Shown: positions 1-64,000 of the stretch, in pieces
How positions within the stretch are numbered: position 1 is the first letter of the stretch
How the letters are laid out: each line of letters begins with the position of its first letter
NCBI RefSeq assembly: GCF_018437505.1
Contig: NZ_CP072467.1
Span: forward strand, 2,356,001-2,420,000
DNA from: Spiractinospora alimapuensis
GTDB lineage: Bacteria; Actinomycetota; Actinomycetes; Streptosporangiales; Streptosporangiaceae
Direction: 5' to 3'
Length of the DNA: 64,000 bases
Program-made: the position numbers and the translations under genes
The notes under the pieces: model-generated
Databases searched by the model: none
What the model was told of the DNA's origin: nothing
Seen by the model: only the letters and a program-made list of their open reading frames with translations

Positions 1-165
1 GCTCGATGTGTTGCCGCACGTTACGGGGCAATTAACGAACCGAAAGCACCCGCCGGCCGTACCCGCGGAAGTCGGGGCCCCGAATGACGCCTCCAAACCG
101 GAATCACAGTCGGCCTCGAATTCGCGTGCTCGTGAATTCGTTCACATAATTCAGGAGTGGAACGC

Positions 166-417
166 ATGGACTGGCGCCACCACGCCGCCTGCCGTGACGA
201 AGACCCCGAGCTTTTCTTCCCCATTGGTAACTCGGGCCCGGCAGCCGTACAGATCGAAGAGGCCAAAGAGGTCTGTCGCCGTTGCCCCGCCGTGACCGCG
301 TGTCTGCACTGGGCGCTGGAATCCGGGCAGGACGGTGGCGTCTGGGGCGGCACCAGCGAAGAGGAACGCCGCGCGCTGAAGCGCCGCACCCCCGCCGGTC
401 GCGTCTCCGCGTTCTAG
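166..417 (+). CDS. wblE: WhiB-family [4Fe-4S] transcription factor, WhiB1/WblE type
   Basis: 83-residue WhiB protein. The four cluster-binding cysteines are at C9, C37, C40 and C46 (CxxCx5C spacing), followed by the G-V-W-G-G turn at 58-62 and a basic C-terminus (RRALKRR). The N-terminus MDWRHHAACRDEDPELFFP matches the WhiB1/WblE subgroup closely. WhiB1 proteins carry an NO-sensitive [4Fe-4S] cluster and act with the principal sigma factor; that role is family knowledge. I chose ATG 166 over GTG 157 because AGGAG at 153-157 sits eight bases upstream. It is tail-to-tail with a PdtaS-type kinase gene, as whiB1 is with pdtaS in mycobacteria. Confidence 0.93.
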   Translation: MDWRHHAACRDEDPELFFPIGNSGPAAVQIEEAKEVCRRCPAVTACLHWALESGQDGGVWGGTSEEERRALKRRTPAGRVSAF

Positions 418-618
418 CCGGAGCGTCCCCGCGGTGGGAGCCCGACCCCGCCATACCCGGTGGACTCCGGTGCGGGACCTCGCCCAGTCCTGGCCCTGAC
501 CTCGAACGTCGCCCGGCCGTGGCCGCCCGTTGGGCCCACGCCGCGCTCGACGGCACGGCGCCGCTCGGCCCCATGGTGTCGCGCGAAGGCTCCACGCCCG
601 TCGACCGCGCGAGGTGAC

Positions 619-2169
619 TCAGGCGCGTGGTGCCGGCAACGGATGGCCCTCCACCGGGACGTCGATCGTGACCGCGGATCCCTCAGCCCCCGGTCTTCCG
701 ACGGCGAACTTTCCGCCCAACTCGCTGACGACGAGCGTGCGCACGATTTGCAGTCCCAGATGCTGAGTGTTCTCGACGTCGAGCCCTTCGGGAAAGCCGA
801 CGCCGTCGTCGGTGACCGTGACGAGAAGCCGTTCGTCCGAACCGTCGGCCGCGTCGCGGGTTGTCCGGCGCACTTCGACCTCGATTCTTCCGGGCCCGTT
901 TCGTAGCCCGTGTTCCACCGAGTTCTGTACCAACTCGGTGAGCGCCATTGACAGTGGCGTCGCCACCATGGTCGGCAGCGAACCGAATTGCCCAATTCGC
1001 ACCGGACGCACCGGGCGTTCGGTGGCCGAAACCTCCGCCGCCATTTCCATCACGCGGTCGGCGATGTCGTCGAAATCCACGATCTCGTCCGGCGCGTGCG
1101 CCAGCGTCTCGTGCACGAGGGCGATCGCCCCGACCCGCCGCACGGCCTCGTTCAACGCCAGCCGGCCCTCGGCGTTGTCCAGCCGCCGGGACTGCAACCG
1201 GAGCAGGGCCGCGACGGTCTGCAGGTTGTTCTTCACCCGATGGTGGATCTCGCGGATCGTGGCGTCCTTGGTGAGGAGCTCTCGCTCGCGGCGGCGAAGC
1301 TCCGTCACGTCGCGCACCATGATCAGCGCGCCGCTGCGCGTCCCGCCGACGATCAATGGAATGGCGCGGAGCTGCACCACGACACCGCGTGCGCCGATCT
1401 CCGCCTCGCCGGCGGCACGTCCGCCGGCGACCCAGCTCAGGGACTCGTCCCGCGCCTCACCGGGAGCCGCCAGTTCCAGGCTCGTTGGGGCGAGCTCCGC
1501 GCCCACGAGGTCCGCGGTGAGTCCGAGCCGGCGATAGGCCGACAGGGCGTTGGGACTCGCGTACTCCACCCGCCCGTCCCGGTCCAGCCGCAGCAGTCCG
1601 TCGCCCACGCGGGGGGACCGGACCATGAGCGGGCCCTGGTCGTCGAACGGGAACTCGCCCTCGGAGATCATCTGGGCGAGGTCGCTGGCGCTCTGTAGGT
1701 AAGTGAGCTCGAGTCGGCTCGGTGTCCGCGCCGAGCTCAGGTTGGTGCTGCGCTGTAGTACGGCGATGGGCTGCCCGTCCCGTCGCACGGGGATGAGCTC
1801 CTCCCTCACGGGGACGCCACCGGACCAGTTGGGGTCTCCCTCGCGGATGATGCGGCCCTCGCTCCACGCACGGTCGATCAGCAACCGCTTGTCGGCGAGC
1901 TGCGCGCGGAGGCTTCCCGGCTCCCGGTGGCCCTCCTCGTGCAGCACCAGCTCCACGAGGTCGTCCTGGAAGGCGGTCGGGCCGGTGGTCGGTCGCATCT
2001 GGGCGACCGCGACCCAGCCATCGTCGTCGCTGAGCCGTACCCACAGGACCAGGTCCGCGAACGAGAGGTCGGCCAGGAGCTGCCAGTCGGAGAGCAGCGC
2101 GTGCAACCACTCCACGTCCGCGGTTCGCAAAGCCGTATAACGTCGAATCAGGTCACTCAGATGAGGCAA
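619..2169 (-). CDS. pdtaS: PdtaS-type sensor histidine kinase (GAF-PAS-HisKA_2-HATPase)
   Basis: 516-residue soluble histidine kinase without membrane segments. The N-terminal GAF-like region (about 1-170) starts with LSDLIRRYT and contains the actinobacterial PdtaS signature [24 protein letters not shown]-like region spans about 180-290. The HisKA_2 box EIHHRVKNN is at 308-316, followed by an HATPase domain with N-box [12 protein letters not shown] and G-box DDGVGF. PdtaS normally phosphorylates the ANTAR antiterminator PdtaR, which is not in this window. The start is a TTG at 2169 preceded by GGGAGGA; the open frame continues further upstream, but that part has no family similarity I can recognise and runs into the divergent dasR leader. 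Confidence 0.88.
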
Positions 2170-2327
2170 CTTCTCGCTTCCTCCCACGAGCACCGCACCG
2201 CCTGGATGCCGTGCGCCAGCCCTGCGGAGGTCCCCGGCGATTCGGGGATCCCCGTCGCAGGGTATCCGTGGTGAACTGCGAAGATGCTCTGAGGATCGTC
2301 GGGCGGTCAGTGGTGGAGGAAACCGAG

Positions 2328-3068
2328 GTGGCGGTGCGGCACACGACAGGGGAAAGTCCCCGGATCCCAAAGTACTACCAGGTGAAACGGCTCCTGTTAG
2401 AGCTCGTCTCCACCATGCCGGCGGGAAGTCCCGTTCCTCCCGAACGGTCCTTGGCGAAGCGTTTCGCGACGTCACGGACCACGGTGCGCCAGGCCCTGAG
2501 CGAGATGGTGGTCGAGGGTCGACTGCTGCGTATCCAGGGCAAGGGCACGTTCGTGGCCAAACCGAAGGTGACCCAGGTGTTGCAGCTCAGCAGCTACACC
2601 GAGCAGATCCGGTCCCACGGCCTCCACCCGGCGACCCGAATCCTCGACATCACCTACGTCAACGCCGACGAACGCCTGGCCGAGCTGCTCGGAATCCGCA
2701 CCGGCGGACGGGTGCTGCGGATCGAGCGGTTGCGGATGGCCAACGGGGAGCCCATGGCCGTGGAGACGGCGCACCTCGCGGCACGGCGCTTCCCCGGGCT
2801 GCGCCGACAGCTCGACCGTCACGCCTCGCTGTACGAGGCGCTCGCCTGCGCCTACGGGGTGCACCTGTCCGAGGCCGAGGCGACGATCGAGACCGTGCTC
2901 GCGACTCCCGAGGACGCCCGCCTGCTGGGCATCGACGTGGGGCTGCCACTGGTCCTGCACTCCCAGCACAGTCTGGACTCCGAAGGGCAACCCGTGGAGT
3001 GGGTCCGTTCCCTGTACCGAGGAGACCGATACAAGTTCGTCACCCGACTGCGTCCTCCGCATGAATGA
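2328..3068 (+). CDS. dasR: DasR-type GntR/HutC regulator of GlcNAc metabolism
   Basis: 246-residue GntR-family repressor with an N-terminal winged HTH (about 12-80, including [19 protein letters not shown] and the IQGKGTFVA wing) and a C-terminal UTRA effector domain ending [17 protein letters not shown]. It follows Streptomyces DasR almost motif for motif, including [16 protein letters not shown]. DasR binds dre operators and is released by phosphorylated amino sugars, controlling GlcNAc uptake and chitin use. Start is GTG 2328 with GGAGGA seven bases upstream; earlier in-frame GTGs lack a ribosome site. No dre palindrome is obvious beside it. It is divergent from pdtaS and precedes a TPP enzyme. 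Confidence 0.9.
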
Positions 3069-3145
3069 GTTCTGTCACTGTGGGGCGCGGTGCAGCGACG
3101 ACACGATGATGGCGAATTGGTTACCGATCGGTGGGGGACGCCGGC

Positions 3146-4810
3146 ATGACCACATCAGACCAGACAGGACGGCTCACCGGCCATGGTGGGGTGCACGCGG
3201 TCGAGGCCGCACGGCAGCACGGCGTTGACACTGTATTCACGCTCTCCGGCGGTCACATCTTCCCCATCTACGACGGTGCGCTCCAGACCGAGCCGGCGTT
3301 ACGTCTGTTGGACGTGCGCCACGAGCAGACCGCCGTGTTCGCCGCGGAGGGCGTCGGCAAGCTGACGCGACGCGCCGGGTGGGCCGTGCTGACCGCCGGC
3401 CCCGGCGTGACCAACGGCGTCAGCGGGATCGCCACCGCGCACTTCAACGGGTCGCCCCTGGTGGTGGTCGGGGGCCGCGCGCCGAGCAACCGGTGGGGGC
3501 AGGGGCTTCTCCAGGAGCTCGACCAGCCACCGCTGGTCGACTCGATCACCAAACGGTCCTGGACCACGCGGGGGACCTCCGAGATCCACGCCGCGATGCA
3601 CCAGGCGTTCGCCGAGGCGAACACCCCACACCGCGGACCGGTGTTCGTGGACGTCCCCATGGACGAGCTCTACGACCAGGCCGACGTGGAGCGCGGCGCG
3701 CCTCCGGCGGCGTCGCCGGGCGCCGAGGCCGACCCGGAGGCGATCACCGAGATCGCCCAGCTCTTGAGCGACGCCGAACGCCCCGTCATCGTGCTGGGCT
3801 CCGACGTGTGGATGAACGGCGCTGAGCGGGTCGCCCGGGAGTCCGTCGAGGAGCTCGGGGTGCCCGTCATCACCAACGGCCAGGGCCGTGGCGTCCTGCC
3901 CCGCGGCCACGCCCTGCTCGCGACCCGCGCCCGGTCGACCGCGCTCGGGCGCACCGACCTGGTGATCGTGATCGGGACGGCGCTGGACTTCCGCCTCAAT
4001 CACGGACTGTTCGCCGGCCGGGACGGCCACCCCCTCGCCCGGGTCGTGCACATCGTGGACGCGCCCGAGCGGATCGCCTCCCACCTCACTCTCGCCGGGG
4101 CCGCGCACGGAGACCTGTCGGCCATCATCCGCGAGCTCACCGCCAAGACCGTCCCCAACCCGCGCCTGCCCGCCTGGCGCGAGACCATCGACGCGGCGCG
4201 CGCGGCCACCACCCAGCAGGACCGGGAACTCCTCACCAGCGATACCGACCCGATCCACCCCGGACGTGTCTACGGCGAACTCAACCGGGTCCTCGCCGAC
4301 GACGCGGTCGTCATCGGCGACGGCGGCGACTTCGTGTCCTACGCCGGCAAGTACGTCGAACCGATGCGTCCGGGCAACTGGATGGACCCCGGCCCGTTCG
4401 GCTGTCTGGGAACCGGCATGGGCTACGCGATCGCGGCACGACTGAGCCGCCCCTCCGCCCAGGTCGTCGTGCTCCTCGGCGACGGCGCGGCGGGTTTCTC
4501 GCTCATGGACGTCGACACGTTGGTCCGCCACCGGCTGAACGTGGTCATGGTGTGCGGCAACAACGGCATCTGGGCGCTGGAGAAGCACCCGATGCAGGCG
4601 ATCTACGGCTACGACGCGGTCGCCGACCTCACCCCCCAGACCCGCTACGACGAGGTCGTCCGCTCACTGGGCGGAGGCGGCGAGCTCGTCACGAGCCCCC
4701 ACGAGATCGGCGCGGCCCTCACCCGCGCCTTCGACCACGACGGCCCCTACATGGTCAACATCGCCACCGACCCGGACGCCGTGTACCCCCGCAAGACGAT
4801 GGGCGTCTGA
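3146..4810 (+). CDS. Thiamine-diphosphate enzyme, acetolactate synthase-like
   Basis: 554 residues with the three-domain TPP-enzyme layout: N-terminal Pyr domain with the catalytic Glu context RHEQTAVFAAEG, a central nucleotide/FAD-like domain, and a C-terminal PP domain with the ThDP motif GDGAAGF ... NN (about 440-475). The family decarboxylates 2-oxo acids, and this member is nearest to acetolactate synthase large-subunit paralogues. No small regulatory subunit follows, so it is probably not the main branched-chain enzyme. Oxalyl-CoA decarboxylase- or benzaldehyde lyase-like chemistry is possible. ATG 3146 is preceded by GTGGGGGA. It lies 77 bases after dasR and could be co-transcribed. 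Confidence 0.75.
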   Translation: MTTSDQTGRLTGHGGVHAVEAARQHGVDTVFTLSGGHIFPIYDGALQTEPALRLLDVRHEQTAVFAAEGVGKLTRRAGWAVLTAGPGVTNGVSGIATAHFNGSPLVVVGGRAPSNRWGQGLLQELDQPPLVDSITKRSWTTRGTSEIHAAMHQAFAEANTPHRGPVFVDVPMDELYDQADVERGAPPAASPGAEADPEAITEIAQLLSDAERPVIVLGSDVWMNGAERVARESVEELGVPVITNGQGRGVLPRGHALLATRARSTALGRTDLVIVIGTALDFRLNHGLFAGRDGHPLARVVHIVDAPERIASHLTLAGAAHGDLSAIIRELTAKTVPNPRLPAWRETIDAARAATTQQDRELLTSDTDPIHPGRVYGELNRVLADDAVVIGDGGDFVSYAGKYVEPMRPGNWMDPGPFGCLGTGMGYAIAARLSRPSAQVVVLLGDGAAGFSLMDVDTLVRHRLNVVMVCGNNGIWALEKHPMQAIYGYDAVADLTPQTRYDEVVRSLGGGGELVTSPHEIGAALTRAFDHDGPYMVNIATDPDAVYPRKTMGV

Positions 4811-4816
4811 CGGGGG

Positions 4817-6136
4817 TCAGGATCCCTCGCCGCGCCACCAGTCGGCGTCCGGGCGGTGGGCCGCACGGGCGAGGGCCTCGACCACCTCGACGTCGTACTC
4901 GCGGTCGGTGTCCATGCGCAGCCGGTTGATCACGGCGTTCACCCGGTCCTCGTCGGCGCGCTCGCCGACCAGGTCGTCGAAGGCGTTCGCCACCTTGATG
5001 ATGCGGCTGCCCAAGGGTGGGGCGCCCATGTCGGCGACGCCGGCGGCGGGTTCGCACTGTCGGCGGACGAGCTCGGCGACGCCGTCGAGGACACCGGTCT
5101 CACGGATGACGGCGGAGCCGAGCTCCGCGATGCGGCGCTGCTCCCGGGGGGCGGCGAGCACGGTCGCGCCGGAGGGGATGGGATCGGGGAGGGAGAGCTG
5201 CCCGATGTCGTGCATGAGCGCGGCGTACTCCAGGTCGAGCAGTTCGGACTCCCGCATGCCCAGCTCCCGCCCCACCGCGCGGGAGAGGCGGCTCACCCGG
5301 CGCGAGTGTCCGCTGGCGACGTAGCCGCCCACCTCCGTGACGCGGGACAGCGCGCGGACGGTTTGGAGGTAGGTGCGTCGGACCTCGGCGAACCGACGGA
5401 ACGCGACCTGGGTGACCAGCAGCGGCGCGACGAAGACCAGCAGGGCGAAGACCCCCATGACGCTGCTCGCCAGAGCGATGAGGATGCCCGAGGCGCCGAT
5501 CGCGACACCGATGCGGACCTGTGCCCCCATCTCGTCGACGATCGCGACACCGAAGCGGGTCCGCAGTCCCTCGGCGCGGATGGCCGCCGCCAGGCACGAG
5601 TCCAGTAACCAGCTCCCGATTCCCAGGGCCGCCATCAACCCCAGCGCGCTCCACCACTCCCCCTCCGGTGGGCCGAGGGCGCTGGTGAAGGGGCGGAACG
5701 CCATCGCGATGAGGGCGACGATGAGCAGCCGTCGCGCGAGGTCACTCCACTGCGGGGTGCGTCCGACCGCGACGTGCGGCAGCTCGCCGACGGCGAAGCC
5801 GATGGCGGTCACCGCGATGACCTGGGCGGCGGAGTGGTCGGCCGGCTCGTCGCCCATCAGGAGCAGGAAGGTGTAGGCCATGGCGCCCGCGGAGGCGAGT
5901 GGAGCGATCTCCCGGTTCCCGGGCAGGGTGATGCGGGCCAGTTCCCCGACGGCGATCAGTCCCCCGAACGCCAGCGCGGTGTGCGGGCTCACGACACCGT
6001 CCACCGCGGTCTGGATGATCGTGATGACGGCGATCAGCAGCGCCGTTACCCCGACCACCGTCTGGACGGCGCCGGACTGGCGCCGGTCCTGCCGGTGGCG
6101 CCCCTGCGCGGTGTCGGAGAGCTCGCGGGGGCTCAT
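4817..6136 (-). CDS. Membrane protein with degenerate HD (HD-GYP-like) output domain
   Basis: 439 residues. The N-terminal half has several hydrophobic segments (about 25-45, 52-70, 80-95, 105-120, 135-150, 205-240). The C-terminal half has an HD-type fold with SGHSRRVSRLSRAVGREL and MHDIGQLSLPDPI, so the HD dyad is present. Where canonical HD-GYP proteins carry HHExxDGxGYP, this one reads VRRQCEPAAGVADMGAPP, so the GYP motif is lost. It overlaps the upstream HD-GYP gene by four bases (ATGA), implying translational coupling. It may act as an inactive or regulatory partner rather than a c-di-GMP phosphodiesterase; that is inference. Confidence 0.8.
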   Translation of the reverse strand: MSPRELSDTAQGRHRQDRRQSGAVQTVVGVTALLIAVITIIQTAVDGVVSPHTALAFGGLIAVGELARITLPGNREIAPLASAGAMAYTFLLLMGDEPADHSAAQVIAVTAIGFAVGELPHVAVGRTPQWSDLARRLLIVALIAMAFRPFTSALGPPEGEWWSALGLMAALGIGSWLLDSCLAAAIRAEGLRTRFGVAIVDEMGAQVRIGVAIGASGILIALASSVMGVFALLVFVAPLLVTQVAFRRFAEVRRTYLQTVRALSRVTEVGGYVASGHSRRVSRLSRAVGRELGMRESELLDLEYAALMHDIGQLSLPDPIPSGATVLAAPREQRRIAELGSAVIRETGVLDGVAELVRRQCEPAAGVADMGAPPLGSRIIKVANAFDDLVGERADEDRVNAVINRLRMDTDREYDVEVVEALARAAHRPDADWWRGEGS

Positions 6137-7478
6137 CGGGGGTTCTCCCCCGCGATACGCAGCGGGGCGCTGGGATCGTCGTGGTCCTGACGCGCCACCT
6201 GGACGCCGGCGTCCTTGGGCGGAATCACCGTGTCGACGGGGGTCCAGCCGTCACGTTCGACGGCCTCGACCAGCGCCTGCACCATGCGGGGGTCGAACTG
6301 GGCGCCGGAGCACTTGCGCAGCTCGGCGATCGCGGCGTCGACGCTGCGTGCCCGCCGGTAGGAACGGGTGGAGGTCATGCAGTCGAACGCGTCGGCGACG
6401 GCGATCACGCGGGCGAACTCCGGAATGTCGTTCTCGGCGAGGCCCATCGGGTATCCCCGTCCGTCCATGCGCTCGTGGTGGTGCATGATGCCGGCCAGCG
6501 CCTCGTCTAGGAAGCCGATCTCTCGGACGATCTCGTATCCGCGGACCGGGTGCAGTTGGATCGCCGCGAACTCCTCCTCGGTCAACGCGCCCGGTTTCTG
6601 CAGCACCTTGGTCGGCACCCCGAGTTTGCCGACGTCGTGCAGCATGCCGGCGAATCCGAGGCTCTGCACGCGCTCCGCGCTCATGCGCAGTTCCCGCGCG
6701 ATCATCGTGGAGGCGGCGGAGACCCGCATGCAGTGACCCCGGGTGTAGTAGTCCTTGGTCTCGACCGCCTGGCACAGGGTCGCGAGGGTGGCGTCCCGGG
6801 CGCGTCCCTCCGCGACGTACTGCTCGAACGCCCACCGCGCGGTGAACAGGGGGATCAGTACGAGCACCGCGGCGAACGGGCCGACGACGCCCCACACGGC
6901 GGCGATGAACAGCCCCAGCGTTCCGTAGCCGAGTGAGGACAGCTCGAGCGTGGCCAAGGGGCGCCAGCGCACCTGGCCGACGCTGGGCCGCACCACGCCC
7001 AGGCACCACATGAGACCGCCGACCAAAGCAGTGTTCACCAGGGTGTGGACGAGGACCGCCACCCCGAACGGCAGCAGGATCCAGGGGAAGCTGTCGTGCT
7101 CCGGCACGCCGACCGTTCCGCCCAGCACGACGTAGCTGAGGCCCGCGACGTATCCCGCGAGGCCGAACTGCGCGCCGTTGAAGAGGCGTTTGATGATCTG
7201 TTGCCGGCGGAACATGAGCGACGACGCGAAGCCGACGACCGCCGCGCCGACCGGGCCGACCAGGACGACGGCCGCCAGCGCGGCCGAGGCGCTGGGCGAG
7301 ATGCGGTGCGGCCGGTGTCCACCATCGTGCTGACCGACTCGGCCAGCACGAAGAGAACGGCGAGAAGCACGAGAACGGTGATGTCCAGGTCCCCGTGGGG
7401 TCCATAGATCATCACCCCGACCGCGGCGGCGATCACCACAGCGACGTAGATCCGGGCGGCACCGGGCAACCCACGCAT
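6133..7478 (-). pseudogene. Membrane HD-GYP phosphodiesterase, split by one missing base
   Basis: The C-terminal part (7215 down to 6133) has an intact HD-GYP domain: GHCMRVS, LHDVGKLGVP, and HHERMDGRGYP with all signature residues. This is expected of a c-di-GMP phosphodiesterase. Its first in-frame ATG falls inside a membrane segment. The missing N-terminus is in another frame: it begins at ATG 7478 (ribosome site GGAGGGGA) with MRGLPGAARIYVAVVIAAAV and runs to about 7320. Adding one base near 7300-7330 joins the two into 448 residues, matching the 439-residue neighbour. It is either a real frameshift or a sequence error; I favour error. An internal start at 7215 is the alternative. Confidence 0.7.
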
Positions 7479-7919
7479 GCCAGACTCCCCTCCCCCGAGG
7501 ACCCCCTCAACCACGCTGCACCCGGGATCGGTCAACTCCCCCGCCGATGGCGCACCGCGGTGTTGGACCGGCCTGGCAGCGGTCGCGAGGCGGCGCCCCT
7601 CCCACCGGCCACCGCGCTCCGCGACGAATTCACCCTCGCGGTAATTCGGCGGCCAGTTTAACCTTATTGGCAGCGCTTTTCACCGTGCTGCCTCGACCAT
7701 TTCGACGCTCAGTGACGACGGCGAGACAGCGGCGTGCCAATTTCGGGGATGGGTGGACCCAGTTCTCACTCTCCGCAGCCTGTATTCTCGTCGTGGCTAT
7801 TCACGATTCCCACACAACCGCAGCTCGGGCGGCCAGCCACCAAATACAACTACGGAGAGTGATTGAATATAACGGTTGCATGTCGGGCGACCAACCTGGT
7901 CACCCGACAACACCGCAGG
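7479..7919. other. Intergenic region with no recognisable gene
   Basis: About 440 bases lie between the promoter side of the HD-GYP operon and the end of rsrA. No open frame has family similarity or coding-like codon use. The part near 7660-7870 is AT-richer than its surroundings and probably holds the HD-GYP operon promoter, though I cannot pick a convincing -35/-10 pair. The rsrA-proximal end holds a hairpin that is listed separately. Confidence 0.5.
7881..7909 (-). terminator. Hairpin terminator after sigR-rsrA
   Basis: Inverted repeat with 12-base arms (TGTCGGGCGACC and GGTCACCCGACA, one mismatch) around a five-base loop, 11 bases beyond the rsrA stop. On the minus strand it is followed by AT-rich sequence, fitting a terminator for the sigR-rsrA operon. 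Confidence 0.65.
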
Positions 7920-8195
7920 TCACACGGTGCGACCGCGCTCCTCGACCTCGGCGCTGGCGAGTCGCGTCAGGACTTTGTCGCGCAGGCCGGGCGGCACCGG
8001 ATCCCTCCCACAGCACCGCGCGACCAATCGCTTCACGGCCTCGTCCAGACCGTACTCGCGCAGGCAGGGCTCACACTGGTCCAGATGCTCGCGAATTTCC
8101 GCGCATCCGCCCTCTTCCAGCTCTCCGTCAAGGTAGGCATAAACCTTCGCCAGTACCTCACTGCACGGCGTGTCGCTGGGTCCCTCGCAGCTCAT
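7920..8195 (-). CDS. rsrA: RsrA, zinc anti-sigma factor of SigR (mycothiol system)
   Basis: 91-residue ZAS-family anti-sigma factor. C11, H37, C41 and C44 form the zinc site (Hx3Cx2C), at the same positions as in Streptomyces coelicolor RsrA, with the extra cysteine pair C61-C62 also kept. In the family, disulfide stress oxidises the site, releases zinc and frees SigR to transcribe thioredoxin and mycothiol genes. It lies 54 bases downstream of sigR in the same direction and is followed by a hairpin terminator, the standard sigR-rsrA operon. Confidence 0.93.
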   Translation of the reverse strand: MSCEGPSDTPCSEVLAKVYAYLDGELEEGGCAEIREHLDQCEPCLREYGLDEAVKRLVARCCGRDPVPPGLRDKVLTRLASAEVEERGRTV

Positions 8196-8249
8196 ACACT
8201 CACCGGCCCTTGGTAGGTCGCGCGCGAACGGCGCCGTCCCGACTACTCA

Positions 8250-8864
8250 TCACCGTTCTCCCCCAGAACCGGACGTGGTGCCGCTCGAGGACAGGATGCC
8301 GCGCGCGCCCGCGTACTCCTCCAGCATCGAGCGAAGCTGGCGACGTCCGCGGTGGAGGCGCGACATCACGGTGCCGATCGGCGTGTCCATGATCTCCGCG
8401 ACTTCCTTGTAGGCGAAACCCTCAACGTCGGCGAGATACACCGCGATCCGGAAGTCCTCCGGAAGCTCCTGCAACGCGCGCTTCACGTCGGAGTCGGGGA
8501 GGTGCTCCAACGCCTCGGCCTCGGCCGACTTCAACCCCGAGGACGTGTGCGAGGCGGCCTGTGCGAGCTGCCAGTCCTCGACGTCCTCGGTCCCCGCCTG
8601 CTTGGGCTCCCGCTGCTTCTTGCGGTACGAGTTGATGAAGGTGTTGGTCAGGATGCGATACAGCCAGGCCTTCAGGTTCGTTCCCTCTTTGAACTGATGG
8701 AACGAACCAAACGCCTTGGCGAACGTCTCCTGAACCAAGTCCTCGGCGTCGGCCGGATTGCGGGTCATCCGCAACGCGGCCGAGTACATCTGGTCCAGGT
8801 AGGGCAGAACGTCCCGCTCGAAGCGGGCCCCCTGCTCCTCGACCGTCTCCTGACCCTTACTCAA
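8250..8864 (-). CDS. sigR: ECF sigma factor SigR (thiol-oxidative stress)
   Basis: 204-residue ECF sigma factor. Region 2 reads [20 protein letters not shown] and continues [13 protein letters not shown] ... [20 protein letters not shown]. Region 4 contains [21 protein letters not shown] and [15 protein letters not shown]. Both are nearly those of Streptomyces SigR. The start is TTG 8864 with AAGGAGG eight or nine bases upstream. The frame stays open upstream to beyond the promoter at 9051-9076, and a GTG at 9002 (after AAAGAGGAG) or ATGs at 8942 and 8921 could give an extended form like the unstable SigR' of Streptomyces. Followed by rsrA. Confidence 0.93.
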
Positions 8865-9050
8865 GCCCTCCGGCCTCCTTGTACTGGTGTCCCACGGGGC
8901 GACCGTAGGCACACCATACATAGCCGAGGACGTGATCCGCATGGCACCGGCACGCCCGGGGGCCACCTCGGCTTCGCTGATCGCGACTCCACTTGCCACT
9001 GCGCTGGGCTCCTCTTTGCATCGGTTCCGCGTACGGGGGATGTCGTCCAG

Positions 9051-9076
9051 AACAACCGCGAACCCGAGGTGATTCC
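9051..9076 (-). promoter_or_regulatory. SigR-type autoregulatory promoter of sigR
   Basis: Read on the minus strand, GGAAT (9076-9072) is followed after exactly 18 bases by GTT (9053-9051), the SigR/SigH consensus GGAAT-N18/19-GTT. A transcript starting near 9040 would carry a leader of about 175 bases before TTG 8864 and would include the candidate upstream starts of a longer isoform. Confidence 0.8.
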
Positions 9077-9168
9077 ACGGTGGCGCTACCCCTGTCACCG
9101 GGAAGAAGATAGTTCGATACGAGAGAGTGGGGTAAAACACTCTGCAAAGAAGGTGGAGAGGAGAGCAC

Positions 9169-10035
9169 GTGCGCCCGTCCTCCGGTTCTGCGCAACGCCC
9201 ATCACTGTTCGAGGCGTCGGACGACTCGGACCTGCCGCCCCCACGATCACCGGCGGCGCACTTCGCGTCCCCGGACACGCTGTCGGCCTACTGGCGGTTC
9301 TACTGGGCCGTCGCCGACGTGCAACTGACCCGCTGGCTCCCCACGGAGCCGTCCCGGATCCTCGACCTGTCGGGTCCGGACTCCCGTGGGGCGTCCCGGG
9401 CGGCGGCCGCCGGACACGACGTGGTCCAGCTCGTCCCCGCGTCCGAGGACAACCCGGTACTCCACGCCGAACTCCGGGCGCCGTCCCCACGGGGAACACC
9501 CGTGGGCCGGCTCCGGCCCGTCGTCGGTGACCCCACCTATCTCACCGGGTTCGCCAGCGACAGGTTCGACGCGGTGCTCGCCGACAACCGTGCGCTGTCG
9601 CGGCACCTCGCGACCGAGACCCTCCTGTCGGAGATCATGCGGGTGCTGCGTCCGGGTGGCCGGGCCTTGCTGTGCGTCGACTCCGTCGTGCTGGGCATGG
9701 CGTTGCTGGCGGAACAGACCCGCTGGCCGGAGCTGAGCTACGCGGCGGGAGCCGACGTCCTCCTCGTCCCCTGGCCGGACGGGTCGATCACACGCTGCTT
9801 CACCGTCGACCAGCTCTCGGAGTCGCTCGCGGACTCCGGCCTGCAGTTGGAGTGGGTGAAGCCGCGTACCGTGCTGTCCGCGTCCACCGTGGAACTCATG
9901 ATGAACGACAAGCCCCAGGCGCTCCGTCGCCTGGTGGACATGGAGCTCAAGGCCGCGGAGTCCGACGACGCCGTCGGCGCACACCTGCTCGCCAGCGCGC
10001 GAAAACCGGGGACGTCGTCACCGGCGTCCTCGTGA
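9169..10035 (+). CDS. Class I SAM-dependent methyltransferase-like protein
   Basis: 288 residues. The central part has a Rossmann methyltransferase pattern: [21 protein letters not shown] at about 62-82 in the motif I position (degenerate, without GxGxG), [14 protein letters not shown] as motif IV and [16 protein letters not shown] as the motif VI strand. Substrate unknown. The start is GTG 9169, six bases after GAGAGGAGA. The gene is divergent from sigR, and the 300-base gap holds the sigR promoter, so a functional link to thiol stress is possible but unproven. Confidence 0.65.
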
Positions 10036-10078
10036 CGACTGGGGCCGCGTCGCCGCGGACGCACGACCGGCACGGTGG

Positions 10079-10102
10079 CGCGGTGCCAGCCCCGGCACCG
10101 CG
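10079..10102. terminator. Hairpin between convergent genes
   Basis: Perfect nine-base arms CGCGGTGCC / GGCACCGCG with a six-base loop, midway between the ends of the methyltransferase and TetR genes. No U-tract; it may serve both strands. Confidence 0.45.
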
Positions 10103-10115
10103 GCGGCGCGGGCGG

Positions 10116-10715
10116 TCAGGTCGACGCGGTGAGCGCCCGCAGGGCGAAGGTGGCCACCAACCGGTGGGAGTCCTCCACCGTGGTCTCCGCGCGCAGCAGC
10201 GGCACGCGCTGGGACCCGATCAGCGCCATGATCAGACGTGAGACTGCGACGGTGTCGGTGACCACGAACTCTCCCGACTCCCCGCCCGCGGCGAGGATGT
10301 CGCCGAGAAGGCGGTGCATCGGCGCCACGTGCTCGGCGAGGGCCTGGTAGGCCTCGGGGCCGAGTGTCGCGCCGAGCTCCCCCGACGCCGGGTGCGGATG
10401 CTCGACGATGCCCTCGAGCTGGAGCAGCAGGAACCGGTCGAGGCGTTCGGCCGCGGTGTCCTCGGCCGTGACCCGGTCCTCGTAGCGCCGTACGAACAGC
10501 GCGGTGACCTCCTCGGCGAAGGCGAGCAGCAGGGCCGGCTTGTCCGGGAAGTAGTTGTACAGCGCGGTCCGCGTCACCCCGGCGGCCTCGGCCACCTCGG
10601 TCAGCGACACCGAGTCGATCCCCCGGTGACGGGTCAGCGCCGACACCGCTTCCAGGATGCGCTCCCGCGTCTGGGCGCGATGCTCGGCGATCGTGGCCGC
10701 GGAGATCTTCGGCAT
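10116..10715 (-). CDS. TetR-family regulator next to heme oxygenase
   Basis: 199 residues. The N-terminal HTH (about 14-60) reads TRERILEAVSALTRHRGIDS then LTEVAEAAGVTRTALYNYFPDK, a standard TetR recognition helix. The C-terminal ligand domain has no family I can name. It lies 138 bases downstream of the heme oxygenase gene on the same strand. A 16-base inverted repeat at 11598-11613 in front of heme oxygenase is a plausible target. Inferred role: repressor of heme degradation or an unrelated efflux target. Confidence 0.8.
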   Translation of the reverse strand: MPKISAATIAEHRAQTRERILEAVSALTRHRGIDSVSLTEVAEAAGVTRTALYNYFPDKPALLLAFAEEVTALFVRRYEDRVTAEDTAAERLDRFLLLQLEGIVEHPHPASGELGATLGPEAYQALAEHVAPMHRLLGDILAAGGESGEFVVTDTVAVSRLIMALIGSQRVPLLRAETTVEDSHRLVATFALRALTAST

Positions 10716-10853
10716 ACCCCCATCCTGGCACGCTGAGGCATGTCGAACGCGGCGGACGGAGCACGCCGTCGCGCCCCGTCCGCCGCGTGGACCCCGATGT
10801 GGGAGGCCGACGGAGTGCCAAGGTGGGCCCGCCCGCCGCCGCCACGAGGGTGT

Positions 10854-11519
10854 CTAGGCCGCCACCCGCGCACCGCGCGCCCGGCCCAGGGCCGCGAACA
10901 CCTCGACGTTGAGCTGGTAGGCGAGCCGCGTCTCACCGATCATCCGTTCCCGCTCCGCGTCGTCGACGGGGAGGGCGTCCAGGCCGGCCCGGTAGGCGTT
11001 CTTGAACTTCGGCAGGCTGTCCAGGGTGTCGAAGACGTAGAACTCCACCCCGCGCCGGTCGGTGAGTCCGTAGGTGCGCTCGGCGACCTGGCGAATGAAC
11101 TGCCCGCCGGACAGGTCGCCCATGTAGCGGGTGTAGTGGTGGGCGACGAAGCCGGCCGGCCACTCGGTCATCTGGCGGATCCGCGCGACGTAGGTCGTCG
11201 TGGGCAGGTTGGGCGCGATGGCCTGGCGCCATCCCTCCCCGTAGAGGAAGGCGAGGTCGCGCTCCAGTGCCGGAACGCGCTCCAGCTCGGGGAAGAGGAC
11301 GGAACCGGCGACGGGGTCGTCCCGCAGCGCGCGGGCGGTCTCCTCCAGGGCGACGTAGGCGAAGTAGTGCTGCGCCACCAGAGCGGCGAAGTCCTCGAGC
11401 GGCAGCTCCCCGTTGAGCAGCTCCTGTGTGTAGCCGTGGTCCTCGGCCGCCTGATGGTTCGACCAGGTGGCGGCCTTGATCGCGTCGGACAGGGGAGGTG
11501 TGTCCTGTGTCTCGCTCAA
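10854..11519 (-). CDS. Biliverdin-producing heme oxygenase
   Basis: 221-residue HO-1-type enzyme that opens heme to biliverdin, CO and iron. The proximal heme ligand is H22 in ATWSNHQAAE, and the distal helix motif GDLSGGQ is at 134-140. Length fits the bacterial HmuO/HO family. The start is TTG 11519 behind AAAGGGAA; the upstream in-frame extension (to 11564) lacks similarity. No heme importer is nearby, so the role could be iron recovery or heme detoxification. The downstream TetR gene may regulate it. Confidence 0.9.
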   Translation of the reverse strand: MSETQDTPPLSDAIKAATWSNHQAAEDHGYTQELLNGELPLEDFAALVAQHYFAYVALEETARALRDDPVAGSVLFPELERVPALERDLAFLYGEGWRQAIAPNLPTTTYVARIRQMTEWPAGFVAHHYTRYMGDLSGGQFIRQVAERTYGLTDRRGVEFYVFDTLDSLPKFKNAYRAGLDALPVDDAERERMIGETRLAYQLNVEVFAALGRARGARVAA

Positions 11520-11597
11520 CGGTTCCCTTTCGCCGAGGGCTGCGAAGTGTGGTTGTCGGACCACCCACGTGGGCGGCGAACGCCGTGCACAAGATTA

Positions 11598-11613
11598 TGA
11601 CGACACGACGTCA
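11598..11613 (-). promoter_or_regulatory. Putative operator overlapping the heme oxygenase promoter
   Basis: TGACGACACGACGTCA has perfect TGACG/CGTCA arms. On the minus strand it falls between TTGTTT and CATAAT, a weak -35/-10 pair 15 bases apart, about 80 bases before the heme oxygenase start. The position fits repression by the nearby TetR protein; this is inference. Confidence 0.4.
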
Positions 11614-11888
11614 GAAACAATGGAGAGAGGCGAGGCATGACTTTCCTGGTTTGACTGCCGCAAATATCATGGGTTGACCAGCCCTGTGGAGGGGGTTCCG
11701 CGCGCAGCCGCGGCCGGCCCCCAACGACGGGTTGCGGGCGGGGACAATCGGACTCACCATCCCCGTGCGGCCACGGTCCGCACGGATGCAGCGCGCCATG
11801 AGGACGCTGGACGGCAGGAACAGTGGGAGGGCAGGCGGACCACGGGCCATGTCCGAGGGTCGACGCCACTCACGAAAGGCGAAGAGCC

Positions 11889-13190
11889 ATGGAGACCGGG
11901 CCAGCGCGACGCATATCGTCGTCCGTCGCGGCCTCGATGGCCGCCGGTTCCGTGGACAGGGACGAGGCGACAGAGTTGGTGCCGAATCCGACCCAGAGGG
12001 CTGAGATCCTCCTGATCGAGGACGACCCACAAGACGCTTTCCTGGTGGAGGAACTCCTCGCGGAAACCGAGTTGGACGCCCAGATCACCTGGGCCGCGAC
12101 GCTGGCGGAAGCCCGCGAGGCCCTACCTGAGTTCCGTGGGTGCGTCCTGCTCGACATGAACCTTCCCGACGCCCGTGGTCGGGAACTGCTCAACGACGTA
12201 CTCACCACCGCGAAGAACGCGGTGGTCGTCGTGCTGACCGGGCTCGACGACGAGCACGAGGGCATACAGGCCGTCGCCGCCGGCGCGCAGGACTACCTCG
12301 TCAAGGGACAGGTGGACGGTCCCCTGCTGGCCCGTAGCATGCGCTACGCGGTCGAGCGGCAGCGCGCCGACGAGCAGGCTCGCCAGCTTCGCGAGGCGGA
12401 GTTGCACGCGCGGGAGAACATGCGGCTGGAACGCGGACTCCTCCCCCAGGTGCTCCTGGACCGGTCCCGGTTCGTCTGTCACTCCTTCTACCGCCCCGGC
12501 CGGAAACGCGCCCTCGTCGGAGGCGACTTCTACGACGCCGTCCACCGGGACGGAACCACGCACATCATCATCGGTGACGTCAGTGGACACGGGCCGGACG
12601 AGGCCGCTCTGGGCGTCAGCATGCGTATCGCCTGGCGCGCGCTGGTGATGGGCGGGGTGACCGAGGCGGCGCTGATACCGGCACTGGAGGAGATCCTCGT
12701 CAGCGAACGCGGACAACAGGAGATGTACGCGACGCTGTGCCAGGTGAGCGTGGACGACGGCAGCGACCGGCTGCGGGTCCGCCTGTTCGGCCATCCCCCG
12801 CCGCTCATGACCGGTCCGGCGATCGGCATGACCCATCCGGGCGCTGTCCCCAACGAGATCACGGAGCTGCGGACCGACCCGCACCCACCGCTGGGGACGC
12901 TACCGCCGCATGACCTGCCGCAGTATCCCGAGGCCGCCGAGCACCATTTCCCGGCGGGAAGCGCGCTGTTGCTGTACACCGACGGCCTGCTGGACGCGCA
13001 CGACGGCTCGGCCGACCGCCCTCGCATCGGGCTGGATGGGCTGCGCCAACTGGTGAAGACGACGAGCACGGCCGGTTCCCCCGTCGCCGAGCTGCCCAAG
13101 GTCGTGGTGGACGCGGCCGAGCAGCGCAACGGCGGCCCGTTGCAGGACGACGTCGCGATGCTGCTCATCACCGACCGGACCAACCCGTGA
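11889..13190 (+). CDS. Response regulator with PP2C (RsbU/SpoIIE) phosphatase output
   Basis: 433 residues: a short N-terminal tail, a receiver domain at about 38-145 (acidic pair E44/D45/D46, phosphoacceptor D89 in LLDMNLPD, K139 in DYLVKG), a helical linker, and a PP2C domain from about 190 with metal-site motifs GGDFYD (211-216) and IGDVSGHG (228-235), ending DDVAMLL. Such proteins dephosphorylate anti-anti-sigma factors when the receiver is phosphorylated. ATG 11889 was chosen after AAGGCGAAGAG. The stop overlaps the start of the histidine kinase gene (GTGA), so the two are coupled. Confidence 0.88.
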   Translation: METGPARRISSSVAASMAAGSVDRDEATELVPNPTQRAEILLIEDDPQDAFLVEELLAETELDAQITWAATLAEAREALPEFRGCVLLDMNLPDARGRELLNDVLTTAKNAVVVVLTGLDDEHEGIQAVAAGAQDYLVKGQVDGPLLARSMRYAVERQRADEQARQLREAELHARENMRLERGLLPQVLLDRSRFVCHSFYRPGRKRALVGGDFYDAVHRDGTTHIIIGDVSGHGPDEAALGVSMRIAWRALVMGGVTEAALIPALEEILVSERGQQEMYATLCQVSVDDGSDRLRVRLFGHPPPLMTGPAIGMTHPGAVPNEITELRTDPHPPLGTLPPHDLPQYPEAAEHHFPAGSALLLYTDGLLDAHDGSADRPRIGLDGLRQLVKTTSTAGSPVAELPKVVVDAAEQRNGGPLQDDVAMLLITDRTNP

Positions 13191-14995
13191 GTGATGACGA
13201 CCCCGCTGGCACCCCCTCGGCCGGCGGCACCGACGGCGACCCCTCCTCTTCCGACAGATCGCGCTCCGACCAGGACGCCGGCTCCGCGGGCTCGGGGAAA
13301 CCGTCCGCGCGCGACGGCACCCGGGGCGCGTCTGGGACGCGGGGCGGAGTTGGGGCCGAACGGACGGCCAACGCCACGAAGGCTTCCGTCAATGATGGGG
13401 CGACGGGTGCCGCGGACCGGCGGGGGAAGGCGCCGTGGTCGCTGCGTCGCCGGGTCACCACCCTGCTCGCGACGGTCAGCGTCATCCTCGTCGGTGCCGT
13501 CTTCACCATCACCCTCAGCGCGCTGCAGGCGCGGGACAGCATGCTGGCACAGGTCGACGAGTTGGGGCCGTCCCAGATCGCGGTCCAGCAGATGATGGCG
13601 GCCTACGCCAACGAGGAAACCAGCGTCCGCAGCTACATCCAGACCCAGGATCCCGACTACCTCGCCGCCTACGAAGAGGCGCGCGACCTGCAGTACGAGA
13701 GCCTGAACACGCTGGAGGACCTCGACAACGAGGAGATCACCCAGAGCCTGGACGAGGTCGCCGAGGCGGCGGAGGCGTGGAACACCGAGTTCGCCGAGCC
13801 CGCGATCGCCACGGTGAACCGGGGCGACGAGGTCACCCGGGAGGACCGGCGCGAAGGCCGAGAACTGTTCAACGACCTGCGCTCGGCGTCCGTCCAGGCA
13901 CGGGACCAGATCATCTCCGAGACCGAGGCCGCTCAGGATGATCTTCGCGCCGCGACACAGCAGCTCATCGCGCTGTTGGTTCTCGTCGGCGTGGTGGTCG
14001 TCGCGCTCCTCATCTTCGTGTGGGTCCTGCTGCAGGACTGGGTGCTTCGCCCACTCGACGAGCTGGGCCGCCACCTGCAGCAGGTCTCCGAGGGGCACTA
14101 CCAGCACCGCATCGAGTTGCGGGCTCCGCCGGAGATCGAGCGGGTCGGGCTGGAGGTGGACTCGATGCGCGAGCGCATCGTCGCCGACCTGGACGAGGTG
14201 GCGCGGGCCCGGCGTACGCTGCAGAAGCAGTCGGAGCTGCTCAGCCGGCAGACCGCGGAGCTTCGACGCTCCAACGAGGAGCTGGAGCAGTTCGCCTACG
14301 CCTCGCACGACCTCCAAGAGCCCCTGCGCAAGGTGGCGAGCTTCTGTCAACTGTTGCAGCGCCGTTACCACGGGCAGCTCGACGAGCGCGCGGACAACTA
14401 CATCGACTTCGCGGTCGAGGGCGCCAAACGGATGCAGGCCCTGATCAGCGGGCTGCTGGCCTTCTCCCGGGTCGGGCGCACCCACAACTTCACGCCGGTG
14501 TCCCTCAACGACACCTACGAGTCGGCGCTGCGCAGCCTCGGCTCGGCCATCGAGGAGACCGGCGCCACGGTGACCAGCGACGATCTCCCCACGGTCCACG
14601 GGGACAAGACGCTGCTCACTCAGGTGTTCTTCAACCTGATCGGCAACGCGATCAAGTTCCGCGGCGAGGAGGCTCCCGTGGTACGCGTTACCGTGGAGGA
14701 ACGGGAGGGCGAATGGGTCTTCTCCTGTACCGACAACGGTATCGGGATCGAACCACAGTACGCTGACCGCATCTTCGCGCTGTTCCAGCGGCTCCAGCCG
14801 CGGGACAAGTACGGAGGCACCGGCATCGGCCTGGCCATGTGCCGGAAGATCGTGGAGTTCCACGGTGGGCGTATCTGGTTGGATCCCGAATGGAACGGAC
14901 CAGGGACCCGTATCCGTTGGTCTCTACCGACGCGTTCCTCCACAGAGGACGACGAAGCGACGCAGGAACCAGGGGCGACCGAGAGTGGCCGGTGA
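13187..14995 (+). CDS. Membrane sensor histidine kinase with CHASE3-like sensor and HAMP
   Basis: 602 residues. A disordered charged N-tail (1-85) precedes TM1 (about 90-112), an extracytoplasmic helical CHASE3-like region (113-258), TM2 (259-282), HAMP (283-335), a coiled coil, a HisKA box FAYASHDLQEPLRK with H374, and an HATPase with N-box NLIGNAIKF, DNGIGIE and GGTGIGLAMC. The kinase half is of the phytochrome-like class that often pairs with stand-alone receivers. It overlaps the PP2C response regulator upstream and is followed 45 bases later by a receiver-only gene, forming a three-gene module. The GTG start is set by the overlap. Confidence 0.87.
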   Translation: MSDDDPAGTPSAGGTDGDPSSSDRSRSDQDAGSAGSGKPSARDGTRGASGTRGGVGAERTANATKASVNDGATGAADRRGKAPWSLRRRVTTLLATVSVILVGAVFTITLSALQARDSMLAQVDELGPSQIAVQQMMAAYANEETSVRSYIQTQDPDYLAAYEEARDLQYESLNTLEDLDNEEITQSLDEVAEAAEAWNTEFAEPAIATVNRGDEVTREDRREGRELFNDLRSASVQARDQIISETEAAQDDLRAATQQLIALLVLVGVVVVALLIFVWVLLQDWVLRPLDELGRHLQQVSEGHYQHRIELRAPPEIERVGLEVDSMRERIVADLDEVARARRTLQKQSELLSRQTAELRRSNEELEQFAYASHDLQEPLRKVASFCQLLQRRYHGQLDERADNYIDFAVEGAKRMQALISGLLAFSRVGRTHNFTPVSLNDTYESALRSLGSAIEETGATVTSDDLPTVHGDKTLLTQVFFNLIGNAIKFRGEEAPVVRVTVEEREGEWVFSCTDNGIGIEPQYADRIFALFQRLQPRDKYGGTGIGLAMCRKIVEFHGGRIWLDPEWNGPGTRIRWSLPTRSSTEDDEATQEPGATESGR

Positions 14996-15040
14996 CCGAA
15001 CCGGCTTCTCGGAGATTCCCGTGTCCAGACAGGGACGACA

Positions 15041-15487
15041 ATGAGCGAGGTCGTGATGGTGCAGCCGATCGAGGTGCTGCTCGTCGAGGACGAGCCGGGC
15101 GACGTCCTCATGACCCGGGAAGCCTTCAAGGAACACCAACTCGGTAACCGTCTGCACGTGGTCTCCGACGGGGTGGAGGCGATGCGGTTCCTTCGCCAGG
15201 AGGAGGACCACGCCGACGCTCCCCGGCCCCACCTGATCCTGCTCGACCTCAACCTCCCCGGCAAAGACGGTCGGGAGGTACTCGCGGAGATCAAGGGCGA
15301 CCCGGCGCTGGCCCACATCCCCGTCGTCGTGCTCACGACGTCGGAGTCCCAGGAGGACATCGTCCGCAGCTATCAACTGCACGCGAGCGCTTACGTGACG
15401 AAACCAGTCGATTTCGAGCAGTTCGTGACCGTGGTCCGTCAGATCGACGAGTTCTTCGTCACCGTGGTGCGCCTGCCCGAGGCCTAG
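15041..15487 (+). CDS. Single-domain response regulator (Rcp1-like)
   Basis: 148 residues, receiver domain only: LLVEDEPGD (acidic cluster E16/D17), phosphoacceptor D69 in LLDLNLPG, T100 and K121 in YVTKPVD. The inserted loop EEDHADAPRPH and the C-terminus resemble cyanobacterial Rcp1-type receivers that partner phytochrome-class kinases. It most likely receives phosphate from the kinase just upstream and may relay it to the PP2C regulator; that circuit is inference. ATG 15041 follows AGGGACG; ATG 15056 is an alternative. Confidence 0.87.
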   Translation: MSEVVMVQPIEVLLVEDEPGDVLMTREAFKEHQLGNRLHVVSDGVEAMRFLRQEEDHADAPRPHLILLDLNLPGKDGREVLAEIKGDPALAHIPVVVLTTSESQEDIVRSYQLHASAYVTKPVDFEQFVTVVRQIDEFFVTVVRLPEA

Positions 15488-15507
15488 TGCTTGGATACGG
15501 TGGCTTT

Positions 15508-16020
15508 ATGAGTCTGCCGGAGCCTCGCGACCCCGCACAGCCCTACCGAGTGTGCCTGGTCTGTCTCGGGAACATCTGCCGCTCGCCGATGGCGGAGCAG
15601 GTGGTGCGCACCGAGCTCGAACGTGCCGGTCTGGACGGTGCCGTCCGTGTCGACAGCGCCGGTACCGGGAGTTGGCACATCGGGTCACCCATGGACGACA
15701 GGGCCGCGTCCACACTGCGCATCCACGGATACCTGACCGATCACGTCGCCCGCCGGTTCGACCCCGAGTGGTTCGCCGACCGGGACCTCGTGCTGGCGAT
15801 GGACGCCGACAACCAGGCCGATCTCGTCCGCGTGGCGCCGGCGGGCGACCGTGACCGGATCCGTCTGTTCCTGTCCTTCGCCGCCGACGGCGGCCCGCAC
15901 GCCGAGGTCCCCGACCCCTACTACGGCGGGGACGACGGCTTCACGACCGTCCTCAACATGATCGAAGGCGCGAGCAAGGGGCTGGTGAGCGAGATCGCCC
16001 AGACCCTGCGTCGGCGATGA
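15508..16020 (+). CDS. Low-molecular-weight protein tyrosine phosphatase
   Basis: 170 residues. The phosphate loop CLGNICRS (C19, R25) fits Cx5R, and the general acid Asp lies in VPDPYYGG near residue 140, the LMW-PTP signature. It removes phosphate from protein tyrosine and could act on phospho-proteins or sugar-phosphate-derived substrates. ATG 15508 was preferred to the frame opening at 15487, which would overlap the preceding stop. The stop overlaps the next start as ATGA, so it is translated together with the fructosamine kinase-like gene, a pairing that suggests sugar or protein-repair function. Confidence 0.87.
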   Translation: MSLPEPRDPAQPYRVCLVCLGNICRSPMAEQVVRTELERAGLDGAVRVDSAGTGSWHIGSPMDDRAASTLRIHGYLTDHVARRFDPEWFADRDLVLAMDADNQADLVRVAPAGDRDRIRLFLSFAADGGPHAEVPDPYYGGDDGFTTVLNMIEGASKGLVSEIAQTLRRR

Positions 16021-16867
16021 CCGTCGCCGCGCGGATCTCCGACGTCATCGGACTCCCCGTGCGGGAGGCCCGGGCCCTGGGGCGCAGCCACGACTGGTCG
16101 CTCTACCGCCTCGACCTGGCGGACGCGGGGCACGGGTTCGCCAAGGTCGCCGACGTGCCACACGTGGGCCTGTTCGACGCCGAGGCGCGCGGCTTGCGCT
16201 GGCTGGGTGCCGCGCGGGCGGCGCCGGTCCCGGACGTCCTCGGGTGGTCGGCGGAGCTTCTCGCGCTGAGGTGGGTGCCCGACACTCCCGCCAGCGCGTC
16301 GCGGCACGCCGGTTCGGGGCACGGCTCGCGAGGATGCACGACGCCGGCGCCGAGTCCTTCGGCGCGGACTGGTCGGGGTACATCGGTCCACTGCCACTCG
16401 ACAACACGCCCTCGACCGACTGGTCGGAGTTCTACGCCCGACGGCGCCTGCTCCCCTACCTGCGACGGGCCAGTGACGTCGGCGCGCTGCGACCCGCCGA
16501 CGTGGCCTTGGTGGAACGGGTGATTGAACGGTTGCCGGAGCTTGCCGGCCCGAGTGAGCCTCCGGCACGGATCCACGGCGATCTGTGGAGCGGCAACGTG
16601 CTCTGGCAACCAGACACCGCCACCGTCATCGACCCTGCCGCACACGGTGGACACCGCGAGACCGACCTGGCGATGCTCGCCCTGTTCGGTCTCCCGCACC
16701 TGGAGGAGGTCCTCGCCGCCTACCAGGAGGAAACCCCGCTCGCCGACGGGTGGCGTCAGCGGGTGCCCCTGCACCAGCTCCATCCTCTCCTCGTCCACGC
16801 CGCCCTGTTCGGCTCGGGCTACCGTGCCGCCACCCGGGACGCCGCCAAGGCCGCGCTACGCGGGTGA
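16017..16867 (+). pseudogene. Fructosamine kinase-family protein, split by one missing base
   Basis: The first part (16017 to about 16285) encodes LGRSHDWSLYRLDLAD and GLFDAEARGLRWLG, the N-lobe of the fructosamine kinase/aminoglycoside phosphotransferase fold. From about 16290 the homology continues in another frame with RRFGARLARMHDAGAESFGA, catalytic RIHGDLWSGNVLW, the metal Asp in VIDPAAHGGHRETDLAML, and a normal C-terminus. One added base between 16285 and 16300 restores 283 residues, the usual family size. The family phosphorylates ketoamines so that they fall off glycated proteins. It is coupled by ATGA to the phosphatase gene. Either a sequencing deletion or a recent mutation. Confidence 0.75.
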
Positions 16868-16965
16868 GAGTCCGGCCATCTCCACCGCACACTCAGGAAT
16901 CCCCCGGCCTGACACGGAGTTTTCGCCAAAGAGGGACACCGGGAACCGAGGATGGGGTGGTCACG

Positions 16966-17595
16966 ATGACCGATCAGAGCACCACCGCTGGGGAGCCGCG
17001 CGACGCGGACCGATGGAACGCCATGTACGAGTCGCGGAGGAAGGTGTTCAGCGGCGAACCCAACGGGGTTCTCGTCGCCGAGGTCACCGACCTCCCGCCG
17101 GGCCAGGCGCTGGACGTGGGCTGCGGTGAGGGCGCGGACGCGCTGTGGCTGGCACGCCGCGGCTGGCTGGTGACCGCGGTGGACATCTCGCAGGTCGCCC
17201 TGAAACGTGCGGCGGCCGCCGGTTCCGACCTCGCGGAACGCATCGCGTGGGCCCACGCGGACCTCGCCGTCGTCCCCCCGCCCGTCGCCGCGTTCGACCT
17301 CGTGTCGGTCCAGTACTTCCCGATCCCGCGTGACCCCGCCCACACGCCCCTGCCCGGCCTGCTGGCCGCGGTCGCCACCGGCGGGACCCTGCTGGTCGTC
17401 AGCCACGACTTCGCCGACCTCCCCCCGGACCGCGACCTCGACCCACGGGACTACTACCAGCCCGCCGACATCGCCGACCTGCTGACCGACGACTGGACCA
17501 TCCAGGTCAACGAGACACGTCCCCGCCCCGGCACACCACCGGAAGGCACCCACCACACGAGGGACACAGTGTTGCGCGCGCGACGCGCGCGGTGA
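16966..17595 (+). CDS. Class I SAM-dependent methyltransferase (TehB-like)
   Basis: 209 residues. WNAMYESRRKVFSGEPNGVL is followed by motif I LDVGCGEGADALWLA (about 49-63), VDISQVAL as motif II and the adenine/acceptor region AHADLAVVPPPVAAFDLV. This is the TehB/thiopurine-like family of small-molecule methyltransferases. Substrate unknown. ATG 16966 follows GGATGGGG. It ends just before a strong hairpin that separates it from the convergent ATPase gene. Confidence 0.8.
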   Translation: MTDQSTTAGEPRDADRWNAMYESRRKVFSGEPNGVLVAEVTDLPPGQALDVGCGEGADALWLARRGWLVTAVDISQVALKRAAAAGSDLAERIAWAHADLAVVPPPVAAFDLVSVQYFPIPRDPAHTPLPGLLAAVATGGTLLVVSHDFADLPPDRDLDPRDYYQPADIADLLTDDWTIQVNETRPRPGTPPEGTHHTRDTVLRARRAR

Positions 17596-17636
17596 GATGG
17601 GCGAGCCCAATGGGTGCTACGTCGCCCGGTAGGGGT

Positions 17637-17674
17637 CCGGCCGGGGGTGGGAGGGGGCTCGTGCCCCCGGCCGG
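17637..17674. terminator. Strong hairpin terminator between convergent genes
   Basis: Perfect 11-base arms CCGGCCGGGGG / CCCCCGGCCGG with a 16-base loop, then GGTTTGTGGGGGTT. It lies between the ends of the methyltransferase (17595) and the minus-strand ATPase gene (17687) and could stop transcription from both sides. Confidence 0.6.
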
Positions 17675-17686
17675 GGTTTGTGGGGG

Positions 17687-18103
17687 TTAGGTGGTGGTGA
17701 GTTTGGCGGTGATGGTGTGGTGGTTGGCGAATTTGAGGGCGCGCCACCAGTCGCTGTGCGCTTCGACGAGCCACAACCCTTGGCCGGATTCGGGGAGCCC
17801 GTCCGCGTTTCCGCGTGGTCGTTTGTAGGGCGGGTAGGGGGCTCCGTTGTCGGTGACACTCAGGTAGAGGGTCGAGTCCTGGAACTCGGTGTGCACGGTG
17901 TAGGTGCCACCCGGTTTCCCGCTACGGGAATGCTTGACCGCGTTCGTCGCGAATTCGGAGGCGATCAGGACCGCGCGATCGGCAGTGTCTTGGTTGACTC
18001 CGTGGAGTGCGCATTGTTCGCTCACCCACGCGCGGGCGAGTGCGACGGTTTCCGGAACGCCGTCCAGGGTCTTCTCGGGGGTTGTTGGGGTGATCGGCCT
18101 CAT
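17687..18103 (-). CDS. Anti-sigma-like ATP-binding protein (HATPase_c_2, RsbW type)
   Basis: 138 residues with a GHKL ATPase fold: VLIASEFATNAVKHSRSGKPG is the N-box, VTDNGAPYP the G1 box and ESGQGLWLVEAHSD the G2 box. No histidine-phosphorylation domain is present, as in the many RsbW-like proteins of streptomycetes. I chose the methionine at 18103; the open frame continues upstream without similarity. Divergent from the XRE regulator and DUF397 genes, a combination recurrent in actinobacteria and linked to development and antibiotic control. Confidence 0.8.
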   Translation of the reverse strand: MRPITPTTPEKTLDGVPETVALARAWVSEQCALHGVNQDTADRAVLIASEFATNAVKHSRSGKPGGTYTVHTEFQDSTLYLSVTDNGAPYPPYKRPRGNADGLPESGQGLWLVEAHSDWWRALKFANHHTITAKLTTT

Positions 18104-18462
18104 CACACGCCACCACCCACAACACGCATAGGGCCGGTCGCGAGCACCGACGACACCGTCGACGGATGCGTCAACGCCACCCCGCAGGACCGGCAGCAGG
18201 TCCACGCCACCGACTCGAACACGTAGCGCCGGATCCGCGCGGGACCACGACGCCGAAACCACACACGGCCGTTAAGGTCAGACACGTCCATCTGGCTACC
18301 TCCAGTTGGGCCACGCCCGGATAGAAGTCCTCTATCGCGGGGGTCTCTTACTGGAACGGGTCCACTTTCGCGCGTGCCTCAAAGATTCGCTACATACTTC
18401 AAGGTCGCGAATGAGATTGGGGTTATCCCACTTGAATGAGGTTGCTTGTGCTTAAATGGGGC

Positions 18463-19272
18463 ATGGATCATCTACAGAAGGAGATCAACGTACGGTTAGG
18501 CCGTGAGATCAGTCGACTGCGGCGCTATTCCCGATACACACAGTCCAGACTGGCGGCCGAGGTAGGGGTGAGCCAGACGCATATCGGGAACATCGAACGC
18601 GGGGAACGAACACCCGATGTCCGTCTCGTGGCGGACATCGACAGTGCGCTGAACGCCAAGGGCCGCCTGGACAAGCTGTGGGCGACACTGTCTGGTGATG
18701 GCGAACCCGTGTGGCTGGACGACCTTGCACAGATCGAGCGCGAGGCCGTCTCTGTCATGGAATGTCACAACGCGTTGTTCCCCGCCTTACTGCAAACCGA
18801 GGCATATGCCGAGGTAGTGACCCAATGCACCTCACCCTGGGCAACTGGGGAGGAGATTCGGTCGACGGTTCAGGGCCGTATGAAACGAGCGACGTGGTTC
18901 GCGGAATCGACGACCCCTAGCTACCGTGTCGTCCTGGATCACTCGGTGATCACGCGCACCGTGGGGAAAGCCGCAACGTCTGCCAACCAGCTAGCGCACG
19001 TCATTGCACTAATCGAACGACGCCGGATCTCTGCCCAGCTCGTCGCCCAGGGGTGCCACCCCGGACTCGGGGGGCCATTCGCGCTGATAGCATCACCGAC
19101 GGCGCCAGATGTCGTATATGTCGAGTCTGCGGATGCGGGGCGCATGGTCGACGATCCGGTTCGCGTACAGCAATTCAGGCTGCTCTTCAGCGATATCCAA
19201 GCGGTCGCCCTCTCCCCAGAGGAGTCGCTGCAGCGCATGCGTGACGAGTTGGAGAAAGTGACCCATGATTGA
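18463..19272 (+). CDS. XRE-family regulator with DUF5753 domain
   Basis: 269 residues. The HTH_31/XRE domain is at about 8-65 (REISRLRRYSRYTQSRLAAE, then VGVSQTHIGNIERGERTPD), followed by a DUF5753 domain including YRVVLDHSVITR, QLAHVIALIE and GGPFALIASPTAPDVVYVE. These regulators are paired with DUF397 proteins throughout filamentous actinobacteria. The start is uncertain: ATG 18463 or ATG 18436; neither has a clear ribosome site and a leaderless transcript is possible. The region is AT-richer than its neighbours, which suggests acquisition. The stop overlaps the DUF397 start by eight bases. Confidence 0.82.
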   Translation: MDHLQKEINVRLGREISRLRRYSRYTQSRLAAEVGVSQTHIGNIERGERTPDVRLVADIDSALNAKGRLDKLWATLSGDGEPVWLDDLAQIEREAVSVMECHNALFPALLQTEAYAEVVTQCTSPWATGEEIRSTVQGRMKRATWFAESTTPSYRVVLDHSVITRTVGKAATSANQLAHVIALIERRRISAQLVAQGCHPGLGGPFALIASPTAPDVVYVESADAGRMVDDPVRVQQFRLLFSDIQAVALSPEESLQRMRDELEKVTHD

Positions 19273-19456
19273 CGACACCTGGCAAAAGTCTTCCTACAGC
19301 GGGAACGTCCGCCAGAGTTGTGTCGAGGTTCGGCTCGCCCAAGGCATTTCCGTCAATCTCCGCGACACCCAGCACCGCCACCTCGGCCACCTCACTCTCC
19401 CCACCACCGAGTGGCAGGCCTTCCTCTATGCCGTGCGCCAGGACGAGCTTGGCTAG
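19265..19456 (+). CDS. DUF397 small protein, partner of the XRE regulator
   Basis: 63 residues with the DUF397 pattern: WQKSSYSGNVRQSCVEVRL at the start and the C-terminal TEWQAFLYAVRQDELG. It overlaps the upstream XRE/DUF5753 gene by eight bases, so the two are translated together. Family members are thought to be antitoxin-like or co-regulatory partners of the XRE proteins; the biochemical role is not settled. Confidence 0.83.
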   Translation: MIDDTWQKSSYSGNVRQSCVEVRLAQGISVNLRDTQHRHLGHLTLPTTEWQAFLYAVRQDELG

Positions 19457-19618
19457 GTGCGAGGATCAGAACCACGCTGGCGGCGCGCTACCGAAGCTGT
19501 CGCTGACGGCCCGAACCCGCTAGATCTGGTGATCGTGTACTCGCGTTGAACCGTCGTGACGTGTCGGCCACGTTCCCGGAGCAGGACGAGCGTCGGGTTC
19601 CTGGCGGCGCGTGGTCGT

Positions 19619-20629
19619 TCAGAGTGACGGCTTGGTCGGCTCCGCGTCGGGTGATTCGCCCAGGAGGCGACGCAGGGACTCCACTCGCGAAGAGGAGACC
19701 GAGCCGGCCGTGCGGGCGGCGTCGAGGGCGCACTCGTCGGCGGTGGACAGGTGGGTGCAGCCGGGGCGGCAGTCCTCCAGGACCGGAGTGAGGTCGGGGA
19801 ACGCCGCGACGATGTCGGCGGGGTCGACGTGGGCGAGGCCGAAACTGCGGACACCGGGGGTGTCGATGATCCAGCCGTCGTCGATGGGGAGCGCCACCGC
19901 CGAGGTGGAGGTGTGACGACCACGGCCGGTGACGGGGTTGACGCCGCCCACGGCGCGTTCCGCCTCCGGAACCAGCAGGTTGACCAGCGTGGACTTGCCG
20001 ACGCCGGAGGAGCCGACCAGCACGCTCGTCCGGTCCCGCAGGTGTCGCCGCAGCTCCTCCACACCCGACACCGCGCCGTGCACGCTGGTCACCACCTGGT
20101 CGAGGCCGAGCCCGGCGTAGGGGGCCAGCACCTCGGTGGGTTCGGCGAGATCGGCCTTGGTCAGGCAGAGGAGCGGGGTGACACCGGCCTCGTACGCGGC
20201 GACCAGGCATCGGTCGATCAGGCGGGGCTGTGGATCGGGGTCCGCGAGGGCCATCACGATCACGAGCTGGTCGGCGTTGGCCACGATGACCCGCTCGACG
20301 GGGTCGGTGTCATCGGCGCTGCGGCGAAGCACGGAGGTCCGTTCCTCCACCCGCACCACTCGGGCGAGGGTGTCGGGCGCGCCGGAGACGTCGCCCACCA
20401 AGGCCACGGAGTCGCCGACGACGATGCTGCCACGCCCGAGTTCCCGGGCCTTCATCGCCACGACGGGGCGACCGTCGACCAGGCACCGGTAGCGGCCACG
20501 GTCCACCGCGGTCACGAAGGCCGGGGTGGCGTTCTCGTGCTTGGGGCGGCGGCGTGTTCGGGGTCGGGAGCCGCCACGTGCCCGGACACGGACGTCCTCC
20601 TCGTCCAGGTTCCGGGAGCGCGACCTCAA
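19619..20629 (-). CDS. rsgA: Ribosome small-subunit GTPase RsgA
   Basis: 336 residues. N-terminal OB-fold (about 30-100), then a circularly permuted GTPase: G4 TKAD, G1 [12 protein letters not shown], and G3 DTPG in [17 protein letters not shown], then the zinc knuckle with CRPGCTH and C downstream. RsgA acts in late 30S assembly. The TTG start at 20629 overlaps the aroA stop (TTGA), with GGGGTGGGG upstream. The aroA-rsgA order is shared with mycobacteria (Rv3227-Rv3228). Confidence 0.92.
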
Positions 20630-21930
20630 GAGACGACCCCACCCCACAGCCCCGGAAAGTCGGGCAGGGTTTTGCCCGTGGTCGCAATGTTCTCCACCCG
20701 CACGTCGGGCACGCGTAGGCCGATCACCGCGCCCGCCGTGGCCATCCGGTGGTCGTCGTAGGAGTGGAAGACCCCGCCGCGCAGGGCACGGGGCTCGATC
20801 ACGAGGCCGTCGTCGAGTTCCCGCACGTCGCCGCCGAGGGCGTTGATCTCGTTGGCGAGGGCGGCGATCCGGTCGGTCTCGTGCCGACGAAGGTGGGCCA
20901 CCCCGGTGATCCGCGACGGTGTGGTGGCCAGGGCGGCGACGGCGGCGATGGTGGGGGTCAGCTCCCCCACGGCGCGCAGGTCGACCTCGATACCGCGGAC
21001 CTCCTGCCCGCCCCGCAGGGTCAGGCCCGACGCGTCCCGCTCGACGCTGCCTCCCATCTGGGTGAACAGTTCCCGCAGCGCGTCCCCGGGCTGTGTCGTC
21101 GTCTGGGGCCAGTCGGCGATCGTGACGCGGCCCCCCGTCACCAGCGCGGCGGCGAGGAAGGGGGCGGCGTTGGAGAGGTCCGGCTCCACCGTGATGTCGC
21201 CCGCGTCGATGGGACCGGGCGCGACCCGCCAGATGTCGGGGGTCGCGTCGTCCACGTCCACCCCGGCGGCGCGCAGCATGGCCGCCGTCATCTCCAGGTG
21301 CGGCTGGGAGGGCACGGGCGGACCCTGGTGGTGGATCTCGACCCCGCGCGAGAATCTGGGGGCACTGAGCATGAGGGCGGAGATGAACTGTGAGGACGCT
21401 GAGGCGTCGACGGCGGCGGGGCCGCCGGGAATGCTGCCCGTGCCGCGGACGACCGCGGGGATCGCCCCCCGCCCGTCGTCGTCGATGGCGGCGCCCAGCG
21501 TGCGTAGGGCGGCGAAGAGCTCGCCAACGGGCCGCTCGCGAGCCCGCGGGTCGCCGTCGAAGGTGACGTCCCCGGACGCCAGCGCGGCCACCGGGGGAAC
21601 GAAGCGCATGACGGTGCCGGCGTTTCCGACGTCCACGAGCGCGGGACCGCGCAGTTCCCGGGGTGTCACCCACCAGTCGCCGTCGGACTCCGTGATGACG
21701 ATGCCCAGGGCCCGCAGCGCCGCCGCCATGAGATCGGTGTCGCGGCTGCGCAGCGGCCGGCGCACCGTCGCGGGACGCTCCGAGAGCGCGGCGAGGATCA
21801 GGGCCCGGTTCGTCATCGACTTGGATCCGGGCAGCCGCACGGTGGCGTCCACCGGGCCCGTCGCCGTCGGCGACGGCCACAGGTGCTCGGGGTGGGTCTG
21901 ATCCGGCTGCGTGGGCGCGAAATCGGGCAT
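20626..21930 (-). CDS. aroA: EPSP synthase (3-phosphoshikimate 1-carboxyvinyltransferase)
   Basis: 434 residues. The EPSPS signature [16 protein letters not shown] is near the N-terminus, [18 protein letters not shown] is the second substrate region, and [11 protein letters not shown]-like [20 protein letters not shown] with [13 protein letters not shown] is the C-terminal signature. It joins PEP to shikimate-3-phosphate in aromatic amino acid synthesis; a DAHP synthase for the same pathway is at 29.4-30.5 kb. ATG 21930 was preferred to GTG 21936. Overlaps rsgA. Confidence 0.95.
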
Positions 21931-22059
21931 GGTCACAGGCTAGCCGGTTCCTGGTGGCGGGTCCGGCCACCCGACCGGTGCGGCGACGCCCGTCTGGTTC
22001 CGCCGCCCACCGAGATGTCCCCGCGCTTCGGTCACCGGGAGGATCTACGCTGGGGCGAT

Positions 22060-22911
22060 ATGTGTGGACGTTATGCGCAGTCCCGGGACACCCACGAGCT
22101 GCAACTGCAGTTCGACTTCACGCGACCGTCCCCGGACGAGCTCCGCAACCCGCGGGCCTGGCCGCCGCTGGAGGAAGTGGCGGCGGACTACAACATCGCT
22201 CCCGGCTCACAGGTGTACGCGGTGCTGGGACAGCCGGCCAACCGCCCCGAGGGCACGGACCCGCACCAGCGGTCGCTGTGCACCCTGCGCTGGGGACTGG
22301 TGCCGTCCTGGGCCAAGGAGCCCAACGTCGGCTACAAGATGATCAACGCGCGTGGGGAGACCGTCGCCGAGAAGCCGGCCTACCGCCGCGCCTTCGCCCG
22401 TCGGCGCTGCCTGATCCCCGCCGACGCCTACTACGAATGGCAGTTGGTCGCCAAGGGCGACGCCGACCGCGCCGAGTCGGGAACCTCGCCCGCCACCGAC
22501 CCCGGGCACACCAAACGCAAGGCGCGTTCCCGTAAACGCCCCTTCGCGGTGCGCTACCAGGACGGGTCCCCGCTCGCCTTCGCCGGCATCTTCGAACGCT
22601 GGCGGGACCCCACCCGCGACGAACACGACCCGGCCGCGTGGCTGTGGTCCTGCTCCATCATCACCACCGAGGCGGCTCCGGCCCTGGCCGACATCCACGA
22701 GCGCATGCCGGTCGTCCTCCCGCCCACGGACTGGGACACCTGGCTCGACCCGGCGACGGACCCGGCGCGCCTGCGAGAGCTCCTGACCCACACGCCCACC
22801 GACGAGTTGGAGATCTTCGAGGTGGGCACCGCGGTCAACAGCGTCCGTAACAACGGTCCAGAACTCTTGAACCCCGCGGAGCAGGAGGGACCCTCCGACA
22901 CACTCTGGTAA
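22060..22911 (+). CDS. SRAP-domain protein (HMCES/YedK DNA-protein crosslink)
   Basis: 283 residues beginning MCGRYAQS, so Cys2 is the catalytic residue that becomes N-terminal after methionine removal and links to abasic sites in single-stranded DNA. Other family motifs are the NIAPG box, KMINARGETV, and PADAYYEWQ with the active-site Glu. The His in HERMPVVLPP is also present. A low-complexity basic insertion sits at about 150-170. It lies head-to-head with aroA, as Rv3226c lies beside Rv3227. Confidence 0.92.
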   Translation: MCGRYAQSRDTHELQLQFDFTRPSPDELRNPRAWPPLEEVAADYNIAPGSQVYAVLGQPANRPEGTDPHQRSLCTLRWGLVPSWAKEPNVGYKMINARGETVAEKPAYRRAFARRRCLIPADAYYEWQLVAKGDADRAESGTSPATDPGHTKRKARSRKRPFAVRYQDGSPLAFAGIFERWRDPTRDEHDPAAWLWSCSIITTEAAPALADIHERMPVVLPPTDWDTWLDPATDPARLRELLTHTPTDELEIFEVGTAVNSVRNNGPELLNPAEQEGPSDTLW

Positions 22912-22984
22912 CACAAAGCGTTACTCCTCGGCAAGAAATGGTTACGATAAGCCGTATACGGCTGTTGTTCCCTGAGGAGCGCAG

Positions 22985-23296
22985 ATGACGGCAACACATC
23001 ACCGTGCGGGGTCCGTCGTGGCGGTGAGGGTCCCCGGGCCCTCACGCCGAGGGCTCTGGCTGCGGGGTGTCGCGGTGGCCGGCTTCGCCGCGATCACCGT
23101 CGCCGCCGTCATCGAGGTGATCGCCGCGCTGTTGGGAACCGCCTCTCTGGCCACTCTCGTCCGCGCCACGTCGACGGTGGATCTGACCGACATCACCGTC
23201 CCGATCGCGTCGCTGCTGGTCTCGGCGGCCGGCATCGCTCTCATAGTGTGGTCACTCGTGCGCGGCAACGGCTGTGACCAGGGCAACGGCCCCTGA
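22985..23296 (+). CDS. Small membrane protein of unknown function
   Basis: 103 residues with two predicted membrane helices (about 26-50 and 70-90), a basic N-terminus and a polar tail. I do not recognise a family. The ribosome site CTGAGGAG lies six bases before ATG 22985. It stands alone between the SRAP gene and a structured region that may encode a small RNA. Confidence 0.6.
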   Translation: MTATHHRAGSVVAVRVPGPSRRGLWLRGVAVAGFAAITVAAVIEVIAALLGTASLATLVRATSTVDLTDITVPIASLLVSAAGIALIVWSLVRGNGCDQGNGP

Positions 23297-23345
23297 CTGT
23301 CCCATTTGGGCCATGACCGAGTATCCCGTGGGCTACAATTGGTAA

Positions 23346-23437
23346 CAGCGAGGGATCATGCTCCGCGTGGTTCCTCAGCCCACGGTCTCGCGCCGGTGGA
23401 GGTCTCTGGGGGGAGCCTCCACCGGCGCGGTTATTTT
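23346..23437 (+). ncRNA. Candidate small RNA with intrinsic terminator
   Basis: A TACAAT -10 box (23334-23339) is followed by about 45 bases of AT-balanced sequence and then a perfect 14-base stem (23389-23402 with 23416-23429, loop 13) and the tail TTATTTT. An overlapping inverted repeat pairs 23326-23334 with 23377-23385. No open frame fits here. This would be a transcript of about 90 nt between a small membrane protein gene and a methyltransferase gene. The alternative is a terminator for the upstream gene or a leader of the downstream one. Confidence 0.45.
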
Positions 23438-23523
23438 CCCTGCCGGTTCTCCCGCACCCTGGCTCCGCTTCCCAGCGTCGAGCCGCGCGGACCGGCCGAT
23501 CCCTCGACTGACACACTGAGCGC

Positions 23524-24306
23524 ATGACCGACGAGCCTCCGGTGATGACGCCCGCCGCGTTCGACGCCCAGTTCCGCGCACAGCACTCCAGCTCCCTGCT
23601 GCCCCACCTGTGGTCCCGTGCCTGGGGCGAGCAGTACCCCTCGGAGGTCGCTCCCAACAGCGGCTGCCCCTGGCGGCTCCTGGGGCTGATGGTGTCCCGC
23701 CTGCGCCCTGCCCCCGGTTCCACGGTCGTGGATCTCGGCTGCGGCCTCGGCGGACCGGGGCTGTGGCTTGCCCGCGCCACGGGGACGCGACTGGTGGGAG
23801 TGGACTGGTCGTCGGCCGCGGTGGAGATCGCGAGTGACCGCGCCCCCTCGTGGCTTCCCGACGGTCGGGCCACGTTCCACACCGGCACCTTCGACGACAC
23901 CGGGGTGGAGGACGCCGCCGCGGACGCGGTGATCAGTGTGGACGCGTTGGCGCTCGCCCCGGATCCCCTGTCCGCCCTGACCGAGGCGCGACGGATCCTG
24001 CGCCCCGGGGGGCGACTGCTCTTCACCGCCGCCGAACCACTGGCCGACCTCGCAGCCAACGACACCACGATGTGGTCCGATCCCCTCCGTGAGGTGGGGC
24101 TGGTCCCCGGGCCGTACCACGAGCTCCCCGACGAACGGGAGTCGTGGCGCCGCTTCTACGCCCTCGTCCGCGAGCACGAGGCCGCGCTCACAACGGAGAT
24201 GGGATCCCAGGCCACAGGCACCCTCCTCGCTGAGGCCACCATGCTCGAGCCCCACCTCGACGACCTCACCTGGGGGGCCGTCGAGGCCACCGCCCCCACG
24301 GCCTGA
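23524..24306 (+). CDS. Class I SAM-dependent methyltransferase
   Basis: 260 residues. Motif I VVDLGCGLGGPGLWLARATG at about 68-87, motif II VGVDWSSAAV, motif IV AVISVDALALAPD and LRPGGRLLFTAAEP. This is the UbiE/cyclopropane-synthase-like small-molecule methyltransferase class. The N-terminal FRAQHSSSLLPHLWSRAWGE resembles actinobacterial proteins of unknown substrate. Nothing in the flanks identifies a pathway. Confidence 0.8.
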   Translation: MTDEPPVMTPAAFDAQFRAQHSSSLLPHLWSRAWGEQYPSEVAPNSGCPWRLLGLMVSRLRPAPGSTVVDLGCGLGGPGLWLARATGTRLVGVDWSSAAVEIASDRAPSWLPDGRATFHTGTFDDTGVEDAAADAVISVDALALAPDPLSALTEARRILRPGGRLLFTAAEPLADLAANDTTMWSDPLREVGLVPGPYHELPDERESWRRFYALVREHEAALTTEMGSQATGTLLAEATMLEPHLDDLTWGAVEATAPTA

Positions 24307-24336
24307 CCACTTCCCCGCCCCAGCCCACACGGGCCG

Positions 24337-24816
24337 TCAGGCCAGGCGGGACAGCTCCTCCTCTATCGCCGCGCGCACCCCGTCGTACCGCGCGGCGAGC
24401 GCGTATCGCTGATCCCTCCACCGCGCGGCGGGGTACAGCCACACCGGTCGGGACACGAGCTCGGCCGGCTCCCAGTCGAACCGTGGCCACACGTGCGCGT
24501 GGAGGAACGGGTCGGTGTTTCCGAGGATCTCCAGGTTCACCCGGCGAAACGCGGGGTCACGACGGGCGCTGGCCCGCTCCACGGCCTCTCCCAACGCGTC
24601 CAGGTCGGACAGGAACTCGCTACGCCGTGTTCGGGGCAGCTCGGACAACCGTGTCACCGCGGGATCGTCCACCAGGAGCACCGAGTATCCCGGCAGGAAC
24701 TGGACGTCGCCGATCGCCGCGAATCCCGCCGTCATCCTCCGCAGCACCGTGGGGTTACGTCCCTCGAGCGCGCTGCCGATTCGGTCGCTCCGCCAGTGCT
24801 CGTCCATGGCGCGCAT
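24337..24816 (-). CDS. HIT-like nucleotide-binding protein
   Basis: 159 residues with a histidine-triad-type core: FLHAHVWPRFDWEP near residue 115 keeps HxH but the third histidine is replaced, as in several actinobacterial diadenosine-polyphosphate hydrolase-like proteins. GFAAIGDVQFLPGYSVLLVDD precedes it. Probably acts on nucleotide phosphoesters; activity is uncertain because the triad is incomplete. ATG 24816 follows GGGATGGGATC; ATG 24807 is equally possible. Confidence 0.7.
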   Translation of the reverse strand: MRAMDEHWRSDRIGSALEGRNPTVLRRMTAGFAAIGDVQFLPGYSVLLVDDPAVTRLSELPRTRRSEFLSDLDALGEAVERASARRDPAFRRVNLEILGNTDPFLHAHVWPRFDWEPAELVSRPVWLYPAARWRDQRYALAARYDGVRAAIEEELSRLA

Positions 24817-24967
24817 GATCCCATCCCGCGGCGAAGCCGCATCGGCGAGGCGGGCACCGATCCCAGCGCCCCTGAACGGATGAGTTGAGCAGAATCGGAG
24901 AAGCCGGAGCCGGTTGACCTCGATTAACGTGGCTCGTGTCCACATCGACAGCGGGAGGATGAGTGCC

Positions 24968-25444
24968 ATGAACGCCGTTCCAGGGTCAGGCGACGCCGAG
25001 AGCGGGGCGACGGGAGCGGGGTTCTCCTCCGCCGAGCGCGCGGCGATGAAGGAACGCGCCGCCGAGTTGAAGGCGGAGAAACGACGGGGGCGAGCGGAGG
25101 AGAAGGCCGCCGCGGAGGAACAGGCGGTGCATGAGCGGATCGCGGAGATGCCGGAGTCCGATCGTGCCCTCGCCGAGCGGGTGCACAACCTGGTGACGAC
25201 GGCCGCATCGGAGCTGCGGCCCAAGTTGTGGTACGGGCAGCCCGCCTACGCGCGCGACGGGAAGGTCGTGTGCTTCTTCCGCAGCGGGCAGATGGACAAG
25301 TCACGCTATTCAGTATTCGGCTTCAACGAGGAGGCGAACCTCGACGACTCAAGCGGCCTGTGGCCCACTTCTTTCGCCCTGACCACGATGACCGACGACG
25401 CCGCGGCCACCATCCGCGACCTCGTCCAACGGGCGGTTGCCTGA
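24968..25444 (+). CDS. DUF1801/YdhG-like protein
   Basis: 158 residues. A charged, probably coiled-coil N-terminus (about 25-70, rich in Glu, Lys, Arg and Ala) precedes a YdhG/DUF1801-like domain with PKLWYGQPAYARDGKVVCFF and KSRYSVFGFNEEANLDD. The family includes frataxin-like iron chaperone annotations of weak standing. ATG 24968 has GGGAGG nine bases upstream; ATG 24959 directly abuts it. Convergent with the HAD gene, with four bases between stops. Confidence 0.7.
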   Translation: MNAVPGSGDAESGATGAGFSSAERAAMKERAAELKAEKRRGRAEEKAAAEEQAVHERIAEMPESDRALAERVHNLVTTAASELRPKLWYGQPAYARDGKVVCFFRSGQMDKSRYSVFGFNEEANLDDSSGLWPTSFALTTMTDDAAATIRDLVQRAVA

Positions 25445-25448
25445 GCGG

Positions 25449-26141
25449 TCAGTTCACCAGCGCGGCCAGCGTGGCCGGGACGTCGCCAAGATTGTCCAGG
25501 ACGACCGGGGCGCCGGCCGCGGAGAGTTGGTCGGCGGTGAAGACGCCGGTGGCCACGGCGACGATCCGGGCGCCGCCCTCCTTGGCCGCGCGGATGTCGT
25601 TGGGGCTGTCCCCGACCAGAACGGTGGAGTCGGCGTCGAACCGGATGCCGGTGGTGGCGTGGGCGCGCCGCTGGGCGAGGGGCACCAGGTCGGGGCGTTC
25701 CTCGCGGTCGTCACCGTAGGCCCCGGACTCGAGGTCCAGGTACTGGTCCAGCCGTGCCAGCTCCATCTTGACTCGGGCGTTGGCCTTGGAGTTCCCGGTC
25801 AGCAGCGAGGACACCATGTCCGGGTGGTCCGCGGTCCGCCGTAGCACCTCGGGGACGCCGGGCAGGAGGATCGTCTCGGGGGTGATCTCCTTGGCCCGCT
25901 CGGCGAACTCCTTGACCAGGAGGTCACGGAACTGGGGGAACCAGTCACCGGGGTCACGCATGCCGTTGGCGTGCAGGGTCTCGGTGAACCACTTCCACTC
26001 GGTGCGGCCCGGGCCCTGGGTGCGCTCGAAGTCGCTCAGGCCGGTGAACTCGCGGAAGGCCGCCGCGAATGCGGCGTATCCCGTCCCGTCGGAGTCGATC
26101 AGGGTCCGGTCGATGTCCCACAAGATGAGTCGAGTTCCCAC
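25449..26141 (-). CDS. HAD-superfamily hydrolase (phosphoglycolate phosphatase-like)
   Basis: 230 residues. HAD motif I is LILWDIDRTLIDSDG (nucleophile Asp in DID), motif II SSLLTGNS, motif III Lys in the ARVKMEL region, and motif IV TVLVGDSPNDIRAA. The helical cap between motifs I and II places it in the Gph/PGMB class of small-molecule phosphatases. GTG 26141 follows AAAGGGCAGGC. Separated from glyA by a hairpin. Confidence 0.8.
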   Translation of the reverse strand: MGTRLILWDIDRTLIDSDGTGYAAFAAAFREFTGLSDFERTQGPGRTEWKWFTETLHANGMRDPGDWFPQFRDLLVKEFAERAKEITPETILLPGVPEVLRRTADHPDMVSSLLTGNSKANARVKMELARLDQYLDLESGAYGDDREERPDLVPLAQRRAHATTGIRFDADSTVLVGDSPNDIRAAKEGGARIVAVATGVFTADQLSAAGAPVVLDNLGDVPATLAALVN

Positions 26142-26226
26142 GCCTGCCCTTTCCCCGTGCCGGCACCGACCACCCACGCTATCGAACGGCCGGCGGGCCT
26201 CCGCCGGGGAGGTGCGCCCGAGGGTC

Positions 26227-26261
26227 GGGGGTCACCCGGCCGCGAGGGCCGGGTCACCCCC
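26227..26261 (-). terminator. Terminator hairpin after glyA
   Basis: Arms of 15 bases (GGGGGTCACCCGGCC and GGCCGGGTCACCCCC, two mismatched positions) around GCGAG, five bases beyond the glyA stop. It separates the glycine cleavage/glyA operon from the HAD gene. Confidence 0.6.
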
Positions 26262-26265
26262 GCTC

Positions 26266-27534
26266 TCAGGAGCCGATCCCCGGGTACAGGGGGTGCTTGC
26301 GCGCCAGCGCGGTGACCCGAGCGCTGAGAGCCTCAGCGTCGAAGTCCGGCCGGAGCGCGGCGGCGATGACGTCGGCCACCTCGGTGAAGTCCTCCTCGGA
26401 GAATCCACGGGTCGCCAGCGCCGGGGTCCCGATCCGTAGTCCGGAGGTCACCATCGGCGGACGCGGGTCCCCGGGGACCGCGTTGCGGTTGACGGTGATC
26501 CCGATCTCGTGCAGCCGGTCCTCGGCCTGACGCCCGTCCAGCTCCGACTCACGCAGGTCCACCAGCACCAGGTGGACATCCGTGCCTCCGGTGAGGACGC
26601 GGACACCGACCTCGGAGGCGTCGGACTGCGACAGCCGCTCGGCGAGGATTCGGGCACCCGCCAGCGTGCGGCGCTGCCGGTCCTTGAACTCCTCGGATCC
26701 GGCGATCTTCAGCGCCACGGCCTTACCGGCGATGGCGTGTTCCAGCGGCCCGCCCTGGAGCCCCGGGAACACGGCCGAGTTGAGCTTCTTTCCGTACTCC
26801 TCCTTGGCCAGGATCAGTCCAGCACGCGGACCACCCAGGGTCTTGTGCGTCGTCGTGGTGACGACATCCGCGTGCGGGACCGGGTTGGGGTGCAGTCCCG
26901 CGGCCACCAGGCCCGCGAAGTGGGCCATGTCAACCAGCAGCAGCGCGCCCACCTCGTCGGCGATCGCCCGGAAGCGGGCGAAGTCGAGTTGACGCGGATA
27001 GGCCGACCACCCAGCGACGATCATGCGCGGCTGGTGTTCCTTCGCCAGCTTCGCGACCTCGTCGTAGTCCACCAGCCCCGTGGACTCGTCCACGTGGTAG
27101 GCGACGGCGTTGAGGATCTTCCCGGAGTAGTTCAGCCGCATCCCGTGCGTGAGATGGCCGCCATGGGCCAGGTCCAGACCAAGAATGGTGTCGCCGGCGT
27201 TGAGCAGTGCGAAGTAGACGGCCGTGTTGGCCTGCGCGCCCGCGTGCGGCTGCACGTTGGCGTACTCGGCGCCGAACAGTTCCTTGGCCCGGTCGATCGC
27301 GAGCTGTTCGATCACATCGACATGCTCGCAGCCGCCGTAGTAACGCTTCCCGGGGTAGCCTTCCGCGTATTTGTTGGTGAGCACTGACCCTTGTGCCTCT
27401 AGAACCGCCTGCGGAGCGAAGTTCTCCGAAGCGATCATCTCCAGGGTGTCACGCTGGCGCCGAAGCTCCGCGTCCACCGCGGTCGCTACCTCAGGGTCGA
27501 CCTGCGCGAGCGGCTGGTTGAGGAGGCTGGACAT
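26266..27534 (-). CDS. glyA: Serine hydroxymethyltransferase
   Basis: 422 residues, PLP enzyme interconverting serine and glycine with tetrahydrofolate. The PLP-lysine region reads [19 protein letters not shown], with IASENFAP near the N-terminus and [16 protein letters not shown]. Length is typical. It sits directly behind gcvH (four bases between them) in a gcvT-gcvH-glyA operon, with AAGGAGA before ATG 27534. The tandem glycine riboswitch ahead of gcvT therefore probably controls it too. Confidence 0.96.
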
Positions 27535-27538
27535 GCGC

Positions 27539-27919
27539 TTAACTCTCTCCTTCGATGAGGCTTGTGTACTGCTCCGGGGTCATCAGGTCCTCGGGGTCCT
27601 GGGCCAGTTCGACCTTGAACAGCCACCCCTGACCGTAGGGGTCACTCCCCACGGTCTCCGGATCGTCCTCGACGGATTGGTTGACCTCAACCACCTCCCC
27701 GTCGACCGGCGAATAGATGTCGCTGACGGATTTGGTGGACTCGACTTCGCCACACGTCTCTCCGGCAGTGACGGAGGAGCCCACCTCGGGCGCCTCCACA
27801 TAGACAATCTCGCCCAGGGCTTCGGCCGCGTACGCGGTGATCCCCACGGTGGCGACTCCGTCGGTCACGGATACCCACTCGTGCTCGCTCGTGTAGCCCA
27901 GCTCGGCAGGAACGCTCAA
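27539..27919 (-). CDS. gcvH: Glycine cleavage system H protein
   Basis: 126-residue lipoyl carrier. The lipoyl lysine is K63 in VESTKSVSD, with YTSEHEWV at the N-terminus and [10 protein letters not shown] after it. It shuttles the aminomethyl group between GcvP, GcvT and GcvL. The start is TTG 27919 with AAGGAG seven bases upstream; an in-frame ATG at 27940 lies upstream of that ribosome site. Between gcvT and glyA; gcvP is not in the window. Confidence 0.94.
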
Positions 27920-27952
27920 CTCCGTACTCCTTGATTCCAACAGACGACGCCC

Positions 27953-29053
27953 TCAGCGTTGACGCCTGTAGAACGGCAGCTCGACCGCGTCGGCGGGCTC
28001 CGGTCTGCCACGAACGTCCACAGCCAGCTCGCCGCCGGCGTCGATTTCGGTGTCCAGATATGCCATCGCAATGGGGCGCCCTACCGTCGGCGAGGGCGCC
28101 CCGCTGGTGATCGTGCCGACTCGGGCACCTTCGTGCAACACGGCGTACCCCTGACGGGGCACTCTCCGTCCGCGTCCGACCAAACCCACCAGACGGCTGC
28201 GTGGGCCGGCCTCCGCGCGCGCCCGCAGCGCGGAGCGCCCCACGAAATCCGCGGGTTTCTCCAGGTTTACCACCCGCCCAAGCCCAGCTTCGTACGGAGT
28301 GACGTCACGGGAGAGCTCATGCCCGTACAGGGGCATGCCGGCCTCCAGGCGCAGCGTGTCCCGAGCGGAGAGTCCGGCCGGGAGAAGCCCGTGGTCGCGG
28401 CCCGCGTCGGTCAGCGCTTCCCACAGCGCGGGCGCCCGTTCGGGCTCTCGGAGGAAAAGTTCGAACCCGTCCTCTCCGGTGTATCCGGTCCGCGCGAGGA
28501 GGACGTCGTGTCCGGCGACCGTAGCGGTGTAGCCGGCGAAGTACTTGATCTCGTCGAGCGGGGTGTCGGTGAGGCCGGCGAGGATGGTCACGGCGTTGGG
28601 GCCCTGCACCGCGAGCAGGGCGTAGTCGGCGGAGTCGTCGATGACCTGGGCGTCGAAGCCGGAGGCCCGCTCCAGCAGCGCGTCCACGACCACGTCGGTG
28701 TTGGCCGCGTTGGCGACGACGAGGTACTCGTCCTCACCGAGCCGGTAGGTGATCAGGTCGTCGAGGACGCCGCCCTCGGCGTCGGTGATCATTGAGTAGC
28801 GGGCGCGGCCGGGACGCAGCGTGGACATCGCGCCGACGAGCGCGTAGTCCAGGGCGTCGCCCGCCTGCCGCCCCGTGACCCGGATCTCGCCCATGTGCGA
28901 AAGGTCGAACAGGCCCGCCTGGTGACGCACGGCGAGGTGTTCCTCGCTCTCGCGGGCGTAGCGAACCGGCATCTGCCAGCCGGCGAAGTCGACGAGGGTG
29001 GCTCCGAGGTTCTGGTGCACCTCGTAGAGAGGTGTGCGGCGGGGTTCTTTCAC
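27953..29053 (-). CDS. gcvT: Glycine cleavage system T protein (aminomethyltransferase)
   Basis: 366 residues. Typical GcvT motifs are present: TPLYEVHQNLGATLVDFAGW, VRHQAGLFDLSHMGEI, ARTGYTGEDGFE and RLEAGMPLYGHE. It releases ammonia from the aminomethyl group on GcvH and makes 5,10-methylene-THF. I chose GTG 29053 with GGGAG five bases upstream; GTG 29059 is the other option. Preceded by a tandem glycine riboswitch. Confidence 0.95.
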   Translation of the reverse strand: MKEPRRTPLYEVHQNLGATLVDFAGWQMPVRYARESEEHLAVRHQAGLFDLSHMGEIRVTGRQAGDALDYALVGAMSTLRPGRARYSMITDAEGGVLDDLITYRLGEDEYLVVANAANTDVVVDALLERASGFDAQVIDDSADYALLAVQGPNAVTILAGLTDTPLDEIKYFAGYTATVAGHDVLLARTGYTGEDGFELFLREPERAPALWEALTDAGRDHGLLPAGLSARDTLRLEAGMPLYGHELSRDVTPYEAGLGRVVNLEKPADFVGRSALRARAEAGPRSRLVGLVGRGRRVPRQGYAVLHEGARVGTITSGAPSPTVGRPIAMAYLDTEIDAGGELAVDVRGRPEPADAVELPFYRRQR

Positions 29054-29104
29054 TGGCACTCCCGAGGGGATGGACGACTTCTAGACACGACGCCTCAACC
29101 CTCC

Positions 29105-29305
29105 CCCTCTGTCATCGGTGCCTGAGAGCTTCACCGCGTGTCCCTTTCTCGGGTGGTGCTGGCGCGGCTTGCACCTTCGGCGAGAGACCAGAGCCCCTGC
29201 TTTCCAGAGTTGGCTCACCCACACGGTCCTGAACGCCTGAGAGGTTCTTCGGGGAGGAATTGCTCCTTCGGCGGTCCCCGCTGGCGGCGAGGACTCTCTC
29301 CCGTG
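29105..29305 (-). promoter_or_regulatory. Tandem glycine riboswitch of the gcvT operon
   Basis: On the minus strand two aptamers are visible. The first begins GGGAGAGTCC and contains GCCGAAGGAGCAA, CCTCCCCGAA and CTCTCAGGC. The second has CTCTGGAAAGCAGG, GCCGAAGGTGCAAGCC and AAGCTCTCAGGC. This is the classical cooperative gcvT motif, ending about 50 bases before the gcvT start. Glycine binding normally turns the operon on. Confidence 0.95.
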
Positions 29306-29395
29306 CGGGTTCGACAGCCCACGCCAGCTTAGCAGTGGCGGTTCTCGCGGGCCGGCGGCACCCCGACACGGGCGCCGCCCGACCGCCGACTCTCG

Positions 29396-30451
29396 CTAGT
29401 TGGACCGGCGCTTGCGCACCGCCTCGGCGAGCCGCTCAAGCACGGTGACGGTCGTGTCCCATCCCATGCAGGCGTCGGTGATGCTCTGGCCGTAGGTGAG
29501 CGTCGCGGGGTCGCCGAGCCGCTGCGCGCCGGGGACGATGAAGCTCTCCAGCATCACCCCGACGATCCCGCGCTGGCCGGCGGCGACCTGGTCGGCGATC
29601 GCCTCGGCAACCAGCGGCTGGCGCTCGTGGTCCTTGCCGCTGTTGGCGTGGCTGGCGTCGATCATCAGGCGTTCGGGGAGCCCCGCCGAGCGCACGGTGG
29701 CCAGCGCCGCCGCGACGCCGGCCGCGTCGTAGTTGGGGCCGGTGCGTCCACCGCGGAGGATCACGTGGCAGTCGGGGTTACCGGCGGTGGTGACCACCGA
29801 CCCGGCGCCGGCCGGGTCCACCCCGAAGAAGGTGTGCGGCTCGGCCGAGGCACGGCAGGCGTCCACCGCGACCTGGGCGTCGCCGTCGGTGCCGTTCTTG
29901 AAGCCCACCGGCATGCTGAGGCCGCTGGCGAGCTGACGGTGCACCTGGCTCTCGGTGGTGCGGGCACCGATGGCGCCCCAGGCGAGGGCCTCGGCGATGT
30001 ACTGCGGGGTGATCGGGTCGAGGAACTCGGTGCCGCTGGGGACACCCAGCGAACCGATGTTCAGCAGGAGTTCGCGGGCGGCGCGCAGGCCCCGGTGGAC
30101 CTCGAAGCTCCCGTCCAGCCCGGGATCGTTGATGAGCCCCTTCCACCCGACCGTGGTGCGGGGCTTCTCGAAGTAGACCCGCATCACGATGCGCAGGTCG
30201 CCGCTCAGCCGGGGCATCACCTCGGCCAGCCGCGTCGCGTAGTCGATGGCCTGGGCCGGGTCGTGCACCGAGCACGGGCCCACGACGACGAGTAGACGGT
30301 CGTCCTCGTGGTTGAGGATGCGCGTGACCTCCGCCCGGGCGTCCTCGCAGACCGCGCTCTGTTCCGGCCCCATCGGCTGCTCGGTGGCCAGGTCCGCGGG
30401 GGCGATCAGCGGTTCGTAGCTGACAACCCGCCTGTCGTTGGTCCGTGCCAT
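29396..30451 (-). CDS. aroG: DAHP synthase, type I (AroG/AroF family)
   Basis: 351 residues. Motifs VVGPCSVHDPAQAIDYA, RVYFEKPRTTVGWKGLINDP, GARTTESQVHR and IDASHANSGKDH identify the first enzyme of the shikimate pathway, condensing PEP and erythrose-4-phosphate. Many actinobacteria use the plant-like type II enzyme; this type I copy may be the main one or a specialised one. Ribosome site GAGGAG lies before ATG 30451. Confidence 0.93.
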   Translation of the reverse strand: MARTNDRRVVSYEPLIAPADLATEQPMGPEQSAVCEDARAEVTRILNHEDDRLLVVVGPCSVHDPAQAIDYATRLAEVMPRLSGDLRIVMRVYFEKPRTTVGWKGLINDPGLDGSFEVHRGLRAARELLLNIGSLGVPSGTEFLDPITPQYIAEALAWGAIGARTTESQVHRQLASGLSMPVGFKNGTDGDAQVAVDACRASAEPHTFFGVDPAGAGSVVTTAGNPDCHVILRGGRTGPNYDAAGVAAALATVRSAGLPERLMIDASHANSGKDHERQPLVAEAIADQVAAGQRGIVGVMLESFIVPGAQRLGDPATLTYGQSITDACMGWDTTVTVLERLAEAVRKRRSN

Positions 30452-30634
30452 TCCCGTTACTCCTCCTCAACGCCGGTAGCGGATCCAGCGTAGCCGGCGG
30501 GCCGAGGTCACACGCTGCGGATCGGGAGATCGCGGGCCACCCAGACCGCCCCCGCGTGTCGTCCGGCGCGCCGGGGAGGATTCGGCTCGGCCGCAAAGGC
30601 GGCCCAGCCGCGCGAAACGACCCACGGGCGCGAA

Positions 30635-31828
30635 CTACCGCGCGGCCGCCAACGCCTCGGCCCAGGAGGTCGCCTGGTGTAGCAACGGCCGGTACCGCAT
30701 CACCTTCGGGGTGCTCCGCAGCCCGAAGACGCCGACGAGTTGGTCGCCACGCCCGATGAAGGCGACGAACTTGCGTTCCTCGGGCGAACCGTGCACGAAC
30801 TCGACCGTTTCGGCGGGCGCCGCCTGGCCCAGGAGCTGGATCTTCATGCCGTACTGGTCGGAGAAGAAGTACGGGACCGGGGTGTAGGCGGTGCGCTCCC
30901 CCACCTCGGCGAGGAGGTTGTGGGCGACGACCGCTCCCTGTTCGGCGGCGTTGGTCCAGTGCTCCAACCGAAGGCGACCACCGAACAGGGGGTGGGGCCA
31001 ACTGGCCAGGTCGCCGGCGGCGTAGACGTTGGGCAGGGACGTCGCACAGTACTCGTCGCAGCGCACCGAGCCGTCGGGGTCGAGGTCGACGCCCGAGCCC
31101 CGCAGCCACTCCGTGTTCATGGTGACGCCGGTGCCGACGACCACCATGGGGGCGTCGACCGCGCTGCCGTCGGCGAGCCGCACCCGCTCGACCCGTCCGT
31201 CGCCCTCATAGGCCGCGACCGGTGAACCGAGCCGTAGGTCAACCCCGTTGTCGCGGTGCAGTTCCCCCAGGACCGCCCCGATCCGGGGGTCCACCGCCCG
31301 TGTCATGGGGGTCGTCGCCGCCTCCAGCAGGGTCACCTCAGCGCCGAGGGCGCGGGCGCTCGCGGCGATCTCCGCCCCGATGAATCCCGCGCCCACGACG
31401 ACCACCCGGTTGGTCGTGCGGATCGCGTCGCGGATCAGCCCCGCGTCCTCCAGCGTGCGCAGGGCGTGCACCCCGGCGAGGTCGGTGTCGGGGCGGCGTG
31501 GCGAGACCCCGGTGGCGATCACCAGGCGGTCGTAGGTGAGGATGGTGCCGTCGCCCAATGTCACGGTCTGATCCTGCGCGTCGAGCGCGACGACCGCGTT
31601 CCCCAGTCGCAGGTCCAGCCGCAGCGCGTCGAGCTCCTCCGAACCCCGGAGGCCGACGTCGTCGCCACGGCCCTTCCCGGTGAGGAACTCCTTCGACAGG
31701 GGCGGCCGAGAGTACGGTGGGTGGGACTCGGCACCGACGAGGGTGATGGTGCCGTCGAAACCCTGTCCCCGTAGGGACTCCGCGACGTGGAGTCCCGCCA
31801 TTCCGGCTCCCGCGATCACGATTCGCAA
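30635..31828 (-). CDS. NAD(P)/FAD-dependent oxidoreductase (ferredoxin reductase-like)
   Basis: 397 residues. The FAD GxGxxG is at the extreme N-terminus (IVIAGAGMAGLHVAE), the NAD GxGxxG is VVVVGAGFIGAEIA around 150, and the second FAD motif is PNVYAAGDLASWP. A C-terminal reductase domain follows with PYFFSDQYGMKIQ. It matches the rhodocoxin/putidaredoxin reductase family, which feeds electrons to ferredoxins for P450s or dioxygenases. No ferredoxin or P450 is adjacent. TTG 31828 was chosen for GGAGG five bases upstream. Confidence 0.88.
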   Translation of the reverse strand: MRIVIAGAGMAGLHVAESLRGQGFDGTITLVGAESHPPYSRPPLSKEFLTGKGRGDDVGLRGSEELDALRLDLRLGNAVVALDAQDQTVTLGDGTILTYDRLVIATGVSPRRPDTDLAGVHALRTLEDAGLIRDAIRTTNRVVVVGAGFIGAEIAASARALGAEVTLLEAATTPMTRAVDPRIGAVLGELHRDNGVDLRLGSPVAAYEGDGRVERVRLADGSAVDAPMVVVGTGVTMNTEWLRGSGVDLDPDGSVRCDEYCATSLPNVYAAGDLASWPHPLFGGRLRLEHWTNAAEQGAVVAHNLLAEVGERTAYTPVPYFFSDQYGMKIQLLGQAAPAETVEFVHGSPEERKFVAFIGRGDQLVGVFGLRSTPKVMRYRPLLHQATSWAEALAAAR

Positions 31829-32152
31829 TCCGACCTCCACGTGGCATCCAAGTCGTCTGAGAGGGTGGGGCGATCCCGGTGGGGCCCGGCGGTGCGCGAG
31901 GATTGGGGTGACCGTCCCGTCACGCGCTCGTGGCCCCGGTGGACGGTCCCCGCCGCGCACCACAACGGGGTGTGGCGCGACGCGACGGGAACCTCACTTG
32001 GGATCAACGCGTCACAACCAAACCGTCTTCCCGCGACCAGGGCCGGGATTTCGCCGTGCGCCCCCGAAGGACCCGCCGATCCGCACGATAGTGTCGGTCG
32101 GCAGCACGAACTCGTACTGATGAACGAGGAAACGAGGAAGAGAGCCGCAATA

Positions 32153-33070
32153 GTGACCAGGGCACCACACGATCGGTGGCAACTGCGGCGCGGCGCCCTG
32201 CGCCGGGGCGGGGGAACCGACCCGCGTCGACTGCAGTTCGCGGTCGTCGACTTCGAGACCACCGGTCTTCGACCGGACCGGGGTGCCCGGGTCTGCGAGT
32301 TCGCCGTCGTTCGCGTCCGGGGCGACGGAGCGGTCCTGGGTGAGGCCTCCACCCTGGTCAACCCGGGAGTTCCCATCGACGGAACCCCCTTCCACGGCCT
32401 CACCGACGCCGACGTCTACCACGCGCCCACGGTGTCGGAGGTGCTCGCCTCGTTCTCCACGCTGATCTCCGGCGCGGTCGTCGTCGCGCACAACCTCGAC
32501 TTCGAGGAGCGGTTCCTGTCGCGTCAGTTCGGACCCGCGGGCCTGCCTACCGGGCTGGCCGGGCTGTGCACGCTACGCACCCTGCGCGCCCAGGTGGACC
32601 TGTCCCGCTACTCGCTGCCCCGCGCCTCCGAGGCGTTGGGTGGTTGGTCCCCCACCCACCAACACACCGCGTTGGGCGACGCCCGCGCCACCGCACGCCT
32701 CCTGGTGGAACTGATCGCCAACGCACCGGGGCGGCTCAGCTATCGCGGGCCGAGTCCGGTTTCCCTCCACAGCCGCTCGGGAGCCGCGCGGTTGGTCCCC
32801 CGGGAGGGCCCGCCCGCTCCGGACGGCGACCTGCCCCGAGGGCCCTGGGTGGCGCGGTGGCGCCCCCAGGAGTTCGACCAGGCGCTGTGCGGCGGCTCCT
32901 TCCTGCTGCGCGCCCGGGCCGAGGCCCAGGCCCAGGCCCTCCGTGCGGAGCGTCGCCGCCGGATCACGGCATACCTGGCACGGTTCAGCGCGACGAGCGC
33001 CCTCACCGCGGCCACGGCGGCGGCGATCAACCGCCACCGGCTACGAAGAGGCTGTGTCCGGGACCGCTGA
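32153..33070 (+). CDS. DnaQ-like 3'-5' exonuclease (DEDDh)
   Basis: 305 residues. The exonuclease domain (about 20-190) has Exo I VVDFETTGLRPDRGARVCEF, Exo II VVAHNLDFEERFL and Exo III HTALGDARAT with the catalytic His, the DEDDh set of the polymerase III epsilon family. A poorly conserved C-terminal third (about 200-305) is rich in Arg and Ala with a possible helical tail. It is a stand-alone proofreading-type or repair nuclease, not fused to a polymerase. GTG 32153 follows AGGAAGAG; ATG 32120 is an alternative without a ribosome site. Confidence 0.82.
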   Translation: MTRAPHDRWQLRRGALRRGGGTDPRRLQFAVVDFETTGLRPDRGARVCEFAVVRVRGDGAVLGEASTLVNPGVPIDGTPFHGLTDADVYHAPTVSEVLASFSTLISGAVVVAHNLDFEERFLSRQFGPAGLPTGLAGLCTLRTLRAQVDLSRYSLPRASEALGGWSPTHQHTALGDARATARLLVELIANAPGRLSYRGPSPVSLHSRSGAARLVPREGPPAPDGDLPRGPWVARWRPQEFDQALCGGSFLLRARAEAQAQALRAERRRRITAYLARFSATSALTAATAAAINRHRLRRGCVRDR

Positions 33071-33406
33071 CCTGATCCTTACCGGGTCCCGCCCCCACAC
33101 GCCGCAATCGTGAGGCCTCGGCCTCCGAAGCCGTGGTCACAACCCGTCCAGGGGCCGGTCCGTCAGGAGGAGTTCAGCCAGCCACGGCCGGAGGGCGGTC
33201 CAGTGTGCAGGGGGCCGCCCGCGCGAGTGGGTCTCCGCTTTCGAATGACGGCGACGGTGGCCCATCGCGGTCTCGTGGACGCGTTGGCGAGTGGCCGCCG
33301 TCCGCGCGGGGGGTTTCGCCCGATACGCGGAGGTCGCGGGGATCGCTTCCGCGTGCGGTGTCGGCGTCCTCCGCCTCGCCCCGTCACCATCCACCCCTCA
33401 TTCAGC

Positions 33407-33444
33407 CCGCGGGGCCCCTCCTCACGTGAGGAGGGGCCCCGCGG
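33407..33444. terminator. Perfect 38-base palindrome, terminator for thiC
   Basis: Two perfect 19-base arms meet without a loop at CAC/GTG (33425/33426). It lies 15 bases beyond the thiC stop and faces the end of the convergent exonuclease gene 340 bases away, so it may terminate thiC and possibly both. The remaining sequence from 33071 to 33406 shows no gene. Confidence 0.65.
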
Positions 33445-33459
33445 AGTTGGGGTCGTGGG

Positions 33460-35236
<1,777 letters not shown>

Positions 35237-35375
35237 TATGTGCGCGCGTCGGATTCGACGCGCTCGTTGTCAGTGCCCGACTCTAGGCCACCCCGTGGCG
35301 ACGTCCGGCGGGCGGGGGGCCTCCCCTGGCCCGAGCCCAGGCCACCCGCTGGTCGGGGACGCGACGCGCCGCCGC

Positions 35376-36231
35376 CTAGCTGAAGACGACGGTCTTGGAG
35401 CCGTTCAACAGCACGCGCCGCTCGGCGTGCCACCGCACGGCGCGGGCGAGGGCGGCGGACTCCAGGTCCCGCCCGACCCCGGCGAGTTCCTCCGGGCTGT
35501 GGGCATGGTCGACCCGCTGGATCTCCTGCTCGATGATCGGGCCCTCATCCAGGTCGGGCGTGACGTAGTGCGCGGTCGCCCCGATGAGCTTGACGCCGCG
35601 GGCGTGTGCCTGGTGGTAGGGCCGGGCGCCCTTGAAGCTGGGGAGGAAGGAATGGTGGATGTTGATGACCCGCCCCTGCAGCTTCGCGCACAGGTCCTCG
35701 GAGAGGATCTGCATGTAGCGGGCGAGCACCACCAGGTCGACGTTGTAGGAGTCCACGAGGCCGAGAATGCGTTCCTCGGCCTGCCGCTTGGTGTCGGGGG
35801 GTGACCGGGACGTGGTGGAAGTCGACGTCGTAGGAGCGGGCGAGCGGCTCCAGGGTGGTGTGGTTACCGGCGACCGCGGCGATGTCCACGTCGAGTAGGC
35901 CGCTGCTCTGTCGGAACAGCAGGTCGTTGAGACAGTGTCCGAGCGTGGAGACCAGAACGAGCAGGCGCGGCCGCTCCCCCATCCAGCGGATCTGCCACTC
36001 CATACCGAAGTCGGTGGCCAGGGCGGCGAACGCCCAGCGCAGAGTGGTGTCCGAGTGCCCGTCCTCCATGGCGAACTGGACGCGGAGGAAGAACCGTCCG
36101 GTGTGGGCGTCGCCGAACTGCTGGCTCTCGGTGATGTTGCAGCCGTGCTCGGCGAGCAGTCCCGCGACCGCCGCCACGATCCCACGCCGGTCCGGGCACG
36201 AGAGCGTGAGGACGTAGTCCCGACGGTCCAT
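35376..36231 (-). pseudogene. purU: Formyltetrahydrofolate deformylase PurU, frameshifted in a C-run
   Basis: The N-terminal ACT domain ([47 protein letters not shown]) and the first part of the hydrolase domain read from 36231 to about 35803. The rest ([52 protein letters not shown]) is in the next frame to 35376. On the minus strand the junction is a run of six C; with five, the product is 284 residues with VTPDTKRQ and fully normal. A one-base homopolymer insertion is the simplest cause. PurU makes formate for PurT and balances one-carbon folates. It overlaps the DUF3618 gene at TGATG. Confidence 0.85.
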
Positions 36232-36629
36232 CAGATCCTCCTCCTGCGGCGACGCAGCCAGATCACGACTCCAGCGGCCGCCACGACACCAACCCCAACA
36301 CCGACGACGATGGCCCCGGGCGGTAGGGCGCGGGGCTCATAGGTGCTCACGACCTCGTCGTCACCCTTGAGGAGAACGCTACCCTGCGGCGGCTCCACGA
36401 CCTCGCTGTTTCGGCGCACCGTCTGGGCGCCCGTCGCCACCGCGCGCGCCTCCTCCAACAGCGCCTCGCCGGCGCCGCGAAGGTCACGCAGCCCCCGCTT
36501 GGCGATACCGCGCGGACTCGCCCGCTCCGCCAACTCGTCCACCGTCGCGGTCAGGCGCCGCTGCGCCGCCTCGATCTCTCGCCGCAACTCCACCGGGGTG
36601 GGCCGTCCCGCACCGCTCGTTCGTGCCAT
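36231..36629 (-). CDS. DUF3618 membrane-anchored protein
   Basis: 132 residues. The N-terminal RPTPVELRREIEAAQRRLTATVDELAERASP matches DUF3618. A helical middle follows, then one membrane helix near 100-122 (GAIVVGVGVGVVAAAGVVIW) and a basic RRRRRR tail. Function unknown; common next to phage-shock or holin-like DUF1469 genes elsewhere, though none is here. The stop overlaps the purU start. ATG 36629 has GAGAGGG nine bases upstream. Confidence 0.8.
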   Translation of the reverse strand: MARTSGAGRPTPVELRREIEAAQRRLTATVDELAERASPRGIAKRGLRDLRGAGEALLEEARAVATGAQTVRRNSEVVEPPQGSVLLKGDDEVVSTYEPRALPPGAIVVGVGVGVVAAAGVVIWLRRRRRRI

Positions 36630-36696
36630 AGCCAACTACCCTCTCACCGCGGAGTCCGAATTGTCAGCGCCGTCGCCGTCGTCAGTGCCCTCGGCG

Positions 36697-37806
36697 TCAC
36701 CGGCATCGCCGGTGTCGTCCGCGCCACGCGGTTCCCCGGAGGCCGGACCGGCCTGGTCGGGCTCCACGTCGGGCGACCGGCCGAACGTCAACGCACCCCT
36801 CGATGCCGTCGACGACGCGGAAGAAATCCTTCGTCGACAACCACAACTTATAGATGATGACGGCCTCGAAGGCGAGGAGCAAAACACCCGTAGCCACGGT
36901 TATCCACAGGATCGCCGCAGTACTCACCGATCCGACGAGCGGGGCGATGATGAACACCGCGACCTGGAACTCCACGCCGCTGACCAGGTGGGTGCGCACC
37001 CGCCGGGCGTGCAGGAACTCCCAGATCCGCTGGTACCAGGGGAAACGGGTCCGGAACTCCCGGTTGAGGTCGACCTTGGGCAGGCGCACGTCGGGATTCT
37101 TGCCGACGTCGCGGGCGAGGCGCGTCTCGTGCTCGGTGTGCGTACGCAGCATGCGTTCCAGGACGGCGATGCCGTGCCGCAGGACCGCGCGCTCCCCGGA
37201 GTCGCTCAGCGGCTCCTGCACCCGCCGGGCGTCGCCCTGGGCGGTGGCGAGGTCGTCGTCGGGCTCCAGCATGGACAGGGTGGCGCGGGCGCGTTCCAAC
37301 GCCCCGGCGATGTAGGAGCGCATCTCGCGGCGGACGCGGTAGACCTGCATCTCGTCGAGGTAGCGCAGCATGTCGCAGAAGACGACGGCCATGGCCAGCC
37401 ACGCGAAGACCACGTTCCCGGTGATCACGTACTGCCCGCCCATGAGGGCGACCGCGCAGACGAGGACCCGGAACCGGTCGAAGGCGTAGTCCATCCAGGA
37501 ACCGAACAACGACTCGGTGTCGGTCAGCCGGGCGAGCTTGCCGTCCATGCTGTCCACCAGGAAGCACAACGCGTACAGCCCGGCACCGGCGAGGAGGAAC
37601 GGCCACGTCCCCCACGCGTAGCACGCGGCGGCTCCCAGCCCCAACAGGAGGGAGAGCACTGTGAGCTGGTTCGGCGTGATCGACGTGCGGTTCGCCACGA
37701 CCAGCACCAACCGCCGCGCCAACGGGTCGACAAGTCCGACGGTCCACCAGGAGTCGCGCTCCTTGGTGGCACGATCCTGTACGTCCCGCAGGGTGAAGCC
37801 TGCCAT
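36697..37806 (-). CDS. CDP-alcohol phosphatidyltransferase
   Basis: 369 residues as read. The signature DSMDGKLARLTDTESLFGSW continues to DYAFDR (near 85-110), satisfying D(x)2DG(x)2AR(x)8G(x)3D(x)3D of phospholipid-head-group transferases. Several membrane helices flank it, and a long charged cytoplasmic insert (about 165-260) precedes the last helices. Which lipid it makes is unclear. ATG 37806 follows AAGG. The last 30 residues are Arg-rich and use atypical third bases; removing one G from the GGGG near 36795 would give an acidic tail ending at 36636, seven bases before the DUF3618 start, which I think is the true end. Confidence 0.8.
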   Translation of the reverse strand: MAGFTLRDVQDRATKERDSWWTVGLVDPLARRLVLVVANRTSITPNQLTVLSLLLGLGAAACYAWGTWPFLLAGAGLYALCFLVDSMDGKLARLTDTESLFGSWMDYAFDRFRVLVCAVALMGGQYVITGNVVFAWLAMAVVFCDMLRYLDEMQVYRVRREMRSYIAGALERARATLSMLEPDDDLATAQGDARRVQEPLSDSGERAVLRHGIAVLERMLRTHTEHETRLARDVGKNPDVRLPKVDLNREFRTRFPWYQRIWEFLHARRVRTHLVSGVEFQVAVFIIAPLVGSVSTAAILWITVATGVLLLAFEAVIIYKLWLSTKDFFRVVDGIEGCVDVRPVARRGARPGRSGLRGTAWRGRHRRCR

Positions 37807-37998
37807 TACCTTGGACTCTCCGAGATCGGTCGAGGTGCGCCACACCTCTCGCACGACGCTTCACAGCCTAGGGGATCGATCATGCCCCTTCGACCCCTTC
37901 CACGCAGGCCGAGCCCCGCTGGCCGGCCCTGTTCGGCGCACACGTCCCTCACTGGGATGATGATCCCAGTCCCGCACGGGAGCACCAAGGGAGGAATC

Positions 37999-38481
37999 GT
38001 GACCGAAACCACCAAGCGACTCGAGCCGGGCGACCACGCCCCCGACTTCACCCTCAACGACGCCGACGGTAACCCCGTCACACTGAGCGAGGTCGTCCGG
38101 GGTGCGGGATCGGTGGTGCTGTACTTCTACCCCGCCGCCATGACGCCGGGCTGCACCAAGGAGGCCTGCGACTTCCGGGATAACCTGAGCGCCTTCGCCG
38201 ACTCCGACCTGCGCGTCCTGGGCGTCTCTCCCGACACCGTGGAGAAGCTGCGCGCGTTCCGCGACGCCGAGAAGCTGAACTTCACCCTCCTCAGCGACCC
38301 GGACCGCGAGGCGCTCACCGCCTACGGCGCCTACGGGGAGAAGAAGAACTACGGCAAGGTGGTGCGGGGCGTGATCCGGTCCACCTTCGTCATCAACGCC
38401 GACCTGACGATCGCCAAGGCGTTCTACAACGTCCGCGCCACCGGCCACGTCGACCGAATCAAGCGCGAGCTGGGCGTGTAG
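37999..38481 (+). CDS. bcp: Thioredoxin-dependent peroxiredoxin Bcp
   Basis: 160 residues, PrxQ/Bcp subfamily: peroxidatic Cys52 and resolving Cys57 in PGCTKEACDFRD, preceded by FYPAAMTPG, and the Arg in GVIRSTFVI. It reduces hydroperoxides with thioredoxin. GTG 37999 has GGGAGGAATC upstream. Likely a member of the oxidative-stress response, although I see no SigR consensus directly upstream. Immediately precedes a tRNA gene. Confidence 0.93.
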   Translation: MTETTKRLEPGDHAPDFTLNDADGNPVTLSEVVRGAGSVVLYFYPAAMTPGCTKEACDFRDNLSAFADSDLRVLGVSPDTVEKLRAFRDAEKLNFTLLSDPDREALTAYGAYGEKKNYGKVVRGVIRSTFVINADLTIAKAFYNVRATGHVDRIKRELGV

Positions 38482-38505
38482 TTGGTCTAGGATTGGGCCC
38501 GTGTC

Positions 38506-38578
38506 GGGGCCGTAGCCCAACGGCAGAGGCGGCAGGTTTAGGTCCTGTACAGTGCGGGTTCGAATCCCGCCGGCCCCA
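38506..38578 (+). tRNA. tRNA with UAG anticodon (Leu) and short variable loop
   Basis: A 73-base cloverleaf: acceptor GGGGCCG pairs with CGGCCCC (discriminator A at 38578), D arm GCCC...GGC, anticodon stem GCAGG/CCTGT with loop TTTAGGT (anticodon TAG, reading CUA Leu), a five-base variable loop ACAGT and a T arm GCGGG-TTCGAAT-CCCGC. CCA is not encoded. The decoding identity is Leu, but true bacterial tRNA-Leu is type II with a long variable arm, so this is an atypical isoacceptor or a tRNA-like gene. Confidence 0.85.
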
Positions 38579-39310
38579 CCGACGCACGAGGTTCGCCCCC
38601 TCGCCCAAAGAACGGGGGACGGGGGTCCGCAACCCGTCGGTGTCCTCGCACGGTTCGACGTCCGCCACACCCGAGCGCGACGAGTGGCTGGCACGACGCT
38701 CGTCGACGCCCAACCGTGCAGCGGTGGGGGCGCGGAGGCGAACCCGCCGGCCGCGACCAGGCGACGTTCCTGCCTCTCGTCCCGCTATTCGCCACGGCTG
38801 CCCGCGTCCGTTCGACCCGGCACCGATCGGGGATCCGGATCCGCCCAGCGTGACCAACAGCGTAGGCGTGACCGGGCGCACCAGGTCGCGGGCAACGGCC
38901 GTCGAGGCCTCGCCGGCACCGCCGACTCCGAACCCGACCTCGTCCCCATGGACCGTGTGGGCGGAAGGGCGACGTCGCCCCCGCGATCCACGGACTCGTC
39001 GGGAACGAAGCTCCCTACTGCGCCCACCACCGAGGACACCGGCCGTGCGATCCATGGCGCTCACAAATCCGGCGCCGACGGGTACCTCCACCGAGGAACG
39101 CGTCGTGCTCACCCTCGGCGTTCGCGACCTGGCCGTCGGCCGGCCGATGCCGTGAACAGGAGGCGGAGAGCAGGATCAGCTCCCGGGTGATCGACCTCTA
39201 CGCCTCGTCACCGACGTTGGTTGGCGCGGTTTCCGGGCGGGCGCTTGCCCAGGGTTGACCGAGGCACGCCCATTTTGGGTTGTTCGGAGAATCCAACACA
39301 ACATGTAGTA
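38579..39310. other. Intergenic region without a supportable gene
   Basis: About 730 bases between the tRNA and the cobalamin riboswitch. Open frames exist on both strands, as expected at this GC content, but none has a ribosome site plus recognisable family motifs. A possible vestige is the plus-strand frame near 39050-39150 encoding VVLTLGVRDLAVG, too short to name. No integrase or direct repeat of the tRNA 3' end is visible. Confidence 0.4.
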
Positions 39311-39314
39311 TCAG

Positions 39315-39505
39315 CCCTGCCAATGGTCCGCCGTCCCTGGGGGCGGCGGGGCAAGAGGGAACCCGGTGTGAGTCCGGGACTGCCCCGCAGCGGTGAGTGG
39401 GAACAACCGCCGTCATGAGCACTGGGCGCGTGAACGCCTGGGAAGCGACGGCCAGTAGGAACGACCCGAGTTCGGTCGTGTGCCCACGAGTCCGAAGACC
39501 TGCCA
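39315..39505 (+). promoter_or_regulatory. Cobalamin riboswitch ahead of nrdAB
   Basis: The B12 aptamer core is clear: GGCAAGAGGGAACCCGGTG, AGTCCGGGACTGCCCCGCA, GCGGTGAGTGGGAACAACC, and the 3' closing element AGTCCGAAGACCTGCC. It lies about 160 bases before nrdA. Cobalamin riboswitches of this type usually shut off B12-independent isoenzymes when cobalamin is plentiful. A B12-dependent NrdJ elsewhere in the genome would make sense of that. Confidence 0.94.
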
Positions 39506-39666
39506 TCGGTGCGTGCATCGCTTGCACGGTGTCCGGGGCCTCGTGGGAGGGCCGACGCGGACGTGGTCGACGGTGCCGCCCGAGTACGGTGTCGCGGACC
39601 CCTCGCGTGCCTCCAACGTCCCCCCGGACGTTCCAGATGAGGTTCTCGAACGAGGGGGAGAGTCCC

Positions 39667-42504
39667 GTGGTTGAGTCATCCACCCAGACACCGAGTCAGG
39701 TCCGGCCCGAGGAGACGCCGGTTCGCGTCCTGCGCCGGGACGGATCGGTGTCGGGTTTCGACGCCGACAAGATCTCGGTCGCGCTCACCAAGGCGTTCCT
39801 CGCCGTGGAGGGAGACGGCGCGGCCGCGTCGTCGCGACTGCACGACCTGGTGTCCGCACTGACCCAGGAGGTCCAGGCCGCACTGTCGCGGTACTCCGGA
39901 CCGGGCACGATCCTGCACATCGAGCAGATCCAGGACCAGGTCGAACTCGCCCTGATGCGGGGCGGCAACCATCAGGTCGCGCGGGACTACGTGCTCTACC
40001 GGGAACAGCGCTCCGAGGCCCGCCGCGCCGCCGCCGGCACTACGACCGCCCCCGGCGCGGCCCAGGAACCTGACCTGACCGTGACCCACACCGACGGCAC
40101 CACCCACCCGCTGGACTGGGCGCGGGTACGCACCATCACCGAGCAGGCGTGTTCGGGACTGGACAACATCGATCCGGCCGTCGTCCTGACCGAGGCCCGA
40201 CGCAACCTCTACGACGGCATGAGTACCACCGAGCTCGACGAGGCGCTGACCCTCGCCGCTCGCGCGCTCGTGGAACGCGACCCGGACTACTCGCGGGTCA
40301 GCGCCCGCCTTCTCCTCGACCAACTGCGCCGCGAGGCCCTGTCCCACCTGGCCGGCGAGCCCCGAGAGACCGACCAGGAACAGATCCGCGACCTGTACCC
40401 GTCCTACTTCGCCGACTACGTCCACCGCGGCGTCGAGCTGGAGATGCTCGCCCCCGAGCTCGCCGGGTTCGACCTCGACCTGCTGGGCGAGGCGCTGCAC
40501 CCCGAGCGAGATCTGGACTTCGACTACCTGGGGCTGCAGACCCTCTACGACCGCTACTTCCTGCACACGCGCGGCACCCGCCTCGAGCTGCCACAGGCGT
40601 TCTTCATGCGGGTCGCGATGGGGCTGGCGCTGAACGAGGACCGGCGTGAGGAGCGTGCGGTCGAGTTCTACGAACTGCTCTCCTCGTTCGACTTCATGTG
40701 CTCCACCCCCACGCTGTTCAACGCGGGGACCACTCGGCCCCAGTTGTCGTCGTGCTTCCTGACCACGGTCGACGACGACCTGGACTCGATCTTCCGGGCG
40801 TACCGCAACAACGCGCTGCTCGCGAAGTACAGCGGGGGGCTCGGCAACGACTGGACCCCGGTGCGGGGTATGGGCGCCCACATCAAGGGCACCAACGGCA
40901 CCTCCCAGGGGCTCGTCCCGTTCCTGAAGATCGCCAACGACACGGCCGTCGCGGTCAACCAGGGTGGGAAACGCAAGGGCGCCGCCTGCGCGTACCTGGA
41001 GACGTGGCACATCGACATCGAGGAGTTCCTCGACCTGCGCAAGAACACCGGCGACGACCGGCGTCGGACCCACGACATGAACACCGCCGCCTGGGTGCCG
41101 GACGAGTTCATGCGCCGGGTCGAGGCCGACGCCGACTGGTGGCTTTTCTCCCCCGACGAGGTTCCCGACCTGCACGACCTGTACGGGCCGGAGTTCACCG
41201 AGCGGTACCGGCACTACGAGCGGGCGGCCGAACGGGGCGAGCTGACGGTGTCCCGCCGGGTCCGCGCCGTGGAGCTGTGGCGTCGCATCCTCACCATGCT
41301 GTTCGAGACCGGGCACCCGTGGATCACCTTCAAGGACCCGTGCAACCTGCGGTCACCGCAGCAGCACGCGGGCGTGGTGCACTCCTCCAACCTGTGCACG
41401 GAGATCACCCTCAACACGAGCGGCGACGAGGTCGCGGTGTGCAACCTTGGCTCCGTCAACCTCGCGCGGCACGTCACCCCCGAAGGGCTGGACACCGACC
41501 GGCTGCGGCGCACGGTGCGCACGGCGGTGCGGATGTTGGACAACGTGATCGACATCAACTTCTACACGATCCCCGAGGCACTCCGGTCCAACCTCCGGCA
41601 TCGGCCGGTGGGACTCGGGCTGATGGGCTTCGCCGACGCGCTCGTGCGGCAGGGAATCCCCCAGGCCTCCGTGGACGCCGTGGAGTTCGCCGACCGCAGC
41701 ATGGAGGAGATCAGCTTCCACGCCATCGCGGCCTCCAGCGACCTCGCGCGTGAGCGGGGCCGCTACGAGTCCTTCGACGGGTCCCTGTGGAGCCAGGGGG
41801 TGCTGCCGATCGACTCGCTGCGGCTGCTCGCCGACGCCCGGGGGGACGCCGAATTCGACCACTCCGCCACCCTGGACTGGGACGGGTTGCGCGAGCGGGT
41901 GCGGCGCGAGGGGATGCGCAACTCCAACGTGATGGCCATCGCGCCCACCGCGACGATCGCGAACGTCTGCGGGGTCACCCAGTCCATCGAACCGCTGTAC
42001 CGCAACCTGTACGTGAAGTCGAACATGTCCGGTGACTTCACCGTGGTCAACCCGTACCTGGTGCGGGATCTACGGCGGGCCGGCCTGTGGGACGCGGCGA
42101 TGGTCGCCGACCTGAAGTACTTCGACGGGGTGCTGGGCCCGATCGACCGGATCCCGGCCGAGCTCAAGGAACGGTACGCGACGGCGTTCGAGATCGAACC
42201 GCGCTGGCTGGTCGCAGCCGCGGCGCGTCGACAGAAGTGGATCGACCAGGCGCAGTCGCTGAACCTCTACCTGGCCGAGCCCAGTGGCCGAAAGCTGGAC
42301 GAGCTCTACCGGTCGGCGTGGCGCAGCGGACTCAAGACGACCTACTACCTGCGCTCCAGCAGCGCGACCTCGGTGGAGAAGAGCACGCTGCGTGGAACCG
42401 ACGGCAGGCTGAACGCCGTCCCCGCCACCGTCGCCGGAACCGCTCCCCCGGAGGGCCCGGCCATCTGCTCGGTGGACGACGAGGGGTGTGAGGCGTGCCA
42501 GTAG
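39667..42504 (+). CDS. nrdA: Class I ribonucleotide reductase, large subunit, two ATP-cones
   Basis: 945 residues, longer than the 760 of E. coli NrdA because of two N-terminal ATP-cones: about 15-110 ([18 protein letters not shown]) and about 140-235 ([20 protein letters not shown]). The barrel has SSCFL (first redox Cys), the NLCTEI radical site (N, C, E) and CNLGSVNL (second redox Cys), [10 protein letters not shown], and the C-terminal shuttle CEAC. This double-cone architecture resembles Chlamydia and Pseudomonas NrdA. GTG 39667 has GGGGGAGA before it; the frame is open upstream through the riboswitch, but that part is not protein. Followed by nrdB 47 bases later. Confidence 0.93.
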
Positions 42505-42551
42505 GCCCCGCGTCCGTTCCCACCCACCGAACCCACGAAGAAGGACCTCCC

Positions 42552-43628
<1,077 letters not shown>

Positions 43629-44429
43629 TCAGCTACGGAGCAGCCCGTCGATGACGGCGAGATCCTCCAGCAGGATGGGGTCCTCGGTTGCGTCGAAGGC
43701 GGTGGCGACGGCCGCACGGAGGTCGTCGCCACCGAGCCAGGCGTGCAACCCGCCGAAGCCCGAGGTCCAGAACGCGTTCGTCGGCAACCACCCCTCCTCG
43801 GACGGACGCAGGTGGTGGAGGAGAAACTCGCGCAGGCACGCCGTGGCGAACCGGGACCGGCCTCCCGCGATCTCCTCGGTCCAGTGATCCAGGTAGGGGG
43901 TGAGGTCGTCCTCGGCGCGGGAGATGGCGGTGAGCGCGGTGTCCACGTCGACGTCCGGAGCCAGGTCCGGCGTCGGACCCGTCGGCGGTGAGGAGAGGAT
44001 TCGCCGCCACACCGCCCACAGCACGGTACGCACCGCGTCCCTCCTGTGGGCGGGCCACGCCGTCAACCACTCGGCGTCCCAGAGCCGCCCGGTGACGACC
44101 TCCAGGTCGGGCCACTGGAAGCTCTCCCGACAGGCGATCTCCAGGATCCGCGGCAGGAAGTACTGAAAGTCCGTCACCCCACCCACAGTCGCCAACACGT
44201 GCACTACGTAGGGCCGCAGCACGTCCGCGGAGAGATCCCCTACGCCCCTGGGCATCAACAGGGCCGCCACCTCCGCCTCGGTGCAACAACACGGGCAGGA
44301 CTCGATGCCGCTGGGCCGCGGTACGTCGGAGAACGCCGCGTACAACCGCTCGATCGCCGTGGCAACCGACACCACCGGGACGGACACGACCTCAGGGTAC
44401 ACAGCGTTGACGGCTTCGCCAGGTCTCAC
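43629..44429 (-). CDS. Conserved actinobacterial hypothetical protein
   Basis: 266 residues, no membrane segment. A Cys cluster CPCCC near residue 45 is followed by a mostly helical region, including DVLRPYVVHVLATVGGVTDF, then FQYFLPRILEIA. The C-terminus is LLEDLAVIDGLLRS. I do not recognise the family; the CPCC could bind zinc or be a redox motif. The end directly abuts nrdB and the gene converges on it. The start is uncertain: GTG 44429 has GAGGAG but only one base of spacing, and GTG 44387 is possible. Confidence 0.6.
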   Translation of the reverse strand: MRPGEAVNAVYPEVVSVPVVSVATAIERLYAAFSDVPRPSGIESCPCCCTEAEVAALLMPRGVGDLSADVLRPYVVHVLATVGGVTDFQYFLPRILEIACRESFQWPDLEVVTGRLWDAEWLTAWPAHRRDAVRTVLWAVWRRILSSPPTGPTPDLAPDVDVDTALTAISRAEDDLTPYLDHWTEEIAGGRSRFATACLREFLLHHLRPSEEGWLPTNAFWTSGFGGLHAWLGGDDLRAAVATAFDATEDPILLEDLAVIDGLLRS

Positions 44430-44455
44430 GCTCCTCGCCCGGATACCCTCGTGTG

Positions 44456-44701
44456 ATGACGGTCGAGGTGAGCGCCCACGCGGCGACGGGGCATGTGTCT
44501 TGGCTGTTGGAACGCGTCGCCACCGGTGAGAAGGTCGTGATCTTCGATGCTGGTCGGCCCGTCGCCGAACTCGTGTCGCACCGCCCGGCTCCGGTGGAGA
44601 TCGGAGCCTTCGCGCACGAGGTGTCCTACGACGACACCGAGTTCGAGGAACTGGACCCCGACATCCAGCGGCTCTTCTACGGGGACGACGCCGCTGACTG
44701 A
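44456..44701 (+). CDS. Phd/YefM-type antitoxin without adjacent toxin
   Basis: 81 residues. The N-terminus MTVEVSAHAATGHVSWLLERVATGEKVVIFDAGRPVAELV matches the Phd/YefM DNA-binding fold: a beta strand, the helix ending LLERVATGE and the 'GRPVAELV' strand pair. The acidic C-terminus (DDTEFEELDPDIQRLF) looks like a toxin-binding tail. The next gene is an oxidoreductase 47 bases on, not a PIN or RelE toxin. So this is an orphan, or it regulates in trans. Confidence 0.65.
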   Translation: MTVEVSAHAATGHVSWLLERVATGEKVVIFDAGRPVAELVSHRPAPVEIGAFAHEVSYDDTEFEELDPDIQRLFYGDDAAD

Positions 44702-44748
44702 CGCGCGGGCTTGCCTCTGACGCGTGGGTCAGGGGTTAGCGTCCGCGC

Positions 44749-45807
44749 ATGTCGAAACGGTCTTCTTTGTCAGCCACGTCCTCTCCTACGTCGCTACCTG
44801 GGCGCTCGCGTGAGGTGCGCCTCGCCGAGGTTCCGGACGGGTTGCCGCGCGCGGAGCACTTTCGGGTCGTGAACGCGCCGCTCGATCCCCCCGGTGAGGG
44901 GGAGGTTCTGGTGCGCAACCGGTACTTCCATGTCTTCACGGCACTGCGGACCCTGCTCGGGGCGTCTCCGGAGAACGCGCACGTCGGGGGGTTGGCGCCG
45001 GGGGACGCGCTTTGGGGGGCCACGGTGGGCGAGGTTCTCTCGGCGCCGGAGGCCAGCGGGTTGGAACCCGGGGATCTGGTCACCCACCTGGCCGGGTGGC
45101 GCGAGTACGCCGTCCTGCCGGCCGCCCAGTGCGCGCGGGTCCGTGACGTCCTGCCGGACCGGGCGGCGCACCTGGGGCAGGGGTGGCCGGCGTACGCGAC
45201 GTTGACCCGAACGGCGGAGGTGCGTTCCGGGGACACGGTGTTCGTGACCGGGGGCGCGGGCGCCGTGGGATCCATGGCGGGACAGTTCGCGCGGCTGTTG
45301 GGGGCCGGTCGGGTGATCGGCAGTACCAGCTCGGCGGAGAAGGCGACGCGGCTCACCAAGGAGCTGGGGTACGACGCCGTGGTGGTGCGCGGAGCCGGGT
45401 CGATCGCCGAGCAGTTGGCCGCCGCCGCGCCCGCCGGTATCGACGTCCTGTTCGACACGGTGGGCGGGGAGCAGTTGCGGGCGGCGGTGACGGCGGCCCG
45501 CTCCGGGGCGCGTTTCGCGTTGTTCGGGGCGCTGTCCGGGCAGCTCGCCCCGGACAGCGCCGGGAGGGCCGCGCCCGTCGAGCTGGACGGCTTGCAGGTC
45601 ATCATGAAGCAGATCACCATGCGAGGAGTGATGGGCATCAGCGCGCAGCACGCGCCGGAGGAGTGGGTCGACCGGTTCGGCGGATGGCTGCGCTCCGGGG
45701 AGATCGCCTTCACGCACCAGCGGATCTCCGGACTGGACCGGGCGCCCCAGGCGTTCTCCGACATGGTGGCGGGACGCTACCTGGGCGCCGTCATCGTGGA
45801 GCTCTGA
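44749..45807 (+). CDS. NADP-dependent MDR oxidoreductase (zinc-free, CurA/PTGR-like)
   Basis: 352 residues. MDR fold with the NADP site VFVTGGAGAVGSMAGQFARL near 162-180, ending QRISGLDRAPQAFSDMVAGR. No zinc-ligand pattern, as in double-bond reductases of the CurA/PTGR/leukotriene B4 dehydrogenase class. The N-terminal EVRLAEVPDGLPRAEHF is typical. Substrates would be enones or quinones. A MerR gene follows 15 bases later and probably regulates it. Confidence 0.85.
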   Translation: MSKRSSLSATSSPTSLPGRSREVRLAEVPDGLPRAEHFRVVNAPLDPPGEGEVLVRNRYFHVFTALRTLLGASPENAHVGGLAPGDALWGATVGEVLSAPEASGLEPGDLVTHLAGWREYAVLPAAQCARVRDVLPDRAAHLGQGWPAYATLTRTAEVRSGDTVFVTGGAGAVGSMAGQFARLLGAGRVIGSTSSAEKATRLTKELGYDAVVVRGAGSIAEQLAAAAPAGIDVLFDTVGGEQLRAAVTAARSGARFALFGALSGQLAPDSAGRAAPVELDGLQVIMKQITMRGVMGISAQHAPEEWVDRFGGWLRSGEIAFTHQRISGLDRAPQAFSDMVAGRYLGAVIVEL

Positions 45808-45822
45808 CGACCGGGAGGACAG

Positions 45823-46197
45823 ATGCGGATCGGCGACGCCGCGGCGGCGGCGGGCACCACCCCTCGCGCCCTGCGCTTCTACGAACAGCGGGGGCTCCTC
45901 CCCCCGCCACGGCGCACGGCGACGGGACAACGCGAGTACGGTCCTCGGGAGGTGGCGCGGTTACGCGTGATCCGCGATCTGCTGTCCCTCGGCCTCACGG
46001 TGGAGGACCTTCGCGGCTGCGCCGACCAACTTCACCTCCTCGAGGACGGGCTCCCCGGCCGCTGTTCCAGCCAAGAAGGCGTCGCCGGCCGGCGCCTCGA
46101 CCAACTGGACGCCGAGATCGCTCGGCTCACCGAGTTACGCACCCGCCTGGCCGCACGTGTCGGCGAGCGCTCCAGTGACCCGGTGGCTTCTCCGTGA
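45823..46197 (+). CDS. MerR-family regulator
   Basis: 124 residues. Winged HTH MRIGDAAAAAGTTPRALRFY followed by EQRGLLPPPR, then a dimerisation coiled coil about 75-115. The single Cys at about 68 and Cys at 82 do not form the classical metal-binding pattern of MerR, so a small organic or oxidant signal is more likely. It directly follows the MDR oxidoreductase with GGGAGGACAG as ribosome site; the pair looks like one operon for detoxification. Confidence 0.83.
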   Translation: MRIGDAAAAAGTTPRALRFYEQRGLLPPPRRTATGQREYGPREVARLRVIRDLLSLGLTVEDLRGCADQLHLLEDGLPGRCSSQEGVAGRRLDQLDAEIARLTELRTRLAARVGERSSDPVASP

Positions 46198-46370
46198 GGT
46201 TCTGTCATGGCGCGGACTGGAGGCAGTGACCGGGGAGAGGACTCAGATGGTGAACCGATTCGAGCGGCGGGACCTCGAGGACGACGGTTCCGCCGTCCTG
46301 ACCCACTCCGGGGGCCTCTCCGAGGGCGGCTCCTGAGCCGTCCGTGCGGTTGGCGGATCGACTGACCGCG

Positions 46371-46844
46371 TTACCGGTCCTGGTGCCCCCACGGTCCGTC
46401 CGGCGCGAGGCCGACCAGAACGTCCCGCAGGGCACGCGGCAGCACGGGTTGGGTCAGGGTGGGGAAATCGGGCCAGGCGATCCACGCGTGGGATACGAAG
46501 TCGACCCGTTCGTCGGGAAGCTGGCCCTCGGTGGTCACCGGTGGCCGTTCGACCCAGAACCCGGCGACGAAGAAGTGTTCTGGCCCCACGAACCGAGCGC
46601 CGTTCCAGATCACGTCGCGTTCGATCGTGTGCGACCGGCCGGCGACGGCCCCTCCGTCCAGACCGGTCTCCTCCGCGAGTTCGCGTCGTGCCGCCGTGAG
46701 TGGCGTCTCCCCCGGCTCGATACCACCTCCGGGCGGCTCCCACAGCAGACGCCCCGAGTGCGGATCCCGCCACTGGATCATGAGCACCCGCCAGGACGCG
46801 TCCAGGCAGAGAACCCGCGCGGCGGGTCGGTGTCTCGTCTCCAC
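46371..46844 (-). CDS. Nudix hydrolase
   Basis: 157 residues. The Nudix box GGGIEPGETPLTAARRELAE continues ETGL at about 40-63 and fits Gx5Ex7REUxEExGU. It hydrolyses nucleoside diphosphates linked to another group; the substrate is not deducible. GTG 46844 is the start. The C-terminal residues after 130 vary. It lies between the MerR gene and the UvrA-like ATPase, with a gap of about 170 bases at 46198-46370 that holds no gene. Confidence 0.85.
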   Translation of the reverse strand: METRHRPAARVLCLDASWRVLMIQWRDPHSGRLLWEPPGGGIEPGETPLTAARRELAEETGLDGGAVAGRSHTIERDVIWNGARFVGPEHFFVAGFWVERPPVTTEGQLPDERVDFVSHAWIAWPDFPTLTQPVLPRALRDVLVGLAPDGPWGHQDR

Positions 46845-46938
46845 ACGCCCACCCTAAGCCGGCACCACTGAGGGCACGGTCGATGGCGACGTCGCCGTTC
46901 CCGTCGCACCTCGTCCGGCGGCGCCACGGTGAACGCCC

Positions 46939-49245
46939 TCAGGACACGGCGAGCCGAAGGTGGTGGCCGGTGACGGACGTCGGGTGGTGGACCAACTGGT
47001 GCGGGGGGCCTTCGAAGACCACGGTGCCGCCGGCCTCGCCCGCGCCGGGGCCGATGTCGATCACGTGGTCGGCCTGGGCGATGACCCGCTGGTTGTGTTC
47101 GACGGCGATGACGGTGGCGCCGTCGGCCACGAGGTGGGTGAAGAGCGCGACGAGGTCGTCGACGTCGGTGCCGTGCAGGCCAGCGGTGGGCTCGTCCACG
47201 ACGATCCGTTGTCCGCGCACCGTGCCGATGTCGCCGAGGTGTCGGGCCAGGCGCAGGCGTTGGCGTTCTCCCCCGGAGAGGGTGTCCACGCTCTGGCCGA
47301 GCGTGAGGTAGCCGAGGCCCACCCGACGCATCCACGTCAGCCGGTGGGTGACGTCCGGCCGGTCGGCGAACAGGGGCGCGGCCTGGGCGGGAGACATGGC
47401 GAGCACGTCGGCCATGGAGTGACCCCCCAGGGTGGCCGCGCGGGTCTCCGGGGCGAAGCGGGTTCCGTCGCAGGCGTCGCAGGTGGTGCGCACGTCGTCC
47501 AGGAAGGCGAGGTCGGTGGTGATGACGCCCTTGCCCTTGCACACCGGGCAGGCGCCGCGGGCGTTGGCGCTGAACCACGACGGGTGTCGCCCGGTGGCGC
47601 GGGCGAACGTCTCCCGGATGGGCTCGGCGACGGCGAGCGCGGTGGCGGGGGTCGACCGGGTGCCGCCGCGCAGGGGCGCCTGGTCGACGGCGACGAAGTC
47701 GGGGTGCTGGCGCGGGAGTTCGGTGCCGAACAGGGAGCTCTTGCCGGAGCCGGCGACCCCGGTCACGGCGGTGAACACGCCGAGGGGCACATCCACGGTG
47801 ACGTCGCGCAGGTTGTGGGTGGTCGCGTGGCGGATGGTGACATGGTCCCGGGGGTCGCGGGGGTCGGTGCGGAGCGCGACGGGTGCGCGCAGGACACGGC
47901 CGGTGGCCGTCGCCGTGTCGCGCACGCCGGCGGGGCTTCCCTCGTACTGGACGGTGCCCCCGTCCGTTCCCGCGCCCGGGCCCAGGTCGATCACGTGGTC
48001 GGCGGCGGCGATCACGCTCGGGTGGTGCTCCACGACGAGGATCGTGTTGTTGAGGTCGCGCAGCCGGGTCAGGAGTTCGAGGAGCCGGTGCACGTCGTGG
48101 GGGTGCAGGCCGGTGCTGGGTTCGTCGAACACGTAGCAGATGTCGCTGAGTGGGCTACCCAGATGCCGCACGATCTTGACGCGCTGGGCCTCCCCACCGG
48201 AGAGGGTGCTGGAGACCCGGTCGAGGCTGAGATACCCGAGGCCGACGGCGTCGAGCGAGTCCAACCGGTCGCGGATGGCCGCGAGCAGAGGTTGGACCTC
48301 GGGGGCGCGCATTGAGGCGACCACGTTGCGCAACGCGCTCACGGGCAGCGCGGACCAGTCGGCGATCGACGCACCGTCGACGCGGCTGGCCCGGGCTCGG
48401 TCGTTCAGGCGGGTGCCGCCGCAGTCCGGGCAGGGGTGACGGGTCACCACCCGCTCCAGCGCGTCCCGCTCGGCGTCGGTGAGGCGGGACGGCGTCTGGC
48501 GGAGGTAGGCGTCGCGGAGCCGGGGCAGGACGCCGTCGAAGATACCGGACTTCGGGTACTCGGGATGGGGGTTGGTGAGTCGTAGTCCTTCGGCGTGCAG
48601 GATCGTGTCCAGGTCGCGGGGCGACCAGCGGGACAGGGGCAGGTCGGGGTCGCCGACCCCGGACTGGGTCAGGCGTTTCCAGCGATAGGTCCCCGGGGCG
48701 AAGGTGGGGAACCGGACCGCGCCGTCCCGAAGGCTCACCGCGCGGTCGAGCAGTTGGTCCAGGTCGATGTCGTCGACGGCTCCCAAGCCCTCGCACCGGG
48801 GGCACATGCCCTCGGGGTCGTTGAAGGAGTAGGCGGGGGTGAACCCGGCGGAGGGGCGGCCCAGGCGCGAGAACAGGAGTCGCAGCGGGGCGGCCAGGTC
48901 GCTGGCGGTGGCGACGGTGGAACGCGCGTTGCCGGTGAAGCGGCGCTGGTCCACCACGGTCGTGTAGGTCAGTCCGTCGACCCGGTCCACGTCCGCCGGC
49001 GGGTGCTGCGGGAGCCGGTTGCGGATGAACGTCGGATAGGTCTCGGCGACCAGCCGTCGCGCCTCCGCGGCGATGGTGTCGAACACGAGCGACGACTTCC
49101 CCGACCCCGAGACTCCGGTGAACACCGTCAACCGGTGTTTCGGTATCCGCACCGAGGCCCCGCGCAGGTTGTTCGACCGGGCGCCCTCGACGGTGATCCA
49201 CTGGGCTCGGGCGGTGGGCGGGTCGGGTGTGTGTTCGCTTGCCAT
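46939..49245 (-). CDS. UvrA-like ABC ATPase (short excinuclease-type paralogue)
   Basis: 768 residues with two ABC modules: first Walker A GVSGSGKSSLVFD (about 45-57) and signature LSGGEAQR, second Walker A GVAGSGKSSLFG and signature LSGGERQR. Zinc-finger cysteine pairs CPRCEG, CPDCGG, CPVCKG and CDACDG are kept. It is about 180 residues shorter than true UvrA, like the UvrA2/DrrC class, which is linked to DNA-damaging drug tolerance. A WYL-type regulator gene is divergent; a shared operator candidate lies between them. Confidence 0.9.
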   Translation of the reverse strand: MASEHTPDPPTARAQWITVEGARSNNLRGASVRIPKHRLTVFTGVSGSGKSSLVFDTIAAEARRLVAETYPTFIRNRLPQHPPADVDRVDGLTYTTVVDQRRFTGNARSTVATASDLAAPLRLLFSRLGRPSAGFTPAYSFNDPEGMCPRCEGLGAVDDIDLDQLLDRAVSLRDGAVRFPTFAPGTYRWKRLTQSGVGDPDLPLSRWSPRDLDTILHAEGLRLTNPHPEYPKSGIFDGVLPRLRDAYLRQTPSRLTDAERDALERVVTRHPCPDCGGTRLNDRARASRVDGASIADWSALPVSALRNVVASMRAPEVQPLLAAIRDRLDSLDAVGLGYLSLDRVSSTLSGGEAQRVKIVRHLGSPLSDICYVFDEPSTGLHPHDVHRLLELLTRLRDLNNTILVVEHHPSVIAAADHVIDLGPGAGTDGGTVQYEGSPAGVRDTATATGRVLRAPVALRTDPRDPRDHVTIRHATTHNLRDVTVDVPLGVFTAVTGVAGSGKSSLFGTELPRQHPDFVAVDQAPLRGGTRSTPATALAVAEPIRETFARATGRHPSWFSANARGACPVCKGKGVITTDLAFLDDVRTTCDACDGTRFAPETRAATLGGHSMADVLAMSPAQAAPLFADRPDVTHRLTWMRRVGLGYLTLGQSVDTLSGGERQRLRLARHLGDIGTVRGQRIVVDEPTAGLHGTDVDDLVALFTHLVADGATVIAVEHNQRVIAQADHVIDIGPGAGEAGGTVVFEGPPHQLVHHPTSVTGHHLRLAVS

Positions 49246-49265
49246 ACGTCCACGCTACGATCAGA

Positions 49266-49286
49266 TGTGGACATTTATTGACCACA
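49266..49286. promoter_or_regulatory. Candidate operator between UvrA-like and WYL genes
   Basis: The core GTGGACA-TTTAT-TGACCAC has perfectly complementary seven-base arms except for the G/A edge, extended by T and A outside. It is 20 bases upstream of the UvrA-like start and 58 before the WYL regulator start, which suits autoregulation of both. The AT-rich centre stands out in this GC-rich region. Confidence 0.5.
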
Positions 49287-49344
49287 ACGGACTGCATCAT
49301 TCACCGGTGACGTGACCTGGGTCATGCACTACGGGAGGGACGCC

Positions 49345-50343
49345 ATGGCGGCGCCACGCGCACGGATGCTTCGACTTCTCTCACTGCTGCAGACCGGACG
49401 CCCCTGGCCCGCGGACGAACTCGCCGCCGCCATGGACACCACGTCCCGTACGTTGCGCCGGGACATCGACCACCTGCGCACCATGGGCTACCCCGTGCGC
49501 AGTGCCCGTGGCCCCGGCGGAAACTACCGGCTCGTCGCCGGGTCCGCGCTGCCTCCCCTGATGCTGGAGGACGACGAGGCGACCGCGACGGTGCTGGGCC
49601 TGCGGCTTGTGTCCGCGGGCGGGGCGGGGCTGGAGTTCTCGGCGGAGTCCGCGGAGCGGGCCGCCGCCAAGCTGCGGCGCCTTCTCCCCGCGCCCCTGCG
49701 GCGGCGAACGGACGAGGTTCTCGCCGCGGTCGAGGTCGCGGGGGCCGAGCACCCCCTGCCGAGCCCTGAGGCGGTGAGTCTGCTCGCCGCCGCCATCACC
49801 GCACGGGAGGGGGTCACCTTCACCTACGCGGGCAAAGAGGGGACCTCGCATCGCCGCGTGGAACCGGCCCGCCTCGTCCGGCTCCGCCAACGCTGGTACC
49901 TGGTCGCCTGGGACTCCGACCGCGACGACTGGCGGACGTTCCGCCTCGACCGCGTCGACGACCCGCGCCCCACGGGCGAGACGCACCCCGCACGGGACCT
50001 CCCCGCGGACGACCTGACGCGCTACCTCCGGGAACGGTTCCGCGGCCCGGAGACCATCGAGGTCGTGCTCACCCTGCGCACCGACGCCCGTGACGCCGCG
50101 ACCCGGCTCCACCGTGTCGACGGCGCGCTGGAGCCCGTCACCGAGCACGAGTGCCGCTACGTCGCCCACGTGGACTCCTACGCCTGGCTCGCGACGGTCC
50201 TCGTCCACTCCGACGTCGAGTTCACCGTGGAGCGACCCGCCGAGTTCGCCGACTACCTCGCGGGCGTGGCCCAGCGCCTGCTCCGGGGCACCGGCCGGGG
50301 ATCCGACGTCGGCGTCACCGAAAGCGGTAGCGGGTCTGACTGA
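49345..50343 (+). CDS. WYL-domain transcriptional regulator (YafY/DeoR-like HTH)
   Basis: 332 residues. An N-terminal HTH_11 (MLRLLSLLQTGRPWPADELA, then MDTTSRTLRRDIDHLRTMGY) is followed by a WYL domain with RWYLVAWDSDRDDWRTFRLDR near 180-210 and a WCX-type C-terminus. WYL regulators sense ssDNA or nucleotides and often control DNA-damage genes, so the divergent UvrA-like gene is the likely target. ATG 49345 has GGGAGGG eight bases upstream; a frame opening at 49312 adds no similarity. The last 29 bases overlap the convergent PNPOx-like gene. Confidence 0.87.
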   Translation: MAAPRARMLRLLSLLQTGRPWPADELAAAMDTTSRTLRRDIDHLRTMGYPVRSARGPGGNYRLVAGSALPPLMLEDDEATATVLGLRLVSAGGAGLEFSAESAERAAAKLRRLLPAPLRRRTDEVLAAVEVAGAEHPLPSPEAVSLLAAAITAREGVTFTYAGKEGTSHRRVEPARLVRLRQRWYLVAWDSDRDDWRTFRLDRVDDPRPTGETHPARDLPADDLTRYLRERFRGPETIEVVLTLRTDARDAATRLHRVDGALEPVTEHECRYVAHVDSYAWLATVLVHSDVEFTVERPAEFADYLAGVAQRLLRGTGRGSDVGVTESGSGSD

Positions 50344-50854
50344 AGGGCTCCCCCTTGTGGAAGGTCAGCACTTTGGCGGGCGCCACGGCGAAGACGTGCG
50401 CGGAGCCACGGTCGTCGAACTCCTGTCCCGCGAGCTCCGAGGTGCTCTCCCGGAATCCGTCGTCGGTCGCCTCGAAGGGCCAGTCCAGCTTCTCCCGCCA
50501 CATGCGGGCCAACCGCTCCAACAACGCTCGGTCGGTGACGCGGACGGCCGATCCCTCCACGACGACATCGGTCCCCGACCCGAAGACGTTCGTCCCGGTG
50601 GTGAGGACGCACGCCGGGTTGCGGCCGAGGTTCACCGCCTTCTGTTCCCCCGGGCCGGTACAGAAGTGCAGGGCACCGTCGAGCCACATCGCGGGAAGCG
50701 GTGTGACGTGGGGGCGTCCGTCCCGACGCACCGTGGAGAGCCAGAAGATGTCCGCGGCGTGGATCAGGTCCACTACGTCCGACCATGGCAGGGCGAGCGC
50801 GCCCTGGCTGGAGAAACGGGTATCGATCTCGGTGATGGGCTCCTGGGTGGACAT
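50315..50854 (-). CDS. Pyridoxamine 5'-phosphate oxidase-like (FMN/F420-binding) protein
   Basis: 179 residues with a split-barrel fold: IFWLSTVRRDGRPHVTPLPA, LHFCTGPGEQKAVNLGRNPA and VVVEGSAVRVTD are the strands typical of general stress/F420-dependent flavin-like proteins. Trp in FHKGEPFSQTRYRF near the end matches this group. It may reduce or bind FMN, F420 or heme; the substrate is unknown. ATG 50854 has AAGAAGAGG upstream. Convergent with and overlapping the WYL gene. Confidence 0.82.
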   Translation of the reverse strand: MSTQEPITEIDTRFSSQGALALPWSDVVDLIHAADIFWLSTVRRDGRPHVTPLPAMWLDGALHFCTGPGEQKAVNLGRNPACVLTTGTNVFGSGTDVVVEGSAVRVTDRALLERLARMWREKLDWPFEATDDGFRESTSELAGQEFDDRGSAHVFAVAPAKVLTFHKGEPFSQTRYRFR

Positions 50855-50936
50855 GACCTCTTCTTTCCCGCTGGGCACAGGTGACACGACTCTGACCAGG
50901 TCTGAGTCGAAAAGTCACCGGACACCGAACGTGCCT

Positions 50937-50981
50937 TGGGCCTCACCCTCCGCCCCCTCACGGGGGTGAGGCTGAGGCCCA
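50937..50981 (-). terminator. Nested hairpin terminating the catabolic cluster
   Basis: Outer arms TGGGCCTCA/TGAGGCCCA with an inner CTCACCC/GGGTGAG pairing form one long stem-loop, 31 bases beyond the last gene of the HyuAB cluster and before the PNPOx-like gene. Confidence 0.55.
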
Positions 50982-51011
50982 CAAGCGCGTAGGCGGCGGG
51001 TCACCCCACCT

Positions 51012-51359
51012 TCACGAGGGGGACGCTTGGTCGCCCTCCCCCTGGCGGCGCTTCTCGTAGTCGGCGGCGAGCCCGAGCATGAGCCCTCGAGCCAGGGTGT
51101 GCCGATCGACCGCCATGACCCGCTCCACGCTCTGCAGGCCGGGAAGGGCGCTCACACACTCCTCGAGGGTTTCCCGGTCGGGAGCCTCGAACAGCATGTA
51201 GTACTGCAACGTGTCGACGGTGCCGCAGCCACCCAGCCAGATCACCGGCCCACGCGGCGGATCCTCCAAGGAGCGCGCGACCACTGCGGCGAGTGGCTGG
51301 AGATGGTCCTCGGTGGGGTCGGCGTCCGGGGGGAGCCGCTGGCGCACCATGAACTTCAT
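51012..51359 (-). CDS. Small protein of unknown function in the HyuAB cluster
   Basis: 115 residues. Looks like a compact ferredoxin-like alpha/beta domain (MKFMVRQRLPPDADPTEDHL; TLQYYMLFEAPDRETLEECV). I do not recognise a named family; similar short 'DUF3303-like' domains exist. It overlaps the acyl-CoA synthetase stop by four bases (ATGA), so it is the last cistron of the operon and is translated with it. It may be a binding or accessory subunit. Confidence 0.65.
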   Translation of the reverse strand: MKFMVRQRLPPDADPTEDHLQPLAAVVARSLEDPPRGPVIWLGGCGTVDTLQYYMLFEAPDRETLEECVSALPGLQSVERVMAVDRHTLARGLMLGLAADYEKRRQGEGDQASPS

Positions 51360-52975
51360 CGCCGCTCCTCGGGGATCTCGTCCGTCCCGTCGGTGCCGAG
51401 CTTCTTCAGCTTGAACTTCTGGATCTTTCCGGTTTCGGTCTTCGGCAGCTCCTCGAGGAACCGTACGTAGCGGGGCACGGCGAAACGCGGCAGGTGCTCC
51501 CGACAGAACGCCACGATCTCCGTCGCGGTGGACTTCTGGCCGGATTTGAACGTGACCGCGATCGCGATCTCCTCCTCGCCGAACGGCGAGGGCACCGGGT
51601 AGGCGGCCGCTTCCGCCACGGTGTCCATCGCGTTGACGACGTTCTCGACCGTCTGCGCGGCCACGTTCTCCCCACGGCGCCGGATCATGTCCTTGATCCG
51701 GTCGGAGAACCAGAGATAACCGTCCTCGTCCAGGTAGCCCGCGTCCCCGGTGTGCAACCCGAAGTTGCGCGTGGTCTCCAGGGTGGTCGCCGGCTGGTTG
51801 AGGTATCCGGAGAAGGTCGACCACGGCTCGTCGCTGGACACGACGATCTCACCGACCTCGCCCGCGGGCACCTCGCGGTCGTACTCGTCGACGATCCGAA
51901 GCCGGTAGGGCGGGTACGGCTTCCCGCAGGCTCCCTTCGGCCCGCCGAAGTTGAACACCGTGATGTTGCTTTCCGTGCTGGCGTACGCCTCGAACACCGT
52001 GACGCCGAAGCGTTCGGTGAACCGGTCGCCCACCGCGGGCGGACACGGGGCGAGTAGGCCACGGGTGATCGAGTGCTCCCGATCCTTGGCCGAGGGCGGT
52101 TGGGCCATCAGGAAGTGGCCCACGGAGAGCAGGGCGTGCATCGCCGTCGCCTCGAACCGCCGCGCCTGGTCGAAGAACGCGCGACCGCTGAACGCACGAA
52201 CGTACCCGCAGCGCGCCCCCGACAGGAAGCTGGCCCCGACGTTCATGTACCGCCCCGCCGCGTGGAACAGCGGAAGGATGCTCATGAGGGTGTCCGAGCC
52301 GTCCAGGGTGAGAGCGGCGGCCGTGCGCTGGCTGATCAGGTAACAGTGGTGGTGCGGCAACACGGCGCCCTTGGGCAACCCGGTCGTCCCCGACGTGTAC
52401 ATGATCGTGGCCGCCATGTCGGTCCGGACGTCCTCGCCGGTGTTCAGGACCGTCGTCTCGTCGGCGAGCATCTCGTCCAGGGTGTGCCCGGAGCCGGGAT
52501 CGTCCGCGCCCTCGCCCCCCTCGGGGGCCGCCTCGAACATCATCGGCGACGCGCCCTCGGGGAGGGCGGCGAGGAGGGCGTCCCGGAACTGGGGAGCGAC
52601 GACGACCGCCTTGGGGTCGGCGTCGGCGAGCAGGTGCCGCAGACTCCCACCCACCAGCGCCGGGTTCACCGGGACCTCGACGGCGCCGATCTTGGCCAGA
52701 GCGGTGCCGATGTACACGACCCGTACGTCGTTGGCCATCAGGGTCACGACCCGGTCGCCGGCCCCGAGGCCGCGCGCCCGCAGCGCGGCGGCGACCGCGC
52801 TCGCCCGCTGGTTCACCTGCGCGTAGGTCACGGCGACGCCGTCGTCCTGCACGTAGCACTCGCGGTCCGGGTCGTGCTCCACCCACCGCTCGATGATGGT
52901 GCTGAACACACGGTCATGGACGTCGAGGTGGAACGGGAGGGCCAGTTCGAGACGCGTGGGCGGTGACCAACTCAC
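51356..52975 (-). CDS. AMP-forming acyl-CoA synthetase/ligase
   Basis: 539 residues, ANL superfamily. The ATP P-loop MYTSGTTGLPKGAVL is near 165-180, the A5 motif is YASTESN, the A7 motif HTGDAGYLDEDGYLWFSDR and the C-terminal Lys is in PKTETGKIQKF. It activates a carboxylate to its CoA ester through an adenylate. Within this cluster the substrate is likely the carboxylated product of the HyuAB enzyme, such as a 3-oxo acid. GTG 52975 overlaps the zinc-ribbon stop. Benzoylacetate-CoA ligase plays this role in acetophenone degradation. Confidence 0.88.
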   Translation of the reverse strand: MSWSPPTRLELALPFHLDVHDRVFSTIIERWVEHDPDRECYVQDDGVAVTYAQVNQRASAVAAALRARGLGAGDRVVTLMANDVRVVYIGTALAKIGAVEVPVNPALVGGSLRHLLADADPKAVVVAPQFRDALLAALPEGASPMMFEAAPEGGEGADDPGSGHTLDEMLADETTVLNTGEDVRTDMAATIMYTSGTTGLPKGAVLPHHHCYLISQRTAAALTLDGSDTLMSILPLFHAAGRYMNVGASFLSGARCGYVRAFSGRAFFDQARRFEATAMHALLSVGHFLMAQPPSAKDREHSITRGLLAPCPPAVGDRFTERFGVTVFEAYASTESNITVFNFGGPKGACGKPYPPYRLRIVDEYDREVPAGEVGEIVVSSDEPWSTFSGYLNQPATTLETTRNFGLHTGDAGYLDEDGYLWFSDRIKDMIRRRGENVAAQTVENVVNAMDTVAEAAAYPVPSPFGEEEIAIAVTFKSGQKSTATEIVAFCREHLPRFAVPRYVRFLEELPKTETGKIQKFKLKKLGTDGTDEIPEERR

Positions 52976-53175
52976 GATTCCCCCTGCGGGGGTGCCACGA
53001 TCTTCTCGCTTTCCAAGGTGGTGAGGCAGGTGCGGCACTTCACGACGCGGAGCCAGCCGCGGTAGTCGGCCAGCCGGTAGCGGAACACGGTGTCGGCGCC
53101 GCAGGCACTACAGCTCGTGTCCACCCGCTCCAGGGGTTCGTCGATCGTTAGTTCTTGGGGTTGTGGGAACAGCAT
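52972..53175 (-). CDS. Small zinc-ribbon protein of the HyuAB cluster
   Basis: 67 residues. Two CxxC pairs, C22xxC25 and C47xxC50, make a zinc ribbon; the N-terminal segment LFPQPQELTIDEPLERVDT is polar. Small zinc-binding subunits accompany acetone carboxylase (gamma) and acetophenone carboxylase (about 15 kDa), and this may be a reduced version. ATG 53175 has AAGGAGAAAAC upstream. It lies 40 bases after HyuB and overlaps the acyl-CoA synthetase start (GTGA). Confidence 0.7.
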   Translation of the reverse strand: MLFPQPQELTIDEPLERVDTSCSACGADTVFRYRLADYRGWLRVVKCRTCLTTLESEKIVAPPQGES

Positions 53176-53215
53176 GTGTTTTCTCCTTGCCCGTCAACTG
53201 TCGGCCCGTACGTGC

Positions 53216-55056
53216 TCACCAACCATCGGCTCCCGGTGTCACGAGCCCGTCGCGGATGTCCTTGCGCAGTGCCTCCGGGTCACGCTCGGCGGGGTCGCCG
53301 TAGCCGCCTCCGCCCGGCAAATGGACGGCGATCACGTCGCCCGCGGCGAACGGCTTCCCCGCGCCCTTGCTGTTGCGGAACTCCGTTCCGGGTTCGTCCT
53401 CGGACGGGGCGGGCGCGCCCGACTCCGAATAGGCGAACCCCGAGATCACCTCGGCCTGGGGCAGGTCCGCTCCGCTGGCCCAGCTCTCCAGTCCGCCCCG
53501 GTGGACGGTGATCGAGGCGCGGGCGCCAGTACCTCCGCCCAGCACCCCCTGAGTCGGGAAGCGGCACTGGTCGAGCTGGTAGATCATCTCCACGCCGGTC
53601 TGGGGCGCGACGACCAGTCGGGTGGCCGGGCCGCCCCGGTGCTTGCCCGGGCCCGCTGTGTCGGGGACGAACTCCCGCGCCACCACCAGAACGGGATACG
53701 CCTCCTCGTCGAGCTCGATGGAGGGCTCCACACAGTTGGCGCCTTCGGAGAGGGTGAAGCTGCACCCGTCGCCGACGGCGGTACCACCGAAGGGACCGAC
53801 AGGGCGCGGATGGTGATGAACGGCGTCGGCACCCCCGATCGGGCGTCGAGGCCCGCGAGGCCGAACGCGGCGACGTCGTCGTAGTTCTCGGCGACCGCGA
53901 GCTCGGGATCCGCCTTGGAGAGGGCGAGCTTGACGAGGCTGAGCGCCTTGGTGAGCAGCATCGTGTGCCCGGCGTTGGTCGAGGCCGGGGGTAGGGCATG
54001 CAGACAGCTCCCCGGCGGAACCACGACGTGGATGGGCCGGTAGCTGCCGGCGTTGGGGCTCGCGCCCACCGTCCGCAGAATCGCGCCGAGTCCGAGGTGC
54101 GCCGCCGACACGGTGTCCGACCACTGGGAGGCGTATCCGCCCCACTCCTCCCGCCGGGTGCCGGAGTAGTCGACCTCGACGTTCTCACCATGCTTGCGAA
54201 CAGTGCAGCGCAGCACCATCGGTTCGCCGTGCATGTTGTTGTCCAGGTAGTCCTCCGCCGTGTACTCCCCGTCCGGGACCTGGCGCAGGGCGTGCCGCAC
54301 GGCGCGCTCGGAGTAGTCGAGGGTGTACTGGATGGCGCTGCGGTAGGCCTCGCGGCCGTAGCGCGAGACGTAGTGGCCGACCATGTCCGCGCCGAGCTGC
54401 AGGGCCGACTTGATGACCTGCATGTCGTTGGTACTGACCTCGGGGATCCGGGTCTGCTCGGTGAACAGTTCCAGGGTCTCCTGGACCAGCTCCCCCTTCT
54501 TGTACAGAAGGCGGGGGGACAGCCGAATCCCCTCGGAGTACATGTCCTGCTGCAGACCGGCGCCCAGGCCGCCGGGAACCGGGCCGCCGATGTCCAGCCA
54601 GTGGGTGATGCTGACGGCGAACCCCATCAGCTCGTCGCCGTCGAAGATCGGCATCGCCGCTCCGACGTCGTTGACGTGGCTCCCGCCGCGGTAGGGGTCG
54701 TTGTAGACGATGACGTCGCCGGGCTCGAAGCGGTCCACGCCCCAACGCTCGATGGCCATTCGCGCGTAGTACTGGTTGATGACGTAGTGGCCGGCCGCGG
54801 CGGTGGCCATCGCGACCGCGTCGAAGTCCAGGTCGCGTTCCTCGTCGCGGGGTGTCAGCAACCCGATCCCGAAGTCGTTGACCTCGCTGAGGAGCGGGCT
54901 GAGCGCCGCCGTGTTGATCCGCAACTGCATCTGGAGCGCCACGAAGCCCAGGGCGTGGCGCAGCACCTCGGCCGTCGTGAGGTCGATGCCGTACCGGTCC
55001 TGTACCTCCTGGGCGTTCAACTGCAGCGAACCCGACTGCTCTGAAGCGTTGGTCAT
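53216..55056 (-). pseudogene. HyuB-type hydantoinase/oxoprolinase B subunit, split by one missing base
   Basis: The N-terminal two-thirds, from ATG 55056 to about 53810, has GGYASQWSDTVSAAHLGLGA and NDPYRGGSHVNDV, the hallmark of hydantoinase B/acetone carboxylase alpha. The C-terminal third continues in another frame from about 53806 with RPVGPFGGTAVGDGCSF, GPGKHRGGPATRLVV and VAVHLPGGGGYGDPAERDPE. One added base at GCGCCCTG (53806-53813) yields 613 residues with every motif intact. It pairs with the upstream HyuA (ATGA overlap). ATP-dependent hydrolysis or carboxylation needs both subunits. Confidence 0.8.
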
Positions 55057-57095
55057 GACCGCTTGGCCTCCTTCAGTTCCACGATGACGTCTCCGACCTC
55101 GTTGACCCGGGCGACGTCCCCGGCGTCGAGCACTCCGGTGTAGCTGGCCGCCTCGATGACGGCGGGGCCGTGCACGACCTGCCCCGGGGCGAACTCGTCG
55201 GCCCGGTAGACCGCGGCCCCGTCGTGCTCGACTCCCCCGATGACGATCGTGCGGTGCGTCCGCGGGGCGGCGTCGGCCTTCGGTGTCAGGGCCTGGGGTC
55301 GGACGGTGCGGTCGGCCGTGGAGACGACCCGCACTCGGACACTGGAGATGTGCAGGGGCGCGGGCAGGCTGTAGCCGAACTGCCGGTGGTGCGCCGCGTT
55401 GAACGCCTCGGTGAGATGCGCGAGGGCGTCGGTGCGGGTCGGGTCGACGAACGCTGGAAGCTCCCAGCGCTGTCCGGCGTACATCGCGTCCACGACGAAC
55501 TCGGCGTGCAGGGTCTCGGTGTCGCCGCCGAGGTTCCCCTCCAGGCGCGCGGCCGTCTCCCGCATGCGGGCGAAGGCGTCGGCCACGAGCTCCTCGGAGG
55601 CCAGGGCCATCACGGGCGAGACCTCCTCCTCGAACCCGGCTCCCTCCAGGAGTCCGAACGCGGAGAACACGCCGGCGAGCGCGGGGAACACGACCCGCGG
55701 CATCTCCAAGACGCGGGCGACCTGGGTGGCGGCGAACGGTCCGGCGGCGCCGTAGGCGAGGAGGCTGAACTCGCGCGGGTCGACGCCGCGGTACACGGTG
55801 AGCTGGCGGATCGCTTCGGCCATGCGGTGGATCGCGACCTCGGCGACCGTGCTGGCCACCTCTCGGGGCTCCGCGCCGAGCGTCTCCGCGAGTCGGCCGT
55901 ACGCCTGCTCGGCGGCGGCGACGTCGGGACGGATCTCCCCGCCGAGGGGGTTGTCGGGCGCCAACCAGCCGAGCAGGAGGAGGGCGTCGGTCACGGTGGG
56001 CAGTTCGCCGCCCCGGCCGTAGCACGCCGGACCGGGGTTGCTTCCGGCGCTCTCCGGACCGACGTTCAGGCCGCCGGCGGCGTCGAGCGCGGCGATGCTG
56101 CCGCCGCCCGCGCCGATGCTGTGGATCTCCAGCACCGGCATGCTCACGATGAGGTCGTGTTCGAGCTCCAGCTCGCGTTTGGTGGAGGCCCGGCCGTCGG
56201 CGACGACGGCGACGTCGGTGCTGGTGCCGCCCATGTCGAACCCGACGAGGTTGGGCGTGTTCAGCAGCCGCGAGTAGGTCTGCACTCCCATGACCCCACC
56301 GACCGGGCCACTGTTGAGCGTGGTCACCGGGATCGAGCTCACGGTGTCGGGGGTGCTCAGCCCGCCGTCGTTCGTCATGAACATCAGGGGCGCCCGGTGC
56401 CCGGCGTCGCTGAGCCGTCGCTCGATGGAGCGTGTGTAGTCGGCCATCATGGGCTGGGCGTAGGCGTTGAGCACCGAGGTGGAAAGCCGGTTGTACTCAC
56501 GGGGGAACGGAGCGACCTCCGAGGAGACGCTGACGCCGAGGTCCGGGAACCGGTCGCGGATGAGCTTGGCCGCGCGTTGTTCGTGCTCGGGGTGCTTGTA
56601 GGAGTGCAGGAAACACACGGCGATGCTGCGGCAACCGTCCGCGCGCAGGTCCTCGACCTCCCGTAGGAGCCCTTCCTCGTCGAGGGGAACGAGGATGTCG
56701 CCGTTGGCCTGGATGCGCTCACGCACGGTCCGGCGCCGGTAGCGTTCCACGATCGGCCGGAGCTCGTGGGGGCGTCGCCATCGGGGATCGAGGAGCGCGT
56801 CGGCGGAGCGCCACCCCCGGCCCATGTCGAGCAGGTCACGGAAGCCGTCCGTCGTGATCAGCCCGATCTCCGCGCCACGGCGGGTGAGGATCGCGTTGAG
56901 CGCGACCGTGGTGCCGTGCACGATCTGCTGGACGGCGTCCGCGTCGACCTCGGCCTTGCCCAGTGAGTTCAGCAGGCCGGCGGCGAGGTCTCCGTGCGTG
57001 GTCAGGGACTTGGCGGCGACCTTCACTCGGTCGTCCTCCGCGACGACCAGGTCGGTGAAAGTCCCACCCGTGTCGATTCCGATTCGTGTCGCCAT
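55053..57095 (-). CDS. HyuA-type hydantoinase/oxoprolinase A subunit (ATPase)
   Basis: 680 residues in the ASKHA fold: phosphate loop 1 RIGIDTGGTFTDLVV at the start, loop 2 VGFDMGGTSTDVAVV near 278-292, and GAGGGSIAALD. HyuA subunits spend ATP to phosphorylate a substrate that the B subunit then handles. ATG 57095 has GAGGAG. With hyuB, the zinc ribbon, a CoA ligase and an SDR nearby, carboxylation of a ketone is likelier than hydantoin or oxoproline hydrolysis, but the sequence alone does not settle that. The name N-methylhydantoinase is often given to such proteins. Confidence 0.88.
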   Translation of the reverse strand: MATRIGIDTGGTFTDLVVAEDDRVKVAAKSLTTHGDLAAGLLNSLGKAEVDADAVQQIVHGTTVALNAILTRRGAEIGLITTDGFRDLLDMGRGWRSADALLDPRWRRPHELRPIVERYRRRTVRERIQANGDILVPLDEEGLLREVEDLRADGCRSIAVCFLHSYKHPEHEQRAAKLIRDRFPDLGVSVSSEVAPFPREYNRLSTSVLNAYAQPMMADYTRSIERRLSDAGHRAPLMFMTNDGGLSTPDTVSSIPVTTLNSGPVGGVMGVQTYSRLLNTPNLVGFDMGGTSTDVAVVADGRASTKRELELEHDLIVSMPVLEIHSIGAGGGSIAALDAAGGLNVGPESAGSNPGPACYGRGGELPTVTDALLLLGWLAPDNPLGGEIRPDVAAAEQAYGRLAETLGAEPREVASTVAEVAIHRMAEAIRQLTVYRGVDPREFSLLAYGAAGPFAATQVARVLEMPRVVFPALAGVFSAFGLLEGAGFEEEVSPVMALASEELVADAFARMRETAARLEGNLGGDTETLHAEFVVDAMYAGQRWELPAFVDPTRTDALAHLTEAFNAAHHRQFGYSLPAPLHISSVRVRVVSTADRTVRPQALTPKADAAPRTHRTIVIGGVEHDGAAVYRADEFAPGQVVHGPAVIEAASYTGVLDAGDVARVNEVGDVIVELKEAKRS

Positions 57096-57691
57096 TGCTC
57101 CTCATTTTTGGTTTGTACAGGGGGCGAATCCACGGCGAGGCCGTCGAGGAGAGAAGAGAGCCGGCGGTCACATGCCCGTTCCCAGAGGGAGCGGGAACGG
57201 TTCTGGCGCCGCATGCGCCGCCGGCCATTTGACCACGGGCCAATAATTAACCCGTTGGTAAGTACAAATTCCCCAGGGTGTCGCCGCACATCGGCGACCG
57301 CGAGCCACGTGAGGTACTCACCGACGGAACCCGTGGGATGTTTCCGGTGGACAACCACAAAATGGCGACCGTTCACCGCCTTTGCTCGTCATGCCACCGC
57401 CGCCCGATTTGTCGTGCCTGAGTGGAATTGGCGGTTGGATTTCGTTTCGATCCGCAATACTAACCGGATAGTACAATAACTGTGACGCACCAGACAAGAC
57501 GTCAGTTTGGCGAGATGTCGGTTCGTGCGGAGTCGCCGCGGCGTGGCCTCTCCGCGCCCGGTTCACCAGGAGGTGTCCGGCGCACAGGGGATTTCGCTAC
57601 CGGAAACACCCGACCGACCGACGCGGAGGCGGCACCGGTGCGCGACACGACAAAGGACTGGCGTCCGGCCCGGACCACCGGCGGCGCGGAA
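57096..57691 (-). other. Long leader region upstream of hyuA
   Basis: About 600 bases without a coding frame I can support. It holds a hairpin (57176-57183 with 57193-57200), a smaller GGCGC/GCGCC hairpin close by, an AT-rich stretch with TTAACCCGTTGGTAAG near 57250, and the inverted repeat TACTAACCGGATAGTA at 57458-57473. The last looks like a TetR-family operator. Promoter positions cannot be fixed by eye. Confidence 0.45.
57458..57473. promoter_or_regulatory. Inverted repeat, candidate TetR operator upstream of hyuA
   Basis: TACTAACCGGATAGTA has perfect five-base TACTA/TAGTA arms around ACCGGA, embedded in AT-rich sequence between the TetR gene end and hyuA. Position and length fit a TetR-type operator for the HyuAB operon. 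Confidence 0.4.
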
Positions 57692-58321
57692 TCAGTCCGC
57701 GGAAGCCGGTGCGCGACGCTGGGCGGACTCGGACTCGGACTCGGGTTGAACGTAACCGGAGAGCAGGCCCATCACCTCGTCCAGGATCTCGTCCGGCTTG
57801 AGCCTGCCGAGGGGGTCGTACCAACGGGACACCGACAGCGTCATGCCGTGGATCAGGTTCACCATCGTGCCGACGTCGAGGTCAGCGCGCACGACGCCCT
57901 CCTCGGCGCACTGCCGCAGCAGCCCGGCCGCGGCGCGGTTCACGTCACGCGCCCACGACTGGTAGTTGCGGAGCGCCTGGGGCGAGAGCTGACGCTGGTC
58001 CGTCGTCAACACCACGATGTAGGTCCGATACCGGATCGCGGACTTGACCTGGACCCGAAGGTAGCTCTCCAGCTTGCTCCTGGCGCTGGCGTCGCTGCTC
58101 AGGATCTCCTCGATGTTGTGGCGGAGCGGATAGATGACCTGCTCGACGATGGTCTCCAGCAGCCAGCTCTTGGACTCGACGTACTGGTAGACGGTCGGCT
58201 TGCTCACCCCGGCCTCGGCGGCCACGTCACTGATGGTCGCGTTCACGAAGCCCTTGCGCTCGAAGACCCGTGCGGCGGCGTCGACAAGTTCCTGGACACT
58301 GGTAGCTCGCTCTCGCGCCAT
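57692..58321 (-). CDS. TetR-family regulator of the HyuAB/SDR cluster
   Basis: 209 residues. N-terminal HTH about 8-52: VDAAARVFERKGFVNATISD then VAAEAGVSKPTVYQYVESK. The C-terminal domain (YIVVLTTDQRQLSPQALRNY) is of the acyl-CoA-responsive TetR_C type seen near fatty-acid or aromatic degradation genes. Sits between SDR and hyuA, all on the minus strand. A candidate operator, ACCGAAC-CGACC-GTTCAGT, lies 53 bases upstream. Confidence 0.82.
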   Translation of the reverse strand: MARERATSVQELVDAAARVFERKGFVNATISDVAAEAGVSKPTVYQYVESKSWLLETIVEQVIYPLRHNIEEILSSDASARSKLESYLRVQVKSAIRYRTYIVVLTTDQRQLSPQALRNYQSWARDVNRAAAGLLRQCAEEGVVRADLDVGTMVNLIHGMTLSVSRWYDPLGRLKPDEILDEVMGLLSGYVQPESESESAQRRAPASAD

Positions 58322-58373
58322 GCCGTCCTTTCGCTCCGACCCCGCCTACGCCGACCTCGCCTGGTGAGAGATT

Positions 58374-58392
58374 ACCGAACCGACCGTTCAGT
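58374..58392. promoter_or_regulatory. Candidate operator of the TetR gene
   Basis: ACCGAAC and GTTCAGT, separated by CGACC, are complementary at six of seven positions. It is followed on the minus-strand upstream side by TATAG-like AT-rich sequence, and lies 53 bases before the TetR start, suitable for autoregulation. The rest of the 317-base gap to the SDR gene shows no gene. Confidence 0.4.
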
Positions 58393-58638
58393 AGGTTGTA
58401 TAGTCTTTCGATTCATGCCCCACCGCGCGAAAGACCAACACTCCCCGGAAAGTCAACCCTCCGTGGCGTGAGCAGTTCCTGGCGGGAGGGGGGACACGGT
58501 GTGACACGTCGACGTCGCCGAGCGTGCGCGCGGCCGACATCGGTCAAGCCCGCCACCCGGTCACCTCACCGGGGAGGCCGACCGACACGATGGCGGGCTT
58601 CGCGTGACCATCCGGTCCGACGGACCGGAAACGCGGCA

Positions 58639-59403
58639 TCAGCGGGCGGACATGCGCGTCGCGGCGTCGAGACGGACGCACTCGGCGTTGATGTAGGCGT
58701 TCTCCACCATGCTTCGGACGAGTCGCGCGAACTCGTCCGGCTCACCCAGACGTTGGGGTTCGGTGACCATGGAGACCAGTCCGGCGCGCACCGCTTCCGG
58801 TAGCCCCGCGGCCATCGGGGTGTCGAAGAGGCCGGGCGCGATGGTGTTCACCCGAACGCCCTTGCCGGCGAACTCCCGCGCGACCGGGAGCGCGAGGCCG
58901 ACCAACCCGGCCTTGCTCGCGCTGTACGCGGCCTGACCGATCTGTCCCTCGAAGGCGGCGCCCGAGGCCGTGTTGATCACGACGCCGCGCTCCCCGCCGC
59001 CATCCGGCTCGTTGCGCAGCATCGCCGCGGCCGCCACCCGCATGACGTTGAACGTCCCGCACAGGTTGATGTCCACCACGCGCCGGAAGTCCTCAAGGCT
59101 GGCGGGTTCTCCCCGGGACACCAATTTCGCTCCGGAGCTCACGCCGGCGGTGTTCACGTTCACGTGCACCGCGCCGAACGCGTCGACGGCCTCGGCGATG
59201 GCGGTCTCGACGGACTCCGCGTCCGTGACGTCGATCTCGACGGCGATCGCGCGGGGAAGCGCGTCGGCGACCTCGCGGGCCCCGTTTCCGTCCCGGTCCA
59301 AGACCGCGACCGCGGCACCGTGCTTGGCGAGATCAGCGCACACCGCGCGACCCAGGCCCGAAGCGCCACCAGCGACGACAGCGACTTTGTCGGCGACATC
59401 CAC
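58639..59403 (-). CDS. SDR dehydrogenase, 3-hydroxyacyl-CoA dehydrogenase (HSD10) type
   Basis: 254 residues. NAD(H) motif VVAGGASGLGRAV, catalytic Ser in NTASGAAFEG, YSASK (Tyr, Lys), and the NEPDGGGERGVVINTASG, GQIGQAAYSASKAG and TIAPGLFDTPM segments of HSD10-like type II 3-hydroxyacyl-CoA dehydrogenases. It oxidises a hydroxy group on an acyl-CoA or an alcohol; in a ketone cluster it could make the ketone from a secondary alcohol or act after thioester formation. GTG 59403 has GGAAGGA eight bases upstream. A TTGACG-N17-TTTAAA promoter lies near 59459-59487. Confidence 0.85.
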   Translation of the reverse strand: MDVADKVAVVAGGASGLGRAVCADLAKHGAAVAVLDRDGNGAREVADALPRAIAVEIDVTDAESVETAIAEAVDAFGAVHVNVNTAGVSSGAKLVSRGEPASLEDFRRVVDINLCGTFNVMRVAAAAMLRNEPDGGGERGVVINTASGAAFEGQIGQAAYSASKAGLVGLALPVAREFAGKGVRVNTIAPGLFDTPMAAGLPEAVRAGLVSMVTEPQRLGEPDEFARLVRSMVENAYINAECVRLDAATRMSAR

Positions 59404-59617
59404 TTGGTTGTTCCTTCCAACGCCGCGGGAATTAACTTTCCTTACTGGTTAACCTTGATTTAAACACGCGCCCCCAAATGACGTCAAGAATGGTCAGACC
59501 TGCGCCACGCGCCCTCTCGGACGCGTCATCGCACGTCAGCCCACATCGCTACCCGCGACGGAGAACCGACGCGACGACGGTCGCTGTCCGGAGAAGGCCA
59601 CGACCACGCGACCGGGT

Positions 59618-59989
59618 TCACCCCACGGTTGTCGCCACCGCGACCGCCCACGCGATATAGACACCGTTGACCACCAGTCGCGCCGCCACACCCACCGGTC
59701 GGTCGAGCACGCTGGGGTGTTGTGGGGAGACCCGCCACAGGGCGTCCAGGTGGGAGGCCAGGTAGCCGGTGATGAGAGCCGCCGCGCCCCACGCCCCCAC
59801 CGCGCGGGTCTCCGTCCAGGCGACCAGGACGCCGAGCACGATCTCCACCAGGCCCGTGCCGAGGACGATCACGGTGGACCACGGCGCCCACCCGGGGACC
59901 AGGCCGCGGAAGTAGTCTCGGAGAACGAAGTGAGCGATGCCCACTCCGACCAGGAAGATCGCCAACACGGTCGCCGCAGTGGAGTGCAT
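59618..59989 (-). CDS. DoxX-like small membrane protein
   Basis: 123 residues with four predicted membrane helices (about 5-22, 38-57, 65-82, 100-120) and the DoxX-like pattern LVGVGIAHFVLRDYF and GLVEIVLGVLVAW. Members of this family have been tied to quinone, thiol or oxidative homeostasis, but no activity is assigned. The start codon lies in the palindrome CATGACGTCATG shared with the divergent AraC gene (see findings). No ribosome site is visible. Confidence 0.75.
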   Translation of the reverse strand: MHSTAATVLAIFLVGVGIAHFVLRDYFRGLVPGWAPWSTVIVLGTGLVEIVLGVLVAWTETRAVGAWGAAALITGYLASHLDALWRVSPQHPSVLDRPVGVAARLVVNGVYIAWAVAVATTVG

Positions 59990-59995
59990 GACGTC

Positions 59996-60853
59996 ATGGT
60001 CGACGAACGCAACGACTGGACGCTTGAACGGAACGATCGTCGGATCGTCTTCGCCTCAGGCGCCGATGCCACCGTGTTCGCGGAGTCCACCGCGTTCCGA
60101 GTCACGCGACATGCCCTTCCGGTGTGGAAGGTGGTCCTGCCGATCGGGGGCGACGTGGAGGTCGGCGGTAGGGGGCCCGCCGCGGCCGCCCCGGGGGTGG
60201 TGGTCCCCCCTGGGTTCGCACACGACTGCGGGACCGTGTCTCCCTACCTGGCCGTCTTCCTGGATCCGTGGCACCTCGCGCCGGACACCCGCACGCGCCT
60301 CCTCGACCGGCGTGTCGTGCGGCGCCTGCTGGCCGCCCTGGGGGACATTGGGGAGCACGGCCCCGAGGGGATCCTCGACCTCGCCGCGGTCCGGGCCGAA
60401 CTCGAGGCCGTCGCCGGGGTTGGCTCCGCGCCTGACCCCCGGGTGCGTCACGCGCTTCGCGCGGCGAGCCGTCCCGGGGCGGGTGGGAACCTCAGGTCTG
60501 TCGCGGCCGAGGTCGGTGTCTCCGCCCCTCGGCTGCGTGCGCTGGCGCGGGAGGGCGCGGGGGTCCCGCTTGTTCGGCTCCGGCGATGGGCACGGCTGCG
60601 GTCCGCGGTCGCGGCGTTGCCGGGTCGATCGATCGCCGAGGCGGCGGCGGAGGCCGGGTTCGCCGACCAGGCGCACTTCGCCCGCACCGCACGCGGCATG
60701 CTCGGACGGGCGCCGTCCTCGGTCCTCGCCGGGGCGGGGTTAGCGCGGGCGAACGCCGGGATCGATCTTTCTGACCCCCCAGCGTGTTCGGCCGAACACC
60801 GATGCGAGAGGATCCCCGGGTTTGGATTTCCGATCATCGAGGACTGGTCATGA
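59996..60853 (+). CDS. AraC-family regulator
   Basis: 285 residues. N-terminal cupin-like sensing half (VWKVVLPIGGDVEV, VVVPPGFAHDCG) and a C-terminal AraC double HTH with NLRSVAAEVGVSAPRLRALA and SIAEAAAEAGFADQAHFART then RGMLGRAPS. Its likely target is the divergent DoxX gene. ATG 59996 is the nearest start; GGAG is 11 bases upstream, and GTG 59984 would overlap the DoxX start. The stop overlaps the lipoprotein start (ATGA). Confidence 0.82.
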   Translation: MVDERNDWTLERNDRRIVFASGADATVFAESTAFRVTRHALPVWKVVLPIGGDVEVGGRGPAAAAPGVVVPPGFAHDCGTVSPYLAVFLDPWHLAPDTRTRLLDRRVVRRLLAALGDIGEHGPEGILDLAAVRAELEAVAGVGSAPDPRVRHALRAASRPGAGGNLRSVAAEVGVSAPRLRALAREGAGVPLVRLRRWARLRSAVAALPGRSIAEAAAEAGFADQAHFARTARGMLGRAPSSVLAGAGLARANAGIDLSDPPACSAEHRCERIPGFGFPIIEDWS

Positions 60854-61317
60854 AGCGCCCGCTTTTCCTGAGGACCGCCCTGAGTGTCGCCCTGCTGAGC
60901 GTCATCGCCGCCTGTGGCACTTCGGACCCGGAGGACACCGAGAGTTCCGAGCCGGACGAGCAGGAAACCGCGGTGGAGGAGACGCCGGAGCCCGAACCGG
61001 AGGAGCGGGACACCCCGGAGGAGACCGAGGCTGACGGCGCCAACCCCGAGGTCGCGGCGCTGGAGGGTACGTGGTCGGGGCCGAAGAACGAGGATGGTTC
61101 GGACGCCAGTCTCACGTTCCAGCCGAACGGGGCCGCGACGCTGGACTCGGGTGGCTTCGTCTGCAACGGCGAAGTGGACCCGGTGGATGGCAGCACCTTC
61201 GTCCTGACGATGTCGGAGTGCATGATCCCGCTGCCATCGGTCCAGTTGGAGATGGCCGACGACGGGGAGTCCTTCGTCGACGACGACGGCAGTGAGTGGT
61301 TCCGCGAGGAGTCCTAG
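60850..61317 (+). CDS. Acidic secreted lipoprotein of unknown function
   Basis: 155 residues. MKRPLFLRTALSVALLSVIAAC is a classical lipoprotein signal with lipobox VIAAC (Cys22). A Glu/Asp/Pro-rich linker (about 25-72) leads to a small domain (EGTWSGPKNEDGSDASLTF ... GFVCNGEV ... MSECMIPLPS) with two Cys that may form a disulfide. No named family seen. Coupled by ATGA to the AraC gene, so the two are probably expressed together. Confidence 0.78.
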   Translation: MKRPLFLRTALSVALLSVIAACGTSDPEDTESSEPDEQETAVEETPEPEPEERDTPEETEADGANPEVAALEGTWSGPKNEDGSDASLTFQPNGAATLDSGGFVCNGEVDPVDGSTFVLTMSECMIPLPSVQLEMADDGESFVDDDGSEWFREES

Positions 61318-61338
61318 TAGGGGGTACCGCCTGGCGCC

Positions 61339-62004
61339 TCAGTCCGGCATGCGTGCCATGAGGTAGCCGAACGGCAGTGACAGCCCGGGGCCGTCCGCGT
61401 CGACCCTGGGCTGGCTGACCAACTGCGCCTCCACCCGAAACCCCGCCTCGGAGAGCTGTTGGCCCAGGTGTTCGGGCCGCCAGCGTTGGTAGTCGAGGTC
61501 CAGGCTCCGACCGAACGCCTCGTCGAGGTGGAACGGCTGGTCGCCGACCTGGAAGGCGAGCACCACCATTCCGCCGGGAGCGAGCACTCGACGGAACTCC
61601 GCCCACACGGTGTCGAGGTCCGCCGGGGGCACGTGGATGAACGAGAACCAGGAGACGAGGCCGGCGAGCGCGCCGTCGGCGACGTCCAACGCCCGCAGGT
61701 CACCGACTTCGTAACGCACCTCGGGATGTTCACGCCGCGCCAGGGCGACCATCTCCGGCGAAAGGTCGATCCCGTAGGCGTCGAGGCCGAGCTCCAGGCG
61801 CAGCAAAGCGGTGACCTGGCCCGGGCCACACCCAGCGTCGACGACGAGCCCACCACCGGCCGCGCGGACCATCTCCGCGAAAGACCCGAGGAAGCCGCGC
61901 CCAAAGACCATCTCCCGCAGCTCGCCACGGAACAGGTCCGCGTACTCCTGCGCGACCGCGTCGTAGGACCGCCGGGTGGCCTCCAGGTACTCAGGTTCGC
62001 TCAT
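61339..62004 (-). CDS. Class I SAM-dependent methyltransferase
   Basis: 221 residues. Motif I VVDAGCGPGQVTALL near 54-68, motif II YGIDLSPEMVALAR, motif IV GLVSWFSFIHVPP and RVLAPGGMVVLAFQVGD. UbiE/COQ5-like small-molecule methyltransferase; substrate unknown. The ATG at 62004 has no clear ribosome site. Converges on the lipoprotein gene, and lies 30 bases downstream of the GbsR-type regulator on the same strand. Confidence 0.83.
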   Translation of the reverse strand: MSEPEYLEATRRSYDAVAQEYADLFRGELREMVFGRGFLGSFAEMVRAAGGGLVVDAGCGPGQVTALLRLELGLDAYGIDLSPEMVALARREHPEVRYEVGDLRALDVADGALAGLVSWFSFIHVPPADLDTVWAEFRRVLAPGGMVVLAFQVGDQPFHLDEAFGRSLDLDYQRWRPEHLGQQLSEAGFRVEAQLVSQPRVDADGPGLSLPFGYLMARMPD

Positions 62005-62034
62005 CCGCGCATGGTAGTCCTCGGCAGCCTCGGT

Positions 62035-62744
62035 TCACTCCGAGACCGTGCGGCGCCAGCGCTCCCTGGCGTGGGTTATCGTGCCGCGCACCATCCGCAT
62101 GAAGTACGCGAGGTCCATGAAGCGTGCGCCACGCACGGTGTCCGGGCCGAAGAGTTCGGCTCCCCGCAGCGCACCGTCCTCCCATGGGGCGAACAATGCC
62201 TCACGCCGCGTGAAAGTCTCCACCCAATCCCCACTGAACCGATAGATGTCCCGGCCTCCGACCCGGGTGCGGTGGAGCAAGCCGAACGCCTCCAGGTACC
62301 GGACCGCTTTTGACACCGATCCCGGACTGATCGAAAGCTCCGCACGAATTTCCCGCGCGGTCAACTCGCCCGTCTGGCTGGCGAGCAGAGCCGCGAACAC
62401 ACGGGCCGGCATTCGTGCCATCCCCGCCTGGGTCAGCATGGTCGCGAATCGTTCCGTGAAGCGTCGTATGTCCTGCGGGTGCGGATCCGTCAGTGCCACG
62501 GTGGAGGCGGGAGTGGCCTCCCGTGGCACGCCGCTCTGTGCGCGCCTCCTGCGTGCACGCTCACGCGTTGCCCGACCGGCGGCAGTGGCGGCGCCCCAGA
62601 GCGGCCACCGTTGCGGCCGACTTCTCGGCTCACCGTGGATGTGGGCTGGCCCAGCCGCTGGGCGATCACCGCATAGCTCTCTCTCCGGCCGAGCCCCTCG
62701 GCGATTTGCGCCCGCTCGGTGGCGGAGAGCCTCGCTCCCGGCAT
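62035..62744 (-). pseudogene. GbsR/MarR-type regulator with IS30-like HTH, split by one missing base
   Basis: The N-terminal helix-turn-helix (MPGARLSATERAQIAEGLGR, YAVIAQRLGQPTSTVSREV) reads from ATG 62744 in one frame to about 62600. The MarR/GbsR half (ATMLTQAGMARMPARVFAALL, LTAREIRAELSISPGSVSKA) continues in another frame to 62035. This two-part architecture is common in actinobacteria, and one added base near 62590-62610 gives 236 residues. It is divergent from the FAD monooxygenase, whose promoter region contains the palindrome TCATTGCAATGA. Frameshift or sequencing indel. Confidence 0.72.
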
Positions 62745-62757
62745 CACCAACACCCCG

Positions 62758-62800
62758 TTGCAATGAATACCACACACACCAACACGAGTCATTGCAATGA
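62758..62800. promoter_or_regulatory. Palindromic operator between regulator and FAD monooxygenase
   Basis: TCATTGCAATGA (62789-62800) is a perfect 12-base palindrome, and a second TTGCAATGA stands at 62758-62766, 32 bases away. Both lie upstream of the GbsR/MarR-type gene and of the divergent monooxygenase. Good candidate binding sites for that regulator. Confidence 0.55.
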
Positions 62801-62926
62801 AGGCCACAGATCAACCCTGCCTACTGGGCGCTCGCAATCGACACGGCTAGGAAACTCTTCAATTCTGCCGGGTACACCCTGAGAACAGTCATTCACCACT
62901 CTGGAAACAGGTTCTACGGTCAAGCC

Positions 62927-64000
62927 ATGGATCTCGACTCGTCAAACACCCCGGTGGTCATCATCGGCGCCGGCCCCGTGGGTCTGAGCCTCGCTCTCGG
63001 GCTCGCACACCACGGTGTCCACTCCGTTCTCCTCGAACGTCGCTCCGAGACGAGCGAACGTTCCAAAGCTCCAGCCCTACACACCCGGACACGGGAGATC
63101 CTGCGCCAGTGGGGAATCGCCGATGCCCTGGAACGCGAAGGGACACTGGTGGAAACCATGAACGTCCATTCCCCCGCGGGACGCCGCCAGTTGACACTGG
63201 ACTTCACCGAACTCGCCCACGAGGCGCTGGCGCCGGGCATTCTGTTCCTTGAACAGGCGGCGACCGAACGCATCCTGCTTGCGGCGGTACGAGCGAGCGG
63301 ATACTGCGACGTCCGATTCGGTGCGGAGGTAACCGCGCTGGAGAACGACGCCGACGCCGTACACATCAGCTACCGATCCGGCGATACGCAGCACCACCTC
63401 ACCGGCCGCTTCGGAGTTGGCTGCGACGGCGCGTCGAGCTTCGTGCGTTCATCGCTCGGTCTCTCATTCGACGGAGCGACGTTGCCGCTACGGGCGAGCC
63501 TTGCCGATGTTCGTGTGGACGACACCAGAGACACCCTTCCTTGGCCCCGCACGCACAACGGCTCGTCCGGAATCATCGGCGCACAGCGCCTCGCGCCACA
63601 CCTGTGGCGCATCGTGCGTGTGGAACCCGGTGCGGCGCGATCGGGTACACCCGTCCCGGACGCGGAGGTTCGGTCCTGGGTGGACACAGTGCTCGGGGCG
63701 GGTTCCGCCACCGTTCTCTGGGCGAATCGGTTCCAGTTCAACCGCCGGACGAGTCACCGGTTTCGCGTGGGACGCGTCCTGCTGGCTGGCGACGCGGCGC
63801 ACGTCTTCCCCCCGGTGATGGGGCAGGGCATGAACTCCGGTATCCAGGACGTACACAATCTCGCTTGGAAACTCGCCGAGGCGCTGGACGGCGGGGATCA
63901 CGAGCTCCTCCTGGCGTCCTACGACGAGGAACGTCGGCACGCCATTGGGGCGGTGTCTCGCTACGTCGCCCAACAGACGCGTATCGGGGTTCGTGCGCCA
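62927..64000 (+). CDS. FAD-dependent aromatic monooxygenase, partial at window end
   Basis: 358 residues visible, with no stop before the window ends. PHBH-fold flavoprotein: GxGxxG in VVIIGAGPVGLSLALGLAHH, then LERR, DG motif GCDGASSFVRSSLG (near 165-178) and GD motif VLLAGDAAHVFPPVMGQGMN followed by IQDVHNLAWKL. This group hydroxylates phenolic or polyketide aromatics with NAD(P)H and O2, or modifies antibiotics such as rifamycin or tetracycline. It is divergent from the GbsR/MarR-type gene, which probably controls it. ATG 62927 is the first start after the operator region; no strong ribosome site. Confidence 0.85.
   Translation, partial: MDLDSSNTPVVIIGAGPVGLSLALGLAHHGVHSVLLERRSETSERSKAPALHTRTREILRQWGIADALEREGTLVETMNVHSPAGRRQLTLDFTELAHEALAPGILFLEQAATERILLAAVRASGYCDVRFGAEVTALENDADAVHISYRSGDTQHHLTGRFGVGCDGASSFVRSSLGLSFDGATLPLRASLADVRVDDTRDTLPWPRTHNGSSGIIGAQRLAPHLWRIVRVEPGAARSGTPVPDAEVRSWVDTVLGAGSATVLWANRFQFNRRTSHRFRVGRVLLAGDAAHVFPPVMGQGMNSGIQDVHNLAWKLAEALDGGDHELLLASYDEERRHAIGAVSRYVAQQTRIGVRAP

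Follow-up and report, generated by a model that had tools for sequence, protein, structure and literature searches.

A long variable arm is described for tRNALeu everywhere but in animal mitochondria, and leucylation in E. coli is reported to require A73, A15-U48, G18G19 and A20a (PMC9976931, partial text). According to the same partial text, neither the sequence nor the folding of the long arm of E. coli tRNALeu correlates with leucylation, armless variants being still charged, and the identity of human mt-tRNALeu(UUR) resides in A73 together with A14. In bacteria, a tRNA cluster of two mycobacteria includes a tRNALeu(TAG) with a short variable loop where a 'normal' larger one was expected (PMC6582537, partial text), and tRNALeu-2, 3 and 5 of M. 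tuberculosis have a long loop (PMC11541572, partial text). We infer that the remaining tRNALeu of M. tuberculosis are short, which fits genome G482, where the CAA and UAA tRNALeu are short. No description of short-arm bacterial tRNALeu as a class was found in open-licence papers, and an earlier one elsewhere is quite possible.

In this study, we report on a tRNA-Leu(UAG) with a short variable loop encoded in a stretch of 64,000 nucleotides from Spiractinospora alimapuensis, which was analysed as a whole and is referred to here as the window. In all likelihood, it is a working leucine tRNA for CUA that belongs to a short-arm tRNALeu class of bacteria and phages, and it is predicted to be charged by the single LeuRS of the genome. 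On the best reading, this class is structurally non-canonical, resembling tRNALeu in its predicted function and lacking the long arm of class II. The short form is similar to animal mitochondrial tRNALeu in being a leucine tRNA without a long arm, but differs in occurring in bacterial chromosomes and phages and in having G18G19 and a standard T-loop. Its anatomy is the same as that of the tRNALeu(TAG) in the mycobacterial cluster (PMC6582537, partial text), which is a copy beside the normal gene, whereas here the short form is the sole chromosomal CUA reader found.

Structure and setting of tRNA-Leu(UAG)

The locus was identified as a tRNA by RF00005 (59.2 bits, E = 2.9e-10) in agreement with ARAGORN, and it was the sole tRNA found by either of them within the window. 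The initial annotation, made from the letters of the sequence, had proposed a short-loop tRNA with a Leu UAG anticodon, and this was confirmed by both programs, with a loop of 5 nt. The features of the locus are provided in Table 1. The arm-by-arm split is GGGGCCG TA GCCCAACGGCAGAGGC G GCAGG-UUUAGGU-CCUGU ACAGU GCGGG-UUCGAAU-CCCGC CGGCCCC A; the 3' CCA is not encoded, A73 being followed by CCG.

Table 1. Features of the tRNA-Leu(UAG) locus (positions in the window)
Feature	Position	Strand	Basis
bcp (thioredoxin-dependent thiol peroxidase)	37999..38481	+	NCBIfam NF006960, 149 bits (cut-off 140)
tRNA-Leu(UAG), short variable loop	38506..38578	+	ARAGORN, RF00005, model R1
D-arm GCCC AACGGCAGA GGC: 3-bp stem, A14, A15, G18, G19, A20a	38515..38530	+	arm-by-arm split
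Anticodon UAG (TAG in the DNA), reads CUA	38539..38541	+	sequence, ARAGORN, Rfam, arm-by-arm split
Variable loop ACAGU (ACAGT in the DNA; 44-48), ends G-U48 as in the long-arm tRNALeu of this genome	38549..38553	+	ARAGORN, Rfam, arm-by-arm split
A73	38578	+	ARAGORN, Rfam

Class II tRNAs have a long arm of at least 10 nt and the gene was not filed among them because its variable loop has only 5 nt. The canonical class I core, with a 4-bp D-stem and G46, is not present either: the D-stem is one pair shorter and residue 46 is A, so that of the canonical type I fold first assigned to the gene the 5-nt loop stands and the core does not. The D-arm has the tRNALeu layout, with three pairs instead of four. 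Unconstrained folding gave a minimum of -35.0 kcal/mol for a structure other than the cloverleaf (-33.6 kcal/mol); this structure is also without a long variable arm, and the better long-arm fold that had been considered as an alternative did not appear. Of six further tRNAs from the same genome, Lys-CUU and His did not give the complete cloverleaf in silico either.

Covariation among 44 aligned short-arm genes with a UAG or UAA anticodon, that of the window included, supports the cloverleaf. In this alignment, standard pairs make up 99.4% of the 880 pair cells and both sides change in 15 of the 20 stem pairs, while slid versions of the pairing reach no more than 54.8%. A covariance model built from this alignment (R1) gave the tRNA-Leu(UAG) 95.7 bits, a score that is not independent because the sequence is among the model's input; the other tRNAs of the genome, the short UAA one aside, reached at most 54.7 bits. 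Three short Leu genes, two of them R1's own input, scored between 71 and 96 bits and the other tRNAs given to the model no more than 54.7. Membership in the short-arm tRNALeu class was set at 67 bits or more, and the tRNA-Leu(UAG) lies above this value. Matches of 65.6 bits or less were tried as further short-arm Leu genes and rejected, as none of the six fetched was one: L218, L219, L220, L221 and L227 are tRNA-Met or tRNA-Val and L223 is a long-arm tRNALeu. For this reason, not every R1 match was counted in the surveys below.

The genome (5.86 Mb, single contig) has 49 tRNAs according to RF00005, among which each of the five Leu anticodons is represented by one gene. ARAGORN typing of these loci, which answers the initial call to find the other leucine tRNAs, gave three long-arm tRNALeu (CAA, CAG and GAG, with variable arms of 15, 15 and 17 nt, respectively) and one more short one, with anticodon UAA and a 6-nt loop. 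There was no second tRNA with a UAG anticodon among the 49 matches. With one gene per anticodon, no reader of UUA or CUA was therefore found other than the short UAA and UAG tRNAs. The idea of a special isoacceptor, raised at the outset, was right in the sense that the gene is a member of a distinct short-arm tRNALeu class. The UAA tRNA (G000:C1:4671715-4671788; L048 116-189) has the same D-arm layout and A73.

With the three long-arm tRNALeu of the genome, which are of the bacterial class II, the short form shares the Leu anticodon, the residues A14, A15, U48, G18G19, A20a and A73, a D-stem of 3 bp and a joiner that ends in G-U48. In G482, the long-arm UAG tRNA carries U20a in place of A20a. 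It differs from bacterial class II tRNALeu in the variable loop (5-6 vs. 15-18 nt) and in the D-stem, where C12-G23 and C13 take the place of the G12-C23 and G13 of this genome's long-arm genes. The G1:C72 end had been noted initially as unusual; it is not distinctive, since it is present in all five tRNALeu of the genome, the long-armed ones included.

It must be noted that in the anticodon loop of the genome's single UAA tRNA (CCUAAAA) position 33 is C and not U. C33 occurs in 13 of the 17 UAA genes of the 44-sequence alignment and U33 in the other four, and it might result in slow UUA decoding. In Streptomyces, the UUA tRNA is a developmental switch.

The stop codon of bcp lies 24 bases upstream of the tRNA gene. 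Of the 30 short-arm UAG loci L049-L078, 26 have a bcp gene at a distance of about 0.6 kb or less (the exceptions are L058, L060, L067 and L068), and so do all 11 loci L118-L128, seven of which are long-armed and four short-armed; in L118, L122 and L123 the tRNA gene lies the other way round with respect to bcp. The bcp gene also neighbours the UAG gene in families f24, f34 and f21, and was absent from the fetched flank at eight UAG loci of f16 and f32, two of f64 and one of f43. Within the window's family at least, short and long UAG genes hold corresponding places.

Distribution and origin of the short-arm form

BLAST with the UAG tRNA gave matches in 91 of 100 family genomes, partial and long-arm matches included, and with the UAA tRNA in 95 of 100, the best match per genome spanning 71-76 bases. 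In seven checked genomes of the family (L118-L124) the UAG gene is long-armed, with 84-87 nt according to ARAGORN; by BLAST, six of these seven have a short UAA match and G002 has none. In the order sample, made up nearly entirely of one family, an R1 match with E of 1e-11 or less was found in 248 of 249 genomes, the weakest best match being 1.4e-14 and the exception being again G002. In G065, also of this family, a short-arm tRNALeu(CAA) (L111 3001-3076) occurs besides the short UAA one (L112).

The class sample of 296 genomes, 31 of them from the window's own family, gave R1 matches in 280, or about 275 after removal of the weak ones, a count in which the matches were mostly not read individually. 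In the five genomes removed (G346, G376, G431, G435 and G491) every match was weaker than E 1e-12, and one of these matches turned out to be a tRNA-Val, while all 20 loci fetched among the stronger matches were tRNALeu of 74-79 nt according to ARAGORN. The phylum sample gave matches in 88 of 246 genomes and in 77 of 246 without the 11 genomes whose best match was 65.6 bits or less; 55 of these 77 lie outside the class. The short-arm form is thus very frequent within the class, and its occurrence in the rest of the phylum is patchy. The large genomes of family f18 had weaker matches, and all six matches fetched there were short Leu genes, with anticodon CAA in five cases and UAG in one (L212-L217); six f18 genomes of the class sample had no match and three more had weak ones only. 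R1 gave no match in families f15 (five genomes) and f22 (three genomes).

A pattern search for the short body with a UAA or UAG anticodon gave at least 118 stretches. Among the matches listed, ARAGORN called 116 as tRNALeu of 74-77 nt (106 UAA and 10 UAG) and no tRNA in two other stretches. The titles among the matches listed included Mycobacterium, Mycolicibacterium, Nocardia, Gordonia, Rhodococcus, Corynebacterium, Microbacterium, Arthrobacter, Pseudonocardia, Streptosporangium and Thermobifida fusca, the last from a genus that we take to belong to the same family as the window's genome, Streptosporangiaceae in GTDB. Typing of the 45 tRNAs of G482 gave one gene for each leucine anticodon, CAA and UAA short and CAG, GAG and UAG long, whereas UAA and UAG are the short ones in the window's genome; therefore, the isoacceptors that are short differ between lineages.

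The loci labelled as non-actinobacterial (L281, L335, L342 and L380) come from metagenome bins, in which contamination is possible. In one bin labelled Chloroflexi AL-N1 (L342 6477-7937), an array of 15 tRNAs in the stretch includes four short-arm tRNALeu with anticodons GAG, CAG, UAA and CAA, plus a 76-nt tRNA-Tyr. A bin labelled Rokuibacteriota (L281 384-670) has a Gly-Cys-Leu(UAA) cluster, the Leu gene being short-armed and with an encoded CCA; this suggests that the short-arm form extends beyond Actinomycetota, although the sequence may be a contaminant.

The short-arm body was also found in phages. Two pattern scans of viral contigs, with A35 fixed or with the anticodon free, gave at least 120 stretches each and together 123 listed stretches, three of them from the free-anticodon scan alone and three from the A35-fixed scan alone. 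All 132 viral matches listed carry leucine anticodons (UAA 64, UAG 31, CAA 30, AAG 3, GAG 3 and CAG 1). In 296 phylum genomes the free pattern matched in 48, with leucine anticodons in all 52 matches listed (UAA 36, CAA 10 and UAG 6), and a reversed-pattern control gave no match in the same genomes. No other isotype with the short-arm body appeared among the 184 viral and genomic matches listed. This link between body and leucine is an association and not 184 independent events, as the sequences are related.

With BLAST, 49 phage records were listed for the UAG query and 43 for a UAA query, five of which were read individually. Short-arm tRNALeu are annotated as tRNA-Leu in Streptomyces phage Manuel, Mycobacterium phage Kykar, Citrobacter phage Moogle (77 nt with CCA according to ARAGORN) and the Prochlorococcus cyanophage P-RSM6, while that of Thermobifida phage P318 (MK240575; UAG, L445 297-370) is unannotated in its record. 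The record of phage Moogle places the tRNA-Leu (L443 301-377) on the strand opposite to that called by ARAGORN. The Citrobacter phage tRNA had no match in the E. coli genome collection.

With respect to its origin, the short form would have derived by loss of the arm from a long-arm tRNALeu ancestor; it agrees with the resident long-arm tRNALeu in its D-loop layout, its GU joiner and A73. It is also conceivable, and in our opinion somewhat less probable than not, that no arm was lost here and that an old mobile lineage, carried by phages and tRNA arrays, replaced the long-arm gene near bcp. Phages whose hosts are unrelated have the same body, the L342 array brings together four short-arm tRNALeu that differ in anticodon, and short and long forms make a mosaic across isoacceptors and genera; phages could equally have taken copies from their hosts, however. 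Phage copies, array and mosaic distribution are also compatible with a further proposal, which we hold to be rather unlikely, that a phage-traded mobile lineage has repeatedly displaced long-arm isoacceptors, perhaps because without the arm the tRNA is hidden from factors that read it. These would perhaps be SerRS, with its mischarging, or tRNA-cutting or tRNA-capping toxins of host or phage.

Whether it arose by arm loss or by replacement, the short form contradicts the long-arm rule for tRNALeu in most sampled genomes of the class, in part of the phylum and in some phages. In this regard, the short-arm genes are natural substrates on which the action of LeuRS without an arm, and the discrimination made by SerRS, TyrRS and arm-reading toxins, could be studied. 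Annotation could also misjudge these genes where its isotype models or tRNA-seq rules presuppose a long Leu arm.

Decoding of CUA and leucine identity

The tRNA-Leu(UAG), presumably expressed, would read CUA as leucine, being the sole reader found for this codon, and it very probably still simply delivers leucine. The genome has one LeuRS gene above the bacterial family cut-off (940 bits). In the simplest mechanism, this enzyme would charge short and long forms through identical contacts, because bacterial LeuRS relies on the discriminator base and the corner of D-loop and T-loop and not on the arm. The leucine determinants listed in PMC9976931 (partial text), namely A73, A15:U48, G18G19 and A20a, are all present in the tRNA-Leu(UAG). 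Among the 44 aligned short-arm sequences, A73, G18G19 and A20a are found in all 44 and A15 in 41. The 15:48 position is A15:U48 in 38 of them, G15:C48 in three, A15/C48 in two and A15/A48 in one; the A15:U48 determinant is thus not absolute, as three of the 44 sequences break the 15:48 pair.

A change in the meaning of CUA and UUA, by which the short tRNAs would be given another amino acid by another synthetase, has precedents: in mitochondria, tRNAs whose anticodon is UAG are loaded with Thr in S. cerevisiae and with Ala in Ashbya gossypii (PMC7609411, partial text). For the codon test, 460 kb of the genome were compared in both directions with 400 kb of a relative (G030). CUA, UUA and four further rare codons had been masked in both genomes before they were aligned, and the comparison gave 108 aligned stretches and 37,786 positions. 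CUA stood opposite Leu in 44 of 63 countable pairs, followed by Ile in four, no other residue exceeding this number. UUA was opposite Leu in six of 14 pairs, a thin sample in which Leu is the commonest residue. As for the controls, the Leu codon CTT was opposite Leu in 103 of 167 pairs and GTA opposite Val in 88 of 157, while ATA was opposite Ile in only seven of 30 (Val in eight) and AGA opposite Arg in 15 of 32; given these low values for ATA and AGA, the test discriminates poorly when codons are very rare. The result for CUA largely refutes reassignment of this codon, and since the leucine determinants are retained too, reassignment was rejected as very improbable. The charging by another synthetase suggested initially has no support from the retained determinants, the one LeuRS, the Leu residues opposite CUA or the leucine anticodons of all 184 matches listed.

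A non-translational role, as aminoacyl donor or regulator, for which decoding would not be needed, had likewise been put forward. Nothing in favour of such a role was found. It goes against a single-contig genome on which this is the only UAG-anticodon tRNA found and whose ordinary genes use CUA (50 of the genome's own 37,228 aligned codons), opposite Leu in conserved proteins, and we consider it scarcely probable. Finally, the compensated stem changes of the alignment and the matches in several hundred genomes refute a pseudogene, sequencing error or prediction artefact, to which we assign a negligible probability.

Other elements of the window

Around the tRNA gene, a scan that suits actinobacteria poorly gave no sigma-70-like promoter and no terminator-like site. 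Long antisense open frames run across the tRNA on the minus strand (37861-38694 and 38459-39112), with peptides such as GGIRTRTVQDLNLPPLPLGYGPD; they are likely spurious proteins of the kind that the antisense strands of tRNA genes yield. In 26266-29313, on the minus strand, a tandem glycine riboswitch precedes genes for a putative glycine cleavage T protein and serine hydroxymethyltransferase, both named by eye. In addition, a cobalamin riboswitch (97.1 bits) in 39307-43628 precedes genes that best match the alpha and beta subunits of ribonucleotide reductase and that fall just below the cut-off of the B12-dependent NrdJ model.
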